DNA of 64,000 nt, taken from positions 124,001 to 188,000 of the forward strand of contig JAFIEZ010000010.1 in NCBI GenBank assembly GCA_020832235.1, in the 5' to 3' direction. Position numbers and translations under genes: made by a program. The stretch comes from Bacteroidota bacterium. GTDB taxonomy: Bacteria > Bacteroidota > Rhodothermia > Balneolales > HLUCCA01. Below are positions 1-64,000 of the stretch, piece after piece. Positions within the stretch are counted from its first letter, which is position 1; every line of letters starts with the position of its first letter. The notes beneath the pieces were generated by a model. The model made no database searches and was not told where the DNA came from. It saw only the letters and a program-made list of their open reading frames with translations.

Positions 1-159
1 CACAATCACGTCGAATGAAACGTAGCTTTTGGCGTGACCAAGGTGAGCGTCGCCATAAACGGTTGGTCCGCAAACATACATACCCACAAATCCCTCTTTA
101 AGAGGAATGAATTCTTCTTTCTTTCGTGAAAGCGTATTAAAAACGTGTAATTTTTCCAT
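1..159 (-). CDS. cysS: Cysteinyl-tRNA synthetase, N-terminal fragment (cut by window edge)
   Basis: This gene is absent from the ORF track because it runs off the left edge. Reading the minus strand from the ATG at 159 gives 53 residues beginning [17 protein letters not shown]. They include the class I synthetase start [19 protein letters not shown], in which CGPTVY is typical of CysS and HLGH is the HIGH-type ATP-binding signature; the Cys is expected to be a zinc ligand. CysS charges tRNA-Cys with cysteine in the cytoplasm. It is divergent from the glycerate kinase gene, with a 220-base gap. No Shine-Dalgarno sequence is evident. The rest of the enzyme lies outside the window, so integrity cannot be judged. 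Confidence 0.93.
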
Positions 160-286
160 TGGACATCGGGAATCAGTATTGCTGCCTGAGGACGTTGAGA
201 GCCTGCACAATTCTTCGGCTAACTAACTGTATAAAAATGTTTTGCGTAAATAGTAAGATGGTATTTAACCAAAAAAATGTATCTGT

Positions 287-317
287 TAAAGATACGAAAC
301 CTCGCCTCCATTATGAA
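287..317 (-). promoter_or_regulatory. Possible cysS promoter (TTC-N20-TATCTTTA)
   Basis: On the minus strand, TTC is followed by exactly 20 bases and then TATCTTTA. This resembles the Bacteroidota -33 TTG / -7 TAnnTTTG pattern with one mismatch in each box, about 130 bases upstream of the cysS ATG. It is a weak call that relies mainly on the same spacing recurring elsewhere in the window. Confidence 0.28.
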
Positions 318-379
318 CCCGTAATTGGTTAAGGAATCTTTGTTCCACGCTTTTAACGGTCTTTTACTATTATAGGGTT

Positions 380-1636
380 ATGATTGATATTAATGCACAC
401 ACCGACAGAATACAGCGAACACAACTGGCAAACTGGTTCATCGAAGCCATGCAGGCCATGCAGCCAGGTACACGTTTTCAGGAAGATATCTTACTGAATG
501 GAGAGGAGCTCACATTGAACGACGGTCGCTGCATATCGCTGGATAAATACAGGAAAATTTGGCTATTTGGCGCCGGTAAAGGTGCTTTTTCGCTGGCAAC
601 AGGTATCATTTCCAAAATGGGAAGTAAGATAACCGGCGGCGCGGTTATCGGTCCATCCGATGGTAGTGGAAAGCCGCTTTCAGTGAGCCCCGATTCCCGT
701 GTGCAATTTTTGCCGGGTAACCATCCCTTGCCTCTTCAACATTCAGTTGAAAGTACCCAGAACCTTTTGACGATGGCTGAAAATGTACGTCCCGACGACC
801 TTGTTTTATTTGTGCTAACCGGCGGAGCATCAGCCATGCTATGCAAACCTGTTCCTACGGTCTCGCTGGCCTACAAGCAGCAACGCTTTAAAGAATTGCT
901 TGCGTCCGGGGCCTCAATACAAGAAATCAATGCCGCCCGTAAAGCCCTTTCCATGGTGAAAGGAGGAGGCTTGTTAAAGGCATTCTCAGGGGCAGAGGTC
1001 GTGAATTTTATTGTTTCTGATGTGCCTGGTGACGATTTGTACACTATTGGTAGTGCGCCAACCCAGCCCACCGCCGACCAGCCATATAGGGGCAATGTCA
1101 TAAATTGCTTGCTGGCTACACCAACCCAAACCGCCAGGCTGGTGGGCAGATATGCACGCCTCGACGGGTATAACGTGCACGTTCAGGACCATGCCTACAG
1201 TGGTGACGTTGCCGCAGTTGCTGGCAATATGTACAGCGACATCGTGCGAATTTCCGAATCGGAGGCATCACCGTCACCAACAACATCCGGAACGGTGCTG
1301 ATTTACTACGGCGAGTCTGAAGTAGTTGTGCAGGGTAATGGAAAAGGTGGCAGGAATCAACATCTGGCGCTGCACCTGGCGATTGACTTGGAGCGCCTAG
1401 GCCGCAAGGTTACCGTTTTAAGCGCCGGAACCGACGGCATAGATGGTAATACAGATGCAGCCGGAGCACTATGCACTGAATCTACCGCACGTATTGCGCG
1501 AAAAAAAGGATTGAACTCTTTGGATTTCCTCCAAAATTTCGACTCGCATTCTTTTTTTATGGAGATTGGTGATATCTTCAAGATTGGTCCAACAGGGACT
1601 AATTTCGCTGATTTGCAAATAGTTATTGTACACTGA
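380..1636 (+). CDS. Glycerate 2-kinase (DUF4147/MOFRL family)
   Basis: A 418-residue protein of the type-II glycerate kinase family (GckA/TtuD-like, sometimes annotated hydroxypyruvate reductase), which phosphorylates D-glycerate to 2-phosphoglycerate. The N-terminal DUF4147 half carries WLFGAGKGAFSLATG near residue 55 and VLTGGASAMLCKP near residue 145. The C-terminal MOFRL half carries GKGGRNQHLALHLA and LSAGTDGIDGNTDAAGA near residue 348, both family signatures. Length is normal. The ATG at 380 has no clear Shine-Dalgarno. The gene is followed after only 5 bases by the VWA gene, so the two are probably co-transcribed, although no functional link is known. Product 2-phosphoglycerate would enter glycolysis through enolase; gpmI in this window uses the same metabolite. 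Confidence 0.9.
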   Translation: MIDINAHTDRIQRTQLANWFIEAMQAMQPGTRFQEDILLNGEELTLNDGRCISLDKYRKIWLFGAGKGAFSLATGIISKMGSKITGGAVIGPSDGSGKPLSVSPDSRVQFLPGNHPLPLQHSVESTQNLLTMAENVRPDDLVLFVLTGGASAMLCKPVPTVSLAYKQQRFKELLASGASIQEINAARKALSMVKGGGLLKAFSGAEVVNFIVSDVPGDDLYTIGSAPTQPTADQPYRGNVINCLLATPTQTARLVGRYARLDGYNVHVQDHAYSGDVAAVAGNMYSDIVRISESEASPSPTTSGTVLIYYGESEVVVQGNGKGGRNQHLALHLAIDLERLGRKVTVLSAGTDGIDGNTDAAGALCTESTARIARKKGLNSLDFLQNFDSHSFFMEIGDIFKIGPTGTNFADLQIVIVH

Positions 1637-1641
1637 TAGTT

Positions 1642-2667
1642 ATGACCTGGGAAAATCCTGTTTATTTATGGCTCTTACTAGGCCCTTTGCTGGTTCTGCT
1701 TGTATCGGCTTTGTACAAAAGACAGCTGAAAAAAAGGCGGAGTGCGTACTTTTCTGACGAAGTTTTCGCTAAGCTCTACACCAATGAAATACCCGGGGTA
1801 CGAACAGCAAGGTCGTCGCTGATTTATCTTGGCTCAATCTTGCTCATCATAGCATTGGCCGGACCTCAAATTGGCGTTGAAATACGTGAAGTGGAGCGTC
1901 GTGGTGTTGATATTATGGTAGTGCTGGATGTATCCCGAAGCATGCTGGCCCAGGATGTGCGCCCGAACCGCCTCGACAAAGCCAAATTTGAAATCCTCAG
2001 AATGGTTGATCGGCTGCGCGGTGATCGTGTAGGACTTATCGCGTTTTCCGGTGAAGCTATACAACTGGCACCTCTCACAACCGACTATGCCGCCTTTCGT
2101 ACCTTTCTGAATATTGCCGGACCGGAAATGATGCCGAGTGGAAGTACTGTATTTGCTGAAGCCCTGCAAACGGCAATACGCGCGTTTGATTCGGCCGGGG
2201 AAGAGCAAAGGCAAACCGCAAGAGTGATTCTGCTCATCTCCGACGGTGAAGACCATGGTCCTGATACCACAGAGCTTAAACAGCAGCTGGTAAGTCGCAA
2301 CATATATATTCACACCGTAGGCATTGGAACTACAGCCGGAGCTACCATTCCGGTTCATGACCCCAATACAGGCCGTCTGCTCGACTATGTAAGAGATCGT
2401 AACGATCAGATTGTGACAACGCGCCTTGAACCCGCATTGTTACGTCAATTTGCTGATGCAGGCCGAGGACAATACTACGAAATATCCCGAAGCGCTGACG
2501 GAATGGATGGCTTTATATCTCAGATATCAGACCTTGACGCGCGAAGTTTCGCCACTCAGGAATTTGCCGATTACAGAAATCAATACCAATGGTTCGCCGC
2601 TTTTGGTCTTATATTCATCATGATCGCGCTGGCATTGCCTCGTTTTCGTCCTCCCGCCGGAGCCTGA
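1642..2667 (+). CDS. VWA-domain membrane protein, BatA/BatB-like
   Basis: A 341-residue inner-membrane protein of the Bacteroides aerotolerance (Bat) type. Two hydrophobic segments sit near residues 8-25 and 55-75. The von Willebrand factor A domain follows (about 85-290) with an intact MIDAS signature VVLDVSRSMLAQDVRPNRLD and a later LLISDGEDHG. A last membrane segment lies near 313-333 (WFAAFGLIFIMIALALP). Bat VWA proteins usually stand beside a MoxR ATPase and a DUF58 protein and are thought to work in MoxR-driven metal loading or envelope stress. Here the only MoxR gene is about 18 kb away at 21009 and no DUF58 or BatD gene is visible. The start follows the glycerate kinase stop by 5 bases. 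Whether it corresponds to BatA or BatB cannot be settled from sequence alone. Confidence 0.85.
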   Translation: MTWENPVYLWLLLGPLLVLLVSALYKRQLKKRRSAYFSDEVFAKLYTNEIPGVRTARSSLIYLGSILLIIALAGPQIGVEIREVERRGVDIMVVLDVSRSMLAQDVRPNRLDKAKFEILRMVDRLRGDRVGLIAFSGEAIQLAPLTTDYAAFRTFLNIAGPEMMPSGSTVFAEALQTAIRAFDSAGEEQRQTARVILLISDGEDHGPDTTELKQQLVSRNIYIHTVGIGTTAGATIPVHDPNTGRLLDYVRDRNDQIVTTRLEPALLRQFADAGRGQYYEISRSADGMDGFISQISDLDARSFATQEFADYRNQYQWFAAFGLIFIMIALALPRFRPPAGA

Positions 2668-2699
2668 TGCCGACCGGCACCATATAGTACCTATTAAAA

Positions 2700-3431
2700 A
2701 TGACCAAATTATTTGTTGTTGATCTTGATGGATGTATATCCATGCCATTTGTAACCCCCCACTGGCCAAGTGTTTCATGGATCCGCGAACTGAACCAGCT
2801 ATCACGCGATAACCCGGCTATCCCCGAGCTGAGTATCTGCACAGGCCGTCCGTTTCCATATGCTGAAGCTGTGGCTCAGTGGCTTGATATCCGTCAGCCG
2901 ATTGTCTTTGAAAGCGGTGGGGGCATTTACTTTCCAGATCGCCAGAAAGTGGAGTTTTCCAGTCAATATTACGCCCACGAAAGAGAGGTTAAAGAGGTAC
3001 GTCGTTGGGTTGAGCAACTCATCAAAGAAGAGTTCCCCGACGTAATGCTCGAGTTTGCCAAACACACGGATGCCGGTGTTATTCACAATGATTTATCTAC
3101 CATCACGTCGTTCTATGACTGGGCAACAGCCTATGTTTCCCAAAATTTCCCCCAATTTGAGGTGCATCACACAGAAGTATCGGTAAACATCATTCTGCGT
3201 GATTGTAATAAAGGTACGGGTTTGGTTCGGTTGTCGGAACTAACCGGCATACCACTGGAAGAAATGGCGTACATCGGTGACAGCAGTGGCGATATTTCAG
3301 CTCTGAAGATTGTGGGCAAGCCATTTGCACCCTCCAATGCCGTTGACGCGGTTAAAGAGGTCGCTCAGGTTACGAAAGCGAAAACAAGCATGGGTGTTCT
3401 GGAAGCCTATCAGTTGCTGTCGGGTAAATAA
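2700..3431 (+). CDS. HAD-superfamily hydrolase (Cof/phosphoglycolate phosphatase-like)
   Basis: A 243-residue cytoplasmic HAD phosphatase. Motif I is FVVDLDGCIS at residues 5-14, where DxD supplies the nucleophile and the acid/base. LSICTGRPFPYAEAV near residue 43 is the motif II region of the type-IIB (Cof-like) subgroup. A conserved lysine is present in RDCNKGTGLVRLSEL, and motif IV is AYIGDSSGDISALKIVG near residue 190. The substrate is not predictable: phosphoglycolate, sucrose-phosphate and mannosyl-phosphoglycerate phosphatases share this layout. It begins 32 bases after the VWA stop and ends 7 bases before the convergent DUF4175 gene, with no obvious terminator between them. Confidence 0.82.
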   Translation: MTKLFVVDLDGCISMPFVTPHWPSVSWIRELNQLSRDNPAIPELSICTGRPFPYAEAVAQWLDIRQPIVFESGGGIYFPDRQKVEFSSQYYAHEREVKEVRRWVEQLIKEEFPDVMLEFAKHTDAGVIHNDLSTITSFYDWATAYVSQNFPQFEVHHTEVSVNIILRDCNKGTGLVRLSELTGIPLEEMAYIGDSSGDISALKIVGKPFAPSNAVDAVKEVAQVTKAKTSMGVLEAYQLLSGK

Positions 3432-3438
3432 CGGAATT

Positions 3439-6400
3439 TTATCTATTGATGGTGCTACGGCGTTCTTCCTCAGCTTCCAGAATCTCGAAATACCGCTGAA
3501 TGAGTCGCTGGTACTCATCGGTAAATCGGGTTTCATCAGAACTCTGAAGCCTACGTCGTATTTCTTCGCGCAATGCCTCCAGTGTCAATTCAGACGGACT
3601 TATTCGCTCTATTTCCTCAGGTCTGTCACCCTGGCGCTCTTCATCTTCATCGCGCTCATTTAACGCCCGCTCGGCTTCGAGCATGCGCGAAAGGATGTTC
3701 TGCTGACGTTGAACTACCACTCGTTCTTCTATGAAACCACCGCGCAGGTCGTTGATGGCATCTTCCATTTCTTCGGCCAGGCGCTGCAATTGGCTCATCA
3801 ACTCATCACCCGGGGCAATACCGCCGTTACGTTGAATTTGCTGAAGCTGCCGGCGGATTTCATTTTGTTGACGGGCCATCTGGTCGAGGCGGTCCATCTG
3901 GTCTTGCATGAGCCGCTCTCCGGCCATGTCGTTGATCATGTCCTGAATCATCTGGTTTAGCTGGGCCTGTTCACCGGATAGCTTCTGCATCTGTTCGATG
4001 AGCTGCTCAGCACTCATGCCCCCTCCGCCATCACCACCACCTTCACCATCACCGGAATCATCCAGCTGATCGAGCAGGTCGGCCAGCATAGAAGCAATCT
4101 CATTAATGCCTCCCAATGCTGTTCTTTCTTCGGCTACAGACCGGTTACGATCACGTTCTGCCAGCAGCTCAATAGCACGTGAGAGGTGCCGTTGTACAAT
4201 GGCTTTTCGATCATTTATCAAGTTCGGAAACCGGGGTACTTCCGCTGAAACCCTGAAAAGAGAATCGGTTACCGCAGCAAATGTGCGTGAGATAACCATC
4301 TGCTCACGCGCTACAGGTACAAATCCCGCACTTCCCTGGGTTAGTTCACCTGTTCGCTTCACCAGTGATTCCTGCGCGTCTGAGAGCAACAACAGGTTTT
4401 GCATAATGCCAAGCAGCGCCTGACGGTTAATCTGTATAGCTTGCTGATTCATGGCGCTCTGCGACTGCTGCACCTGTGTTCGCATGTTATCCAGTTGATC
4501 TCGAATTTCCTGCCGTCGCTGCTGCGATTGCTCCGAACTTCCGTCGCCACCCTCTTGCATTTCGGTGATATCATCTTCAAGCTGGTCGCTGATAGTATCC
4601 ATTTCCTGCTGCAGCTGCTCATTGAGCCGGGACATTTCTTCCCTATTTCGACGTGAGCTTCGATCTGGCATCGTTTGCAGCCGTTCCTGCAACTGACTCA
4701 AATCGTTCTGAATCTGTTCTTGTCTGCGCTGCTGTTCCTGAGCATCCGGCAAATCTTCGCCAATAAGCGACTCTTCTTGTCGGGCAAGATCATCAAGCAT
4801 GGCATTCATCCGGTCGAGCTCGGCATTCATCTGAAGATTGCGGAAGAGCTCCATTGTGCGCTCGAGTCGCTGCTGATAGCGCGCCTCATCGAATTCAATC
4901 TCCTGCAATGCATCTCGTACCTGATTCATATCCATGTTTTCTAACCCCTCTTGCAAGCGTTTCATTGCTTCCAGGATTTCGGGGTCATCAATTTCTTCCA
5001 TCAGGCGCTGAAGGTCTTCGTAAAGCTGCCTTGTCTCGGGCGAGAGCTGGTCTTCCTGACTTAAATCCTGACGAAGCTGCTCAAACTGATCCTGAATTTC
5101 ATCGAGCTGTCGGGCCAGGTCTTCTCTGGCTTCTCGTACTTGATCGGCTGCCTGACTCTGGTCCCAGTTATCTCCTTCGTTTTGCAGTATTCGTTGCCGA
5201 ACATCTTCAAAATCACGTCTGTTTTGTTCGTACGCCTCCTGAAAATCCCGCAAGCGATCTGCAATATCTTCTTCACGTTCCTCCTGGGCCAGCAGCTGAT
5301 CGGTTAAGGAGCGTACTGTGAGTCGGTGTTCTGCAGAGCGCGTTTTTTTAAAGCCGGAATACGTATCGTTATCGTATACATCAACCCAATAGACGAGTTC
5401 ATCGAAGGGTAGAAGGCGAAGTGAGGAGAGGTCCCAGGTGTAGTCATCTACAACAGAACGCCCCGAAGGCCGCCTCAGACGGATGGACCCTTCTTCAGGG
5501 CTTTCGGGCCTGAAAGAGCGAATTACACGGTACCCAAGTTCAACTCTGCTAAACCCGAAATCATCGCGCAACTCATAAACCAATTGTAATCTTTTGGGAT
5601 CCAGTTCAGCTGTACGTTGTTCCGGGCGAAGGATGCGTACTTCAGGATATTCGTCTACCAGCGGCAGCATTTCAAAACTAAATGTGTTTCGATTTTCCAG
5701 ACCGCTGCTACTTTTCATCATGAACCAAAGGCTGTCCGGCTCAGAAGTTGTTGGTAATGCAATGCTATACAAGCTATCAGCCCCAGAGAGGTCACGGGGC
5801 TCCGGCTGTTGTTTACTAAGAAGCTGCAGGGTTTCCAGCGGCTGATTAACCAATCCGCTTATGGTAACTTCTGAACCAGGATACGCTTCCGTTCTGCTGA
5901 ATGGATACTGGTATTGAACCGGTTCGATGCCGGTATATGCAGGAGCTTCCACTACGACAACCAAGTCTGTAAATCGTGGCAAAAGCTGTACTTCCAGTGT
6001 AAACGTCTCACTACGAAAGCCATCCATAGTGATGTAATATTCGATGTCTTCGAAAAGCTCCAGTAAATTCGATGAGAATTGACGTTCGTCGGTGGAGACC
6101 ATTCTTTGTGTTCTGAACTGACTTTCACGCGACGTCCTGAAAACGAGCTGTACATTGTCTGGTGTTGCTGTATCGTAATCGAAATGGATGTGGATACGCT
6201 GCTGGGAACCTTGTTCAAAGGTATCGTTTCCGGGGGTTACGGTAAATTGATATGGATTTGGCCGCAGGAACTCCTGTCCGGGGGAGGTAATTCGGTTAAA
6301 TGCGTCGGGCTCCACAGCGGAGAAACCTGCAAATAAGGCCATACCAATAACCAGCAGAAATGATGATAACTGCATGGATGTATTGGCCGGGTGTTTCTCA

Positions 6401-6831
6401 CGATAAGAACGAACGGATGCATTCACGTTTTCTTCACTCAATTCGTTGAGCTGCTGTTCGATGGCGGCTTCATGAAGCAATCCCTGTTTTTCGGAGGGAG
6501 TGTATGTCAGATCCAACACATAGCGAACCTGTGGTAAGTTCATCGTTTCGCTGAAATCCCTGTACAGCTGCTGGTAATTTGTACGCGGTACTTTTATATA
6601 AAGAAACAGCGCAGCAACCAGTCCAGATCCAAATGCGAAGTAAAGCATCAGTGTTCGGGCAAGTACACCCATCCACAGAAATGTTTCTAACATCAGCACA
6701 ACCCACAAAAGCAGCAGGGCAATACCGCTTCCGGCAAAAAAACCTGCAAGTATCCTGCGTATCCCCAGTGACTCGTACAGGGATGTAAGCTTAGAAATGA
6801 GCGGTTCTGATGTGGGTTTTTCGGAGTTCAA
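3439..6831 (-). CDS. DUF4175-type membrane protein with long coiled coil
   Basis: A 1130-residue protein of unknown function matching the DUF4175 family found in Bacteroidota and relatives. The N terminus has two membrane segments (about residues 28-50 and 54-77) and a third near 150-170. A periplasmic beta-rich stretch follows, then from about residue 520 to 1080 a very Glu/Gln/Arg-rich coiled coil (for example MEEIDDPEILEAMKRLQEGL), interrupted by a glycine-rich linker (GDGEGGGDGGGGMSAEQL). The apparent start codon is TTG, since no in-frame ATG precedes the first membrane helix. It is convergent with the HAD gene. Such proteins often occur near Bat/VWA and MoxR genes, and here a VWA gene lies under 1 kb from its 3' end. 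The role is unproven; an envelope scaffold or stress component is only a guess. Confidence 0.75.
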   Translation of the reverse strand: MNSEKPTSEPLISKLTSLYESLGIRRILAGFFAGSGIALLLLWVVLMLETFLWMGVLARTLMLYFAFGSGLVAALFLYIKVPRTNYQQLYRDFSETMNLPQVRYVLDLTYTPSEKQGLLHEAAIEQQLNELSEENVNASVRSYREKHPANTSMQLSSFLLVIGMALFAGFSAVEPDAFNRITSPGQEFLRPNPYQFTVTPGNDTFEQGSQQRIHIHFDYDTATPDNVQLVFRTSRESQFRTQRMVSTDERQFSSNLLELFEDIEYYITMDGFRSETFTLEVQLLPRFTDLVVVVEAPAYTGIEPVQYQYPFSRTEAYPGSEVTISGLVNQPLETLQLLSKQQPEPRDLSGADSLYSIALPTTSEPDSLWFMMKSSSGLENRNTFSFEMLPLVDEYPEVRILRPEQRTAELDPKRLQLVYELRDDFGFSRVELGYRVIRSFRPESPEEGSIRLRRPSGRSVVDDYTWDLSSLRLLPFDELVYWVDVYDNDTYSGFKKTRSAEHRLTVRSLTDQLLAQEEREEDIADRLRDFQEAYEQNRRDFEDVRQRILQNEGDNWDQSQAADQVREAREDLARQLDEIQDQFEQLRQDLSQEDQLSPETRQLYEDLQRLMEEIDDPEILEAMKRLQEGLENMDMNQVRDALQEIEFDEARYQQRLERTMELFRNLQMNAELDRMNAMLDDLARQEESLIGEDLPDAQEQQRRQEQIQNDLSQLQERLQTMPDRSSRRNREEMSRLNEQLQQEMDTISDQLEDDITEMQEGGDGSSEQSQQRRQEIRDQLDNMRTQVQQSQSAMNQQAIQINRQALLGIMQNLLLLSDAQESLVKRTGELTQGSAGFVPVAREQMVISRTFAAVTDSLFRVSAEVPRFPNLINDRKAIVQRHLSRAIELLAERDRNRSVAEERTALGGINEIASMLADLLDQLDDSGDGEGGGDGGGGMSAEQLIEQMQKLSGEQAQLNQMIQDMINDMAGERLMQDQMDRLDQMARQQNEIRRQLQQIQRNGGIAPGDELMSQLQRLAEEMEDAINDLRGGFIEERVVVQRQQNILSRMLEAERALNERDEDEERQGDRPEEIERISPSELTLEALREEIRRRLQSSDETRFTDEYQRLIQRYFEILEAEEERRSTINR

Positions 6832-6927
6832 ACTGATTGGTTGCGATGATAGAAATCAAATTAACGTACCCGATAAAGATAACGAAATGGATACTTCTTC
6901 ATTGCTTTATAAGTTCACGCAGCGTAT

Positions 6928-7797
6928 TTATAGTTCGCCGAGTGTTAACTTTGTAGCTGCATGATAATTTCTGCCGTCGTGTCCTAGTTGGATAATTTCA
7001 TGGTCTGCATCATGTTCCAGAAAGAAGTACCATCCTTCTTTGACCGCCTGGGGGAACAGGCGCATGCGTTCTTCCATACTTGTGAGCGGAAACATATCGT
7101 AGCCCATAACCCAGGGAATAGGGGTGTGAGCGTGCGTAGGGAGCAGGTCTGCGGCAAATACCAGCTTTCTGTCACCATCCTCCAGTACAGGAAGCTGCAT
7201 ACCGGTAGTATGTCCATTCACAATCATCGTGTAGAAATCGTTTTCAAATACATGGGCTCCCTCGGTGAGAATAAGCCTTGGGTGCCGGGCAATAGGGTCC
7301 AGGTTTTCCTTCAGAAATGAAGCGGATTCCCTTGGGTTTGGATGAATAGCGTTGTTCCAGTGTGCACGTGTTACCCAGATATTGGCCTCAGGAAATATCA
7401 ACTCGGATGTTTTTTCATCCTTCCAGATGCTGGCACCTCCGCAGTGATCAAAGTGCAGGTGTGTGAATATAACATCGGTAATCTGATCGGGAGTAAAACC
7501 CGCCGAGGCCAGCGATTTGAGCAACGATCCGTCGGAATAATCAACCTGGTATATCTCCTCGAATTTTTGATTGAATTTATGGCCTAGTCCCGCGTCGATG
7601 AGATAGCACCTGCCCGTATCATGAGACTCGATGAGCAGGGATCTGGAACACATCGGAATCCGGTTTTGCTCATCGGATGGAATATGTCTGGACCAGAGAG
7701 GTTTAGGTACAACTCCGAACATGGCACCACCGTCGAGCTTGAAAAATCCGGTCTGAATTGCGTGTAGCGTGTACGCTCCGAAAACTGTCTTATGCAT
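6928..7797 (-). CDS. MBL-fold metallo-hydrolase (lactonase-like)
   Basis: A 289-residue metallo-beta-lactamase-fold hydrolase. The zinc signature HxHxDH is present as FTHLHFDHCGG near residue 113. Downstream ligands are visible in IVNGHTTGMQLPV, ADLLPTHAH and FFLEHDADH. The arrangement, with an early YLIDAGLGHKF segment, resembles the AHL-lactonase/N-acyl-homoserine lactonase-like branch, but substrates in this branch range widely (lactones, organophosphates, esters), so no substrate is assigned. No signal peptide is seen, so it is probably cytoplasmic. It lies 12 bases downstream of a MerR-type regulator on the same strand and is likely co-transcribed with it. Confidence 0.83.
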   Translation of the reverse strand: MHKTVFGAYTLHAIQTGFFKLDGGAMFGVVPKPLWSRHIPSDEQNRIPMCSRSLLIESHDTGRCYLIDAGLGHKFNQKFEEIYQVDYSDGSLLKSLASAGFTPDQITDVIFTHLHFDHCGGASIWKDEKTSELIFPEANIWVTRAHWNNAIHPNPRESASFLKENLDPIARHPRLILTEGAHVFENDFYTMIVNGHTTGMQLPVLEDGDRKLVFAADLLPTHAHTPIPWVMGYDMFPLTSMEERMRLFPQAVKEGWYFFLEHDADHEIIQLGHDGRNYHAATKLTLGEL

Positions 7798-7809
7798 GTA
7801 AATAGTCGA

Positions 7810-8133
7810 TTACAACTTGTCGTGAAGTGTACTCAGAAAATGACGTATTTCTCTCAATTCCCTGGTTACTGATATGGGGAGTGTAGCTTGCCCTTCTTTT
7901 GGCTGCTCTTTCTTGATCGCTTTTTTTGCCCCGGCTGTACTGAATTTTTTGTCTTTTATAAGCTCTCGCAGTTGAAGTACAACTTCAAGGTCTTTTTCTG
8001 TGTAAATTCGTTTACCTGCCTTGTTCTTCTGCGGATTCAGCTCCGGAAACAGACTCTCCCAGTATCGCAGAACGTGGGGTTTTACCTCCGCAAGTTTGCT
8101 AACCTCGCCAATACTGTAGTAGAGCTTTTTCAT
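7810..8133 (-). CDS. Small MerR-family transcriptional regulator
   Basis: A 107-residue protein with an N-terminal MerR winged helix: YYSIGEVSKLAEVKPHVLRYWE (helix-turn-helix and wing start) and GKRIYTEKDLEVVLQLRELI. It has only about 35 residues after the DNA-binding domain, so it lacks the effector-binding and metal-binding tail of classical MerR proteins. This compact form is common in Bacteroidota. It is divergent from the GT2 glycosyltransferase gene (71-base gap) and upstream of the MBL hydrolase, so it may control either; no MerR-type 19-bp-spacer operator was recognised. The ATG at 8133 has no clear ribosome binding site. Confidence 0.85.
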   Translation of the reverse strand: MKKLYYSIGEVSKLAEVKPHVLRYWESLFPELNPQKNKAGKRIYTEKDLEVVLQLRELIKDKKFSTAGAKKAIKKEQPKEGQATLPISVTRELREIRHFLSTLHDKL

Positions 8134-8204
8134 ATCAACCTTTTACCTTCGTTTTTGTAACTTCTTGTTGCTAATATCCTAACTGAAGCCTCAATTATCA
8201 AACA

Positions 8205-9170
8205 TTGTCTAAAGAAAATACATCATATTTACCGGAGTCTCCTGATGTAAGCGTCGTGGTGCCGCTTTTTAATGAAGATGAGTCACTCACAGAATTGGCT
8301 GCGGCTATTAAATCAGCGCTTTCTCCGCGGTTTTCTTACGAGATTGTTTTTGTTGATGACGGCTCCAAAGATGATTCATGGACGGTGATTCAAGCCCTTA
8401 AGTCGGCGGGCTACCCGGTAAAGGCTCTTCGTTTTCGCCGCAACTACGGTAAAAGTACAGCCCTTGCTAAAGGTTTCGAAATCGCTATCGGGCATTACGT
8501 AGCCACTATGGATGCCGACCTGCAAGACGATCCAGCTGAAATACCACTAATGATTGATCAGATTGAACAGGAAAAGCTGGACCTGGTAAGTGGTTGGAAG
8601 AAAGTTCGACATGACCCCGTCAGTAAAACCATCCCGTCTCGTTTTTTTAACTGGGTTACTTCCAAGGCGAGCGGAATTAAGCTTCACGATTTCAATTGCG
8701 GACTAAAAGTATACCGCAGAGAGGTTGTTGAAAATATTGAGCTGTACGGTGAGATGCATCGCTACATTCCTGCTTTGGCTAAATGGGAGGGTTTTTCTGA
8801 AATCGGTGAGCGCATTGTACGGCACCATCCACGTAAATATGGGCGCACTAAGTTTGGATTATCACGCTTTATCAACGGCTTTCTCGACCTGCTGACCTTG
8901 CTGTTTATAAACGTGTACTTCCAGCGCCCGATGCATTTCTTTGGAAGCGTTGGAGCTGTTTTTATAACCCTGGGGTCGGGTATTACCACTTACCTGGTCT
9001 TTATGCGTATCTTTTTTGATCAGTTTCTGTCGAACCGGCCGCTTCTGCTGTTTGGTGCCCTGTTTATTTTACTTGGCTTGCAGTTCTTTTCGGTTGGATT
9101 TTTAGGTGAAATGCTAAATAAATCCAGACAGCGTACTCGGAAAGTAAATATCAGCGATCATATCATCTAA
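8205..9170 (+). CDS. GT2 glycosyltransferase, DPM1/GtrB-like, membrane-anchored
   Basis: A 321-residue family 2 glycosyltransferase. The nucleotide-sugar fold begins VSVVVPLFNEDESLTELA and continues YEIVFVDDGSKDDSW; the metal-binding region is ATMDADLQDDPAEIP near residue 105. Two C-terminal membrane helices (about 235-257 and 272-300) give the dolichyl/undecaprenyl-phosphate sugar transferase layout (GtrB, ArnC, DPM1). It probably transfers a sugar to undecaprenyl phosphate on the cytoplasmic face of the inner membrane. The start appears to be TTG at 8205, because no ATG precedes the first beta strand. A methyltransferase gene follows 72 bases downstream on the same strand. Confidence 0.87.
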   Translation: MSKENTSYLPESPDVSVVVPLFNEDESLTELAAAIKSALSPRFSYEIVFVDDGSKDDSWTVIQALKSAGYPVKALRFRRNYGKSTALAKGFEIAIGHYVATMDADLQDDPAEIPLMIDQIEQEKLDLVSGWKKVRHDPVSKTIPSRFFNWVTSKASGIKLHDFNCGLKVYRREVVENIELYGEMHRYIPALAKWEGFSEIGERIVRHHPRKYGRTKFGLSRFINGFLDLLTLLFINVYFQRPMHFFGSVGAVFITLGSGITTYLVFMRIFFDQFLSNRPLLLFGALFILLGLQFFSVGFLGEMLNKSRQRTRKVNISDHII

Positions 9171-9242
9171 ATTAACATTTTAATCATCAGTAACTGCTCT
9201 TGCCATTCGAAAGTAAAGATGCTGTTGCTGATCTAATTCCGT

Positions 9243-10085
9243 ATGAGTCAAATTGCCTATGATCCGGTAAAAGATCGTTTTGCCGGTTTAATTCGTCGTA
9301 GCAGAGTACTGCGCAGTATCTTTTATTCATTGTTAGACCTTTTCTTTTTAAGAAGCTGGTATGTGAGGGACGCTTTGCGAACCTGGTATGGGGAGGAGGT
9401 ACTGCAGATTGAGAAGTCGGATGCTCGTCTTTCTATACTCGATGCAGGAAGTGGCTTTGGTCAATATGATCGCTTCATGCTTCATGCATTTCCCGGTGCC
9501 CGTATACACGCTGTTGACGTCAAGGAAGATTATTTGAGTGATTGTGAGTACTTTTTCAAAAAAGACATCGAAGAGGGGTTCATTCGGTTCCGGAAAATGG
9601 ACTTGCTTGAGCCAAAATTCAAGAAGTCATATCATATGATTTTGTGTGTGGATGTTCTTGAGCATATAGAGGAAGACGTGAAAGTAATGCGTAACCTCCA
9701 AAAAGCGATGAAAAAGGGGGGGTACTTTCTTATGCACTCACCTTCCCATCTAGCGGAAGATGATGCTGACGGAGATGAAAGCTTTGTAGGAGAGCATGCA
9801 AGAGCAGGATATAGTAAAGAAGAGCTGGAGGAGAAGATGCGTGCGGCCGGTCTTGAGCCGGTACGTCTCAGGTATACCTATGGAAGGTATGGCCATGCCG
9901 CCTGGGTTATGCTTATCAAGTGGCCAATGCTTTGGTTAACCCGATTTGGATTTGCGATGGCGCTGGTACTTCCGTTCTGGTATTTGTTGACGCTTATCCC
10001 GGGTTTGTTATTGATGAGACTGGATATGCTTGGAGACAACCCTGAAGGTACCGGTATTCTCGGTCTTGCACGAAAAGTAGGATGA
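9243..10085 (+). CDS. SAM-dependent class I methyltransferase with C-terminal membrane segment
   Basis: A 280-residue protein with a class I Rossmann methyltransferase fold: the SAM-binding motif I is LSILDAGSGFGQYDRF near residue 62, the acidic loop is IHAVDVKEDY, and motif IV is MILCVDVLEHIEEDV near residue 136. A hydrophobic stretch near residues 225-260 (FAMALVLPFWYLLTLIPGLLLM) suggests membrane attachment. The substrate is unknown. The neighbouring GT2 enzyme on the same strand suggests a lipid or glycolipid intermediate, by inference only. The gene ends about 80 bases before the hairpin that precedes the convergent tRNA cluster. Confidence 0.8.
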   Translation: MSQIAYDPVKDRFAGLIRRSRVLRSIFYSLLDLFFLRSWYVRDALRTWYGEEVLQIEKSDARLSILDAGSGFGQYDRFMLHAFPGARIHAVDVKEDYLSDCEYFFKKDIEEGFIRFRKMDLLEPKFKKSYHMILCVDVLEHIEEDVKVMRNLQKAMKKGGYFLMHSPSHLAEDDADGDESFVGEHARAGYSKEELEEKMRAAGLEPVRLRYTYGRYGHAAWVMLIKWPMLWLTRFGFAMALVLPFWYLLTLIPGLLLMRLDMLGDNPEGTGILGLARKVG

Positions 10086-10162
10086 TTTAACAATCGGTAT
10101 AATTCTGCCTTGTTTTTAACTAAAACAGATCAGACGAAATACGTTCATGTAGTTTTAAAACG

Positions 10163-10197
10163 AAAAAAGCCTGACATGCATTGCATACCAGGCTTTT
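10163..10197 (-). terminator. Rho-independent terminator of the tRNA operon
   Basis: On the minus strand, AGCCTG, a 15-base loop and CAGGCT are followed by TTTTTT. It lies directly after the last tRNA-Glu gene. A short TTTT on the plus side suggests it may also stop transcription from the convergent methyltransferase gene. Confidence 0.8.
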
Positions 10198-10199
10198 CG

Positions 10200-10272
10200 T
10201 ACCGCGTACGGGATTCGAACCCGTGCTACCGCCGTGAAAGGGCGGCGTCCTAGGCCCCTAGACGAACGCGGC
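10200..10272 (-). tRNA. tRNA-Glu (UUC), copy 1
   Basis: 73 bases on the minus strand. The acceptor stem is GCCGCGT/ACGCGGT with discriminator A. The anticodon arm is CCGCC-CTTTCAC-GGCGG, giving anticodon TTC, and the T arm is CGGG-TTCGAAT-CCCG. It is the last gene of the six-tRNA cluster and is followed by the terminator. It differs from the second copy in the anticodon stem and D loop. Confidence 0.97.
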
Positions 10273-10291
10273 ATTAAATCTTGAAACAGTG

Positions 10292-10366
10292 GGAGCCTGA
10301 TGGGGATCGAACCCACGACCTCCAGGGCCACAACCTGGCACTCTAACCTACTGAGCTACAGGCTCC
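10292..10366 (-). tRNA. tRNA-His (GUG)
   Basis: 75 bases on the minus strand. The anticodon arm CCAGG-TTGTGGC-CCTGG gives anticodon GTG. The acceptor is eight base pairs (GGAGCCTG/CAGGCTCC), the extra G(-1):C73 pair being the identity element of histidine tRNA. It sits between the two tRNA-Glu genes. Confidence 0.96.
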
Positions 10367-10376
10367 GTGAGACATG

Positions 10377-10449
10377 TACCGCGTACGGGATTCGAACCCG
10401 TGCTAACGCCGTGAAAGGGCGCCGTCCTAGGCCTCTAGACGAACGCGGC
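10377..10449 (-). tRNA. tRNA-Glu (UUC), copy 2
   Basis: 73 bases on the minus strand with the same acceptor and T arm as copy 1 and anticodon TTC. The anticodon stem is GCGCC/GGCGT, so the first pair is a G:U in place of the C:G of copy 1, and one D-loop G is A. The fold is intact. Confidence 0.97.
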
Positions 10450-10476
10450 ATAGTTTCAAGAACAACGTGTGATGTG

Positions 10477-10547
10477 AGGCGACAGGCGGACTCGAACCGC
10501 CGTACGAGGTTTTGCAGACCTCTGCCTAGCCACTCGGCCATGTCGCC
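10477..10547 (-). tRNA. tRNA-Cys (GCA)
   Basis: 71 bases on the minus strand. The acceptor stem is GGCGACA/TGTCGCC with the U73 discriminator typical of cysteine tRNA, and the anticodon arm GAGGT-CTGCAAA-ACCTC gives anticodon GCA. Its synthetase, CysS, begins at the left edge of this window. Confidence 0.97.
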
Positions 10548-10560
10548 ATTTAATCTAAAG

Positions 10561-10634
10561 TACGCCCGACAGGGCTCGAACCTGTAACCTACTGCTTAGA
10601 AGGCAGTTGCTCTATCCAGTTGAGCTACGGGCGC
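10561..10634 (-). tRNA. tRNA-Arg (UCU)
   Basis: 74 bases on the minus strand. The acceptor stem is GCGCCCG/CGGGCGT, with a G:U first pair and discriminator A. The anticodon arm ACTGC-CTTCTAA-GCAGT gives anticodon TCT, which reads AGA and AGG. Confidence 0.97.
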
Positions 10635-10658
10635 TCAATATGGATAACGTTATGATTG

Positions 10659-10732
10659 TCGGGGCGACAGGATTTGAACCTGCGACCCTCTGCTCCCAAA
10701 GCAGATGCGCTACCGGGCTGCGCTACGCCCCG
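10659..10732 (-). tRNA. tRNA-Pro (UGG)
   Basis: 74 bases on the minus strand. The acceptor stem is CGGGGCG/CGCCCCG with discriminator A, and the anticodon arm TCTGC-TTTGGGA-GCAGA gives anticodon TGG. It is the first gene of the tRNA operon in the direction of transcription. Confidence 0.97.
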
Positions 10733-10805
10733 AATCTCGTTAAACGAAGTAAATCTCGACGGGCTGTGGCCTGTCGGCGTTATCCGTACTCTGATTAGAA
10801 CTCGT

Positions 10806-10819
10806 GCCGGTTAACCGGC
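10806..10819. repeat. 14-bp perfect palindrome upstream of the tRNA operon
   Basis: GCCGGTTAACCGGC is perfectly self-complementary. It lies between the candidate tRNA promoter and the first tRNA gene, about 75 bases upstream of tRNA-Pro. It could be an operator or a structured part of the leader; its function is unknown. Confidence 0.6.
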
Positions 10820-10900
10820 TAATCCGAAGTTCACATCAACTTCCGTTGTGTTTCAATGAATCAAAGAACAAAGCAAAATATTATTGCGTCAAGAATTGCT

Positions 10901-10929
10901 AAAATACGGAGCAAATCCACCGTTGTCAA
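10901..10929 (-). promoter_or_regulatory. Promoter of the tRNA operon
   Basis: On the minus strand a perfect TTGACA box is followed by exactly 17 bases and then TATTTT. Equivalently this is TTG-N20-TATTTTAG, close to the Bacteroidota form TAnnTTTG. It sits in the gap upstream of tRNA-Pro and points toward the cluster, giving a leader of roughly 160 bases. Confidence 0.5.
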
Positions 10930-10948
10930 CTTATAAATCAGGTTTGTA

Positions 10949-12094
10949 TTAATTTGTTAAGACCTCACGGAGTGCCTGTGCAAACCTGTTCCAGCTGAGT
11001 GTTTCTTTTAATTCGGCCACACCGACACGCATGCGTTCTCTGTGAGGTTTATTGAGCATAGCAACAATGGCATCCCTCAATTCCACTACATTTTCAGGCT
11101 CAGTTAATAATCCACTTTTACCGTGATTTACCTGCTCGGCAAGTCCGGCATGGTTACTGCAAATTACAGGGAGATGAAAGTTCAGAGCGTTAGATAGAAT
11201 TCCACTTTGGGAGGCTGTTCTGTAAGGCAAAACCATAACGTCGCTGCACTTCATATACAAAGCAGCTTCTGCATCATGTACAAACTCGTCACGAATGTGA
11301 ATAAATGGCTTATTGGCAGTATCTATTTTCGACAAAACGGTCTGTTTATCCATATAAAACTCACCTACAACGAAGAGCCTTAGTCCCAACGACTTCATAT
11401 CCAACCCATTCAGCGCGTCAATGAGTATGTCGAGCCCCTTGTAAGGGCGCACCAGACCGAAAAAAAGAAGTATCGTTTCATCTGATGTTGCGCCAAATTT
11501 CGAACGTATTTCGGTTACACTTTCCTCCGGATGTTCCTGCGTATATACCGGGTGAAATAGTTTGATCGGCTGCTGACGAACTCGCAGACTCGTGAACTCA
11601 TCTAGTGTCTGGCCTGACAATACAACGGGTATGTCGGTTTTCAAAAACAAGGACCTGGTGAGATAATGCTGCAGAGGAAATTTCTCATGAGGAATCACAT
11701 TGTGTAGCAACCCGGCTACTTTTATTGATGGATTCTTCTGTTTGAGGTAATGAATAATTCGCAACTGTACCGGACAAAAAAATGGATGCCAATGCGAATA
11801 CAGATATACGTCCGGGGCTTCATCCAGAATAGCGTTGGCGGCAACCTTCCAGTTCAGGGGGTTATATGCGTGAACGGTTTCTTTTATATCGGGTAAGGGC
11901 ATTTTCTCGTCAGTAAACTGAGTTTTGCCAGGGAAAACCAGAGGGGGATACAGTGCCGTGAAATTATGACCAGACAAGTGAACATCCTTCAAGTCCTGTA
12001 AACTTTCAAATACGTAGCGGCTAAATGTAGCTATACCTCCACGAAAGGGAGGGAATGGACTTTGAAATGCGATTTGCAAAGCTTTGGATTTCAT
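10949..12094 (-). CDS. Family 4 glycosyltransferase (GT-B fold)
   Basis: A retaining GT-B glycosyltransferase of about 381 residues. The N-terminal part carries QSPFPPFRGGIATFSRYV, a typical acceptor-side glycine-rich loop. The C-terminal part has LLFFGLVRPYKGLDILIDAL near the domain hinge and the donor-binding segment VMVLPYRTASQSGILSNAL, with the usual EX7E-like region replaced by SQSGILSNAL; NHGKSGLLTEPENVVEL follows. It probably builds a polysaccharide or glycolipid from a nucleotide sugar at the inner membrane. The ORF track starts at a TTG (12115); the ATG seven codons downstream, at 12094, gives the natural start MKSKALQIAF. It is a single gene after the clpC terminator, and no partner genes are seen. 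Confidence 0.86.
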   Translation of the reverse strand: MKSKALQIAFQSPFPPFRGGIATFSRYVFESLQDLKDVHLSGHNFTALYPPLVFPGKTQFTDEKMPLPDIKETVHAYNPLNWKVAANAILDEAPDVYLYSHWHPFFCPVQLRIIHYLKQKNPSIKVAGLLHNVIPHEKFPLQHYLTRSLFLKTDIPVVLSGQTLDEFTSLRVRQQPIKLFHPVYTQEHPEESVTEIRSKFGATSDETILLFFGLVRPYKGLDILIDALNGLDMKSLGLRLFVVGEFYMDKQTVLSKIDTANKPFIHIRDEFVHDAEAALYMKCSDVMVLPYRTASQSGILSNALNFHLPVICSNHAGLAEQVNHGKSGLLTEPENVVELRDAIVAMLNKPHRERMRVGVAELKETLSWNRFAQALREVLTN

Positions 12095-12201
12095 CGTGTC
12101 TGTGTTAATTTGCAAGCAAAATACTCAAACTCCTGAGATTCTGCCTTATCCTACCTGCGCCAATTCCGAAGCTTTGTACATGTGCAATTCACTATTTGTG
12201 C

Positions 12202-12240
12202 AAAAAAAAAGCCAGACAACACTTAAGGATTGTCTGGCTT
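12202..12240 (-). terminator. clpC terminator
   Basis: On the minus strand AAGCCAGACAA, a short loop and TTGTCTGGCTT are followed by a run of nine T. It is a strong intrinsic terminator starting about 25 bases after the clpC stop. Confidence 0.93.
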
Positions 12241-12263
12241 AAAAGAAATATTATCTGTGAGAG

Positions 12264-14807
12264 TTATTTGGTCTCCTCCGAAGTGGATTTGCCTTTACCG
12301 GCTTCTTCAACAGGTTCTTTCCACTCAAACATTAATCCGTCACGAGTGGTATTCATTTTAATTCTCACAACGGAACCCTCGGACTTCTCAGCACTGAGGA
12401 GTTCTTCTGCCAGCGGATCTTCAACATACTTTTGTATGGCACGTCGAAGCGGTCTGGCTCCATATTTCGGATCAAATCCCTTATCGGCTATGAAATCTTT
12501 GGCTCCCCGACTGATGTCTACCTCGTACCCAATATCTTTGATTCTTGAAAAGAGCTGATCCGACATATTGTCGATGATTTTCAGAATGTCTTCCTTTTCC
12601 AGTGGCTTGAATACGATAACATCATCTACTCGATTCAGGAACTCGGGATTAAATACCCGTCTGAGTGCATCCTGAATTACACTTTTCATTTTGACATAGT
12701 CAAAGGAAGTATCTGTTTGCGCGAAGCCAATGCCTTTACCCATGTTTTTGATGTCTCTTGCACCAATATTACTGGTCATGATAATGATGGTGTTTCGGAA
12801 ATCTACTTTCCTGCCGAGACTGTCGGTCAACACACCGTCATCGAGTACCTGTAACAAAAGATTGAAAACATCCGGGTGTGCTTTTTCAATTTCGTCGAGC
12901 AGTACAACACTGTACGGCTTTCGTCGCACTTTTTCTGTAAGGATGCCGCCTTCTTCATATCCTACGTAGCCCGGAGGCGCACCAACCAGCCGTGATACAG
13001 AGAATTTCTCCATATACTCGCTCATATCAATGCGAATAAGTGCGTCATCGGTATCAAAAAGATATTTCGACAGAATTTTGGCCAGCTCTGTTTTACCAAC
13101 ACCAGTTGGACCCAAGAAAATAAAGGAACCGATCGGTCTCTGCGGGTCTTTCAGACCGGCACGCGTTCGTTGTATGGCCTTACTGAGTTTAACGATAGCT
13201 TCATCCTGTCCGATTACCTTTCCAGATAATTCATCGGCCATACGAAGAAGCTTTTTACCCTCATTCTGGGCAATTTTTGTAACTGCGATGCCGGTCATCA
13301 TGGCAACAACTTTGGCTACGTCTTCCTCAGTTACATCAAAGACAATCTCTTCACTTTCTTTGTCCCACTCGGTTTGTGCCAACTCCAGGTCTTCAGTGAG
13401 GCGCTTTTCTTTATCGCGCAGTCTGGCAGCTTCCTCAAACCGCTGCCGCTTAACCATTGCGTTTTTTTCGGCACTGGTTTTTTCGATTTCCTCTTCCAGC
13501 TGAACGATATGTGGAGGTACGATAATATTAGACAAATGTACCCTGGCACCGGCTTCATCCAAAGCGTCAATAGCTTTGTCTGGCAGAAACCGATCGGTAA
13601 TATACCGGTCGGTTAGTTTAACACAAGCTTGAATGGCTTCCTCGCTGTAGCGAACACTATGATGCTTTTCGTATTTGTCTTTGGTACGGTTAAGAATTTC
13701 GATGGTCTCTTCTGGTGTCGTTGGATCCACCATTATTTTCTGAAACCTTCGCTCCAGTGCACCATCTTTTTCTATAAACTGGCGATATTCGTTGAGCGTG
13801 GTTGCTCCGATAGCCTGAACATCACCCCGGGCCAGAGCGGGTTTAAGCATGTTGGATGCATCCAGCGATCCGCTAGCCCCACCGGCACCCACAATAGTGT
13901 GAAGTTCATCAATGAAAAGAATTACATTGGGGGTCTTTTCCAGTTCGTTCATAACGGCTTTCATACGCTCTTCAAACTGCCCGCGATATTTGGTTCCAGC
14001 AACCAGTGCTGCCAGATCCAGCGCTACTACGCGCTTGTCGTAGAGTACTCGGGAAACTTTTCGCTTCACGATACGCAGAGCAAGCCCTTCTGCTATGGCC
14101 GTTTTTCCTACCCCGGGTTCGCCAATTAATACCGGGTTGTTTTTTTTGCGTCTGCTCAGAATTTGAGCAACGCGTTCAATTTCTTTTTCCCGGCCAACAA
14201 TAGGATCTAATTTGCCATCTTCGGCGAGTTTGGTTAGATCTCTGCCAAAATTATCGAGTACCGGTGTTTTTGTCTTGTCCATTTTTCGCTCCCTCGAACT
14301 GGATGAGGTTTTTGTACTGGTTTCAACATGAATGTCCGGATTGGACTGTGTTTCGGATGTCTCCCGAGCTTTACCACTGATAATTAGGTCGAGCTCTTCT
14401 CGTACACCGTCGTATGATACATTGAATTGCTGCAATATCTGGGCGGCAATATTTTCGTCGTCTCTGAGCAGGGATAGCAACAGGTGCTCAGTACCAATGG
14501 TGTCGCTTTTGTATAACTTTGCCTCGAGATAGGTGATTCGTAAAACTTTTTCAGCCTGCTTAGTTAATGGGATGTTTCCCACAGTAACGGCCCCGCCGGT
14601 TCCACGAACAGTGTCTTCAATATTTTTCTTAAGTTTTTGCAGATCGCAATTCAGATTGCGCAAAATTTTGATCGCAATACCATCTCCAAGCCGAATTATT
14701 CCAAGAATGAGATGTTCTGTGCCGATGTAATCATGACCCAGACGCAGTGCTTCTTCACGGCTGAATTGAATGACGTCCCGAACACGATTTGAGAAATTTC
14801 CTTCCAT
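12264..14807 (-). CDS. clpC: ATP-dependent Clp protease ATPase subunit ClpC
   Basis: An 847-residue Hsp100 unfoldase that feeds substrates to ClpP in the cytoplasm. The Clp N-domain repeats lie at residues 1-140 ([21 protein letters not shown]). AAA-1 has Walker A GEPGVGKT near 223 and Walker [16 protein letters not shown]. The UVR-like middle segment [18 protein letters not shown] near 440 separates ClpC from ClpA and ClpB. AAA-2 has Walker A GPTGVGKT near 563 and [20 protein letters not shown]. The tail is the D2-small domain ([20 protein letters not shown]). All catalytic motifs are intact and the length is normal. The gene stands alone between the gpmI terminator and its own terminator; no mcsA/mcsB or ctsR gene is adjacent, unlike in Firmicutes. 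Confidence 0.97.
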
Positions 14808-14867
14808 AGTTTAATTAGTCTCTGATAGTGGGAAGTGTGATGTTATTCACAGTAAATTTTCCTTCCT

Positions 14868-14900
14868 TAAAAATATCTGTGTGACTTTTTAGTATTACAA
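14868..14900 (-). promoter_or_regulatory. Possible clpC promoter (TTG-N22-TATTTTTA)
   Basis: On the minus strand TTG, 22 bases and TATTTTTA match the Bacteroidota pattern except for the last base. It lies about 60 bases upstream of the clpC ATG and downstream of the gpmI terminator. Confidence 0.35.
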
Positions 14901-14970
14901 CACATAAAACGCACAGATTACCCTATTAGTTCATGCTAATATGATAGTATAACGGCATGCGCTGTAAAAG

Positions 14971-15011
14971 CAAAAAAAAAGTCCACCCTGTGATTCAAGG
15001 CAGACTTTTTA
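14971..15011 (-). terminator. gpmI terminator
   Basis: On the minus strand AAAAGTCTGCC, a loop and GGTGGACTTTT (two wobble pairs in the stem) run into a T tract of nine. It starts about 25 bases after the gpmI stop and ends the rpsT-gpmI unit. Confidence 0.82.
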
Positions 15012-15035
15012 GATAACAGATGTTAAATCAATTAG

Positions 15036-16544
15036 TTATACGAGTGCTCGCCCTGTCATTTCTTTTGGTTGATCAATTTCCATGAGCTTCAGTAGGGTAG
15101 GAGCAACGTCTGCCAGAATCCCTGGTTCGGGTTTCAGGGCGGAGTTATTCGAAATCAATAGGAATGGAACTTTGGCAAGAGTGTGAGCCGTGTGTGCTGA
15201 GCCATCTTCTTGTATCATCACATCAGCATTACCATGGTCAGCTATAACAACTACGCTATATGAATGCTCTCGTGCTGTGGTTACGACTTCTTTCATACAG
15301 GCATCGACCGCCTCAACAGCTTTGGCAGCGGCGTCAATGTCGCCGGTATGGCCCACCATGTCGGGATTCGCAAAGTTTAGCACAACCAGATCGTATTGCT
15401 CTGTTTTTAAAGCTTCCACAAGTTTTTCGGTTACTTCCGGAGCACTCATTTCTGGCTGTAAATCGTAGGTTGCTACTTTTGGTGAGGCTACCAGAATTCG
15501 GTCTTCACCCTCATTAGGCTTTTCATCGCCACCATTGAAAAAGTAGGTAACGTGCGGATATTTTTCGGTCTCTGCTATACGCAGTTGCTTTTTGCCAGCT
15601 TTGGCTACAACTTCACCAAGTGTATTCACCATAGATACAGGTTTAAAAACCACTTCCGCCTGTGTGAATCGCTCGTCGTATTGGGTAAACGTGTAGTAAT
15701 GTATATGCAGTGGCTTTCGCTCGAATCCATCGAAGGGATCTGCTGTTAAAGCTGAGGTGATTTCACGCGCACGGTCTCCCCTGAAATTGAAGAATAAAAG
15801 TGTATCTCCGTCTTTAATACGTGACGCTGATGGGTTACCCAGTACGTGTGGATTGATGAATTCATCCGTAATCCCTTCACTGTAGGAGTTTAAAAAAACA
15901 GTTTCAGAATCTGCTGCATGAGATCCCTCTCCATGTACAAGAAGCTGATAGGCTTTTTCAACACGCTCCCACCGATTATCGCGATCCATGGCATAATAAC
16001 GGCCAATTATTGAAGCCAGCTCCCCGACACCAATTTCCGCTGCTCTTTTTTTAAAGGCACGTGCATATTCCACACCAGAGTGCGGTTTGGTATCACGGCC
16101 ATCTGTGAAAGCATGTACATATACAGATGGAATGTCATTGCGTTTGCAAAGCTCAAGCAGGGCATACAAATGATCAATATGCGAGTGTACCCCACCGTCC
16201 GAGAATAACCCCATCAAATGAAGTCGACCGGTCTTTTTAGCATCAGATACAGCTTTTAGCAGTGATGGGTTCGAGAAAAAAGCCTCTTCACGAATGTCTT
16301 TGTTAATTCGAGAGAGCTCCTGCCATACAATTCTGCCTGCACCTATATTAAGATGTCCGACCTCAGAATTGCCAAACTGACCATCGGGGAGCCCTACTGA
16401 CTCCCCTTCGGCGGTAAGATAAGAGTGCGGATACTCCGCAAAAATCGAATCTAAAAATGGCTTGTTGGCTTTTTCAATTGCACTTACTGATGCGTCTTCG
16501 GAAATCCCGTAACCATCAAGGATTACGAGTAGAGCCCTTGCCAT
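15036..16544 (-). CDS. gpmI: 2,3-bisphosphoglycerate-independent phosphoglycerate mutase
   Basis: A 502-residue cytoplasmic glycolytic enzyme that interconverts 3- and 2-phosphoglycerate through a phosphoserine intermediate with two manganese ions. The N-terminal metal ligand is in ALLVILDGYG. The catalytic Ser is residue 60 in DGQFGNSEVGHLNIGAGR. YVHAFTDGRDTKP and GRYYAMDRDNRWERV form the phosphotransferase domain. The C-terminal metal ligands are in NFANPDMVGHTGDID and VVIADHGNADVM. The length fits the family. It starts 12 bases after the rpsT stop and is very likely co-transcribed with it. Confidence 0.97.
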   Translation of the reverse strand: MARALLVILDGYGISEDASVSAIEKANKPFLDSIFAEYPHSYLTAEGESVGLPDGQFGNSEVGHLNIGAGRIVWQELSRINKDIREEAFFSNPSLLKAVSDAKKTGRLHLMGLFSDGGVHSHIDHLYALLELCKRNDIPSVYVHAFTDGRDTKPHSGVEYARAFKKRAAEIGVGELASIIGRYYAMDRDNRWERVEKAYQLLVHGEGSHAADSETVFLNSYSEGITDEFINPHVLGNPSASRIKDGDTLLFFNFRGDRAREITSALTADPFDGFERKPLHIHYYTFTQYDERFTQAEVVFKPVSMVNTLGEVVAKAGKKQLRIAETEKYPHVTYFFNGGDEKPNEGEDRILVASPKVATYDLQPEMSAPEVTEKLVEALKTEQYDLVVLNFANPDMVGHTGDIDAAAKAVEAVDACMKEVVTTAREHSYSVVVIADHGNADVMIQEDGSAHTAHTLAKVPFLLISNNSALKPEPGILADVAPTLLKLMEIDQPKEMTGRALV

Positions 16545-16556
16545 AATAGATAAGAT

Positions 16557-16808
16557 TTAGAGATTGTTAACGAACTTAACCAATGCAGACTTTTTGTTTG
16601 CTGCATTATTCTTGTGGATGATGCCCTTTACGGCCATACGATCCAGGTAGGAAACAGCTGCTGCAAGATTCTTTTCAGCAGTTTCTTTGTCAGCTGCTTT
16701 TTCTACATTCTTAACCAATGTTCGCATTTTCGCGCGAAGCGCACGGTTATGAATACGTCTTTTAATGTCCTGTCGAACGCGTTTTACGGAAGATTTGTGC
16801 TGTGGCAT
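16557..16808 (-). CDS. rpsT: 30S ribosomal protein S20
   Basis: An 83-residue highly basic protein that binds 16S rRNA early in 30S assembly. The N-terminal MPQHKSSVKRVRQDIKRRIHNRALRAK and the C-terminal GIIHKNNAANKKSALVKFVNN are the S20 hallmarks. It is divergent from cmk across a 151-base gap that holds a promoter-like sequence for each, and upstream of gpmI by 12 bases. No Shine-Dalgarno is seen ahead of the ATG. Confidence 0.97.
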   Translation of the reverse strand: MPQHKSSVKRVRQDIKRRIHNRALRAKMRTLVKNVEKAADKETAEKNLAAAVSYLDRMAVKGIIHKNNAANKKSALVKFVNNL

Positions 16809-16854
16809 ATCAGTTTAGATACCGTTTGTGCAATGTGTAAAATTTTCAAGACTA

Positions 16855-16885
16855 CAAAAATAAAGCATCCTGCACCCATAAACAA
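16855..16885 (-). promoter_or_regulatory. rpsT-gpmI promoter (TTG-N20-TATTTTTG)
   Basis: On the minus strand TTG, exactly 20 bases and TATTTTTG, a perfect match to the Bacteroidota -7 element TAnnTTTG. It lies about 45 bases upstream of the rpsT ATG. Confidence 0.5.
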
Positions 16886-16893
16886 GAAAATAT

Positions 16894-16923
16894 TTGATAA
16901 TAAGGGGGATAAGTTCTAATTTG
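16894..16923 (+). promoter_or_regulatory. Possible cmk promoter (TTG-N20-TAATTTG)
   Basis: TTG, 20 bases and TAATTTG, one base shorter than the TAnnTTTG consensus, about 37 bases upstream of the cmk ATG. The spacing equals that of the divergent rpsT promoter next to it. Confidence 0.38.
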
Positions 16924-16959
16924 TGAAACTCTGATTCTGAATAATTTTTGCATTACACT

Positions 16960-17607
16960 ATGATAGTAGTTATTGATGGTCCTGCAGGATCGGGTAAAAG
17001 TTCAACTGCGAGGGCTGTTGCCGAACGAACCGGCTTTACTTTCCTGGATTCCGGAGCGTTTTACAGGGCAATAACATTATTATACTTGCGAAATCATAAG
17101 AATCAGGAATTGTTCTTTGACCAAATGAAATCTTGTGATTTGCAGGTAGAATTCAACGATGGACGGTTTAGTATCCGCTTAAACGGAGAAACAGTTACAG
17201 AACTCATCAGAGACAAAGAAGTCTCTGCAAATGTCAGTACGGTTGCCGCCATGCCTCAGGCTCGTGAATTTGTGAATACACACCTTCGCGAATTTGTTAA
17301 GGATGGCAGTTTTATTGCCGACGGACGCGATCTTGGAACGGCCGTTTTTCCTGATGCCGACCTGAAATTTTTTTTTGATGCCAGTGTTGAGAAACGCGCT
17401 GAAAGACGACTCAATGAAATGTTGCTAAACGGTCAACAAACAGACCTGGAAGCAGTTAAACTGAACATCAGAGAACGCGACCATATTGATTCAACCCGAA
17501 AGGTGGCTCCTCTGCGTAAAGCGGATGATGCCATTGTGGTAGATACAGGATTGCTCACACTTGAAGAACAAATTCAATTCGTCATCAATACGGTTAAAGG
17601 TCGTTGA
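16960..17607 (+). CDS. cmk: Cytidylate kinase
   Basis: A 215-residue cytoplasmic enzyme that phosphorylates CMP and dCMP with ATP. The P-loop is VVIDGPAGSGKSSTARAVA at residues 3-21. Substrate-binding segments are FLDSGAFYRAITLLYLR and FIADGRDLGTAVFPDADLKFFFDA, and the LID region is ERRLNEML. The ORF track begins at a TTG four codons upstream (16948), but the ATG at 16960 places the P-loop at the normal distance from the start. It precedes rpsA by 148 bases, the cmk-rpsA pairing seen in many bacteria. Confidence 0.96.
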   Translation: MIVVIDGPAGSGKSSTARAVAERTGFTFLDSGAFYRAITLLYLRNHKNQELFFDQMKSCDLQVEFNDGRFSIRLNGETVTELIRDKEVSANVSTVAAMPQAREFVNTHLREFVKDGSFIADGRDLGTAVFPDADLKFFFDASVEKRAERRLNEMLLNGQQTDLEAVKLNIRERDHIDSTRKVAPLRKADDAIVVDTGLLTLEEQIQFVINTVKGR

Positions 17608-17755
17608 AACGGCATTTAACCGGGCTGATGCCCAAAACAGAATCAACACAATGTCTGCAGACAGCACCCGTTGTGTAAACAAACTACCCATAACTCTAAT
17701 CCCCTGATTACAGTCTTGTACTGCACAGGCGGCTAACAATAACAGGTTACAATAC

Positions 17756-19813
17756 ATGTCAGATGATCTAAAGAAAGACAACCTTTCACCCGAAGAAGAA
17801 ACCAAAAACAAAGCGGTTGATACCGCAGCAGAGACAACTCAAGTAGTAGAAACGGCTCAAGTAAAGCCGGATGAAGCCGCTGAGGCTGCACCTGCAACAG
17901 AAGAATCTGCCGAAGCCAATGCTCCTGCTGCTGAAGCTACTGCTCCTGCCGTTGAAGAAACGATTCCCGCTGCTGAAGAAACGGCTCCTGCCGCTGAAGA
18001 AACATACGAGATCAAGTCATACACAGGCGAAATCAGCGAAAAAGTATATACGCTTGCTGAACTTCAGGAAGCCTCTGAAGATTACACCGATGACGAGTAT
18101 CATAATCTCGTAAACATGTATGAGGGTACGTTAACCTCATTCTCAGAAAAAGAAATTGTTACAGGACGGGTTGTATCGTTCGACGAGAAGTACGTTATCG
18201 TTGATATCGGTTTCAAATCTGAAGGTATTGTTCCTCTTAATGAGTTCCGTAATATCGAAGAACTCAAGCCAGGCGACGAAATTGAAGTATTCCTCGATAA
18301 AGTGGAAGATCGTGAAGGCCAGTTAGTTCTGTCCCGTCGCAAAGCCGATACCCTGCGTGTATGGCAAAAAATTGAAGAGTCATTCAACAATCAGGCCGTT
18401 ATTGAAGGTTACATCAAGCGTCGCATCAAAGGCGGTATGGTGGTTGACATCTTCGGAATTGACGCCTTCTTGCCTGGTTCACAGATTGATGTGCGTCCGG
18501 TTCGTGATTTCGATGCTTATGTTGGCAAAACCATGGAATTTATGGTTGTTAAACTAAACATGACCAGCGAAAACGTTGTTGTATCGCACCGTGCACTTGT
18601 GGAAACCGACCTCGAAGAGCAGCGTGAAGAAATTCTTGCTACCATGGAGTCGGGTCAGATTCTCGAAGGTACCGTTAAGAATATTACCGATTTCGGTGTG
18701 TTTATTGACCTTGGCGGTGTTGATGGCCTGTTGCACATCACCGACCTTTCATGGGGTCGTGTTGAGCACCCGTCTGAAATCGTTAAGCTCGATCAGCGCC
18801 TGAACGTTGTGGTACTTGAGTTTGATCAGGATCGTAAGCGTATCTCCCTCGGTCTGAAGCAGCTTCAACCGCATCCATGGGATGAAATTGATGCCAAGTA
18901 TCCGGAAGGCACGAAAGTTCAGGGTAAAGTAGTCTCTATCGCAGATTACGGAGCGTTCATTGAGCTTGAGAAAGGTGTTGAAGGATTGATTCACATCTCT
19001 GAAATGTCCTGGACACAACACATTAAGCATCCTTCTCAACTTGTTGAAAAGAATGAAGTTATTGAGTGCGTGGTGCTGAACATCAACAAAAATGAGAAGA
19101 AAGTATCTCTCGGTGTCAAGCAATTAGAGAACGATCCATGGAAAGAGCTTGAAATGCGCTACCCTGTTGGATCTAAGCACAAAGGTGTTGTACGTAACCT
19201 GACCAACTTCGGTATCTTTATCGAACTGGAGCCGGGTATCGACGGTCTTGTACACGTATCTGACCTTAGCTGGACAGCCAAAGTTAATCACCCGAGCGAA
19301 ATTGTAAACAAGGGCGACGAACTGGATGTTGTAATTCTTACCATCGATTTCGAGAACCGACGAATTTCACTTGGTCATAAGCAAGTTACTGCCAATCCTT
19401 GGGATCAGTATGCTGAGGCTTATTACCCGGGTGCAAAAGTTGAGAAAGCCCAAGTTGTGAAAACAACCGACAAAGGTATGTTTGTTAAGCTTCCACTGGG
19501 AGTTGAAGCGTTCATGCCGGCAAAAGAAGCCAAAATCGAAACGATCACAGAAAGCTACAAAGAAGGCGAAGAACTTGATGTAGCTGTACTGGAGTTCGAC
19601 GAGCCATCTAAGAATATCGTTGTGAGTGAAAAAGCTTACGATGAAGAACCTTCAGAAGGCAAGGCTAAAAAGAAGCCGGCAAGAAGCAAAAAAGCTGAAA
19701 ACGTATCTGGTGCTCTCACAGTAGGCGAAATGTCAGGACTCGCTGATCTCAAGGCCAAACTGGAGAAGCAAGAAGCGGACGAAGCCGAAGGTTCAGACGA
19801 GAAAGAAGCTTAA
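17756..19813 (+). CDS. rpsA: 30S ribosomal protein S1
   Basis: A 685-residue RNA-binding protein that brings mRNA to the 30S subunit. An acidic N-terminal extension of about 110 residues contains four tandem seven-residue units (such as TAPAVEE and TIPAAEE). Six S1 domains follow from about residue 128, for example ILEGTVKNITDFGVFIDLGG and VQGKVVSIADYGAFIELEKG; domains 1 and 2 are the diverged ribosome-binding type, and 3 to 5 are the typical RNA binders ending in LSW or MSW. The tail is lysine-rich then acidic. It is longer than the usual 550-600 residues because of the two extensions. No Shine-Dalgarno precedes the ATG, and a strong terminator follows. Confidence 0.96.
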   Translation: MSDDLKKDNLSPEEETKNKAVDTAAETTQVVETAQVKPDEAAEAAPATEESAEANAPAAEATAPAVEETIPAAEETAPAAEETYEIKSYTGEISEKVYTLAELQEASEDYTDDEYHNLVNMYEGTLTSFSEKEIVTGRVVSFDEKYVIVDIGFKSEGIVPLNEFRNIEELKPGDEIEVFLDKVEDREGQLVLSRRKADTLRVWQKIEESFNNQAVIEGYIKRRIKGGMVVDIFGIDAFLPGSQIDVRPVRDFDAYVGKTMEFMVVKLNMTSENVVVSHRALVETDLEEQREEILATMESGQILEGTVKNITDFGVFIDLGGVDGLLHITDLSWGRVEHPSEIVKLDQRLNVVVLEFDQDRKRISLGLKQLQPHPWDEIDAKYPEGTKVQGKVVSIADYGAFIELEKGVEGLIHISEMSWTQHIKHPSQLVEKNEVIECVVLNINKNEKKVSLGVKQLENDPWKELEMRYPVGSKHKGVVRNLTNFGIFIELEPGIDGLVHVSDLSWTAKVNHPSEIVNKGDELDVVILTIDFENRRISLGHKQVTANPWDQYAEAYYPGAKVEKAQVVKTTDKGMFVKLPLGVEAFMPAKEAKIETITESYKEGEELDVAVLEFDEPSKNIVVSEKAYDEEPSEGKAKKKPARSKKAENVSGALTVGEMSGLADLKAKLEKQEADEAEGSDEKEA
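17918..18001 (+). repeat. Four 21-base tandem units in the 5' part of rpsA
   Basis: Four consecutive in-frame 21-base units encode NAPAAEA, TAPAVEE, TIPAAEE and TAPAAEE. The DNA units (such as ACGGCTCCTGCCGCTGAAGAA) differ by only a few bases, so copy number may vary between strains. Confidence 0.85.
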
Positions 19814-19840
19814 TACTTTCGGTGAATTTCGGTAAATTTA

Positions 19841-19878
19841 AAGGTGAGATGGCTATTCAAGTCGTCTCACCTTTTTTA
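19841..19878 (+). terminator. rpsA terminator
   Basis: AAGGTGAGA, a loop and TCTCACCTT followed by TTTTTATTTT. It overlaps the ORF-track start proposed for nadA at 19844, which argues that nadA starts downstream of it. Confidence 0.9.
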
Positions 19879-19882
19879 TTTT

Positions 19883-20935
19883 ATGCAATCTATGAAGAAA
19901 ATTGAATATCCTACCACAGTTCAGGGAATGTACGAGCATCTCAAAGCACGTATAGGTAAAATTGTTCCCGATGCAGAACTGCGATTGAAATCAGAATTGG
20001 CCGTTGAGATTAATCAACTCAAAAAGCAGAAGAACGCTGTTATTCTGGGTCATAATTATATGGAAGCTGCATTATTCAACAGTATTCCCGATTACGTTGG
20101 CGACTCTTTAGGACTCAGTCGCATAGCAGCCGAATCTACAGCCGACAGAATCGTGTTTTGTGGGGTACGGTTCATGGCAGAAACGGCTAAAATATTGAAT
20201 CCCTCCCGCATGGTACTGCTTCCCGCAGAAGTTGCCGGATGTTCGCTTGCCGCAAGTATTACTGCAGAGGATGTTCGCAATCTTAAAGCGAAATATCCGG
20301 GCGTTCCTGTAGTTACTTATATCAATACCTATGCTGATGTCAAGGCAGAAACAGATGTATGTTGTACATCAAGCAATGCGGTGGATATCGTTAATAAACT
20401 AGATTCTGATACCGTAATCTGCCTGCCGGATGAATTTCTCGCCAAAAATGTAGCACGCGAAACAGGCAAACGTGTAATCACACCCAGCGAAGCTGTGCAG
20501 GATGATTTTCGTAAAGCTATGATTGTCTGGGACGGTCGCTGCGAAGTACATGAGCAGTTTACCGTAGAAGATATTCGCAATGCACGGGCACAATTCCCCG
20601 AAACAGTGGTTATTGCGCACCCGGAATGCCCGCCAGAGGTCGTATTGGAATCTGATTTTAGCGGAAGTACAACAGCTATCGTTAACTATGTAAAAAAGTC
20701 AGAGGCTCAAAAATTCCTGATACTCACAGAGTGTAGTATGGCAGATAATATAGCGGCAGAAAATCCCGAAAAAGAAATGCTGGGATTGTGTTCTGTTAGA
20801 TGCCCGCACATGAATGAAATTACCCTGGAAGACACACTTAAATGCCTGCAGGAAGACATCTGGCAGATTGAACTTGAGGAAGAGCTCAGAGTAAAAGCCA
20901 AGCGTTCTCTCGATCGTATGCTGGAACTAAGCTAG
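19883..20935 (+). CDS. nadA: Quinolinate synthase
   Basis: A [4Fe-4S] enzyme of about 350 residues that condenses iminoaspartate with dihydroxyacetone phosphate to quinolinate in NAD biosynthesis. Signatures are ILGHNYMEAALFNSIPDYVG, the cluster Cys in VFCGVRFMAETAKIL, CCTSSNAV, the second Cys in IAHPECPPEV, FSGSTTAIVNYV, and the third Cys in GLCSVRCPHMNEITLEDTL. The ORF track begins at 19844 inside the rpsA terminator hairpin; the ATGs at 19883 and 19892 (MKKIEYPT) are the realistic starts. No nadB or nadC gene is adjacent. A GC-rich hairpin follows the stop. Confidence 0.96.
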   Translation: MQSMKKIEYPTTVQGMYEHLKARIGKIVPDAELRLKSELAVEINQLKKQKNAVILGHNYMEAALFNSIPDYVGDSLGLSRIAAESTADRIVFCGVRFMAETAKILNPSRMVLLPAEVAGCSLAASITAEDVRNLKAKYPGVPVVTYINTYADVKAETDVCCTSSNAVDIVNKLDSDTVICLPDEFLAKNVARETGKRVITPSEAVQDDFRKAMIVWDGRCEVHEQFTVEDIRNARAQFPETVVIAHPECPPEVVLESDFSGSTTAIVNYVKKSEAQKFLILTECSMADNIAAENPEKEMLGLCSVRCPHMNEITLEDTLKCLQEDIWQIELEEELRVKAKRSLDRMLELS

Positions 20936-20940
20936 AACAA

Positions 20941-20963
20941 GCCCCCGATGTTACATCAGGGGC
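20941..20963. terminator. Hairpin between convergent nadA and moxR
   Basis: GCCCCCGATG-TTA-CATCAGGGGC forms a ten-pair stem with one internal mismatch. No clear T tract follows on either side, so termination is possible but unproven. Its position between two convergent stops suggests a shared terminator. Confidence 0.5.
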
Positions 20964-21008
20964 CTGCGTTGTAAAGATTGTATTGTGTATTTGTCTCAAC
21001 CGTTCATG

Positions 21009-22010
21009 TTATGGAACTTGAACCGCTCCAATAATACGTTCTACCAGCTGTTCCGAGTTGATGTCTTCCGCTTCCGCTTCATAGGTGGGTATCACACGGT
21101 GACGTAAAACATCCATTGCAATCACTCTAACATCTTCCGGAGTGACATAGGCACGTTGTTCCATAAAGGCAATGGCTCGGGCCGCCAGGTTCAGATTGAT
21201 TGATGCACGTGGAGACGCACCATAATTAATGAGTTCACGCAATTCGGCAAGACGATATTTTTCCGGATTTCTGGTGGCTAGTATCAGGTCAATGATATAC
21301 TGCTCAACCTTTTCATCCATGTAGATATTATTGATGACTTTTCTGGCATCCAGAATCTGTTCTGGCTTTACCACCGGATTCAGTTTTGGTTTTGGTCCCG
21401 TGCGTGCGTTGTTACGCATGATTTGCATCTCTTCGGTAGCCGTTGGGTATCCGACTTTGATTTTAAGCATGAAACGGTCAACCTGCGCTTCAGGCAACGG
21501 ATATGTTCCTTCCTGTTCTACCGGGTTTTGCGTTGCCAGAACCAGAAAAGGGTCTGTTAGCGGAAACGTTTCTTCACCAATGGTGACCTGGTGCTCTTGC
21601 ATACATTCCAACAGTGCACTCTGAACTTTAGCAGGTGATCTGTTGATTTCATCGGCAAGGATGATATTTGCGAAAATCGGCCCCTTTTTAATGGTAAACT
21701 CGCCCTCTTTCTGGTTGTAAATAAGCGTACCCACAAGGTCAGCAGGCAAAAGATCCGGAGTGAACTGAATACGCTGAAATCGTGTCGAAATAACACGTGC
21801 CAGTGAAGAGACGGTGAGAGTCTTTGCTAAACCAGGTACACCTTCAAGCAAAACATGACCATCGGTGAGCAATCCAACAAGCAACCGGTCAATCATGTAG
21901 CGCTGGCCAATGATTACTTTGTCTAATTCGTTATTTATATCTTCAATAAAGGTACTGTGCTGATCTATTTGGGCTTGTAAGGCCGACATGTCGATGCTGT
22001 ACGTTTGCAT
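21009..22010 (-). CDS. MoxR-family AAA+ ATPase
   Basis: A 333-residue MoxR ATPase. Walker A is seen in HVLLEGVPGLAKTLTVSSLA near residue 55. Walker B is in NIILADEINRSPAKVQSALLE near 120, followed by FLVLATQNPVEQEGTYPLPEAQVDRFM (sensor 1 and arginine finger region) and the C-terminal helical domain with GASPRASINLNLAARA. MoxR ATPases act as chaperones with VWA proteins, often in metal cofactor or envelope assembly. The usual partners (DUF58, BatA/B/D) are not next to it; a BatA-like gene lies at 1642. It is divergent from uppP. Confidence 0.93.
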   Translation of the reverse strand: MQTYSIDMSALQAQIDQHSTFIEDINNELDKVIIGQRYMIDRLLVGLLTDGHVLLEGVPGLAKTLTVSSLARVISTRFQRIQFTPDLLPADLVGTLIYNQKEGEFTIKKGPIFANIILADEINRSPAKVQSALLECMQEHQVTIGEETFPLTDPFLVLATQNPVEQEGTYPLPEAQVDRFMLKIKVGYPTATEEMQIMRNNARTGPKPKLNPVVKPEQILDARKVINNIYMDEKVEQYIIDLILATRNPEKYRLAELRELINYGASPRASINLNLAARAIAFMEQRAYVTPEDVRVIAMDVLRHRVIPTYEAEAEDINSEQLVERIIGAVQVP

Positions 22011-22084
22011 GATTATTTAATGTTTCTTGGAGGAAGATTTTGTATTATTGACGCTTCTCAAGCACCATAAATTAATACATTTTC

Positions 22085-22906
22085 ATGGAACTATTAGAGT
22101 CGATTCTTTTGGGCATCCTACAGGGGGTAACGGAGTTTTTACCTGTGAGCAGCTCAGGACACCTCGTGCTGGCACAAGAGTTGTTAAACAGAGACCTTGA
22201 ACAGGGTATAACCTTCGAAATAGTAGTTCATTTTGGCTCTTTCTTCAGCATTCTGATTTACTTCTGGACCAGAATAATCGACATACTTAAAAACTTCTTT
22301 ACTTTTTTAAGTAAGCCGGCACGCTACAAGTCGGAGTGGAAAAACAATTACGATGCACGAATCAGTGTTTATATCTTGTTATCCATGATTCCAGCAGGTA
22401 TAGTAGGTTTCACGCTCAGAAGTAATCTGGAGGCTGCTTTTTCTAGTCCTGTATTGGTTTCCGGTATGTTGCTGGTTACCGGCAGTATACTGTATCTGAA
22501 CAAATTCATCTCTCCCAAGCAGGGTAAAGTAACTCCCAAGAATGCAATAATTATGGGTGTTGCCCAGGCATTTGCCATGATTCCGGGTATATCGCGTTCA
22601 GGTACCACCATCACCACCGGCGTACTTCTAGGGATGAAACGAGAGGATGTTGCTGATTTTTCATTTTTGATGTTGCTTCCTGTAATTGCCGGTGCGATGC
22701 TGCTTGAGGGCCTGGAGCTCATGGAGACCGGTGGGGGAGATATTGTAGTTTTGTCGTTGGTAGGAGCGTTTTTTGCATCTTTAGTCTCCGGCTACTACTC
22801 CCTGAAGTTTCTTTTGAAGCTATTTAAACAAAAAGGCCTTCACTTTTTCGCCTACTATTGTTGGTCTGTTGGCTTGCTGGGCATAATCTATTTCAGTTTT
22901 AAATAG
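22085..22906 (+). CDS. uppP: Undecaprenyl-diphosphatase (BacA type)
   Basis: A 273-residue polytopic inner-membrane enzyme that dephosphorylates undecaprenyl diphosphate, recycling the carrier for peptidoglycan and other envelope glycans. The two family signatures are GILQGVTEFLPVSSSGHLVLAQ-type near residue 10 (with the catalytic Glu) and AMIPGISRSGTTITTGVLLG near residue 165 (with the essential Arg). About seven to eight hydrophobic segments are seen and the length is normal. It precedes nuoJ by 84 bases on the same strand, but a promoter-like sequence in that gap suggests nuoJ has its own start. Confidence 0.96.
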   Translation: MELLESILLGILQGVTEFLPVSSSGHLVLAQELLNRDLEQGITFEIVVHFGSFFSILIYFWTRIIDILKNFFTFLSKPARYKSEWKNNYDARISVYILLSMIPAGIVGFTLRSNLEAAFSSPVLVSGMLLVTGSILYLNKFISPKQGKVTPKNAIIMGVAQAFAMIPGISRSGTTITTGVLLGMKREDVADFSFLMLLPVIAGAMLLEGLELMETGGGDIVVLSLVGAFFASLVSGYYSLKFLLKLFKQKGLHFFAYYCWSVGLLGIIYFSFK

Positions 22907-22927
22907 AGATCCTTAACCAATTAAATA

Positions 22928-22958
22928 TTGAAGAGCGGTTCAAATTTCGGTACCTTTG
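22928..22958 (+). promoter_or_regulatory. nuoJKLMN promoter (TTG-N20-TACCTTTG)
   Basis: TTG, exactly 20 bases and TACCTTTG, a perfect TAnnTTTG -7 element, between uppP and nuoJ. The predicted start point would leave a leader of about 25 bases. Confidence 0.5.
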
Positions 22959-22990
22959 GTCACAATTTTTCCGACTTCACAGAATAAATC

Positions 22991-23503
22991 ATGGTCACAT
23001 ACATCTTCTTTGTGTTGGCAACTCTGGCTATCGCTTCGGCTTTGGCAACAATTATGAGTAGAAGTACCGTAAACAGCGCGCTGTTTCTTGTACTGAATAT
23101 GGTTACGCTTGCGGGCGTTTACCTGCTATTGAAGGCACAATTTCTTGCTATCATCCAGATACTTGTCTATGCCGGAGCCATAATGGTATTGTTTCTGTTC
23201 GTCATCATGCTTCTGAATGTTGATGATGAGGAAACGGTATTCTCTAAGAAAACATTTCGAAATGCTTTCGGTTTTCTGTTAGGTGGAGTTATTATGGCCC
23301 AGTTATTATATGCTGTGGCCGGTTACACCGGAGTGCTGCCGGATATCTCTTCCGAAATGACCTATGTAGGTACTGTTGAAGCCATTGGTAACACCATGTT
23401 CACCGAATATCTTTTCCCTTTTGAAGTTACAGCCATACTGCTCACGGTTGCAGTGGTTGGAGCTTTGTTTATTGCTCAGCGTAACCCCAAATCTCAAAAC
23501 TGA
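22991..23503 (+). CDS. nuoJ: NADH-quinone oxidoreductase subunit J
   Basis: A 170-residue membrane subunit of complex I with five hydrophobic segments. The N-terminal [21 protein letters not shown] and the conserved third helix [19 protein letters not shown] (with the pi-bulge region) identify NuoJ. It forms part of the link between the quinone site and the antiporter subunits in the inner membrane. It is the first gene of a five-gene set and overlaps nuoK by one base (TGATG). No Shine-Dalgarno is visible. Confidence 0.95.
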
Positions 23504-23805
23504 TGCTATCATTAACCTGGTTTTTAGCTTTAAGCGCCATTCTGTTTGCCATCGGTACAATTGGCGTTCTCACCAGAAAGAATGCAATTGTAATATTTAT
23601 GAGTGTTGAGCTTATGCTCAATGCCGTAAACCTCACGCTGGTTGCCTTCAGCTCCTTTATGGGCGATATACACGGTCAGATTCTAGTATTCTTTTCATTG
23701 TGTGTAGCCGCTGCCGAGGCTGCGGTAGGTCTGGCCATTGTAATTGCAATCTTCCGTAATAATCTCACTGTAGATATTACTAAAATCAAATTGTTACGCT
23801 GGTAA
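23503..23805 (+). CDS. nuoK: NADH-quinone oxidoreductase subunit K
   Basis: A 100-residue three-helix membrane subunit related to MrpC. The conserved membrane glutamates are in [18 protein letters not shown] and [18 protein letters not shown], both needed for proton transfer in the family. The start codon overlaps the nuoJ stop (TGATG), which implies translational coupling. Confidence 0.96.
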
Positions 23806-23843
23806 GTGCGTATCGTCTCCTGAACCGTTAATTAAGCGAATAC

Positions 23844-25865
23844 ATGAATCCTTACCTCGATTTAGTTCCCTTCGTAATAGGCCTGCCGTTGCTCGGCTTT
23901 TTGATCAACGGTCTTATGGGATTAAGTTCCCCAGCCTGGCGAAAGCAAAAAACGCTTATCGGTGCAATTGCAACCGTGAGTGTTGCTGTTCCTTTCTTCA
24001 TATCCGTACTGCTATTTACAGGTCTTTCATCCGATTCTTCTGCCGATATCTACCGGCTCTTTACCTGGATTCAGGCCGGTAGCTTCACCTCCGATATCGC
24101 ATGGAGGGTGGACCAGCTGTCTATTATCATGGCTCTGGTAGTAACCGGCGTAGGATCTTTGATTCACGTGTACTCTATGGGGTATATGAAAGATGATGAG
24201 GGGTACTGGAAATTCTTTGCTTATCTGAATCTGTTCATATTTGCGATGATGAACCTGGTAATGGGGAACAATCTTTTATTGTTATTTCTGGGTTGGGAAG
24301 GAGTAGGCGTCTGTTCTTATCTGCTTATTGGTTTTTGGTACGGCGACATGGCCAAATCATCTGCGGCAAAGAAAGCATTCGTGTATAACCGAATCGGTGA
24401 CTTTGCTTTTCTGATAGGAATGTTCCTGGTATTCCGATATGTAGGCAGCATTGAATTTGATGTCATTTTTGATTCACTTCACTTAATTCCTACCGACATT
24501 GCATTCTGGATCGCTCTGCTCATGTTTATCGGAGCAACCGGTAAGTCAGCTCAGATTCCTTTGTTTGTATGGCTTCCCGACGCCATGGCCGGACCTACAC
24601 CTGTATCGGCATTGATTCATGCCGCTACCATGGTTACCTCCGGAATTTATCTGATTACCAGGATGTCTTCATTGTACGTTTTGGCACCCGAAGCCATGCT
24701 CATTGTTGCCGTCGTTGGTGCTCTTACCGCCGTAATCGCTGCCTCAATTGCTATAACCCAGACCGACATAAAACGTGTTCTCGCGTATTCAACAGTCTCG
24801 CAGCTCGGCTTTATGTTTCTAGCACTTGGAAGCGGTGCATTCATTGCTGCCATGTTTCACGTAGTGACTCACGCTTTTTTCAAAGCTTGTCTGTTTCTTG
24901 GCTCTGGATCGGTTATTCATGCTATGCACGAAGTTGAGCATAAATTGGAGCACGATGGTAAGCATGTGCATTTCGATCCTCAAGACATGCGCTACATGGG
25001 AGGACTCAAAGAGTATATGCCTCATACCTACAAAACGTTTTTAATTGCTACTATTGCTATCGCCGGTATACCACCTCTGGCTGGTTTCTTTTCAAAAGAT
25101 GAAATTCTGGCAATGACTGTAAATGCCGGAGTTCTGGGTGGCCAACCTATCTACTTTATCCTCTGGGGCATCGCGATGCTCACGGCCTTTATGACCGCTT
25201 TCTACATGTTCCGCTTAACTTTTGCTACGTTCCACGGATCTTTCAAACTGCCTCAAATTTTCCCGGAAGCTAAAGGAAGCGAAAAATATCTGCATGAAAG
25301 TCCTGCTACCATGACGGCCCCTTTATGGGTATTGGCTGTACTGTCGGTAATCGGTGGATTTATGGGGTTCCCAGATTTCATCGTGGAAACATTTACGGGA
25401 GCTACTGCACACGTGAACTGGCTGCATGGCTGGTTAATAGCTGTGGCTTCCGAATATGACCTGATTTTGTCGAAAGGCATCAAATGGGCTATTTTGGCTG
25501 CATCTGTAGTCGTAGCCGGTAGTGCAAGCTATCTCGCATTTACTATGTACACCGACGATAAGGCAGAGGCTTCAGATCAAAAACTGAAAAATCTTTTCGG
25601 AGGCATGTATACCGTATGGTCCGACAAGTACAAATTTGATGAATTTTATGAGGGATACATAGCAAATCCCATTGTAAAAGCCTCTGATAAAGTTCTCGCT
25701 GTGTTCGATATAAAAGTACTGGATGGTTTCGTAAACCTGATTGCCGGAACGGTACGCTTTGCCGGAAGTCTGCTACGCTATGTTCAGACTGGTGTTACTC
25801 AAAATTATGCCATAGCGCTGGTACTGGGTACCATCCTTGTGGTCGGAATGTTACTCTTCGGATAA
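23844..25865 (+). CDS. nuoL: NADH-quinone oxidoreductase subunit L
   Basis: A 673-residue antiporter-like proton-pumping subunit at the far end of the complex I membrane arm. Signatures are LLLLFLGWEGVGVCSYLLIGFW (with the TM5 Glu), PLFVWLPDAMAGPTPVSALI, the TM8 HAATMVTSGIYLI, VLAYSTVSQLGFMFLALG and HAFFKACLFLGSGSVIHAMH. The C-terminal extension forms the lateral helix and is of normal length. It lies 38 bases after nuoK and is followed after 13 bases by nuoM. Confidence 0.97.
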   Translation: MNPYLDLVPFVIGLPLLGFLINGLMGLSSPAWRKQKTLIGAIATVSVAVPFFISVLLFTGLSSDSSADIYRLFTWIQAGSFTSDIAWRVDQLSIIMALVVTGVGSLIHVYSMGYMKDDEGYWKFFAYLNLFIFAMMNLVMGNNLLLLFLGWEGVGVCSYLLIGFWYGDMAKSSAAKKAFVYNRIGDFAFLIGMFLVFRYVGSIEFDVIFDSLHLIPTDIAFWIALLMFIGATGKSAQIPLFVWLPDAMAGPTPVSALIHAATMVTSGIYLITRMSSLYVLAPEAMLIVAVVGALTAVIAASIAITQTDIKRVLAYSTVSQLGFMFLALGSGAFIAAMFHVVTHAFFKACLFLGSGSVIHAMHEVEHKLEHDGKHVHFDPQDMRYMGGLKEYMPHTYKTFLIATIAIAGIPPLAGFFSKDEILAMTVNAGVLGGQPIYFILWGIAMLTAFMTAFYMFRLTFATFHGSFKLPQIFPEAKGSEKYLHESPATMTAPLWVLAVLSVIGGFMGFPDFIVETFTGATAHVNWLHGWLIAVASEYDLILSKGIKWAILAASVVVAGSASYLAFTMYTDDKAEASDQKLKNLFGGMYTVWSDKYKFDEFYEGYIANPIVKASDKVLAVFDIKVLDGFVNLIAGTVRFAGSLLRYVQTGVTQNYAIALVLGTILVVGMLLFG

Positions 25866-25878
25866 TTCATACTTACCA

Positions 25879-27480
25879 ATGGAATTACTGTTAAATCTTA
25901 CCATCTACCTTCCCTTACTGGGTGTGCTTGCAATCTTGGCGTTGAGAAATGACGCAATGATACGCTGGATTGCCCTGGCTGTTACATCAGCTACATTCGC
26001 TCTGTCGGTGCCTCTGATGCTCAATTTCAATGCAGCGGGCTCTGATGTAGCACAATTTGTAACAGAGAGCGGTTCATTGATAGGCGGCCTCGATATCAAA
26101 TATATTGTTGGTCTTGACGGATTAAGTTTGCTGCTATTTATGCTAACTACCTTCATGGGGCCTATTGTTGTACTGTCTGCCTGGGAATCAGTGAAAAAGC
26201 ATCTGGCTGGATTTTACTCTATGCTCCTGATTCTTCAAACCGGCTCACTGGGGGTATTTGCTTCTCTGGATATGGTTGTCTTTTACATATTCTTTGAACT
26301 TACACTTATTCCAATGTACTTCTTGATAGGAATATGGGGTGGCTCAGGAAGAATTGAGGCAACGATTAAGTTTTTCTTGTACACGCTTGTGGGCTCTTTG
26401 ATAATGCTCGTAGCCTTACTCTATCTTGGGTTCCATGCAGGCGATGCCATTAACTCTGGAGTATTTACCTCCGACTGGCGCTTAATTTCAGGTCCGGAAT
26501 ACCAGATAGGGCTCGTTGAACAAACGTATATGTTTCTGGCATTTGCACTCGCCTTCTGTATTAAGGTACCCCTCTTCCCGTTTCATACCTGGTTGCCTTA
26601 TGCACATACGGAGGCACCAACAGCAGGATCGGTTGTACTGGCAGCAATTATGCTGAAAATGGGTACCTATGGCTTGATTCGATTCGCACTTCCCATTTTT
26701 CCTAACGCCGTAATTGCATTCGCTCCCTACATGGCGGCACTAGCTGTAATAGGAATTATTTACGGAGCCTTGGTCGCAATGGTCCAGAAGGATGTGAAGA
26801 AATTAGTTGCATACTCATCGGTTTCACACCTTGGTTTTGTTGTCCTCGGAATTTTTGCACTGAATACTACAGCTGTTCAGGGTGCCATTATTCAAAACAT
26901 TAACCACGGACTTTCAACCGGAGCGTTGTTCCTTATTGTCGGGATGATTTATGACAGAAGACATACCCGAATGATTTCTGAATTTGGCGGTCTTGCCGGT
27001 ATCATGCCTGTTTTTGCGGTTATGTTCCTCATTGCTACGCTGTCTTCCATCGGTCTTCCCGGGCTGAACGGTTTCGTAGGTGAGTTTCTGATTCTAATGG
27101 GGGCGTTTAATTCTGATGTACTCGATAACATCTGGTTTGGTGTATTCGCTACAACAGGTGTTATTCTTGCTGCTGTGTATATGCTTTGGATGTTCCAGCG
27201 AGTAATGTTTGGTCCAGTAACCAAAGATGAAAACAAGAATCTTAAAGATCTTAATGCCAGAGAGATTGGTTTATTGATCCCTGTAATGGTATTTATCGTA
27301 TGGATTGGAATTTACCCAAGCTACTTTACAGGCTTCTCTGAGGTACAGGTCGAAAAAATTCTGGATCAGTCTATGGAAAAGGCCTCAATCATTCAAATTA
27401 ACAGTCAAAGTGCCGATTTACCGGAATGGGCGGGCAAACTGTACGACGTTACTCCTGAAATGGCGAGTACAATCGATTAA
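25879..27480 (+). CDS. nuoM: NADH-quinone oxidoreductase subunit M
   Basis: A 533-residue antiporter-like proton-pumping subunit. Signatures are DMVVFYIFFELTLIPMYFLIGIWG (TM5 Glu), PLFPFHTWLPYAHTEAPTAGSV, LAAIMLKMGTYGLIRFALP, KKLVAYSSVSHLGFVVLG and FVGEFLILMGAF. The ORF track starts 42 bases upstream inside nuoL; the ATG at 25879, after the nuoL stop, gives the expected N terminus MELLLNLTIYLPLLGV. Confidence 0.97.
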   Translation: MELLLNLTIYLPLLGVLAILALRNDAMIRWIALAVTSATFALSVPLMLNFNAAGSDVAQFVTESGSLIGGLDIKYIVGLDGLSLLLFMLTTFMGPIVVLSAWESVKKHLAGFYSMLLILQTGSLGVFASLDMVVFYIFFELTLIPMYFLIGIWGGSGRIEATIKFFLYTLVGSLIMLVALLYLGFHAGDAINSGVFTSDWRLISGPEYQIGLVEQTYMFLAFALAFCIKVPLFPFHTWLPYAHTEAPTAGSVVLAAIMLKMGTYGLIRFALPIFPNAVIAFAPYMAALAVIGIIYGALVAMVQKDVKKLVAYSSVSHLGFVVLGIFALNTTAVQGAIIQNINHGLSTGALFLIVGMIYDRRHTRMISEFGGLAGIMPVFAVMFLIATLSSIGLPGLNGFVGEFLILMGAFNSDVLDNIWFGVFATTGVILAAVYMLWMFQRVMFGPVTKDENKNLKDLNAREIGLLIPVMVFIVWIGIYPSYFTGFSEVQVEKILDQSMEKASIIQINSQSADLPEWAGKLYDVTPEMASTID

Positions 27481-27497
27481 TTTTCAAATCTACAATA

Positions 27498-28913
27498 ATG
27501 GAACTTTTAAACGATATTAATCTGTATTTGCCGGCCACTGTTATTGCTATAGCCGGCCTTGTAGTAATGATGCTCTCGGCGTTTCGTGCCTCCCATTCTA
27601 CAGTATTATGGACATCCGTCTCGTTCACCGCAGTAGCACTAGCAAGAGCTGTTGCAGACCTGGGAACGGAAACCCAGCTCGTATTTCATGATATGGCCGC
27701 TGTTGGCGGAATGGCTGCTTTTGGTACTGTAATCATTTTACTGGGTACCATATTTACACTGCTTTTATCTAAAGACTACTTTGAGAAAGTAGGAGAGTAT
27801 CATTCTGAGGTTTATGCCATTATTTTGTTTGCAACAGTGGGTATGATTGTACTTGCTACAGCAACAAATCTGGTGACCGTTTTTCTAGGTCTTGAAACCA
27901 TGTCGATTGCACTTTATGTACTGGCTGGTGTAAATAAAACAGATAAACGAAGTATAGAAGCCGCACTTAAGTATTTTCTCCTTGGTGCCTTTTCTACCGG
28001 ATTTTTCTTGTATGGTATTGCCCTACTTTACGGTGCAGCAGGGTCAACTTCACTTGAAGCGATTGGTGCTGTAACGGATAAAGGCTTGTTTTACTGGGCA
28101 GGAGCTGCCTTATTATTAACGGGATTCTTTTTTAAAATATCTGCCGTACCATTTCACATGTGGACACCGGATGTATATCAGGGATCACCAACACCAATTA
28201 CGGGCTATATGGCCACGGCCGCTAAGACAGCCGGCTTCTTCTCATTAATCTTTATTCTGAGTCGTGCGTTGGGTACAAGTGTAGATCAATGGAGTGAAGT
28301 GATCAAAGTAATCGCCGTGCTAACCATGGTATTTGGCAACATTATTGCTTTGGTACAGACTAACGTTAAACGAATGCTAGCGTATTCATCTATTGCGCAT
28401 GCAGGGTATGTACTGGTAGGATTGGCAGCAGGAACAGAAGCCGGTTACACGGCCGTTCAATTTTACTTGTTCGCTTATACGATAATGAATATCGGTGCTT
28501 TTGGTGTTATAGCCTATTATGAACGGTATAAAGGCTTGGACTTAACCGAGCTTGATAATTTTGCAGGTCTGGGCTTTAAACAACCCATGATGGCCGTGAT
28601 GCTTTCCATATTTTTATTTTCATTGGTTGGTATTCCGCCACTTCTTGGTTTTGCCGGTAAATATCTTGTATTTGCAGCCGCAGTTCAGGCGAACTTAATA
28701 TCTCTTGCTGTTATTGGGGTATTGACCAGCGCTGCTGCCGCCTACTATTACCTCAGGGTGATGGTTTATATGTATATGCGCGATGCACACACCGAGTTTG
28801 AGTTGCCTGCAGTGGGGTTAACATATTCACTCGTAATTGGATTTCTGGCTGTATTAACTGTTGCGCTGGGTGTAATGCCATGGACGGTAGCTGATCTACT
28901 GGCCGCGTTCTAA
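27498..28913 (+). CDS. nuoN: NADH-quinone oxidoreductase subunit N
   Basis: A 471-residue antiporter-like subunit completing the membrane arm. Signatures are LVTVFLGLETMSIALYVLAG (TM5 Glu), AVPFHMWTPDVYQGSPTPITGYMATAAKTAGF, VKRMLAYSSIAHAGYVLVGL and LLGFAGKYLVFAAA. It is the last nuo gene, followed after 26 bases by a strong terminator, so no other nuo gene lies downstream. Subunits A to I are not in this window. Confidence 0.97.
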   Translation: MELLNDINLYLPATVIAIAGLVVMMLSAFRASHSTVLWTSVSFTAVALARAVADLGTETQLVFHDMAAVGGMAAFGTVIILLGTIFTLLLSKDYFEKVGEYHSEVYAIILFATVGMIVLATATNLVTVFLGLETMSIALYVLAGVNKTDKRSIEAALKYFLLGAFSTGFFLYGIALLYGAAGSTSLEAIGAVTDKGLFYWAGAALLLTGFFFKISAVPFHMWTPDVYQGSPTPITGYMATAAKTAGFFSLIFILSRALGTSVDQWSEVIKVIAVLTMVFGNIIALVQTNVKRMLAYSSIAHAGYVLVGLAAGTEAGYTAVQFYLFAYTIMNIGAFGVIAYYERYKGLDLTELDNFAGLGFKQPMMAVMLSIFLFSLVGIPPLLGFAGKYLVFAAAVQANLISLAVIGVLTSAAAAYYYLRVMVYMYMRDAHTEFELPAVGLTYSLVIGFLAVLTVALGVMPWTVADLLAAF

Positions 28914-28939
28914 AAAATCACCATCCTATTAACACCGTA

Positions 28940-28980
28940 GTAAAGAAGCCTTTGGGTTATTGCCCAGAGGCTTCTTTACG
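28940..28980 (+). terminator. nuo operon terminator
   Basis: GTAAAGAAGCCTTTGGG, a short loop and CCCAGAGGCTTCTTTAC form a long stem with one mismatch, followed by a T-rich stretch. It ends the nuoJKLMN unit ahead of rpsF. Confidence 0.85.
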
Positions 28981-29036
28981 TTTATGCTTTTTTAGTACTG
29001 TTCTACAGTCAGAATATCCGTATCTTACGCGACCCT

Positions 29037-29084
29037 GTTGATGGATACACCATCGACTGTTAATCATTAACATCCGCAGGAGAT
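29037..29084 (+). promoter_or_regulatory. Structured leader of rpsF-rpsR-rplI
   Basis: Two hairpins stand back to back just upstream of rpsF: GTTGATGG-ATACA-CCATCGAC (one wobble pair) and TGTTAA-TCA-TTAACA. They are followed by TCCG and AGGAG only two bases before the ATG. The S6:S18 complex is known to bind rpsF leader RNAs in other bacteria through a hairpin with a CCG element, so this may be an autoregulatory site. The match to that motif has not been tested. Confidence 0.4.
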
Positions 29085-29456
29085 ATGAAAAAAAATTATT
29101 ACGAGTTAACGTATATCGTTAACGCTGTTCTGGATGAAGAGCAGATCAAGGCAACCGTTGCCAAGTTCACCGAATTTCTTACCAACAACGAAGCTGAAAT
29201 AGACGAGGTTGCAGAGTGGGGAATTCAGAGTCTTGAGTACGAGATAGACAAAAAAGGTACCGGATATTACGTAAACGTGTATTACTCCGCACCAGGTGAG
29301 CTCATTGCCAAACTCGAACGTGCTATGCAGATTGATGATAATATCATGCGTTATCTGAATATCCGTTACGACAATAAAATGCTTCAGTACCGCGAATTAC
29401 AGAAAAAAGGTGAAACACCTGTTTTGCGTGAGCGCACTGAAGAAGACAAACAATAA
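29085..29456 (+). CDS. rpsF: 30S ribosomal protein S6
   Basis: A 123-residue 30S platform protein that binds 16S rRNA together with S18. The N-terminal [20 protein letters not shown], the central [21 protein letters not shown] (normally WG.R.L.Y.I) and [13 protein letters not shown] define S6. It is the first gene of the classical rpsF-rpsR-rplI operon. An AGGAG lies unusually close (two bases) to the ATG, inside a hairpin-rich leader. Confidence 0.97.
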
Positions 29457-29491
29457 TTGATCTGCTGAATTTAGATTTAAGGAACAGAATT

Positions 29492-29743
29492 ATGTTAAAG
29501 AATCCACAACACCCGAAAAAAGGTAAAATCCGCGATAAAGAATGCCTTTTCACAAAATCGGGATTCGTCTACATCGATTACAAAAATGTTGATGTACTTC
29601 GCAAATTCATTAACGATCAGGGTAAAATTCTCCCCCGTCGTGTAACCGGAACCAGTGCGAAATTTCAGCGTCAGCTGGCAACTGCTGTAAAGCGTGCCCG
29701 ACACCTGGCGTTGCTTCCATTCGTTGCTGAAAATTACAGATAA
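29492..29743 (+). CDS. rpsR: 30S ribosomal protein S18
   Basis: An 83-residue basic protein that pairs with S6 on the 30S platform. [52 protein letters not shown]-type sequence is the S18 hallmark. No N-terminal CxxC zinc motif is seen, so it appears to be the zinc-free form. AAGGAA stands about 8 bases before the ATG. It is 35 bases after rpsF and 16 before rplI. Confidence 0.97.
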
Positions 29744-29759
29744 TTAGGAGAAGCGAACT

Positions 29760-30206
29760 ATGAAATTAGTATTAAAGCAAGACGTTGAAAACCTTGGCGA
29801 AGCTGGCGAAATCGTAACAGTTAAAGACGGCTACGGTAGAAATTTCCTGATCCCTCAGGGTAAAGCAATTGTTGCATCTAAAGGTGCTATTAAAGCCGCT
29901 GAAGAAGAACTCAAGCAAGCGTCTAAAAAACGAGAGGCTAAAATTCAAGCTGCTCAACAACTGGCTGAAAAACTCTCCAATGCGTCTGTCACAATCAGTG
30001 TAACAGCCGGTGAAGATGGCAAGATTTTCGGAACAGTTACCACACAGCAAGTTGCAGATGCACTTACCGAAAAAGGCTTCGAAATCGACCGTAAGAAAAT
30101 TACACTCGACGATGTTAAAGCACTCGGCGAATATACAGCCTCTGTACACATCCAAGGCGAAATCAGAGCCGAAGTCAAAGTATGGGTTGTTAAAGACGAG
30201 AAGTAA
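29760..30206 (+). CDS. rplI: 50S ribosomal protein L9
   Basis: A 148-residue protein of the large subunit. The N-terminal domain has MKLVLKQDVENLGEAGEIVTVKDGYGRNFLIP, then a long central helix, then the C-terminal domain with GKIFGTVTTQQVADAL and GEYTASVHIQGEIRAEVKVWV. AGGAG lies nine bases before the ATG. A strong terminator follows, ending the ribosomal operon. Confidence 0.97.
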   Translation: MKLVLKQDVENLGEAGEIVTVKDGYGRNFLIPQGKAIVASKGAIKAAEEELKQASKKREAKIQAAQQLAEKLSNASVTISVTAGEDGKIFGTVTTQQVADALTEKGFEIDRKKITLDDVKALGEYTASVHIQGEIRAEVKVWVVKDEK

Positions 30207-30230
30207 TCCTGCTTTTTTGTTTACATTAGA

Positions 30231-30262
30231 AGGAGGGCGGAGCAATTCGTCCTCCTTTTTTT
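30231..30262 (+). terminator. rplI terminator
   Basis: AGGAGGGCG, a loop and CGTCCTCCT (one-base shift in the stem) are followed by a run of seven T. It separates the ribosomal operon from the outer-membrane protein gene. Confidence 0.9.
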
Positions 30263-30295
30263 ATTTCCACGATTACCTGTTTTATACAGTTTTCA

Positions 30296-33200
30296 ATGAG
30301 GCATGTGCACGTTCTATTAATGTTAGTTTTCCTATCCGGATACTCCGTAGCACAGTCACAATCTGAAATGACCGGCTTCCCGGAAAGAACAGCATCATTT
30401 GTAGTAACTCCAGATCAGAATCAGATACAACTCGACATCCTCACGTTGTCTAGCACAATTCTGATAATGCACGAGGGTATCATGCTATCTTCTGAGTATT
30501 GGAGCTTCAATCGCAACACGGGTGTTTTAACCATTCACTGGCCTGCCCAATGGTCCCCCTTTCCGCGAGAATTACAGGTTAAGTGGCGCTTCAGACCTAT
30601 TTCTATACCCCGGACGCTTCAACTCGACGAAGCACTTGCTGCTGACACATTATTAGAGAATGTCTTTGTCTCTCCTACACAAATGCAGCCCCGGGTCGAT
30701 TCTTTTGCTTCAACAAATCTGTCTGGGTCGGGCAGTATAACAAGAGGGGTCATCGTTGGAAGTAACCGCGACCTGGGTATAGAAAGCGGACTTCGTTTTG
30801 ACCTTACCGGATTCATAACCGACGACGTTTACATTACAGCCTCAATAACCGATCAGAATACATTTATTCAACCGGATGGCACCACTCAGAACCTCAGAGA
30901 GTTTGATCAGGTTTTTATCCGCTTGCAATCACCCCGAGTACAAGCACAATTTGGTGATATTGACGCGCAGTTTCAGTCGAGCAGTATCGCAAGGTTTGGC
31001 AGAAGGCTACAAGGAGCACAGGCTAGCTATGACCTTCGAAAAAAAGAACACGGCACCACAACAGCAGCTCTTGCAGTGATACGAGGAACATTCCGTACGG
31101 TAGAACTCACCGGGAGAGACGGAATACAAGGACCATACAGACTTACCAATACAGCTAATGATCCCTTTATCGTAGTTGTTGCCGGAACAGAACGAGTGTA
31201 TCTGGATGGAAGGTTGCTCGACCGGGGTGATGAAAACGACTATGTAATTGACTACAGCATTGGCGAGATTTATTTCACCAATCAACGAATCATACGAAAT
31301 ACCCATCGCATACGTGTTGAGTACCAGTATTTGAGCTCTGGTTTTACCCGAACGTTATCAGCGGCAGAATCAGATTATCATAACCTGCTGGGTGGCAGAA
31401 TGTCGGTTGGTGCAACTTTTATCAGAGAAGCCGACAATATTTCTTTAGACGATTTTACCGGCCTTTCAGAGCAGGACCTGAATTTACTTAGAAATACAAT
31501 CCCTGGAGAAAACACCCTATTCACGAGCGGTGCCGACAGCGTGGGGTTTCGACCTGATTCGCCATTCGCTTTGTACGTAAGACGAGATACGTTGATTCAG
31601 AATGAAACTATAACTATTTACGAGTTTGATCCGGGTAATCCACAATCTGTATTCAGGGTTCAGTTTACTAGAGTCGGGGAGGGGCAAGGGAGTTATCGGA
31701 GGTCATTACAGTCGGTTAGCGGTATTGTGTACGAATGGGTTGGTCCGGGCCAGGGTAGTTACGAGCCAGTACGCAGATTGCAGGCTCCCGAGCTCCGGCA
31801 GGTCTTATCTTTGAGAACATCCATACGGCCTGTTGATGGGTTATCGCTGGGTACTGAAGTGGCTTTAAGCACACAGGAGCAAAATCGATATGCCAGTGAT
31901 GCAGCACGGCATGCGCAAATGATCAGGTCTTTTGCACGTTGGGGAACCGGTACAGCGGGTGGGCAAGTGCTCAATCTTTGGTTGAATCACGAGTACAAAG
32001 CAGCCTCCTTTGTTTTCTTTGATCCGATTCGGGATGTGGAGTTTAACAGGAAATGGGATCTCTCTGATGGGTTACCCTCTTCAGAGCACTTATCGGAGGC
32101 TGGCGCCAAGTGGGAAGCCGGTCCTTCCAAATACCTGAGCTGGATAGTTCAGCATCTGGAGCGAACAGACAGGCGAGGATTCCGAAATGATGTAAACATG
32201 AATTGGGATTCTGATATCGGATCTGATGTAAGGCTTCATGCCGGATATTTAATCAGCGACAGAAATCAGTCCGGCCAGACGCGCTGGCAAAATATAGATG
32301 CTGAAACGGGTTGGGCGTTTAATGCAAATCAGAGTACAATCAGACCCTACTATCAAATTCATGGTGAACGTCGCGAAGAGAAAAATACGATGGATGAATT
32401 GCAACGCAATAGTTTTGGTCATCTGGATCACACCGTTGGTCTGCAATTTCAGCTTCGTAACGTAGCGACGGCAAGTGTGCAATACGGTCTGAGAAACGAT
32501 TATGAAGTCTTTTCAGATGAATTGAAGTTGAGTTCCAGAACTGTTGCTCCGGGAATTGAGATTCGTATATCGCCAGCTGACGGAATACAGTCACACAATA
32601 GAGTGGCCTATCAGGTACGTAAACCCACATCGCTATTCATTCAGGAGTTTGGAGCAGGTGAAACACGGGGTCTTGCCGTACGCTCCAATACAGATGCTCA
32701 ATTTTTGAATCGGGCTGTAGTCACATCAATTCTATATAATGTTGCCACGGAAAGTCGTTCTGTTTTACAGGAAACGTACCTTGAAGTCGGTCCAGAGTTC
32801 GGTCAGTATGTTTGGATTGATGTAAATGGCGATGGAATACCCCAGTTAGATGAGTTTTTCCCGGAACAAACGCCCGATGAAGGCACATTCATCCGGCAGC
32901 TGCTTCCTACAGAGGAACTGACTCCGGTTATTTCACTGCAGTTTCGCTGGAGGTCGGTGATCGACCCATATCGTATACATAGAGCATGGTTCACTCGCGG
33001 ACTTCGCTATAGTGGAACAATCGATATTCGGGAGCAAAGCGAAACTACATCACTTAAAGATATCTATCTGCTGCGACAGGAAACATTCCGGGGAGAGCAA
33101 ACCCTTTCGGGGCGAATAACCACTGATCAGCAATTGCAGTTATTCAGAAATAATCGCGATGTCAATATGACGATTCGATCAAGCAACTCTGTTTTAAAAA

Positions 33201-33757
33201 ACAGATTGGCGTCGGGGTCCGAAATGCAGAAGAATAGACTGTTAAATCTTTTTACAAGCTATAGGTTCACTCGGTACATTACGGCTCAAGTAGAAATTTC
33301 TGCTCAAAATCAGTTACTTACAAGTGATGGAATTGCATCCAGAAATTATGATATACAAACAACGCAAATTGAGCCTGGGGTACAGTATACTACTGCAGGT
33401 AACTTTAGAGTAGCGACATTTATAACTTTTCTGAATGGCATCGACTCAGATGTGGTAAACAGAGCTGAATTAAGGGGCTATAGTGTGCGTACAGAGGCTG
33501 CCGTACCAGTTTCACAGAATTTTTCTATATCATCAAATACGGCTTTTCGAAGCATGCAGGTAGGAGGATTGACGTCGGCAACCTCTGAATTTGTGCTAAC
33601 AAATGGTGCCGGTACTGGAGAGAGCTGGATATGGGGCATGCAGCTTTTATGGCGGGTTTCATCGCAGTTAAGGGCAACTGCACAGTACAACGGGCGCACG
33701 GTACAGGGGGGCAGATCTATACAAACGGCAAGGGTTACCGTATCGGCAAACTTTTAA
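30296..33757 (+). CDS. Large outer-membrane protein, SprA-reminiscent (function unknown)
   Basis: An 1153-residue protein with a clear signal peptide (MRHVHVLLMLVFLSGYSVAQS). The segment GSGSITRGVIVGSNRDLGIE, followed by DVYITASITDQNTFIQPDGT and LREFDQVFIRL, resembles a motif I associate with SprA and related Bacteroidota outer-membrane proteins. The remaining residues alternate in beta-barrel style and end in an aromatic-terminated strand (VTVSANF). WIDVNGDGIPQLDEFFP near residue 841 looks like a calcium-binding loop. At 1153 residues it is about half the length of the type 9 secretion translocon SprA, so it is not that protein. It lies upstream of, and on the same strand as, the ExbB/ExbD genes. 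The start follows the terminator by about 33 bases with no Shine-Dalgarno. Confidence 0.65.
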   Translation: MRHVHVLLMLVFLSGYSVAQSQSEMTGFPERTASFVVTPDQNQIQLDILTLSSTILIMHEGIMLSSEYWSFNRNTGVLTIHWPAQWSPFPRELQVKWRFRPISIPRTLQLDEALAADTLLENVFVSPTQMQPRVDSFASTNLSGSGSITRGVIVGSNRDLGIESGLRFDLTGFITDDVYITASITDQNTFIQPDGTTQNLREFDQVFIRLQSPRVQAQFGDIDAQFQSSSIARFGRRLQGAQASYDLRKKEHGTTTAALAVIRGTFRTVELTGRDGIQGPYRLTNTANDPFIVVVAGTERVYLDGRLLDRGDENDYVIDYSIGEIYFTNQRIIRNTHRIRVEYQYLSSGFTRTLSAAESDYHNLLGGRMSVGATFIREADNISLDDFTGLSEQDLNLLRNTIPGENTLFTSGADSVGFRPDSPFALYVRRDTLIQNETITIYEFDPGNPQSVFRVQFTRVGEGQGSYRRSLQSVSGIVYEWVGPGQGSYEPVRRLQAPELRQVLSLRTSIRPVDGLSLGTEVALSTQEQNRYASDAARHAQMIRSFARWGTGTAGGQVLNLWLNHEYKAASFVFFDPIRDVEFNRKWDLSDGLPSSEHLSEAGAKWEAGPSKYLSWIVQHLERTDRRGFRNDVNMNWDSDIGSDVRLHAGYLISDRNQSGQTRWQNIDAETGWAFNANQSTIRPYYQIHGERREEKNTMDELQRNSFGHLDHTVGLQFQLRNVATASVQYGLRNDYEVFSDELKLSSRTVAPGIEIRISPADGIQSHNRVAYQVRKPTSLFIQEFGAGETRGLAVRSNTDAQFLNRAVVTSILYNVATESRSVLQETYLEVGPEFGQYVWIDVNGDGIPQLDEFFPEQTPDEGTFIRQLLPTEELTPVISLQFRWRSVIDPYRIHRAWFTRGLRYSGTIDIREQSETTSLKDIYLLRQETFRGEQTLSGRITTDQQLQLFRNNRDVNMTIRSSNSVLKNRLASGSEMQKNRLLNLFTSYRFTRYITAQVEISAQNQLLTSDGIASRNYDIQTTQIEPGVQYTTAGNFRVATFITFLNGIDSDVVNRAELRGYSVRTEAAVPVSQNFSISSNTAFRSMQVGGLTSATSEFVLTNGAGTGESWIWGMQLLWRVSSQLRATAQYNGRTVQGGRSIQTARVTVSANF

Positions 33758-33869
33758 TGCGTGAAGAAATTATAAAACCATGTTTTAGTACTTTGATTTA
33801 GGGGGTTTTATTGTTAACATTTCACTCTATAACCTATTGTTACGGATTAAAAGTGGGGTGATTGCTTCT

Positions 33870-33898
33870 TTGACATTTAAGCGGAAATCATCTATCAT
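33870..33898 (+). promoter_or_regulatory. exbB operon promoter (TTGACA-N17-TATCAT)
   Basis: A perfect TTGACA, exactly 17 bases and TATCAT followed by TTTG. It is the best promoter match in the window and lies about 55 bases upstream of the ExbB ATG, which also has a GGAG five bases before it. Confidence 0.68.
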
Positions 33899-33951
33899 TT
33901 TGAATTCAAATTTTTAAGACAGACAACAAACAAAGAAAAACTGGAGAATCT

Positions 33952-34698
33952 ATGTCCTTGTCATTTGGCACCCTGCTTATGCAAGTTGGATTGGAAGAAG
34001 GTCCTTTTAACGTACTTGTATACTACTTCAACGAAGGTGGCACATTCATGTGGCCGGTATTGATCTGTGTGATCATCGGGCTGGCAATATTTCTGGAGCG
34101 CGTTATAACGCTCAATCGTGCCGATATCAACACTCGTAAATTTATTCTGGACGTTAAAGACGCCCTCCAGACTGGCGGTATCCCTGCTGCAGAAGAGCTG
34201 TGTTCTCAAACACGCGGTCCTGTAGCCTCTGTATTTCAGGCAGGTCTTCTTCGGGCTGATGAAGGTATTGAAGCAGCTGAAAAAGCAATTACAGCCTATG
34301 GTTCAATTGAAATGAGCTTTCTTGAGCGTGGCGTAGTATGGATTTCGTTATTTATCGCACTGGCACCACTGTTCGGGTTTACCGGAACGGTAGTAGGTAT
34401 GATTATTGCCTTTGACGCTATTGAAGCGGCCGGTGATATTTCGCCCTCACTTGTAGCAGGTGGTATTAAAGTTGCTCTTCTTACAACGGTTGCCGGTCTT
34501 CTGGGTGCCATTGTACTGCAAATTGGTTACAACTACTGTATTTCCAAGATTGACAGGCTGGTAGTTGAGATGGAAGAAAGCTCCATTGTACTTATTGATT
34601 CCATTGCACTGATGAGCCAAGGCAAGAAGATACTTACTGCTGAAGAGCAGGCAAAAGTAGATTCTGTAAAAACTGACGAAAGCGATAGTAAAGAATAA
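33952..34698 (+). CDS. ExbB/TolQ/MotA-family proton channel protein
   Basis: A 248-residue inner-membrane motor subunit. The first helix is in TFMWPVLICVIIGLAIFLERVITL (about residues 36-56). The two long helices of the MotA/TolQ/ExbB domain are near 120-150 and 163-190, with the conserved LAPLFGFTGTVVGMIIAFDAI and GGIKVALLTTVAGLLGAIVLQI. ExbB pentamers with ExbD convert the proton gradient into mechanical work for outer-membrane processes. It is the first gene of a four-gene operon with a small membrane protein and two ExbD proteins. No TonB or TolB gene is present in the operon, so whether the unit serves TonB, Tol or another process is open. Confidence 0.93.
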   Translation: MSLSFGTLLMQVGLEEGPFNVLVYYFNEGGTFMWPVLICVIIGLAIFLERVITLNRADINTRKFILDVKDALQTGGIPAAEELCSQTRGPVASVFQAGLLRADEGIEAAEKAITAYGSIEMSFLERGVVWISLFIALAPLFGFTGTVVGMIIAFDAIEAAGDISPSLVAGGIKVALLTTVAGLLGAIVLQIGYNYCISKIDRLVVEMEESSIVLIDSIALMSQGKKILTAEEQAKVDSVKTDESDSKE

Positions 34699-34715
34699 TT
34701 TAACCCTCTCAAAAC

Positions 34716-34988
34716 ATGAGTATACAAGAAATTGCACTTACTGGTGCCCTCACTCTTCTTGGCCTCGCCTTGCTTTTGATAGCGGTTTTTGGATTAAAAA
34801 ATATCTTTACCGGAAAGCATGAAGTGACCAAGATTCTGGTGGTACTTGCTCCATTTGTAGTATTCGGTATTACATTTGGTGTTACCGGCCAGACAACTGA
34901 GTCTGCGCTTACCACTCTACTAGTACTTATTGGAGCCATGGTTCTGATGATATTCTTCGGTGGTGTTCGCAGTTCATTTAAATTTTAA
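34716..34988 (+). CDS. Small membrane protein between ExbB and ExbD, unknown family
   Basis: A 90-residue protein that I do not recognise. It has three hydrophobic segments at about residues 7-26 (LTGALTLLGLALLLIAVFGL), 40-57 (ILVVLAPFVVFGITFG) and 65-83 (ALTTLLVLIGAMVLMIFFGG), joined by short polar loops, with a basic C terminus (RSSFKF). It lies 17 bases after exbB and 22 bases before the first exbD, in the same operon. Its position suggests an accessory subunit of the ExbB-ExbD motor, an inference from context only. No Shine-Dalgarno is evident. Confidence 0.75.
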   Translation: MSIQEIALTGALTLLGLALLLIAVFGLKNIFTGKHEVTKILVVLAPFVVFGITFGVTGQTTESALTTLLVLIGAMVLMIFFGGVRSSFKF

Positions 34989-35010
34989 ATTAACCCGATA
35001 AGGACTACCA

Positions 35011-35571
35011 ATGTTTGGTAAGAAAAAAGTTAGACGTGGGGCCGAGATACCATCATCATCGTTGGCCGATATCGCGTTTCTCTTGCTGGTGTTCTTTCTG
35101 GTTGTAACTACGATTGATGTAGATACCGGAATTGGATTGGTACTGCCTCCACCACCGGATGATACAACGCCTCCGCCTCCCATACGTGAGCGCAATCTCA
35201 TGAAGATCCTGGTTAACAATCAGGGGATGGTTCTGATCAATGGTCAACCAACGGCTGTAAATGACGTTCGTGAACGAGTGGTTAACTTTGTAGATAATGC
35301 AAACAGAGCCAATGATCCTGATATGTCCGTTTCGCCTCAGGCTGCTATTGTATCAATACAAACAGCGCGTCAAACCCCTTATGAAGTATATATCAATATG
35401 CTGGATGAAGTGAGGGGGGCTTATGCAGAGCTCAGAGATGCATCGAGCATGGCGATGTTTGGCATGAGGTACGAAAGGTATCGTGCTACACTAGCAAGTC
35501 CCGCAGATGATGTAATTCGTCAAATGTATCCGATGAACGTTTCGATCGCGGAACCAGACCCGGGAAATTAG
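35011..35571 (+). CDS. ExbD/TolR-family protein, first copy
   Basis: A 186-residue single-pass inner-membrane protein. The helix LADIAFLLLVFFLVVTT (about residues 17-35) carries the essential proton-relay aspartate. A proline-rich linker (VLPPPPDDTTPPPPIRE) and a periplasmic ExbD/TolR domain with ILVNNQGMVLINGQ follow. It is longer than a typical ExbD (about 140), with an extra C-terminal segment of about 50 residues (YAELRDASSMAMFGMRYERY). AAGGA stands six bases before the ATG. A second exbD follows after 15 bases, so the motor may contain an ExbD heterodimer. Confidence 0.92.
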   Translation: MFGKKKVRRGAEIPSSSLADIAFLLLVFFLVVTTIDVDTGIGLVLPPPPDDTTPPPPIRERNLMKILVNNQGMVLINGQPTAVNDVRERVVNFVDNANRANDPDMSVSPQAAIVSIQTARQTPYEVYINMLDEVRGAYAELRDASSMAMFGMRYERYRATLASPADDVIRQMYPMNVSIAEPDPGN

Positions 35572-35586
35572 ATTAAAGAGTAACCT

Positions 35587-36033
35587 ATGTCAAAGTTCCA
35601 GAAAAAAAATGCCAAGGCTAAACAGGAAGTGCCTACAACAGCGATGCCCGACATCGTTTTTATGCTCCTGATTTTCTTCATGGTAACTACCGTACTTCGT
35701 GAAGTTACACTTCAGGTGCGTGTAGAGCTTACTCGTGCTGAGAATATTGAGAAAATTGAGCAAAAGCGCCTGGTTAGTTACATTTATATTGGCCCAAGAA
35801 TAATCGGCAATAATATGTACGGTGAAACTAGGGTTCAGATTGATGACGCACTCATCGACGAACTGGTTTTCATCCGCAGAATTATGTACGATAAGTTGCT
35901 TGAACAACCAAGACTTATCGTTTCCCTTCGTGTAGACAGGGAGTCGGAAATGGGAATCGTAACCGACGTACAGCAGGAGTTAAGACAAGCAGGTACACTG
36001 CAAATCAACTACTCCACCAGACGTCTGCAATAA
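35587..36033 (+). CDS. ExbD/TolR-family protein, second copy
   Basis: A 148-residue ExbD/TolR protein with the membrane helix TTAMPDIVFMLLIFFMVTTV (aspartate intact) after a lysine-rich N terminus, and a periplasmic domain with VSLRVDRESEMGIVTDVQQELRQAG, the TolR/ExbD C-terminal signature. It is diverged from the first copy and of normal length. It is the last gene of the operon and is followed by a terminator. Confidence 0.93.
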   Translation: MSKFQKKNAKAKQEVPTTAMPDIVFMLLIFFMVTTVLREVTLQVRVELTRAENIEKIEQKRLVSYIYIGPRIIGNNMYGETRVQIDDALIDELVFIRRIMYDKLLEQPRLIVSLRVDRESEMGIVTDVQQELRQAGTLQINYSTRRLQ

Positions 36034-36054
36034 TCCCCGTTTATCCGTATTTTT

Positions 36055-36091
36055 AAAGGTCATCTGCTTTTTGCAGGTGACCTTTTTTTAT
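36055..36091 (+). terminator. exbB-exbD-exbD operon terminator
   Basis: AAAGGTCATCTGC, a TTTTT loop and GCAGGTGACCTTT with one wobble, followed by a run of T. It is a strong intrinsic terminator. Confidence 0.93.
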
Positions 36092-36106
36092 TTATAAAAG
36101 ACAATC

Positions 36107-37159
36107 ATGAGCAAGGCAGCATTTACACCGGTATCCGATTTATCTCGAAATAAAGTAATTAAACATATCCAGGCGATCGTATCCAAATCTGAACCCGATA
36201 TGGCACATATCGTGCGGGGAATCGGTGACGACTGTGCCGTAATCAGAGTAGATGGTCAGACTTACCTGAGACTTTCAACTTCAGAGACCTATGTGGAGGG
36301 CGTTGACTTTGACCTTACCTATGCCCCACTTCAACATGTGGGCTATAAGTTGGTTTCTGCAGCCTTAAGCGATATCTACGCAATGAATGGACAGCCCGAA
36401 AGCATGCTTGTTAACATTGCACTTCCGAATAAAATATCTACGGAAATGATCAATCTCCTTTTTGAAGGTATAGGGAAGGCTGCAAAAGTGTATAGCTGCC
36501 CGATGGTTGGAGGTGATATTACCGCATCTTCTTCGGGACTCGTAGTGAGTATTTCTGTAAATGGTGTGGTACATGAAGATGCAGTAACATATAGGTCTGG
36601 CGCGGCCGTGAATGATGCCTTATGTGTCACAGGTGATTTGGGTGGAGCATTTGCCGGGTTAAAAATTTTGCTTAGAGAAAAAAGATATTGGCTTGATAAT
36701 GGGGCAGAAACGAATTTTCAACCCGACTTATCTGACTACGAGTATGTGGTTCGCCGGCAGTTGGTACCTGAATCCCGAAATGATATTATCACTGCTTTTG
36801 CTGAACTTAACATAGTACCCACTGCAATGATCGATATCAGTAAGAATCTGCTTCAAGATACGATGCAGCTCATTAATGCTTCTGGAGTTGGCGTTAAACT
36901 CTACAGTGGTGCTATTCCTATTGCATTGGAAACCCGAGCTGTAGCTGATGAGTTTGAAGAAGATGTAGATCAATACGCGTTACAGGGCGGTGAAGACTAT
37001 GAACTCTTGTTTACAATGCCCGAAAAAGACGTAAATATACTGGTAGAACACTTCAAAGATGTTGTGGTTATTGGTAAGATTTTACCCAAAAGTAAAGGGA
37101 TGCAAATGCAGACAGGAAGTGGAGATACGATGCATTTTGACACATCACAAATGGAATGA
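36107..37159 (+). CDS. thiL: ThiL-like protein (thiamine-monophosphate kinase family) with altered active site
   Basis: A 350-residue member of the AIRS/ThiL kinase superfamily. ThiL phosphorylates thiamine phosphate to thiamine diphosphate. Family features present are GIGDDCAVI near residue 41, VEGVDFDLTYAPLQHVGYK, LSDIYAMNG, VGGDITASSSG and LQGGEDYELLFTMP. Two metal/ATP-binding aspartates look lost: the family STD(T/M)LVEG reads STSETYVEG, and DISDGLxSD reads DISKNLLQD. The gene is not broken, so either the chemistry is altered or this is a non-catalytic paralogue. It starts 74 bases after the exbD gene behind a terminator and precedes ftsH by 97 bases. No other thiamine genes are present. 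Confidence 0.8.
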   Translation: MSKAAFTPVSDLSRNKVIKHIQAIVSKSEPDMAHIVRGIGDDCAVIRVDGQTYLRLSTSETYVEGVDFDLTYAPLQHVGYKLVSAALSDIYAMNGQPESMLVNIALPNKISTEMINLLFEGIGKAAKVYSCPMVGGDITASSSGLVVSISVNGVVHEDAVTYRSGAAVNDALCVTGDLGGAFAGLKILLREKRYWLDNGAETNFQPDLSDYEYVVRRQLVPESRNDIITAFAELNIVPTAMIDISKNLLQDTMQLINASGVGVKLYSGAIPIALETRAVADEFEEDVDQYALQGGEDYELLFTMPEKDVNILVEHFKDVVVIGKILPKSKGMQMQTGSGDTMHFDTSQME

Positions 37160-37256
37160 GTTCACTATTTTTACCGTTCATTGTTTAGAGAAAATTTTAA
37201 TTAACAATCTATTCAGAAATCGTATCTGACACGACTGAATATCAAACCTTCCCTCA

Positions 37257-39443
37257 ATGTCTAAAGACACCCCAAAAAAAGAAAATAACCCTCAGGCTCC
37301 AGGAAAAGGCCCACGTGTATCTATTTGGATTTACCTTGCCATCCTTCTGATATTATTATCTATACATTCACTTTTCTCTATCCCTGATTCGGCCGACCGA
37401 ATAGAGTATTCTACTTTTTTAAATCATGTGCGCAGCGGGCATGTTGAAGAAGTAACCGTAGTAAATGGTGTTGAAATCAGAGGTAATTTCAAACAAAGTG
37501 CCGTAGAAAGCGGGCAGGTGAGTGTACCCGAGCGGCCGGCATCCAACTGGACAAATACACCTGCAGAGCCCATACTACGGTTCACAACCACGAAATTCGA
37601 GGGAGACGACATCCGTCCGATACTAGAAGAATTTGACGTAAAATATGACGCAAAAATTGAGGAAAACTGGTTTAGTGGGATTTTTACCTGGCTTCTTTTT
37701 CTCCTGGTGCTTGTAGCTTTCTGGATTTTCATATTTAGAAGGATGAATCCCGGACAGCAAGTTCTCAATATTGGCAAAAACAAGGCTATGCTGTATGATA
37801 AGTCCAGCGAGAACAAGGTTACGTTTAAAGATGTAGCCGGACTACAGGAAGCTAAAGAAGAAGTTGAAGAGGTTGTCGCTTTTCTGAAGAGTCCGGAAAA
37901 GTTCACAAAACTAGGTGGTAAAATTCCCAAAGGTGTACTGCTTGTAGGACCGCCGGGAACAGGGAAAACACTCATGGCCAAGGCTACCGCCGGTGAAGCT
38001 GATGTGCCGTTTTTCAGTCTAAGTGGCTCAGATTTTGTTGAAATGTTCGTTGGTGTAGGTGCAGCTCGTGTTCGAGATCTTTTCAAACAGGCTAAAGAAA
38101 AAGCACCCTGCATAATTTTCATCGATGAGATTGATGCCATTGGAAGGAGTCGTGGTAAAAATGCGACAACGGGGTCTAACGACGAACGGGAGAACACCTT
38201 AAACCAGCTGCTGGCTGAAATGGATGGTTTTGGCACTGAGAAGGGTGTTATTATGATGGCTGCTACCAACAGGCCAGATATTTTAGACTCGGCTTTGTTA
38301 CGTCCGGGGCGATTTGACAGACAAATACTGATTGACAAACCCGATTTGAACGGAAGGCTGGAAGTGCTGAACGTACACCTTCAAAAAATTAAAAAGTCGG
38401 ATGACCTGGATGTAAAACTCCTAGCAACACAGACCCCTGGTTTTGCCGGTGCAGAATTGGCAAACATGTGTAATGAGGCCGCACTTTTAGCCGCTCGAAG
38501 GAATAAAGAATTTGTTGAAATGATTGACTTTCAAGATGCCATTGAGCGTGTAGTAGCGGGTTTGGAGAAAAAAAATAAGATTATTAGTCCACGTGAACGA
38601 GAGATTGTTGCCTACCATGAATCGGGGCATGCAATTGTTGGCTGGTATCTTGAACATACTGATCCGGTAATGAAGGTAAGTATTGTTCCTCGTGGGTTAG
38701 CCGCTTTGGGCTACACCCTTCAAACCCCTCTGGAAGACCGTTTTCTGATGACCAGAGAAGAGCTTATGGATAAAATCTGCGCACTGTTGGGCGGTCGTGT
38801 AGCGGAAGACATAATTTTCGGTAAGGTATCAACCGGTGCTCAAAACGATCTTGAGCGAATTACCAACATGGCTTTCGCTATGGTTGCGGTGTACGGTATG
38901 AGTGAAGAGCTTGGGAATATTTCATACTACGACTCCGGTAATCCGGATGGTAGTTTCGGATTTAACAAGAAGTACTCAGAAAGTACGTCTCAACGAATAG
39001 ATGAAACCATCCGAAAGGTTATAGACGATTGCTACAAGCGCACAAAAGATCTTTTAACTGAACACCAGGATAAATTAGAGCAAATGGCTAAAACATTGCT
39101 GAAAAAGGAAATTCTGACTGGTGCTGATTTAATTGATATGCTTGGTGAACGTCCTTATGGTAATTATCCGATATCAAAAGAGGATGTTGATAAAATCAGA
39201 GAAATTCGTCAAACTGAAATTGAAGAGAAGGAGCGAATTGAGGCTGAGAAGAAGATTATTGCCGAAATCAGTTCAAATGATGAGGGCAATGTAAGTGTGT
39301 CTTTAGAATCGGATGGCGACGCCTCAACAGCAACCGATGAGACTAAAGATACCAATGATGCGCCAGAAAACAGCTCAGAGGATACTTCAGATAGGGAAAA
39401 TGAAGGAAAATCCAATGAGGACGAAAAAAAAACGAATAGTTAA
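37257..39443 (+). CDS. ftsH: ATP-dependent zinc metalloprotease FtsH
   Basis: A 728-residue membrane-anchored AAA+ protease that degrades misfolded and short-lived membrane proteins. One membrane helix lies at about residues 22-40 and a second near 142-160, flanking a small periplasmic domain. The AAA domain has Walker A VGPPGTGKTLMAKA near 230 and Walker B CIIFIDEIDAIGRSRGKN, with the second region of homology in MAATNRPDILDSALLRPGRFD. The zinc site is HESGH near residue 454. A long acidic, Asp/Glu/Ser/Thr-rich tail (TDETKDTNDAPENSSEDTSD) extends past the protease domain. folE2 follows 67 bases later. Confidence 0.97.
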   Translation: MSKDTPKKENNPQAPGKGPRVSIWIYLAILLILLSIHSLFSIPDSADRIEYSTFLNHVRSGHVEEVTVVNGVEIRGNFKQSAVESGQVSVPERPASNWTNTPAEPILRFTTTKFEGDDIRPILEEFDVKYDAKIEENWFSGIFTWLLFLLVLVAFWIFIFRRMNPGQQVLNIGKNKAMLYDKSSENKVTFKDVAGLQEAKEEVEEVVAFLKSPEKFTKLGGKIPKGVLLVGPPGTGKTLMAKATAGEADVPFFSLSGSDFVEMFVGVGAARVRDLFKQAKEKAPCIIFIDEIDAIGRSRGKNATTGSNDERENTLNQLLAEMDGFGTEKGVIMMAATNRPDILDSALLRPGRFDRQILIDKPDLNGRLEVLNVHLQKIKKSDDLDVKLLATQTPGFAGAELANMCNEAALLAARRNKEFVEMIDFQDAIERVVAGLEKKNKIISPREREIVAYHESGHAIVGWYLEHTDPVMKVSIVPRGLAALGYTLQTPLEDRFLMTREELMDKICALLGGRVAEDIIFGKVSTGAQNDLERITNMAFAMVAVYGMSEELGNISYYDSGNPDGSFGFNKKYSESTSQRIDETIRKVIDDCYKRTKDLLTEHQDKLEQMAKTLLKKEILTGADLIDMLGERPYGNYPISKEDVDKIREIRQTEIEEKERIEAEKKIIAEISSNDEGNVSVSLESDGDASTATDETKDTNDAPENSSEDTSDRENEGKSNEDEKKTNS

Positions 39444-39510
39444 TGAATGTTTTTGGTCAACAGGCAGTTATTAGTTACTCACAATACGATTTCAAGAGCA
39501 ACTATACACT

Positions 39511-40410
39511 ATGATTACTACAAATCTGAAACGCATTTACGACCCAACATTCGTTGTTACACCAGAGTACAGAGCGTCACTGCCTGATCTGCAGAATGGA
39601 CCTGCGTCTTTAATCGAGGGAGAAAATGTACCAATACAACAGGTTGGTATCTCAAACTTTAAGCTTCCGCTTCGTTATCCTACACGGGAAGGAAAAGAGC
39701 TAACCCTCGAGACATCCGTTGACGGCTACGTTAGCTTAGACGCAGGTAAGAAGGGTATAAATATGAGCCGTATAATGCGCTCATTTTATAAGTTTCAGGA
39801 TGAGCTATTTCATCAGGATGTGCTGGAATATGTTCTTCATATGTATCGTGATGACCTCAAGGCAAAAGATGCATATGTTAATTTGAACATCAATTATCCT
39901 GTATTAACGAAGAGCTTGCGTAGTGATCTGGCGGGATATCAGTACTATACGGTAACCCACGAAGGTGTTATGAATGAGAAAGGTGTAATGAGGAGATTCA
40001 TGCACTTCGAATTTGTATATAGCTCGGCGTGCCCTTGCTCATACGAGCTTGCCGAACACGCACGCGAAACACGAGAAGTTGCTACCATACCACATAGCCA
40101 GCGAAGTGTAGCGTATATTACTGTTGAATTGAATGAAGCCATGTGGGTAGAAGACATGGTAGATTTGTGCAGAGATGCTGTAAAAACAGAGACACAGGTC
40201 ATGGTAAAACGTGAAGATGAGCAGGCGTTTGCCGAACTAAACGGAGCATATCAGAAGTTCGTAGAAGACGCTGCGAGGTTGTTCTCTTTGAAACTGAACG
40301 GCCACTCAGCTGTAAAAGACTTCGTCGTACGATGTGTGCATATGGAAAGCCTGCACAGCCACGATGCCGTTTCGCGAATTTGCAAGGGAGTCCCTGGCGG
40401 CTTGCGTTGA
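39511..40410 (+). CDS. folE2: GTP cyclohydrolase FolE2
   Basis: A 299-residue type IB GTP cyclohydrolase that makes dihydroneopterin triphosphate from GTP for folate or related pterins. The metal-binding cysteine region YSSACPCSYELAEHARE near residue 170 and HSQRSVAYITVEL, SLHSHDAVSRICKG at the C terminus are the FolE2 signatures. FolE2 tolerates various metals and, in many bacteria, replaces zinc-dependent FolE. No zinc-responsive operator was recognised upstream. It is convergent with kgd, with a perfect shared hairpin between them. Confidence 0.94.
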   Translation: MITTNLKRIYDPTFVVTPEYRASLPDLQNGPASLIEGENVPIQQVGISNFKLPLRYPTREGKELTLETSVDGYVSLDAGKKGINMSRIMRSFYKFQDELFHQDVLEYVLHMYRDDLKAKDAYVNLNINYPVLTKSLRSDLAGYQYYTVTHEGVMNEKGVMRRFMHFEFVYSSACPCSYELAEHARETREVATIPHSQRSVAYITVELNEAMWVEDMVDLCRDAVKTETQVMVKREDEQAFAELNGAYQKFVEDAARLFSLKLNGHSAVKDFVVRCVHMESLHSHDAVSRICKGVPGGLR

Positions 40411-40437
40411 GAGCATGATCAATCGCGTATGATAGTA

Positions 40438-40473
40438 TAAAGGGTTGCTTAACTAGTGTTAAGCAACCCTTTA
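40438..40473. terminator. Bidirectional terminator between folE2 and kgd
   Basis: AAAGGGTTGCTTAAC-TAGT-GTTAAGCAACCCTTT is a perfect 15-base inverted repeat with a four-base loop, flanked by A/T-rich sequence on both sides. It serves both convergent genes. Confidence 0.94.
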
Positions 40474-40500
40474 TCATTTTCAGCTCGTGTCTTAACTGCC

Positions 40501-43500
40501 TTATCTGTCTTTGGTCATCATAGCTCTGGTAACCAGACGTTCTTGTTCGGCAGCGTGTATTTTAGCGGAACCCGTAGCCGGAGAAGCAGCAGCAACCCGA
40601 CCCGCATAACTTATGGCCTGTTCACCATTGCTTTGCTCCATAAGGCGAGGCCATACGAACGACCATCCCCCCATATTTTTAGGCTCTTCCTGACACCAAA
40701 CAATATCTGTTACATGGTCGTATTGATCCATTACTTCCCGTATATCTGCATTCGGGAAAGGATAAAACTGTTCGAGGCGTACGATAGCAACATCATCAAT
40801 TTCTTCATCCTGCTTAAATTTCAACAGGTCGTAATACACCTTGCCTGAACAAAATACTACGCGCTTAACTGATTCTACATTATTTACGGTGTTATCATCA
40901 ACTACCGGCCTGAAAGATCCTTCAGCGAGTTCTTCTGCGTTAGACATGGCCATCGGGTGACGCAACAGACTTTTTGGAGTGGCAACAACCAGTGGTTTTT
41001 TCTTGTCTTGCAATGCTTGACGTCTAAGTAGATGAAAATACTGCGATGGAGTGGTACAGTTTACCACCTGCATGTTGTCTTCTGCACAAAGTTGCAAATA
41101 CCGTTCAAGTCTGCAAGAGGAGTGCTCCGGCCCCTGGCCTTCATAGCCGTGTGGGAGAAGCATTACAACAGAGGAAGTTTGACCCCACTTAGCATCACTG
41201 CTGGAAATGAATTGGTCAATAATGATCTGAGCACCGTTGCTGAAATCACCGAACTGAGCCTCCCAGATTACCAGTGAATCAGGACGCAGCGCACTATAAC
41301 CAAACTCAAACCCTAGTACAGCAAACTCGCTGAGATAGGAATTGTATACCATGTAGCGGCCTTGCTCATCCTGTATATTATTTAGTGGCACAAAGCGCTC
41401 TAAAGACTCAGTTCCATGAAGTACAGAATGGCGGTGAGAGAATGTCCCACGTTCAACATCCTGTCCAGAAAGACGGATATCCTTGCCTTCTGTGAGCAAC
41501 GTGCCAAACGCCAAAGCTTCTGCAAACCCCCACTCAATTTTTCGTTCGTTCTTTGCAACTACTTCGTTTCTTTTCGCCAGAATACGCAGCAGTTTAGGAT
41601 TAGCATCAAAGTCGGCTGGTACTGTATTCAGTCGTGTTGCAACATGCTGAAGCAACTCCATGTCAACGGTGGTATCAACAGGTGAAACGCGGTCTTCCTG
41701 CAGCGTATCTTTACGCTCAATATGCTCTTCTTTTATTTCAAAGGCTGGCTCTGACTTTGCATCGTTAAAGGCTTTTTCCAGGATAGCGTCAAATTCATCG
41801 AAGATGGCATCAACTTCTTCTCTGGACAGCTCTCCTTTGCGAATTAATTCACGACTGTATATTTCGCGCACCGATGGATGGTCATTAATCTCTTTGTACA
41901 ACCCAGGCTGCGTAAATGCGGGTTCATCTCCCTCATTATGGCCATGCTTTCTGTAACATACCAGATCAATAACAACGTCTTTACCGAACGTTTGACGATA
42001 ATCCAGAGCAATCTTGATTGCGTAGGCACAAGCTTCCGGATCGTCTCCGTTCACATGAAATACCGGTGCCAGAATCATTTTGGCCAAATCAGAAGCATAT
42101 TGTGTTGACCTGCCGTCTTTTGGCAAGGTGGTGAAGCCAATTTGATTATTGATAATGATGTGGATAGTACCGCCTGTTTTAAAGCCATCGAGCTGCGACA
42201 TATTCAGTGTTTCCGCAACAACTCCCTGACCGGCAAATGCAGCATCACCGTGAATCAGCAATGGAATTACAGAAAGCTTCTTATCTTCATCAAGCTGGTC
42301 CTGATAGGCTCTTGCAGCACCTTCAACAACAGGGTTTACGGCTTCAAGATGACTTGGATTAGGCAGCAGATCCAGCTTGATTTCATTACCGTCGGGTCCG
42401 ACATGTTTGCCGGTAGTCCCCAGGTGATATTTCACATCTCCGGATCCGTGAAAAGTAGATGGATCGATATTGCCATCGAATTCGGCAAATATTTTTGAGT
42501 AGGATTTGCCCAGGGTATTAACCAGAACATTCAGTCTGCCGCGATGCGCCATTCCAAAGAAAACTTCCTCCACACCATAGCTTCCTGCATGATTCAGCAT
42601 TACGTCTAGCATAGGTATTACAGATTCAGCACCTTCGAGAGAAAACCGCTTATGCCCGACGTATTTCTTATGCAAGAACTCTTCAAATGCCGAAGCATGA
42701 TTGAGTTTACGCAGAATACTTACTTTGTCTTCTTTATTAAAGCGAGGTGTATTGGTATTCGATTCCATCTGTTCCCGGAGCCACTCACGTTCCGGGGTAT
42801 TTTGAACGTATAAAAACTCGGCGCCAATTCTTCTGCAATACGTATCGCGCAATAAGCTTATAATCTCTCTGAGTGGGGCAATTTCTTTACCTCCTAGCCC
42901 ACCACAATAGAAATCTCTGTCTAAATCCCACATCGAAAGGCCGAAATACTCGAGTTCGAGTTCTTCGTTACGTTTTGCTGATTCACGCAGTGGATTCAGG
43001 TCGGCAATGCTGTGCCCGCGAGACCGGTATGCCTGTATCAACTGGATTACGGCAATAGCTTTTTTATTAGCTTCCAGACCGCTCTCTCCACCATTCAGGA
43101 ATCCGGCGTAATTATCGGTTCCATAGGCTATAGGTCTGAACGGCACTTCAAGGTCTGCAAATATCTGATCGTAGAAGTCTTCCTCTCCAATCAACAGAGA
43201 GTGTACTTTTGCAAGAAAACCGCCAGACTCAGCACCTTGAATAATTCGGTGATCGTAGGTGCAGGTCATGGTCATAACCTTGCTGATACCCAGGTGGTTG
43301 AGTACTTCCTGCGACATAGCCTGAAACTCAGCGGGATAGTTCATTGCTCCGGTGGCGATGATTGCTCCTTGTCCTCTCATGAGGCGTGGCATGGAAGACA
43401 CCGTACCGATGGTTCCAGGATTTGTAAGAGATATGGTGGTGTTTTCAAAATCGCTCATTTCGAGTTTCCCGCCGCGAGCTCTACTTATGAGATCGTCGAA

Positions 43501-44172
43501 CGTAGCAACAAACTCAGAAAAGGTCATTTGGTCGGCGGCCTTAATGTTGGGTACCATCAGAGATCTAGATCCGTTTCTGCCTGGCAAATCAATAGCAACC
43601 CCAAAGTTCACCTGACCTGGATCAACACTGTATGTTTTTCCATCACGCTCTTCGTAGAAGCAATTGATTGATGGGAATGATTTTAATGCCTGAATGATTG
43701 CCCAGCCAATAAGGTGGGTAAACGTGACTTTTTTGCCCGATCGTTGCTCAAGATATCGGTTCAGCAGCGTACGGTCTTCCCACAGCATTTTAACCGGTAT
43801 AACACGTAATGAGGTAGCCGTTGGGATTTCCAGGCTGATCTCCATATTCTCTGCAATTTTACTTGCAGCTCCCTTCAGCATATTTCGGGTACCACTCTGC
43901 TCGGGTTTTTCAGCTGTAGCTTTTTCCGGTTTGGCCGCCGGTTTACTGGAAGCTGCCGGGCTGGAATCGCTTTTTTTCGAAACCGACGAAACAGGCTTCT
44001 CTTCTTTTACTTCAGACTGTTTTTTAGCAGATGATGTGGGTTCCCCCGATTCCATTTCCTCGAAATATTGTCGCCAGTGATTTGGAACTGAATCGGGATC
44101 TTGCGTGAACTGGTTGTAAAGTTCTTCAACAAGAGCAGTATTCGGACCGAATATTTCTTCTAAATTTTTCAA
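40501..44172 (-). CDS. kgd: Fused 2-oxoglutarate dehydrogenase E2-E1 (Kgd/OdhA type)
   Basis: A 1223-residue TCA-cycle enzyme fusing an E2 succinyltransferase catalytic domain to a thiamine-diphosphate E1. Residues 1-45 are the E1 N-terminal arm (GPNTALVEELYNQF); 50-95 are a Pro/Ala/Lys/Ser-rich linker. The E2 core (about 100-330) ends in TMTCTYDHRIIQGAESGGFL, holding the catalytic His. The E1 part has MAHRGRLNVLVNTLGK, SHLEAVNPVVEG, IHGDAAFAGQGVVAETLNMS and HIIINNQIGFTT. There is no lipoyl domain, so acyl transfer must rely on another lipoylated E2, as in Actinobacteria. The start appears to be TTG at 44172. It is divergent from pepF across the largest gap in the window (268 bases). Confidence 0.95.
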   Translation of the reverse strand: MKNLEEIFGPNTALVEELYNQFTQDPDSVPNHWRQYFEEMESGEPTSSAKKQSEVKEEKPVSSVSKKSDSSPAASSKPAAKPEKATAEKPEQSGTRNMLKGAASKIAENMEISLEIPTATSLRVIPVKMLWEDRTLLNRYLEQRSGKKVTFTHLIGWAIIQALKSFPSINCFYEERDGKTYSVDPGQVNFGVAIDLPGRNGSRSLMVPNIKAADQMTFSEFVATFDDLISRARGGKLEMSDFENTTISLTNPGTIGTVSSMPRLMRGQGAIIATGAMNYPAEFQAMSQEVLNHLGISKVMTMTCTYDHRIIQGAESGGFLAKVHSLLIGEEDFYDQIFADLEVPFRPIAYGTDNYAGFLNGGESGLEANKKAIAVIQLIQAYRSRGHSIADLNPLRESAKRNEELELEYFGLSMWDLDRDFYCGGLGGKEIAPLREIISLLRDTYCRRIGAEFLYVQNTPEREWLREQMESNTNTPRFNKEDKVSILRKLNHASAFEEFLHKKYVGHKRFSLEGAESVIPMLDVMLNHAGSYGVEEVFFGMAHRGRLNVLVNTLGKSYSKIFAEFDGNIDPSTFHGSGDVKYHLGTTGKHVGPDGNEIKLDLLPNPSHLEAVNPVVEGAARAYQDQLDEDKKLSVIPLLIHGDAAFAGQGVVAETLNMSQLDGFKTGGTIHIIINNQIGFTTLPKDGRSTQYASDLAKMILAPVFHVNGDDPEACAYAIKIALDYRQTFGKDVVIDLVCYRKHGHNEGDEPAFTQPGLYKEINDHPSVREIYSRELIRKGELSREEVDAIFDEFDAILEKAFNDAKSEPAFEIKEEHIERKDTLQEDRVSPVDTTVDMELLQHVATRLNTVPADFDANPKLLRILAKRNEVVAKNERKIEWGFAEALAFGTLLTEGKDIRLSGQDVERGTFSHRHSVLHGTESLERFVPLNNIQDEQGRYMVYNSYLSEFAVLGFEFGYSALRPDSLVIWEAQFGDFSNGAQIIIDQFISSSDAKWGQTSSVVMLLPHGYEGQGPEHSSCRLERYLQLCAEDNMQVVNCTTPSQYFHLLRRQALQDKKKPLVVATPKSLLRHPMAMSNAEELAEGSFRPVVDDNTVNNVESVKRVVFCSGKVYYDLLKFKQDEEIDDVAIVRLEQFYPFPNADIREVMDQYDHVTDIVWCQEEPKNMGGWSFVWPRLMEQSNGEQAISYAGRVAAASPATGSAKIHAAEQERLVTRAMMTKDR

Positions 44173-44392
44173 CGTGTAGAGCTCTTAAGTGTTAATACAG
44201 TGATTCGTTATTTTGTTGTTGCACAACATGAAACCTGAACGAATACATATCTTTTTGTTGTGCCGTAAAATCAGACAATGACAAGCACTAAAGTTAGTCA
44301 TTATCATAATAAATCGCGACGATGAAAGTGGCAGGTATGGTCTGTTCATTTTCTATGTTCGTCGGGAAAATAAAGGCTATCCTGTTTCATAA

Positions 44393-44421
44393 TTGGTATA
44401 TTCCCGCTAAACATACTTTTC
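44393..44421 (+). promoter_or_regulatory. Possible pepF promoter (TTG-N18-TACTTTTC)
   Basis: TTG, 18 bases and TACTTTTC differ from TAnnTTTG only at the last base. It lies about 20 bases upstream of the pepF ATG, implying a very short leader. Confidence 0.32.
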
Positions 44422-44440
44422 ACAAAAACTCAGATAATTT

Positions 44441-46243
44441 ATGTCAGCAACCAAAGCGTTAAACGGAGCAGAAACTGTTTTGTGGGACCTCTCCGACTTG
44501 TACAACTCATCTAACGATCCCCAAATTCACCGCGATCAGCAAACGCTGCGTGATATGGCTCAACAGTTTGAATCACGTTTCAGAGGCAAGGTTGGTAGTA
44601 TTGACGCAAAAGGTATGTCTGAGGCATTACAGGAATTTGAAACAATTAGTGATTTGCTTGGGAAAATGGGCAGCTTTGCTTACTTGCAATGGTCTACCAA
44701 TACCGAAGATGCCGATTTTGGTAAACTCATGCAGCAAATCAACGAATTTTCTTCTGAGCTTTCCCAGAAACTTGTGTTTTTTGATGTGGAATGGCTTGCA
44801 GCAGACGACGAATTCGCTGAAACTATTATCAATGATCCGCTGCTAGCCGATAAACGTCATTATCTGCGTGCTTCACGCCGATACAAAAAACACATCCTCA
44901 GCGAAAAAGAAGAGCAGATTCTCACTGCAAAATCGGTTACCGGTGCAAGCGCCTGGGTTCGATACTTCGACGAAACTCTGGGTGCGGCAAGGTTTGAACT
45001 CGACGGGGAATCGCTTACTGAGCAGGAAGTCTTAAGCAAAATGCATGAAGCCGACAGAGACTTGCGCAAGCGTGCCGCCGCCAGCTTAACCTCCGGATTT
45101 AATAAGCACAAACGTACCCTTACTTTTATTTTCAATACCCTTCTGGCTGATAAATTTACAAACGACACCCTTCGTAAATACCCTTCGTGGATATCTGGGC
45201 GGAATCTTTCCAATCAGATCGCCGACGATACCGTAGATACGCTGGTCTCCTCCGTTCAGAGCTTTTACCCAACAGTACAGCGATACTATAAATTGAAACA
45301 GTCGTTACTTGGCTATGAAGATTTTTTCGAATACGATCGCTATGCTCCATTATTGAAGAACGAGTCGCGCGTTCAGTGGTCTGATGCGCGCGAAATGGTG
45401 CTGGATTCGTTCAATGGGTTTCATGCGGAGATGGGTTCTGTAGCCAAGCGGTTCTTTGATGAAAACTGGATTGATGCCGCTATTCGCCCGGGCAAGCGGG
45501 GCGGAGCCTATTCAGCCAGTACAGTACCTTCTGTTCACCCGTATGTTTTCATGAATTATGATGGCAGACTTCGGGATGTACAGACATTGGCACATGAACT
45601 TGGTCATGGTGTTCATCAGTACCTCTCCAGAGAACAAGGTCCGCTGCAATGCGACACTCCTTTGACCACTGCAGAAACAGCTTCTGTTTTTGCGGAAATG
45701 CTGGTTTTTAAAAAACTCATGAGTGAACTTGAAAATCCTCGCGAAAAACTGGCCCTGCTAACCGGTAAAATCGACGATACCATTGCCACGGTCTTCCGAC
45801 AGGTAAGCATGAATCGTTTTGAAGATGCAATTCACACAGCAAGAAGAGAGCAAGGTGAGTTAAATGCCGATCAATTCAGTGAGCTATGGCGCCAAACACA
45901 AGAGCGTTTATATGGTGATTCGGTTACGCTTACTCCAGACTATGATCTGTGGTGGTGTTACATCCCGCATTTCCTGCATACCCCCGGTTATGTATATGCC
46001 TATGCATTCGGAGAATTGCTGGTACTTTCATTGTACGATCAATACGAAAAAGGGTCGGAAGGCTTTCAAGAGCGCTATGTAGAATTACTTAAAGCTGGCG
46101 GCAGCGACTGGCCCGAGAATCTGGTTGGAAAGCTGGGGGTAGACATCAATGATGCTTCTTTCTGGAATAACGGATTGTCTATAATTGATGGGCTGGTTCG
46201 CGAAGCCGAAGCGTTGGCCAAAGAAATTGAATCTCTGTCATGA
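44441..46243 (+). CDS. pepF: M3-family oligoendopeptidase F
   Basis: A 600-residue zinc metallopeptidase that cleaves short peptides in the cytoplasm. The zinc signature is LAHELGHGVHQYLSREQGPL near residue 383, with the third ligand in TTAETASVFAEMLVF. The C-terminal FLHTPGYVYAYAFGELLVLSLY is typical of PepF. Length and layout are normal and no signal peptide is present. Its stop overlaps the start of the following GAF protein gene by four bases (ATGA), implying translational coupling, and deoB follows that gene. Confidence 0.94.
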   Translation: MSATKALNGAETVLWDLSDLYNSSNDPQIHRDQQTLRDMAQQFESRFRGKVGSIDAKGMSEALQEFETISDLLGKMGSFAYLQWSTNTEDADFGKLMQQINEFSSELSQKLVFFDVEWLAADDEFAETIINDPLLADKRHYLRASRRYKKHILSEKEEQILTAKSVTGASAWVRYFDETLGAARFELDGESLTEQEVLSKMHEADRDLRKRAAASLTSGFNKHKRTLTFIFNTLLADKFTNDTLRKYPSWISGRNLSNQIADDTVDTLVSSVQSFYPTVQRYYKLKQSLLGYEDFFEYDRYAPLLKNESRVQWSDAREMVLDSFNGFHAEMGSVAKRFFDENWIDAAIRPGKRGGAYSASTVPSVHPYVFMNYDGRLRDVQTLAHELGHGVHQYLSREQGPLQCDTPLTTAETASVFAEMLVFKKLMSELENPREKLALLTGKIDDTIATVFRQVSMNRFEDAIHTARREQGELNADQFSELWRQTQERLYGDSVTLTPDYDLWWCYIPHFLHTPGYVYAYAFGELLVLSLYDQYEKGSEGFQERYVELLKAGGSDWPENLVGKLGVDINDASFWNNGLSIIDGLVREAEALAKEIESLS

Positions 46244-47742
46244 GTAGTATCCGTAATTACAAAATAGATAATGATCCGGTAGCCGAACGACGCGATGAAC
46301 GAGCTTTACGCAATTTCAAGAGCGTACTCAAGGAGTTGACTCACCTACTAATGCAAAGTACGCGAAGTGAGACTGCCAGTCTGTACTGGGTTAATAAAGA
46401 CCGTCAGCAGTTCGTACTGGAATCGGCCAGTAGTCGGATACAAAAAGCTACGTTTCAAGACAGGGTATTGTTTGAAAATTCCTGGATGGATGCTTATAAA
46501 GATCTATCGGAACCCGTACAACTGGAAGTTGGTACGCATGTGGATGCCTCTGAACTTACTCACTATGTTTCGGCTGAAGTGGCCCCGGTTCGTTACTTGA
46601 ATGTGTTGCCTTTTATGAATAAAGGTGAAACGGTGGCCATCACTGTGCTGGAGTCTAATTCAAGCAATGTGACTCCAGATGATGAATCTGCTGTATTATC
46701 GTACACTAATGCGCTTGGTAACTTACTGTATACATTTCTGGAGTTGAGTGATTTATCTGCAGACGAGTCGCAATGGGGACAGTACGATGAGATGCTAAAC
46801 CAGGTAAACAGCAGAGAAGATCATGCCATTTTGCTGGACAATGTGGCCACACAATTGCTCAGTTTTACTCATAAAGGTGGTGTTAGTGTGCTATGCAGAG
46901 GGGCTGATGGATGGAGGGTTGTAATGCATGCTGCCTATTCTACGGGTGCTCCTGCAATCGGCAGTATAATGCAGGAGAATACCATATCATACAATGCACT
47001 GAAATCGGGTGGACCGGAGTTTTCGATTCATTTTAATGGAAACCCTCGCCGTGTTTGTGCCTCAGAGCCTTTGTCTCAAGGTGCCACGCTTGCTGTTCCG
47101 CTGCTTTTACACGACCGCCGACAAGCTGTTTATGTTGTATATGACGAAAATCCATTGTTGTTTAAGGAATCGCTTAAGCATAAAATGGCAAATCTGGTAC
47201 GCATCGCTTCCCTGAAAATGATGGCTGCGAAAGAGTCGTACAAAGTGAGCAGCGATTTTATGACCAACGATACCGGTGCATTTAATGCTTCCCTCATTGA
47301 GCGAACGCTGTATAATCAACTGAAACGCGCACGCTTGATGCCCAATGAACACAGCTGGGCGGTTATGTTCTCATGTGAAGAAATTAATACACTCAGAACC
47401 CGTTTCGGCTTAGACGACCTGAAGCATTTGCAGAAACAGATTGTAAGTCGTAGTACATATTGTGGTGAAAACACTTCATCAATCATTGGGTTTCATGCCG
47501 ACTATATCTACCTGGCGGTAGTGCAGTCGAGCAAAGAAGACGGGATAGAAGAATGGCTGAGACATATTTCGTCACAGCAAGATAAATCATTTAGCTGCGG
47601 AGCGGATAACATTAACCTTAACTTCCGGAGTGGCATTACCAAACTTGGGCCAGCTCATCAAGATATTTTCAGCATAACAAAATCAATCAAAAAAGCATTT
47701 TCAGATGCGAATCGTGAGGCTGCTTTTTCAAAGGAAGTATAA
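46240..47742 (+). CDS. GAF-GAF protein with a degenerate GGDEF-like C terminus
   Basis: A 500-residue soluble protein that is not a recognised named family. Residues about 25-165 look like a first GAF domain (TASLYWVNKDRQQFVLESAS). About 185-330 look like a second (GGVSVLCRGADGWRVVMHAA ... ATLAVPLLLHDRRQAVYVVY). The last 155 residues follow the secondary pattern of a GGDEF domain (TGAFNASLIERTLYNQLKRA; RSGITKLGPAHQDIFSITKS), but the catalytic GGDEF loop is replaced by a sequence such as FHADYIYLAVV. It therefore should not make cyclic di-GMP; it may be a sensor or an effector-binding protein. It is coupled to pepF by overlap and lies 3 bases before deoB. Confidence 0.65.
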   Translation: MSSIRNYKIDNDPVAERRDERALRNFKSVLKELTHLLMQSTRSETASLYWVNKDRQQFVLESASSRIQKATFQDRVLFENSWMDAYKDLSEPVQLEVGTHVDASELTHYVSAEVAPVRYLNVLPFMNKGETVAITVLESNSSNVTPDDESAVLSYTNALGNLLYTFLELSDLSADESQWGQYDEMLNQVNSREDHAILLDNVATQLLSFTHKGGVSVLCRGADGWRVVMHAAYSTGAPAIGSIMQENTISYNALKSGGPEFSIHFNGNPRRVCASEPLSQGATLAVPLLLHDRRQAVYVVYDENPLLFKESLKHKMANLVRIASLKMMAAKESYKVSSDFMTNDTGAFNASLIERTLYNQLKRARLMPNEHSWAVMFSCEEINTLRTRFGLDDLKHLQKQIVSRSTYCGENTSSIIGFHADYIYLAVVQSSKEDGIEEWLRHISSQQDKSFSCGADNINLNFRSGITKLGPAHQDIFSITKSIKKAFSDANREAAFSKEV

Positions 47743-47745
47743 CGT

Positions 47746-48906
47746 ATGGCTAATGCGTATTTAGTGATTATTGATGGTCTGGGTGTCGGGGCGCAGGAGG
47801 ATGCAGCCCTGTATGCAGACACGGGTACGAATACAGCCGGGCATGTTTCGGCTGCAACGGGTTGTTCTTTACCAAATCTGGGGAAGCTCGGTTTTGGTAA
47901 TATCATTCCTCTTGATAGTGTTCCCCCCGTTTTTGATGCATCGGCTGCATGGGGTAAAATGCGTGAAGTTTCTGCCGGTAAAGACAGCACAACCGGTCAT
48001 TGGGAAATTGCAGGGATAACGATGGATAAACCTTTCCCGACTTATCCCAATGGGTTTCCTGGAAATGTAGTTGAAGCATTTTGTGCAGCACTCGGAGTTG
48101 AGGGCATTCTTGCCAACGCTCCTTACAGCGGAACCGATGTAATCGAAAAGTTTGGTCCAGAGCATCAGCGTACCGGTAAACCAATTGTGTACACATCAGC
48201 CGACAGTGTATTTCAGATTGCTTGCCACGTGGATGTAACTCCTGTACAGGACTTATACCACATGTGTGAGGTCGCCCGTGATAAGATAATGGTTGGCGAG
48301 CATGCTGTGGGTCGTGTGATTGCGCGGCCATTCGCAGGTGAGCCCGGTGCATATTATCGCCTTTCGGATCAGCGTCATGATTACTCTCTGGCTCCATCGT
48401 ATCCAAATTTACCCGAATACCTGCAGCGGCAAGGTGTACAGACGTATTCAGTGGGTAAAGTAATTGATTTATTTGCCGAACGGGGTTTTACCCAATTCAG
48501 AAGAACCAAAAACAATGCTGAAGGTATCGCTCAATTGCTAAACGTAATGGCTGCGGTACAAGATAGTTTTGTTTTTGTGAACTTAATCGATACCGATCAG
48601 TTATTTGGTCATCGAAATGACCCGAGCGGGTATGGTAAATCGTTGGAAGAGTTTGACAGGGCGTTGCCTGCTATTTTATCGAAGCTGAAACCTGACGATG
48701 TTTTGATTATTACGTCAGATCATGGCAATGATCCCACTACGCCGGGTACAGACCATACAAGGGAGTTTGTTCCACTTTTGGTATACCCTCATGCAAAGGC
48801 TGTTCATGCTGAACTCGGAATCAGATCATCGTTCAGGGATGTAGCTGCTTCGATTGTACATTTTTTCGGCAAAGACAATCCCTTCAGTGGAACCTCATTC
48901 TTGTAA
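47746..48906 (+). CDS. deoB: Phosphopentomutase
   Basis: A 386-residue enzyme of the alkaline phosphatase superfamily that interconverts ribose/deoxyribose 1- and 5-phosphates in nucleoside salvage. Metal ligands are in YLVIIDGLGVGA near residue 5 and FVNLIDTDQLFGHRNDP, and in IITSDHGNDPTTPGTDHTRE. The catalytic threonine is in SAGKDSTTGHWEIAG near residue 86. The length fits DeoB (about 390-400). It starts 3 bases after the GAF protein gene and forms the third gene of the pepF unit. No other nucleoside salvage gene is adjacent. Confidence 0.94.
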   Translation: MANAYLVIIDGLGVGAQEDAALYADTGTNTAGHVSAATGCSLPNLGKLGFGNIIPLDSVPPVFDASAAWGKMREVSAGKDSTTGHWEIAGITMDKPFPTYPNGFPGNVVEAFCAALGVEGILANAPYSGTDVIEKFGPEHQRTGKPIVYTSADSVFQIACHVDVTPVQDLYHMCEVARDKIMVGEHAVGRVIARPFAGEPGAYYRLSDQRHDYSLAPSYPNLPEYLQRQGVQTYSVGKVIDLFAERGFTQFRRTKNNAEGIAQLLNVMAAVQDSFVFVNLIDTDQLFGHRNDPSGYGKSLEEFDRALPAILSKLKPDDVLIITSDHGNDPTTPGTDHTREFVPLLVYPHAKAVHAELGIRSSFRDVAASIVHFFGKDNPFSGTSFL

Positions 48907-49064
48907 AATAGAATGGCGTCTTTTGTACATGTTCAAAAGGTTCAATTTGATGGAATGTTATAGTTAAAGTATGTACTTTCCTGCTAATAGAACGCTGTTA
49001 AAACCTTTTCCGGGTAATAGAGGCCGACTGTTCACAAGTAACCAGAACTTGACGACACGCAACT

Positions 49065-49946
49065 GTGGCAAAGAAGAAAAAAGACTCTAAAAATCAAGCG
49101 CCTTCGGGTATCTCAACGCGTGAATCGCAGTCCTTGGACCGCTACCTGCAGGAAATAGGGAAAGTACCACTTATTACCCCTGATGAAGAGGTCCGCCTTG
49201 CCAAGGAGATTCAGGCAGGCAACCAGGAAGCCCTTGAAAAGCTTACCAAATCTAATCTGCGTTTTGTGGTGTCTGTTGCCAAACAGTACCAGAATCAGGG
49301 TCTTTCCCTGGGGGACTTAATTAATGAAGGAAACCTTGGACTCATTAAAGCGGCTAAGCGCTTCGACGAAACCAGAGGATTCAAGTTTATTTCTTATGCC
49401 GTTTGGTGGATCAGGCAATCAATTTTGCAGGCACTTGCCGAACAAAGTCGTATTGTACGGCTACCCCTCAACAGAGTCGGTGCGCTTAACAAAATTGGAA
49501 AAGAACTCTCGAAACTGGAACAAAGCTACGAACGCCAACCGTCTGCTGCCGAACTTGCCGAAAGCCTTGATATGACGGTTGCGGAGGTATCAGATACCCT
49601 GCGAATATCGGGCAGGCATCTTTCGATGGATGCCCCTTTCGCACAGGGTGAAGACAACAGACTTCTCGATGTTCTTGAGAACGAAGAAATTCCAAATCCC
49701 GATAATGAGCTCATGGGAGAATCGCTCAAGGTAGAGATTGAGCGGGCGCTTTCCAAACTTACGAAGCGAGAAGCCGAAGTTATTCGACTCTATTTTGGTA
49801 TTGGAAGAGAGCATTCGCTTACTCTGGAAGAGATTGGTGAGCGGTTCGATCTTACCCGGGAGCGTGTTCGCCAAATTAAAGAAAAAGCCTTGCGAAAACT
49901 TCGCCATCATAATCGCAGCATGGCGCTTAGAACATACCTTGGTTAA
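49065..49946 (+). CDS. sigA: Primary RNA polymerase sigma factor (SigA/RpoD)
   Basis: A 293-residue sigma-70 factor of the short Bacteroidota type without region 1.1. It has region 1.2 ([19 protein letters not shown]), region 2 ([36 protein letters not shown] ... [17 protein letters not shown]), region 3 ([19 protein letters not shown]) and region 4 ([13 protein letters not shown] ... [30 protein letters not shown]). It directs RNA polymerase to housekeeping promoters. The apparent start is GTG at 49065; no in-frame ATG precedes conserved region 1.2. A TTG-N20-TATG sequence at 48947 may be its promoter, with low confidence. Confidence 0.95.
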
Positions 49947-50055
49947 TTTGCCTGCGTTAACGTTTAATGCGCTCTCCACTGCAGAAGACCTAATACCATT
50001 TTCACCGAAAGGTGAGAGCAGTGAATACAACCGTTTCCGGAATAACCATATTAAT

Positions 50056-52947
50056 ATGCCCAGGCTCGTTCTATTTTTGCTAGTTACTATTTTCGCTGCA
50101 AATTCAGCCTCAGCCCAGGGGCTGCCGTTCAATAATTTCTCTATTCAGTCGGGCATGAGTCAGTCGGTGGTGAACCACATTATGCAAGACGACAGCGGCT
50201 ATATTTGGATAGCTACAGAGTTTGGGTTAAACCGATTCAACATGTTTCATTTTGAACAATTTTATGAAACAAATGGACTCTCCCATAATGGTGTGGAGGT
50301 AGTGCTACAGCGCAGAGATGGTACAATTATAGCAGGAACAGAGGCAGGCCTCGACTATTTTGACGGTACATTATTTCGGCCAGTTCCGGGGACCAGAATT
50401 CTCGAGGGGGACCAGGTATCAGTATTGTTTGAAGATAATCGGCAAGGCTTGTGGGTTGGGACTGATGGTAACGGACTGTACTATTTCAGCGACGATAGCT
50501 TCCAATATTTCGGTGTCAGTAATGGCTTATCGGATGATATAATCAGAGGGGTTATACAGCTAGACGATGATCGTATAGCTGTGGCCACTCGTAATGGAGT
50601 TAACATCGTCTCGATTAGTCAACGCCAGGTAATCCAGATATACAGAGAAGCAGATGGGTTGAGCGAAAATCGCACACGTGATATCATGAAACGTGAAGAT
50701 GGCAGTATCTGGATTGCTACTCGAGAAGGGATCACCATTCTTGAAAACGGCGCTCTCCGATATCTGGGTGTTCGCGAAGGGTTAATACATCCTAGAGTTA
50801 ACAAGTTTATTGAAGATGGCAGGGGTGGAGTTTGGATTGCTACAGAAGGAGGGATATCCCATTACACCAATAACCGTCTGCACAGTTATACGGATACTAA
50901 CGGGTTGTCTAATAACATTGTTACGGCGCTGGCTCGTGATCATGAAAATAATATTTGGTTTGGTACATATGGTGGCGGAGCGGATCTTTTGGTGAGTGAA
51001 AAGATTCAACATTACTCTGTTCAGCAGGGCATGCTCAGCAATCTGGCCACATCTTTTGCCCAGGACAGGTCGGGTAGGGTCTGGGTTGGAACCTACGGTG
51101 GAGGCCTGTCGCAAATTAGCGGAGGTCGAGTTTCGAATTTTACAACGGCTCAAAATCTCATTGACAATCGTGTTTACACGCTCACAATGGACCGGCAGCA
51201 ACGCCTTTGGATAGGCACCCGTAATGGAGTCAGCCTGATGGAAAATGGGCGCATATATCCGGGTAACCAGTTTCCCGATTTGCCAGATCCCAAAGTAAGG
51301 CAAATTCTGATTGATCGGCTGGGGGATTTTTGGATAGCCACGTACGGCGGTGGAATTGCCCGCTACAGAGGGGGACGTCAAATAGCTCTATATAACTCCT
51401 CCAACGGTCTTCCCAATGATATTGTAATGAGCTTATTGGAAGATCGTGATGGTGCTATCTGGGCTGCAACATACGGTGGTGTTGTCAGGTTTATTGATGG
51501 CAGAATAGATACCTATACCACTCAGAACGGGTTGGTAAATAATAACGTTATATCGTTATTCGAAGATGGCATTGGCCAGATTTGGATTGGGACCATAGGG
51601 GGTATCTCGATATTTGTGGGTGGTCAGCTTCGGTCATTAACCACAGCGGATGGTCTGCCTCAACCTGTAGCTTATTTTATTATTGAAGACGATGAAGGCA
51701 ATGTGTGGATTGGTACCAACAATGGGTTAATACGCTACAATACCAGCATATTGGAAGATATAACAGATCCCGATAGAGTTCGTGATGACGTAAGGTTTAA
51801 ACTCTATACTACAGAAATGGGTCTGATTTCAAATGAAAATAACTCAAATGCAGTATTTAAAGATCGTGAAGGGGCGTTCTGGATTGGCACTATAGGTGGT
51901 GTTAATCATTTTCGATGGCAGCTGGACAGAGAAGTTCCGGCGGGTCCGCCCGTGCATATTGAAGGGATGAGCCTGTTTGGGGAATCCATCCCGGTTATGG
52001 AATACGAATTCAGGCACGATGAAAATTTTATTGGATTTACCTTTACAGGATTGTCCTTTTCAAATCCTTCCGGAGTCATTTATGAATATCGGTTAAGGGG
52101 AATCGATCAGAATTGGCAACGAACAACACAGCGTACCGTTAGGTATACTACGCTGCCAGACGGCGAATACAGGTTTGAGGTTCGTGCCCGTAACAGCGAT
52201 GGTTTCTGGAGTCCGCAGCGTGCAACTATCACGTTTACTATTTTACCTCCATTCTGGAAAACGTGGTGGTTTATTGTGCTGATGGTAATTGCGCTCATTC
52301 TGCTGTCCGGTTTCTTGTATAACTACTATCGTATTGCCAAACTTGTAGATCTTGAGCGCATCCGTATTCGTATTGCCAGTGATTTACACGACGATGTGGG
52401 CGCATCACTAACCGAACTAGCTTTGCAGGCCGACTTCCTGCAGGCCATTCAAAAAGATCCGAAAACAGGCGCTTCGCTTAAACAGATGGGGGAGATGTCA
52501 CGAAAGATTGTAACTACAATGGATGACATCGTATGGTCGATTGATGCAAGGAACGATACGCTCGGGGATTTGCTCGACAGGATGCAGGATTATGCTACCA
52601 ATGTTTTGTTGCCGGGAGGTATTGAGCCGATTTTTAATTTTACCGGTGCCGACACTGATAAAGTACTTCCACTTGACCTTCGTCAAAATTTGTACCTTAT
52701 TTTTAAAGAGGCTGTGAATAATGCCGCGAAGCACTCAGGAGCCAATAGCGTTGAAATAATATTCGATATTAAACCTATCGGTTATACGTTACAGATTAAA
52801 GACAATGGCAAGGGGTTCCCGGAAAAAACACGATCTGGTGGGCATGGACTTAAGAATATGAAAATGCGGGCTGAACGAATAAAAGCATCACTAGACTATA
52901 TCAACGAAAATGGCTTAACCATCCGAATCAAAGGTAAAGGATTATAA
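50056..52947 (+). CDS. Beta-propeller sensor histidine kinase (HisKA_3)
   Basis: A 963-residue hybrid-layout sensor. A signal peptide (MPRLVLFLLVTIFAANSASAQ) precedes about twelve to fourteen propeller repeats of the type IWIGTxGGxxxF (Reg_prop) to about residue 640, enough for two seven-bladed propellers. A Y_Y_Y domain (YRLRGIDQNWQRTTQRTVRYTTLPDGEYRFEVRARN) follows, then one membrane helix near 735-757. The HisKA_3 dimerisation domain has DLHDDVGASLTELALQAD (His near 776) and the HATPase has NLYLIFKEAVNNAAKHSGA and DNGKGFPEKTRSGGHGLKNM. The ORF track begins at 49738 inside sigA; the ATG at 50056 gives the signal peptide. It pairs with the response regulator 2 bases downstream. Confidence 0.92.
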   Translation: MPRLVLFLLVTIFAANSASAQGLPFNNFSIQSGMSQSVVNHIMQDDSGYIWIATEFGLNRFNMFHFEQFYETNGLSHNGVEVVLQRRDGTIIAGTEAGLDYFDGTLFRPVPGTRILEGDQVSVLFEDNRQGLWVGTDGNGLYYFSDDSFQYFGVSNGLSDDIIRGVIQLDDDRIAVATRNGVNIVSISQRQVIQIYREADGLSENRTRDIMKREDGSIWIATREGITILENGALRYLGVREGLIHPRVNKFIEDGRGGVWIATEGGISHYTNNRLHSYTDTNGLSNNIVTALARDHENNIWFGTYGGGADLLVSEKIQHYSVQQGMLSNLATSFAQDRSGRVWVGTYGGGLSQISGGRVSNFTTAQNLIDNRVYTLTMDRQQRLWIGTRNGVSLMENGRIYPGNQFPDLPDPKVRQILIDRLGDFWIATYGGGIARYRGGRQIALYNSSNGLPNDIVMSLLEDRDGAIWAATYGGVVRFIDGRIDTYTTQNGLVNNNVISLFEDGIGQIWIGTIGGISIFVGGQLRSLTTADGLPQPVAYFIIEDDEGNVWIGTNNGLIRYNTSILEDITDPDRVRDDVRFKLYTTEMGLISNENNSNAVFKDREGAFWIGTIGGVNHFRWQLDREVPAGPPVHIEGMSLFGESIPVMEYEFRHDENFIGFTFTGLSFSNPSGVIYEYRLRGIDQNWQRTTQRTVRYTTLPDGEYRFEVRARNSDGFWSPQRATITFTILPPFWKTWWFIVLMVIALILLSGFLYNYYRIAKLVDLERIRIRIASDLHDDVGASLTELALQADFLQAIQKDPKTGASLKQMGEMSRKIVTTMDDIVWSIDARNDTLGDLLDRMQDYATNVLLPGGIEPIFNFTGADTDKVLPLDLRQNLYLIFKEAVNNAAKHSGANSVEIIFDIKPIGYTLQIKDNGKGFPEKTRSGGHGLKNMKMRAERIKASLDYINENGLTIRIKGKGL

Positions 52948-52949
52948 TC

Positions 52950-53597
52950 ATGGCAGAAAAACGTCAAATTGCAATTGTTGAAGATAATGTAAAAATCAGG
53001 GATCTGATTCAGCAGTTTATGAATATGCAAGATGATATGGAGTGCCGAAACGCATTCAGTTCAGTTGAAAGTTTATTAGGCGTGATGCGCGAAGGGGATA
53101 TGCCGGAGATTGTACTAATGGACATAGACCTGGAAGGGATGTCGGGCATAGATGGCATGAAACTAATTAAAAGCAAATATCCGGACGTTGAAATTATAAT
53201 GCTCACGGTGTATCACGACTCTCACAAAATTTTTAATTCGCTGCGTTCCGGGGCTTCCGGTTACCTGCTCAAACACACTTCTCTGCCTGAAATTAAAGAT
53301 GCCATTGATGTTGTACTACAGGGAGGTGCGCCGATGTCGCCTCAGATTGCCCGAAAAGTGATTACACATTTCAGTGACGGAGCAGCCACCGATGAGGAAA
53401 AACCGGATTCCGGACTTACCATGCGTGAGCAGGAAATAGTAGTAGGACTTGTAGACGGTTTGAGTTATAAAATGATTGCCGACCGTATGGATATATCGAT
53501 AGACACAGTTCGTGCTCATATTCGTAACATTTATAAAAAACTACATGTGAATTCAAAGGCCGAGGTAATCGCCAAATCGCTTCGAGGTGAAATCTAA
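52950..53597 (+). CDS. NarL/FixJ-family response regulator
   Basis: A 215-residue two-domain response regulator. The receiver has IAIVEDNVKIRDLIQQF (acidic pair), the phospho-acceptor Asp in PEIVLMDIDLEG near residue 57, a Thr switch in MLTVYHDSHKIF and the Lys in YLLKHTSLPEIKDAI. The LuxR-type helix-turn-helix is LTMREQEIVVGLVDGLSYKMIADRM ... TVRAHIRNIYKKLHVNSKAE. It begins 2 bases after the sensor kinase stop and is surely its partner. Target genes are unknown; the nearest downstream genes are the His/Trp-repeat lipoprotein and the porin. Confidence 0.95.
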   Translation: MAEKRQIAIVEDNVKIRDLIQQFMNMQDDMECRNAFSSVESLLGVMREGDMPEIVLMDIDLEGMSGIDGMKLIKSKYPDVEIIMLTVYHDSHKIFNSLRSGASGYLLKHTSLPEIKDAIDVVLQGGAPMSPQIARKVITHFSDGAATDEEKPDSGLTMREQEIVVGLVDGLSYKMIADRMDISIDTVRAHIRNIYKKLHVNSKAEVIAKSLRGEI

Positions 53598-53782
53598 GCG
53601 GATGATAGTCAGCTCGTTACAATCGTCTTCGCATTTTTGATAGCAACTTAGACTACCTAATAAAGCTGTATTTATAGAATTTCGATGTTATTTCAGGTGT
53701 AGCATCATAATGTTATTGTGGTACTTGCTACATAAAACTATACTGTTATAAGAGAAAGTGTATGCTGCATATGAATTATACA

Positions 53783-53812
53783 TTGATCAAACCCGTTATA
53801 TAAGTAAACTTG
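53783..53812 (+). promoter_or_regulatory. Promoter ahead of the lipoprotein gene (TTG-N19-TAAACTTG)
   Basis: TTG, 19 bases and TAAACTTG, which differs from TAnnTTTG at one base. It lies about 25 bases upstream of the ATG at 53838. The 240-base gap also holds a weaker TTGCTA-N16-TATAAG at 53725-53752. Confidence 0.42.
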
Positions 53813-53837
53813 AACCAAACAGTCAGTGAGGCTCATT

Positions 53838-55400
53838 ATGAAAACCGCAACAACACAGATTTTTAGTTTTGGCATAGTTGCTCTGCTTCTCAGCGGTTGC
53901 TACACTCAGTTAGAAGTAGTTGAGCGACCAGGGCATCACTTCGACCGTTATGAGCGGCCTGCTCCTAACAGGGCGTATAATCCTCAAGATGAGTATCGTC
54001 TTGATGAGCACGGCTATGTTATAGATGAATTCAGCGAGGAGTCATATCTGGCCGGATATGATGACGGGTTTACCGATGTAGAGTTGCATTTTAGAGATTT
54101 TTCACGTCAACCTGTTTTCGGTAATACCAATCAGTATGCTCTTGGTTATCGTGATGGTTTTCGCGATGCTTCCTGGACGTACAACCGCCACCGATTCCAC
54201 AGCAGGTATTCATCCTGGCATTGGAATCCATATTGGCACAGCAGCTGGCACAGCGGCTGGCATGCCGGTTGGCACAGTGGCTGGCATTCTTCTTTCCATG
54301 CAAGTTGGGGCTGGCACCGTCCGCATAGTTTCTGGTATGGTAGTCCTTATCACTTTCATGGTTACTATGCACATCCGGTATACTTTCATGGTTTTCATCC
54401 GCACTATGGATGGGGCGTTCACCGAAACACATGGATAGTTTACAATCACAACGTGATTAACAATACAACGGTGAATCGTGGACCGAGGAATAGTGGTATT
54501 CAGCGTGATCGCCACAACACATCTCGAAACGTTGCAGCGGGTGGGAATCGTACGGATGCACGACCCAGTACGTCTGCTACACGCAGTAGTGGTGTAAGTC
54601 GCGATAATACCGGTGTTCAACGCGGTACGGCCACCACTACTACCGGCAGAGACCGAGGTACTGTAACTCGAAGCCCCTCTACAGATGGGCGTAGTTCAGG
54701 TACAACTCGATCTGGTGTTCGGGAAGGTGGAAGCTCCAGCGGATCTTCGGGGTCTGTACAGCGTGGTACGAGTAGCGGAAGATCATCCGGGACGGTAAGG
54801 TCTGGTGGTAATCGTTCAGGCAGCTCATCCTCCGGGAATACCACTCGCCGTCCACGCGGTAATGAAATGCAGTCCTCTAACCAGTTGCCTGCTGTATCTC
54901 CGGGTAGCACCAACAGCAGAGAGAGATTGATGCAAGAGCGTCCGGTAGTACAGCAGTCTCCCCGGACGACAACGCAGCAGTCTCGCACCCGAATTAACAC
55001 AGCTACAGGAGCTCCACAGCGGGCACCTCAGCCAGGACGTACGCATGTAACTAGAGACAACGATCGGCCGACATCTGTTACACGCAACGCGACCGGAACG
55101 GTGCAATCTTCGCCTGGAAGTACGGTAACTCGCTCAGAAACAGCGGCGCCAGCACGATTCGGAAATACAGGATCTTTGCAGCAGCGACCAACTACTGTTC
55201 AATCGGCAGGCAACACCAATTCGGGAGTTCGAACGCCCCCCCGTCAGCAGCAGACACGACAGTCTGCGCCTGCACCAAGGCAACAGCCGGCAACACGCCA
55301 GGCTCCTGCACCACAGCGCAGCCAGCCTGCAGCAAGTCCACAGCGAAATACCTCATCTAACGAATCTCGCAGCACGAATCGAACCCGTAACAGGGACTGA
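53838..55400 (+). CDS. Lipoprotein with His/Trp tandem repeats and low-complexity tail
   Basis: A protein of about 520 residues that I do not recognise. The lipobox LLLSGC near residue 20 predicts a lipoprotein. A folded-looking N-terminal part (YLAGYDDGFTDVELHFRDF, ALGYRDGFRDASW) has two similar GYxDGFxD units. A His/Trp-rich repeat follows, in four-residue units of the form WHSS/WHSG/WHAG. The C-terminal 350 residues are a low-complexity Ser/Thr/Arg/Gly then Gln/Pro/Arg tail, probably disordered. The ORF track start at 53826 is a GTG four codons upstream; the ATG at 53838 fits a lipoprotein signal. The His-rich segment could bind metal, but this is untested. A porin-like gene follows after a terminator. 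Confidence 0.7.
   Translation: MKTATTQIFSFGIVALLLSGCYTQLEVVERPGHHFDRYERPAPNRAYNPQDEYRLDEHGYVIDEFSEESYLAGYDDGFTDVELHFRDFSRQPVFGNTNQYALGYRDGFRDASWTYNRHRFHSRYSSWHWNPYWHSSWHSGWHAGWHSGWHSSFHASWGWHRPHSFWYGSPYHFHGYYAHPVYFHGFHPHYGWGVHRNTWIVYNHNVINNTTVNRGPRNSGIQRDRHNTSRNVAAGGNRTDARPSTSATRSSGVSRDNTGVQRGTATTTTGRDRGTVTRSPSTDGRSSGTTRSGVREGGSSSGSSGSVQRGTSSGRSSGTVRSGGNRSGSSSSGNTTRRPRGNEMQSSNQLPAVSPGSTNSRERLMQERPVVQQSPRTTTQQSRTRINTATGAPQRAPQPGRTHVTRDNDRPTSVTRNATGTVQSSPGSTVTRSETAAPARFGNTGSLQQRPTTVQSAGNTNSGVRTPPRQQQTRQSAPAPRQQPATRQAPAPQRSQPAASPQRNTSSNESRSTNRTRNRD
54234..54305 (+). repeat. Six 12-base tandem units encoding WHxx repeats
   Basis: Six in-frame 12-base units such as TGGCACAGCGGC encode WHSS, WHSG, WHAG, WHSG, WHSS and FHAS in the lipoprotein gene. 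The near-identical DNA suggests expansion by slippage. Confidence 0.85.
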
Positions 55401-55429
55401 AGCAACATTACAATTTAATTTAATTCCTC

Positions 55430-55454
55430 AAAAGGGCGGCTTTTCCGCCCTTTT
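55430..55454 (+). terminator. Lipoprotein gene terminator
   Basis: AAAAGGGCGG, a short CTTTTC loop and CCGCCCTTTT form a tight GC stem with a T run. The porin gene starts 33 bases later. Confidence 0.9.
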
Positions 55455-55487
55455 CACTACCACTACGTTTCAGAAAGGAATCCATTT

Positions 55488-56939
55488 ATGAAATCACGTT
55501 TGCACTTATACACCGTAATAACCGTGCTGATTCTTCTGCCCGGGACTATCGTAGGTCAAAATAAATTCGATGCGCTTCGATTCTCGCAAACCATGCCTGC
55601 ATATGATGCAGCAACAATGTCGTTGGGGGGAGCAACTGTTACGCGTTTTGCTGGCTATGGTTCATTTATCCAGAATCCTGCAAATATTGCACTTATTGAA
55701 GAAAGTCAATTTACCTTTGGTATCAGCAATCGCGATGTTCGAGAAAATAGTACCTATCTGAATCGTAGAACGTCCTTTAACGATAACCAAACCGGTATTT
55801 CTAATTTAGGTTATTTATATCGTTTTCCCACCACGCAGGGGAGTCTGGTTGTTGGCGGTGGGTATACACAGCTTGCCGACTTTAACAGAGCCAGTTCAAT
55901 CAACGCGTTCAACGAAAATCACACAATCGTAGACTTTTTTCTGCGTGATCCGGGTAACCAGTACTTCAATACGGCTTTTAACGCATTTGCTATCGAGTTT
56001 GATGATGACTTCGATGAATATTTCAACGTATTGAGAGCTGACGGAAACTTTCGGGGCATGAACCAATATTCGGAGCTTCGTGAGCGTGGTCAACTGGGAG
56101 AATATAGCCTGATGCTGGGTACAGAATTTCAGCCCAATTTTTACGTGGGAATGTCGATCGGACTTATCGTGGGTGACTATCGTTATCGTCGGGATTTCGT
56201 AGAAGAAGATATGATGGGCCGGTATGTAGATGCGCCTTTTGATGTAGCTATGATTCTTAACGAAGATCGTATTAACGCCAATATCCGGGGAGCGAATTTC
56301 AGAGTTGGTGCAATCTATGAGCCTGTCAGTGGGGTTCGACTGGGCGGAAGCTTTACAACCCGTACAGTGTATGATGTAGACGAGACCTTCAGCACATTTA
56401 TCAGAACCGATTATTACACGCTGGATGCTGACGGTGCTAACAGGTATGAAGATACATTCAGCGGCGAGTTCAGCTACCGTGTAACCAGACCATCTGTACT
56501 CACAGCTGGTGTGGGTATCAGCCTGCTTCCCTTTGCTGATCTGGAAGTTAGTGCGGAGCGAGTCAACTACAGCAGGATGGAGTTCAACGGCTTGGGAATC
56601 GTTCGCGACAGAGATGAAAACTTAGCTATCCGAAATGATTTCAATGATGTAATAAACATCAGGGCAGGAGCTACATTTACTGTAACGGATCAATTTATGC
56701 CTCGTGTGGGTTTTGCATACCATCCTAGTCCACGTAAAGCATTCGATTCTGATATCAGCTTTTTAAGTGCCGGAGCTACACTGCAGCTGAATCAAGGTAT
56801 AAACCTGGATTTTGGTGTTCAGTATGCTGTCTTTGATGACGAGCTGGATCTATACCGATATAGTTCAACGGGGGTTGCAACGTCTCGGCAAGAGGTGAAC
56901 CGTTTACAGGCCATGTTTGGCATTACATTTAATTTTTGA
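55488..56939 (+). CDS. OmpP1/FadL-family outer-membrane transport protein
   Basis: A 483-residue outer-membrane protein with a signal peptide (MKSRLHLYTVITVLILLPGTIVGQ). The N-terminal YDAATMSLGGATVTRFAGYGSFIQNPANIALI is the OmpP1/FadL hallmark (an N-terminal hatch with a conserved NPA). The rest alternates as about 14 beta strands, ending in the terminal aromatic strand MFGITFNF recognised by the barrel assembly machinery. FadL proteins bring hydrophobic compounds such as long-chain fatty acids across the outer membrane. AAGGA lies eight bases before the ATG, a strong site for this genome. It follows the lipoprotein gene but a terminator separates them. Confidence 0.85.
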   Translation: MKSRLHLYTVITVLILLPGTIVGQNKFDALRFSQTMPAYDAATMSLGGATVTRFAGYGSFIQNPANIALIEESQFTFGISNRDVRENSTYLNRRTSFNDNQTGISNLGYLYRFPTTQGSLVVGGGYTQLADFNRASSINAFNENHTIVDFFLRDPGNQYFNTAFNAFAIEFDDDFDEYFNVLRADGNFRGMNQYSELRERGQLGEYSLMLGTEFQPNFYVGMSIGLIVGDYRYRRDFVEEDMMGRYVDAPFDVAMILNEDRINANIRGANFRVGAIYEPVSGVRLGGSFTTRTVYDVDETFSTFIRTDYYTLDADGANRYEDTFSGEFSYRVTRPSVLTAGVGISLLPFADLEVSAERVNYSRMEFNGLGIVRDRDENLAIRNDFNDVINIRAGATFTVTDQFMPRVGFAYHPSPRKAFDSDISFLSAGATLQLNQGINLDFGVQYAVFDDELDLYRYSSTGVATSRQEVNRLQAMFGITFNF

Positions 56940-56996
56940 GCCTGTCGTGTATCCCAAAATGTCTACGTATTTCGTGAAGTGACATTGGAGAGAATT

Positions 56997-57033
56997 AAAA
57001 AAGCCCGGTTGTGATAGATCAGCCGGGCTTTTT
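56997..57033. terminator. Bidirectional terminator between the porin and the universal stress gene
   Basis: AAAAAAGCCCGG, a 14-base loop and CCGGGCTTTTT end both convergent genes; A and T runs flank the stem on both sides. Confidence 0.92.
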
Positions 57034-57051
57034 AGTGTTATCGGTTAAATA

Positions 57052-57936
57052 TCAGCGATCCAGATATCTCTTGGGATTAATACTTAATACCGGGGAGGTC
57101 ACATGACGAACCACACTAGCCGCTGTTGAGCCCAACATCAGGTAATCCAGACCTGTTCTGCCCAATGTTGAAATTACTACCAAATCGTAGGGCTCCTTTG
57201 TGTTTTCATAAACAATAGCCTCGTGTACCGACTTGAACGAAACAATTACCCTGCTTTTAACTTTATTTTTCACGGATGCAAAATGGGTATCAACCAGAGT
57301 GGCCAGCTCTTTTTCTCTGAGGTTGACGTCTGCCGCAATTACAGAGTCGGTATCGAAACCTTCACGCATCAGAATATTAATAAGATCTACTTCTGCGCCG
57401 GTTTTCTCAGCAATCTGAGCTGCACGTGCAAAAGCCATAGTAGAGTTCTCGGAAAAGTCTGTAGTTACAAGAATCTTTTCAATGGGTTTGATAACCGATT
57501 TTTCTTCTACAACCAAAACCGGGGTATGTGTGAGCCGGAGTACCTTTTCGGCTACTGAACCCATCAGAAACCTGCTGAAACCGGTGCGGCCGTGCGTAGT
57601 AAGTACAATAAGCCCGCAATCTTCGGCACCCTCAGCAACAGCATGGGCAGGATTGCCAACACCAAGCATCGGTTTATCGAGTAATTTAGCATCTACATGC
57701 TCGGATGCGACCTCCAACAATCGGTTTTCAACCGTTTTTTCAACCTGACCGTAGTCCACATTTCCGCTAAGCCCAACTCCGCTGTAATAGAAACTGTCCA
57801 TTTCACTTAATGGGATATAGGCATGAAATGGTACAATTTTACCATTGAATGCACGGGCAAAGTAGGCTGCTGCCTCAAAAGCTTTGTAGCTTAACTCAGA
57901 AAAATCGGTGGGGACAAGAATCTTCATATTTTCCAT
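57052..57936 (-). CDS. Tandem-domain universal stress protein (UspA family)
   Basis: A 294-residue protein with two Usp domains. The first (about 1-145) has KILVPTDFSELSYKAFEAAAYF and the ATP-binding loop VLTTHGRTGFSRFLMGSVAEKV. The second (about 150-290) has KILVTTDFSENSTMAFARAA and VISTLGRTGLDYLMLGSTAASVV. Both retain the G-x2-G-x9-G(S/T) pattern of nucleotide-binding Usp proteins, typically made on stress or growth arrest. AAGGAG stands five bases before the ATG, the best ribosome binding site in the window. It is divergent from the DUF432-MscS pair. Confidence 0.95.
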   Translation of the reverse strand: MENMKILVPTDFSELSYKAFEAAAYFARAFNGKIVPFHAYIPLSEMDSFYYSGVGLSGNVDYGQVEKTVENRLLEVASEHVDAKLLDKPMLGVGNPAHAVAEGAEDCGLIVLTTHGRTGFSRFLMGSVAEKVLRLTHTPVLVVEEKSVIKPIEKILVTTDFSENSTMAFARAAQIAEKTGAEVDLINILMREGFDTDSVIAADVNLREKELATLVDTHFASVKNKVKSRVIVSFKSVHEAIVYENTKEPYDLVVISTLGRTGLDYLMLGSTAASVVRHVTSPVLSINPKRYLDR

Positions 57937-58147
57937 AACGGCTCCTTTTGTTGGGTTGGTCTTTTATTCAATGTACTAAATTGGATGGCATAAATCTTGA
58001 TAATTCGTGTACAAATACTGCTAAAAAAGGGCTTTTATTAGTGGTTAATGTCAATTAATTCACTCTTTACGGAGTTTTTATCAAATTTCAATTAACAACG
58101 ATATATTGCTTCTAACAAGCAGCAGTAGTTTAAATACGCATTATTCC

Positions 58148-58930
58148 ATGTCCGAATTATCAAACAGCATTGAACCCAACACCTCAACTGTATTGTGGAA
58201 TGCTTCCATAGTGCCTCAAACAGAACATACGCGTATAGGCGTAGGACCGTTAAACCTATTTTTTAAAAAGTCCCTCAATGAAATATGGATTGCCACAGAC
58301 AGGACTCAGGTTGAGTATCCAGAGCCTGAGAGTTTGGTTTGGCAACGCTGGGCATTTGCCGATGAGGCCGCAACCTTGAAGGTAAAACCTCTGCTACCCG
58401 ATATGCAAGTTTCTGTGAGGCCTGAGCATGCCTTCAGGCTCGTCCCCAATGCACGCATCAATGTTTACACGAGAATACCGGTTTGGGTTGGTATTTACAA
58501 TGGCTCTGATGACAAGCATAAACTCATTGAAGTTCCGTCTGTTGAGTTGAGTAAAACATGGTTTGGGGATTTTTTCAGCGGAAGCCTTAGTTATGGACTG
58601 CGAACCCGTGCCCGAAGAGAGATTACGCCTGATATGTTTCAGGCACATACAATTATCTGTACTATGAATATTCAGAATGCATCTGGAGGAGACTTACTTA
58701 TTGAGAAGATAAATATCTTGGTAGAGCGGTTATCTATCTTCATTAAAGATGGCCAGCTCTGGAGCGATGAAATGGATATTACATTTAAGGGTGGTGACCA
58801 GCATAGTGAGATAACCATGCAGGGTACGGCTCCCGGAAGTGCTCCAGATGCGGTTCATGTTATGGCACCGCGCAATCCAGTAAAAAAATCCATTGCCGAA
58901 CGTATTCTTAAAGAAATTCACCTTTTTTAA
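58148..58930 (+). CDS. DUF432-domain protein
   Basis: A protein of about 260 residues resembling the DUF432 family; the function is unknown. Typical features are RPEHAFRLVPNARINVYTRIPVWVGI and SLSYGLRTRARREITPDMFQAHTIICTMNIQNASG, rich in beta strands and without a membrane segment. The ORF track begins at TTG 58106, but the ATG at 58148 (MSELSNSIEP) is a better start. It ends 12 bases before an MscS-type channel gene on the same strand. DUF432 genes also neighbour MscS genes in some archaea, so a role with the channel is plausible. Confidence 0.72.
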   Translation: MSELSNSIEPNTSTVLWNASIVPQTEHTRIGVGPLNLFFKKSLNEIWIATDRTQVEYPEPESLVWQRWAFADEAATLKVKPLLPDMQVSVRPEHAFRLVPNARINVYTRIPVWVGIYNGSDDKHKLIEVPSVELSKTWFGDFFSGSLSYGLRTRARREITPDMFQAHTIICTMNIQNASGGDLLIEKINILVERLSIFIKDGQLWSDEMDITFKGGDQHSEITMQGTAPGSAPDAVHVMAPRNPVKKSIAERILKEIHLF

Positions 58931-58942
58931 CGCAGCTGCACT

Positions 58943-59800
58943 ATGATTGAAATCAATATTTGGGACTACCTCGACGAGACTTTTTGGAAAAACCTGACGA
59001 AGGGTGTTCTGTTTTTAGCTATTACCGTTCCGATTATACTGTATTTTCGCAAGGTTGTTCGTCAGGCGGTCACGCGTAAGTATGGGGTCCATTATGGGAT
59101 GCTTACCAGTAAGGTTTTTTACTACACACTTATGGGTATAGTATTGATGGCATTCCTCACAGAGCTTGGTTTTAGTTTAGGCCCACTGCTTGGTGCTGCC
59201 GGTATCGTTGGCGTGGCACTTGGGTTTGCATCACAAACCAGTGTTTCGAATGTCATCAGTGGACTTTTTCTCATTGCTGAAAAGCCATTTGAAGTGGGGG
59301 ATGTCATCACCGTGGGTGATTTGACCGGAGCAGTACTTTCAATAGATACCTTATCCATTAAGATCAGGACTTTCGATAATCGTTTTGTTCGTGTTCCTAA
59401 TGAAATGATCTTGAAGCAAGTGGTCGTCAATATTACCCGCTTTCCCATCCGTCGTATCGATATTCCAGTCGGCTTTGCCTATAAAGAGGATATTGAAAGG
59501 GTTCGGACGATCTTATTTGATATCGCTGCAAATAATAATCTTGCATTGGAAGAACCTGCACCTATGGTTAATTTCAACAGTTTCAGCAGCTCATCCGTAG
59601 AGTTGATGTTCAGAGTCTGGGTTGCCAAGACAGACTTTCTCGCTCTAAGAGACCAGCTCCATCTTTCTATTAAAAAACGATTTGATGAAGAAGGTGTTGA
59701 AATACCGTTCCCGCATGTATCGCTCTACACAGGTGAGGCCAGCAAGCCGTTTCCAATTACCATGGTACCACCCGAAACTGAAAAGCAGGATAAACTATAA
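58943..59800 (+). CDS. MscS-family mechanosensitive channel
   Basis: A 285-residue small-conductance mechanosensitive channel. Three membrane helices lie at about residues 18-35, 57-77 and 80-120. TM3 and the beta domain read GAAGIVGVALGFASQTSVSNVISGLFLIAEKPFEVGDVI, the MscS signature, followed by VLSIDTLSIKIRTFDNRFVRVPNEMI. The C-terminal cage domain ends near FPHVSLYTGE. It releases solutes on hypo-osmotic shock. It follows the DUF432 gene by 12 bases, in one operon, and is convergent with mnmD. Confidence 0.94.
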   Translation: MIEINIWDYLDETFWKNLTKGVLFLAITVPIILYFRKVVRQAVTRKYGVHYGMLTSKVFYYTLMGIVLMAFLTELGFSLGPLLGAAGIVGVALGFASQTSVSNVISGLFLIAEKPFEVGDVITVGDLTGAVLSIDTLSIKIRTFDNRFVRVPNEMILKQVVVNITRFPIRRIDIPVGFAYKEDIERVRTILFDIAANNNLALEEPAPMVNFNSFSSSSVELMFRVWVAKTDFLALRDQLHLSIKKRFDEEGVEIPFPHVSLYTGEASKPFPITMVPPETEKQDKL

Positions 59801-59923
59801 CGGGTTTTTCACAAGGGCGGATGGATGTGAATCGGGATTCAACTCCATTGATTACAAAATCCCCCAAAGCTCAGAAAGCTGTTCATGTTGTGCTTAGTAC
59901 TGCGCACCTTTCTGGTAAAGACC

Positions 59924-60667
59924 CTATGAAAAGCGTTCAATCAGCCGGGCTTCATTAAGTCGCTGGTAAGCATTGAGTTTATCTTCTTGTTTGCTTGCAA
60001 TGGTCATTTCCCGTTTTCCAAGTGCTCCGGGTGCGCGCGCAACCAGCCATCCACCAACGGCCATTGCGCCACGGGCTTTGGTTGCGGCACAATATGTCAC
60101 CATTGTTGCATCACTTTTACAGGTTGCATAGAGTCTTTTGAAAACGTTATTCGACCATAACTCAGGGTTCACATCAGGTGAGAATGGATCATGAAATACA
60201 AAGTCGAATACACCTTCAGGCAGTACCATATCCTCCATTTTCCCCATGAAAACCTGTAATTTCATGCCTGGTATAATCTGATACTCAATTGAATCATGCT
60301 GCAGTCTTTCGAAAATTGGAACCAGGTGTGCTGCCAGCTGTGGATGTTCCAGGAAGGAACCGTAGTTCAATTCTCGGGCGACCTCATTCGAAATAGGATA
60401 TGCCTCAACACTCTGAAACAAAATGGTAGAAGAACTTCCCAATGCTAACTTGTAGTCGGCAAGGAGCAATGCATTCAGTCCTGTGCCAAACCCAGTCTCC
60501 AACACATTTATCGGTAATCCCGCTTCCAATATCTTTAAGATACTGGAAGCTTCAAAAAATACATGGATACTTTCGGCAACAGCTCCGTTCGGATTATGAT
60601 AGAACTGACCGAATTCCTCAGAGTACACTGTGTGGGATCCGTCCCTGCAGGCTTCTAGTCGTGGCAT
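59924..60667 (-). CDS. mnmD: tRNA (mnm5s2U34)-methyltransferase MnmD
   Basis: A 247-residue protein equal to the methyltransferase half of MnmC (DUF752 family), without the FAD oxidase half. DGSHTVYSEEFGQFYHNPNGAVAESIHVFFEAS is the family N terminus, the SAM-binding motif is INVLETGFGTGLNALLLADY near residue 53, and the catalytic region is FDFVFHDPFSPDVNPELWS near residue 150 and VTYCAATKARGAMAVGGWLV. It makes the methylaminomethyl group on the wobble uridine of certain tRNAs, which suits the tRNA-Glu and tRNA-Arg with U34 in this window. It starts 8 bases after the DUF4097-like gene. Confidence 0.9.
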   Translation of the reverse strand: MPRLEACRDGSHTVYSEEFGQFYHNPNGAVAESIHVFFEASSILKILEAGLPINVLETGFGTGLNALLLADYKLALGSSSTILFQSVEAYPISNEVARELNYGSFLEHPQLAAHLVPIFERLQHDSIEYQIIPGMKLQVFMGKMEDMVLPEGVFDFVFHDPFSPDVNPELWSNNVFKRLYATCKSDATMVTYCAATKARGAMAVGGWLVARAPGALGKREMTIASKQEDKLNAYQRLNEARLIERFS

Positions 60668-60675
60668 AATCTGTA

Positions 60676-62037
60676 TTAGGGTTGTGTATCGTTGTTTGAT
60701 CGAACACTGGCATTCCCTACACGAGCATGGACCCTTACCAGTGGACCTCCACCGTTGATCGTACCCCGAATATATTGAGACGCACGTTCTCCGTCGAATT
60801 CAAAATGTTCATCCAGCGTGGCACTTGAACCGTCGATACTGATATCGGCCCGCATAGGAGAGGGAATACTCAGATTAACATTACCTACTCTAGACTCCGC
60901 GTCTATACGTTGGTTGGTTGAGTGTATACTGGCCGTAATGTTTCCAGCCCGTGTTCGAAGCTCTGTATTTGCACGAATTTCGTCTGCCTGAATGTTTCCA
61001 GCCCGCGTTCGCAGAGCAGTGGTGCCGCTTATTTTGTTGGCCCGAATATTACCCGCGCGGGTTTCTGCAACGGTTCTGCCGTAAAGTGCTACTAGTGTGA
61101 GGTTGCCTGCACGTGTTTCCAGGGTGATATCGCCGCCAGCATTCATAGCTTCAATGTTACCAGATTGTGTTCTTAATTTGTACGTAAGTCCTCCTTCTGG
61201 TACCAAAACCCGTACTCCTGCTGTTATGGAGTTACTTACATCCGTTGCCCAGAGTCTCTGCAATCGAGATGTCCAGTGTTCATCACGCTGTATTCGCTCA
61301 ATGCGAACCTGCACTGATTCTGGATTTTTTGAAACAACGGTTCTATAAAACCGCTCAAATTCACCGCTTTGATTTCGATCTGCAACCCAAACCTGAACGA
61401 TTACGTCACTACCTGAATGTGTCGTCAGCTGAATGTGACCTGTTTCAATATCAACGTCTACAGCTGCCAGGGCAAATGCCGGGAAGCGTTCTTCTGAAAT
61501 TAAACTGGCCTTTTCTTCGTTGAAACGATTATCGAATTCACCTGCACCCGACATCCCGTCTACGGCAGAACCAACACTACTCAGTACTTCCCCAAGTGCC
61601 GACATTCGTTCTCTTGTTTCCGTTTCGTTTTTCTGATTCTCGAGGTTGTTGCCAGTGTCAGACGGTGCGCTTTCACGGCTGGATGTGAGGGGGCTTGATG
61701 CATCTGTATCACGTACCGTCTCAAGTTCAGAGGTGATGGCCACCGGTTTTTCGGTAGATAAGAGGTCGGGTATTTGTGTATCTGTATCGCTTTCTAAGCG
61801 CATCTCAATCGGTTCGTCGTCATGGTTATTATCCCACGAGCCATCACCTGGCGTATTTTCGGCATCGCTCAGAACATTGGTATAATCCTTCTCAATTGGC
61901 GCTGCAATAGTACTGTCAGGAGCGTGTTGATCTTGCTGCGGTGCCCTGGTGTCTTTGCCCCAATCCCCAAAATAGACGGAATAACCAATTATTACGATTC
62001 CAATGACAATTATTTCCCAGGATATACGTGATTTCAT
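60676..62037 (-). CDS. DUF4097-like beta-solenoid protein with N-terminal anchor
   Basis: A 453-residue protein anchored by one N-terminal hydrophobic segment (ISWEIIVIGIVIIGYSVYFG). A low-complexity acidic and Ser/Thr-rich linker follows to about residue 150. The C-terminal part (about 255-450) has about six short units with an R-A/S/V-G-N-I/L/V core (for example ALRTRAGNIQADEIRANTEL and ETRAGNIRANKISGTT), the signature of DUF4097/adhesin-like solenoids whose function is mostly unknown. It is probably exposed on the outside of the inner membrane. mnmD follows 8 bases downstream on the same strand, so the two are likely co-transcribed. Confidence 0.78.
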   Translation of the reverse strand: MKSRISWEIIVIGIVIIGYSVYFGDWGKDTRAPQQDQHAPDSTIAAPIEKDYTNVLSDAENTPGDGSWDNNHDDEPIEMRLESDTDTQIPDLLSTEKPVAITSELETVRDTDASSPLTSSRESAPSDTGNNLENQKNETETRERMSALGEVLSSVGSAVDGMSGAGEFDNRFNEEKASLISEERFPAFALAAVDVDIETGHIQLTTHSGSDVIVQVWVADRNQSGEFERFYRTVVSKNPESVQVRIERIQRDEHWTSRLQRLWATDVSNSITAGVRVLVPEGGLTYKLRTQSGNIEAMNAGGDITLETRAGNLTLVALYGRTVAETRAGNIRANKISGTTALRTRAGNIQADEIRANTELRTRAGNITASIHSTNQRIDAESRVGNVNLSIPSPMRADISIDGSSATLDEHFEFDGERASQYIRGTINGGGPLVRVHARVGNASVRSNNDTQP

Positions 62038-62209
62038 AGAGATGTCGGTTTCAATGTATGCCTTATTATATGGAGGTTTACGTAATGGAGGTCATGAAAG
62101 TTCAACCTGACAGGCATAATGCTTAATTTACTCAAATTGATACGGGAATCTCGCTCAGATGATAACATCTGACGTATTAACTGCATAACGTTCACAACTT
62201 TTAAAAACT

Positions 62210-62920
62210 ATGAAAACAAAACTTATTTGGTTAGGTCACTCTGCATTTCAATTAACTACACCTACCGGCAAGGTGGTTTACATAGATCCATTTTTATCGG
62301 GTAATCCCAAGACACCCGATGCGTTTAAAAAAGTAGAAAAGGCCGACTATATTCTGCTAACGCATGGTCATGAGGATCATGTGGGCGACACCCTTGAAAT
62401 TGCCGCCGGTACCGGGGCAAAGGTTGTAGGTAATGTAGAGCTCATTGGATTGTTGAAAAAAGCAGGCCTTGCACAGTCGCAGGCTGTTGAATTCAACAAG
62501 GGCGGAACCTTACAATTTGAAGGATTTACCGTTACGCTGGTATCGGCAAATCATAGCTCTTCGTACAAGATGGAGTATGCCGGGGAGGCGGGTGGCCTCG
62601 TTGTTCGCATGGAGGATGACCTCACGTTTTATCACATGGGCGACACGAATATCTTCGCAGATCTAGAATTTTATGGAGAGATGTACAAGCCCGACCTCAT
62701 CGCGGTACCTATTGGGGATTTGTACACGATGGGTCACTTTGAGGCTGCCTTATGCTGTGAATTAATTGGGGCACCGTTTGCTGTACCCATTCACTATGGC
62801 ACCTTCCCTGCGCTTACAGGATCACCGGAATTGTTTCAGGCTGCAGCCGCAGAAGGGTCCGATACAACGGTGCTGATTCCGAAGCCCGGTGAAATCATTA
62901 CCTTGCCTGAAACAGCATGA
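62210..62920 (+). CDS. UPF0173 metal-dependent hydrolase (MBL fold)
   Basis: A 236-residue metallo-beta-lactamase-fold protein of the UPF0173/YtkL family. The N-terminal IWLGHSAFQL and YIDPFLSGNPKTPDAFKKV are family hallmarks. The metal site is LLTHGHEDHVGDTLEIA near residue 50, with later ligands in HMGDTNIFADL and PIHYGTFPAL. The substrate is unknown. It overlaps the next gene by four bases (ATGA), implying coupling to the M20 amidohydrolase. Confidence 0.92.
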   Translation: MKTKLIWLGHSAFQLTTPTGKVVYIDPFLSGNPKTPDAFKKVEKADYILLTHGHEDHVGDTLEIAAGTGAKVVGNVELIGLLKKAGLAQSQAVEFNKGGTLQFEGFTVTLVSANHSSSYKMEYAGEAGGLVVRMEDDLTFYHMGDTNIFADLEFYGEMYKPDLIAVPIGDLYTMGHFEAALCCELIGAPFAVPIHYGTFPALTGSPELFQAAAAEGSDTTVLIPKPGEIITLPETA

Positions 62921-64000
62921 TAAACAGGCAGATAGAAGAGCTGGCTCACGGAGTGTACGACAAATTGGTAGATTTACGTCGCCATTTTCATCGACATCCG
63001 GAGCTCAGCTATCACGAGTTTAACACCACACAACGGATTGTAGAAGAGTTGGAACCGCTCGGTTATGAAGTTCATCGTCCACTTGAAACAGGATGCATTG
63101 CGGTGTTGAAAGGGGGCGTAGAGGCCGACCGTGTATTGGCCTTACGTGCGGATATTGATGCGCTGCCTATGGAAGAAGAGGGTGACTACAAAGCAGACTT
63201 TCTTTCGCAGGTACCCGGTGTGGCACATTGCTGCGGACATGACTTGCATACGGCCAACCTGTTAGGCGTTGCGCATATATTATCGAGCTTGCAAGAGCAG
63301 ATTCCAGGTACCGTGGTGCTCATTTTTCAACCAGGAGAGGAGAAGCCTCCCGGAGGTGCCCGCCTGCTCATGGAGACCGGTTTATTACAACGTCTGGGTG
63401 TTCAGGCCATATACGGACTGCATTCGTATCCCTATGGTCAGGTAGGAGAAGTTTCGTTGATTAAAGGTCCTATGATGGCCCGCCCCGATGAGTTTGTGCT
63501 AAAGGTTATTGGGAAGGGTGGTCATGCCGCCATACCGCAAAAAGCCATAGATCCGGTGGTTATTTCAGCGCAGATCATTACGGTCATCCAAAGCATCGTA
63601 TCTCGTTCGGTTAATCCGTTGGAGTCGGCCGTTGTGACCATCGGCAAAATCGCCGGAGGTACAGTTTGCAACGTCATTCCCGACTCGGTCATCATGCTGG
63701 GAACCATTCGATCGTTTTCAGAGGAGCTCAGCGAACGCATCAGCCGTCAGATTGAACAAACTGCCACTGGTATCGCCAACGCCGCAGGGGCAAGCATAGC
63801 ATATGAGCTGATAAAAGGTTACCCTGCCGTTGTGAATACGCCCTGGGCAGTGGATGCACTGGAACAAACGGCTGCTGGATTACCCGGAGTACGGGCTGTT
63901 CCATTAGCAGAACCGATCATGGCCGGCGAAGACTTTGCATTCTATCAGCAGGAGTTTCCGGGCAGTTACATGTATCTGGGCACGGGAAGTCCGCAGGCAG
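62917..64000 (+). CDS. M20-family amidohydrolase (hippurate hydrolase/N-acyl amino acid deacylase-like), 5' part
   Basis: This gene is not in the ORF track because it lacks a stop within the window. From the ATG at 62917 the frame stays open for about 361 codons to the edge. It begins MINRQIEELAHGVYDKLVDLRRHFHRHPELSYHEF, the classic start of M20D amidohydrolases (IAA-amino acid and hippurate hydrolases). RADIDALPMEEEGDY, VAHCCGHDLHTANLLGVA and FQPGEEKPPGGARLLMETG carry metal ligands and the catalytic Glu, and GKGGHAAIPQ lies in the dimerisation lid. IMAGEDFAFYQQEFPGSYMYLG near the edge holds the last ligand region. It removes acyl groups from amino acids or small amides. The start overlaps the UPF0173 stop (ATGA). 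Confidence 0.93.
   Translation, partial: MINRQIEELAHGVYDKLVDLRRHFHRHPELSYHEFNTTQRIVEELEPLGYEVHRPLETGCIAVLKGGVEADRVLALRADIDALPMEEEGDYKADFLSQVPGVAHCCGHDLHTANLLGVAHILSSLQEQIPGTVVLIFQPGEEKPPGGARLLMETGLLQRLGVQAIYGLHSYPYGQVGEVSLIKGPMMARPDEFVLKVIGKGGHAAIPQKAIDPVVISAQIITVIQSIVSRSVNPLESAVVTIGKIAGGTVCNVIPDSVIMLGTIRSFSEELSERISRQIEQTATGIANAAGASIAYELIKGYPAVVNTPWAVDALEQTAAGLPGVRAVPLAEPIMAGEDFAFYQQEFPGSYMYLGTGSPQA

Follow-up and report, generated by a model that had tools for sequence, protein, structure and literature searches.

A predicted four-gene ExbB-ExbD-type motor operon of Bacteroidota with a conserved small membrane protein and candidate TonB partners elsewhere in the genome

For their supply of glycans and iron Bacteroidota depend on TonB-dependent import, and to our knowledge the motors behind this import have been described from proteobacterial ExbBD. 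The 64,000-nucleotide stretch of Bacteroidota DNA analysed here (henceforth referred to as the window; nearest named relative, Bacteroidetes bacterium HLUCCA01) contains an operon in which exbB is followed by a gene for a 90-residue membrane protein (henceforth referred to as X) and two exbD genes, and no tonB, tolA or tolB adjoins it in the window. What kind of motor could these four genes build, what does X contribute to it and which process would it drive? We consider it reasonably likely that they encode one ion-driven motor of the 5:2 type, probably with an ExbD1:ExbD2 pair, which serves TonB proteins encoded elsewhere in the genome and in which X is an accessory inner-membrane subunit. 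If this is true, the 5:2 motor could no longer be regarded as a fixed two-protein design, since this phylum-level version would combine two different ExbDs and a changed ion path with an additional conserved subunit; the motor would also be a natural system for testing an asymmetric axle and would assign a motor to orphan TonBs.

Layout of the operon and its two ExbD proteins

The features of the locus, in window positions, are:
33870-33898, + strand: sigma-70-like promoter, TTGACA-17-TATCAT (by 11/12 consensus match only)
33952-34698, + strand: exbB (248 aa; PF01618, E=1e-24; model of the ExbB part resembles TolQ/ExbB structures)
34716-34988, + strand: X (90 aa), three-helix inner-membrane protein of no known family (by conservation, linkage, purifying selection and predicted topology)
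35011-35571, + strand: exbD1 (186 aa; PF02472, 1e-17; AF2 pLDDT 85; Foldseek match to ExbD 8pek)
35587-36033, + strand: exbD2 (148 aa), ordinary-length ExbD (PF02472, E=8e-12; Asp22)
36055-36085, + strand: intrinsic terminator at the end of the four-gene unit (13-bp stem, then T-run)

Spacers of 17, 22 and 15 nt separate exbB from X, X from exbD1 and exbD1 from exbD2, respectively, and with the promoter match upstream and the strong terminator downstream the four genes are predicted to form one transcription unit. The first-pass annotation had described a four-gene unit of ExbB, a 90-residue protein and two ExbDs behind the best promoter in the window; the reading frames lie on the + strand exactly where it had placed them, and the promoter site was the sole one to score 11/12 among the 60 kb of the window scanned (positions 40,001-44,000 excluded). 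The genes 3' of exbD2 are thiL and ftsH. Compared with the relative at locus L004, ExbB was 98% identical, ExbD2 97% and X 88%, against 78% for thiL and 47% for the 1153-aa protein encoded just upstream, and ExbB and ExbD2 thus set the motor apart from these neighbours as under unusually strong constraint.

The upstream protein (30296-33757, + strand) gave a partial, weak match to the type IX secretion (T9SS) translocon protein SprA (TIGR04189, residues 294-379, E=3e-6); it evolves fast and keeps its place ahead of the operon in some of the order's families (L071 and L073) but not in L072. Gene neighbours vary between families, whereas the exbB-X-exbD1-exbD2 block is constant. At three loci that are Flavobacteriaceae-like (such lineage labels of our numbered families are presumed from gene order), namely L085, L086 and L118, exbD2 is followed by an outer-membrane-barrel-like gene, which we take to be PorT-like, and at L085 and L086 exbB is preceded by tatD-like and asparaginase-like genes. 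A link to type IX secretion through this barrel was dropped, since other families have different neighbours.

ExbD1 has one transmembrane (TM) helix, a Pro-rich linker and the ExbD periplasmic fold (Foldseek to 8pek, E=2e-5; AF2 pLDDT 85), and ExbD2 was assigned to ExbD by Pfam only. The Pro-rich linker had been noted before, together with an ‘extra C-terminal segment’; the linker stood, but the segment proved to be a helical insertion (about residues 151-176) ahead of the final strand, which is conserved (177-180, within SIAEP). The two proteins are strongly different, the insertion occurring only in ExbD1, and both carry the membrane Asp (Asp20 in ExbD1, Asp22 in ExbD2) in 86/86 operons analysed. 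One TolQ-type gene with two TolR-type genes is an arrangement shared with the AglR-AglQ-AglS cluster of Myxococcus xanthus (PMC9389320, PMC3169522), which differs from the studied operon in being without X and in driving gliding through Glt proteins. By analogy with AglR and its partners AglQ/AglS, a mixed ExbD1/ExbD2 stator is possible; for AglRQS itself the choice between hetero- and homodimer was left open (PMC9389320). Alternatively, ExbD1 and ExbD2 could each pair with itself, giving two homodimeric motors that share ExbB but have separate outputs. The strong divergence of the two proteins and the one-sided insertion speak for such an arrangement, and the joint occurrence of both ExbDs, in one order, in all 86 operons (a set selected as complete) speaks against it, so that we hold it to be possible but doubtful.

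ExbB and the ion path

The ExbB part of the AF2 model gave TM-scores (to target) of 0.6-0.77 against TolQ and ExbB structures, and the protein scored far below both NCBIfam equivalog cut-offs (59 of 221 bits for TolQ, 33 of 206 for ExbB). The operon resembles the E. coli ExbB-ExbD and TolQ-TolR 5:2 motors in its PF01618 and PF02472 folds, in the TM Asp of ExbD and in Thr146 and Thr179 of ExbB, and differs from them in the extra X, the two ExbDs, the replaced pore Glu, Lys173 and the lack of a linked tonB or tolA. The Glu of TM3 (Glu173 in TolQ, Glu176 in ExbB) is absent, its position being Val174 here (GIAEALIAT in TolQ versus GIKVALLTT in this ExbB); an E. coli ExbB sequence also entered this comparison, but it is the PDB sequence of TolQ that carries the contrast in Glu and Ala-Thr. 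Across the operons analysed, the Glu position was V, I or T in 77/77 that bear X, and Glu was kept in one of the nine without X. The preceding residue was Lys in all 77 and Ala or Ser in all nine; this association between Lys173 and X amounts to one phylogenetic event.

Thr146, Thr178 and Thr179 are kept in ExbB and are the equivalents of T158, T185 and T186 of PomA, which are reported to be conserved in all sodium-driven stators (PMC10374538). The position of PomA A190, near one Na+ site of the PomAB stators, is Leu here, and the Thr triad also occurs in many Bacteroidota paralogues. Operons of the exbB-exbD-exbD-tonB type, described in Flavobacterium psychrophilum and Riemerella anatipestifer (PMC4446302), share with the studied operon a single ExbB with two ExbDs and a Bacteroidota origin. 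However, L106, the counterpart of those operons by gene order and protein sizes, has a linked tonB, keeps the Glu and is without X, and its ExbB is 28% identical to the studied one; judged by sequence, the motor is a distinct clade, apart from the published operons.

Conservation, linkage and predicted structure of X

Of 129 genomes of the order 118 contained X, as did all 84 of good quality, and comparison with the nearest relative (L004) gave pN 0.08, pS 0.73 and a dN/dS of about 0.03, indicating purifying selection. X is a real, conserved gene, far beyond chance; conservation in relatives and codon constraint, on which the first-pass annotation had staked the small reading frame, were both found. 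In a phylum sample of 148 genomes drawn over Bacteroidota, 64 had this ExbB type, and X was found at the search threshold in 47 of them. In 47/47, which span many families, it lay directly behind exbB on the same strand, and none was found elsewhere. In 46 of these genomes the exbB and X matches stood apart, by a median of 63 nt, and in the remaining one they overlapped by 12 nt. At the same place, G088 (L118) encodes a divergent X-like protein that the profile missed and G430 (L135) a weak-scoring X-like protein; in Flavobacteriaceae-like loci X is 109-158 aa long. A large part of the phylum has thus retained X at its place amid the motor genes. Motors without X occur in families f11, f16 and f34, and X is therefore dispensable for the basic motor. 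In a tree of 86 concatenated ExbB, ExbD1 and ExbD2 sequences a single change parts X-bearing from X-less operons, which fits X having been gained or lost once.

The first-pass description of X as a three-helix protein outside known families was upheld: the X family had no Pfam or NCBIfam match, a profile search against the PDB gave no credible match, and searches of open-access papers for the operon or its relatives gave no description of X. In an AF2 model of the readthrough ExbB-X chain of L037 (36 rows; overall pTM 0.57), X was predicted to consist of three long helices with pLDDT mostly 71-88. This fusion fold was not taken as evidence of ExbB-X contact, its pTM being only 0.57. Loop 1 of X is basic (mean 3.1 K/R versus 0.65 D/E), loop 2 is weakly acidic and the C-terminus is basic, and because of this charge pattern the positive-inside rule predicts an N-out/C-in topology. 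Conserved features are G26, K/R28, G33-K34, P46, T67 and a C-terminal G-x-R-x-x-F. Since X is without a periplasmic domain, it cannot itself be the force transducer.

We favour X as a subunit because of its 47/47 adjacency to exbB, the constant gene block, the single gain or loss, purifying selection and the occurrence of Lys173 only with X. The new accessory subunit proposed at first pass is accordingly the best-supported reading on conservation and linkage, its physical association with the motor being the part that we infer. A different role, which we think unlikely, is that of a transient assembly or stability factor, a membrane chaperone for ExbB and ExbD made from the same mRNA and standing outside the working motor. 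The intercalated gene order and co-conservation are equally expected of such a factor, and X evolves faster (88% identity) than ExbB (98%) and ExbD2 (97%); on the other hand, the conserved loop, the basic C-terminal residues and the strict adjacency fit a subunit too.

TonB partners elsewhere in the genome and the proposed motor

Six TonB_C domains were counted in the genome from which the window comes (G000), and two of them belong to orphan TonBs (C9:29058 and C13:239331), which combine a TM helix with a long Pro-rich linker and have no exbB or exbD adjoining. The earlier statement that tonB, tolA and tolB are missing thus holds for the operon but not, as regards tonB, for the genome. Receptor plug domains number 29 in this genome, and of its three MotA_ExbB proteins only those at C9 (the studied operon) and at C2 have ExbD alongside. 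The C2 ExbBD motor has its own TonB-like gene, and could serve the orphan TonBs as well. A frame of about 600 aa elsewhere in this genome (C15:97707-98333, L124) contains two tandem TonB C-terminal domains.

For co-occurrence the query was the first 135 residues of the TonB at C9, with the TonB_C domain left out. This orphan-TonB family was matched in 61/148 genomes, namely in 59 of the 64 that bear the motor and, weakly, in two of the 84 that do not (Fisher p=1e-32, a value inflated because relatedness is ignored); five motor-bearing genomes had no match at threshold. The contrast was also seen inside families, with both motor and TonB family in one genome and neither in two (f13), or both in nine and neither in four (f16), and within the class, where f5 and f9 are without both. 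Distance from the query does not account for these family- and class-level contrasts, which together with the two orphans weaken the notion of a motor without TonB. In four genomes of the same class (G013, G034 and G131 in f5, G096 in f9) motor, X and TonB family are all absent, making them natural knock-outs. Right after the TM helix, members of the TonB family have Q-E, E, T-x-Q and PPPPP(R/K)PP(V/I)P(V/I)E in common, and no conserved His occurs in their helix; we infer that the region after the helix binds ExbD. The idea that X is an adaptor for TonBs without the SHLS motif was unsupported, the TonBs of X-less genomes also being without SHLS.

The Ton-motor reading is favoured because the TonB family co-occurs with the motor and because the genome has 29 plug domains but only two ExbBD motors. 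We accordingly propose that an ExbB pentamer would enclose a dimer of ExbD TM helices, probably one ExbD1 and one ExbD2, with X most likely packed against ExbB as a conserved accessory subunit. The dimer would be turned by ions flowing past the aspartates of ExbD and the threonines of ExbB, the periplasmic ExbD domains would hand the movement to TonBs of this distinct Bacteroidota family, and the two orphans would then energise TonB-dependent outer-membrane receptors. In a stronger form, to which we give little credence, X would be a constitutive subunit around ExbB, the ExbD1:ExbD2 axle would be obligate, the pore charge would be rewired, with Glu gone, Lys173 acquired along with X, a Thr triad of the sodium type and a possibly changed coupling ion, and the TonB class encoded elsewhere would be dedicated to the motor.

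Somewhat less probable still is that the motor drives a non-TonB envelope process (Tol-like outer-membrane maintenance, surface transport or gliding), TonB co-occurrence reflecting ancestry. Such a process would suit an operon without tonB, the near-invariance of ExbB and ExbD2 next to thiL, the barrel gene downstream in Flavobacteriaceae-like loci and the SprA-like protein upstream in the window. Against it, motor and TonB family are jointly present or absent within families and the flanking genes differ between families. At the loci examined, none of the Tol-Pal genes tolA, tolB and pal was identified next to the operon. That X is an unrelated small membrane protein merely on the same transcript, as its absence from f11, f16 and f34 motors might suggest, is very improbable given its unbroken adjacency to exbB across very deep divergence and the fact that none was found elsewhere.

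In the X-less family f11, the gene after exbD2 (L079 5685-6674 and L081 5685-6596) looks secreted. At L079 its product has a TonB C-terminal domain (TIGR01352, E=5e-15) and may be a client linked to this type of motor, and some 3-5 kb ahead of the motor operon there is a further pair of ExbD-like and ExbB-like genes (L079 11545-13426, G001).
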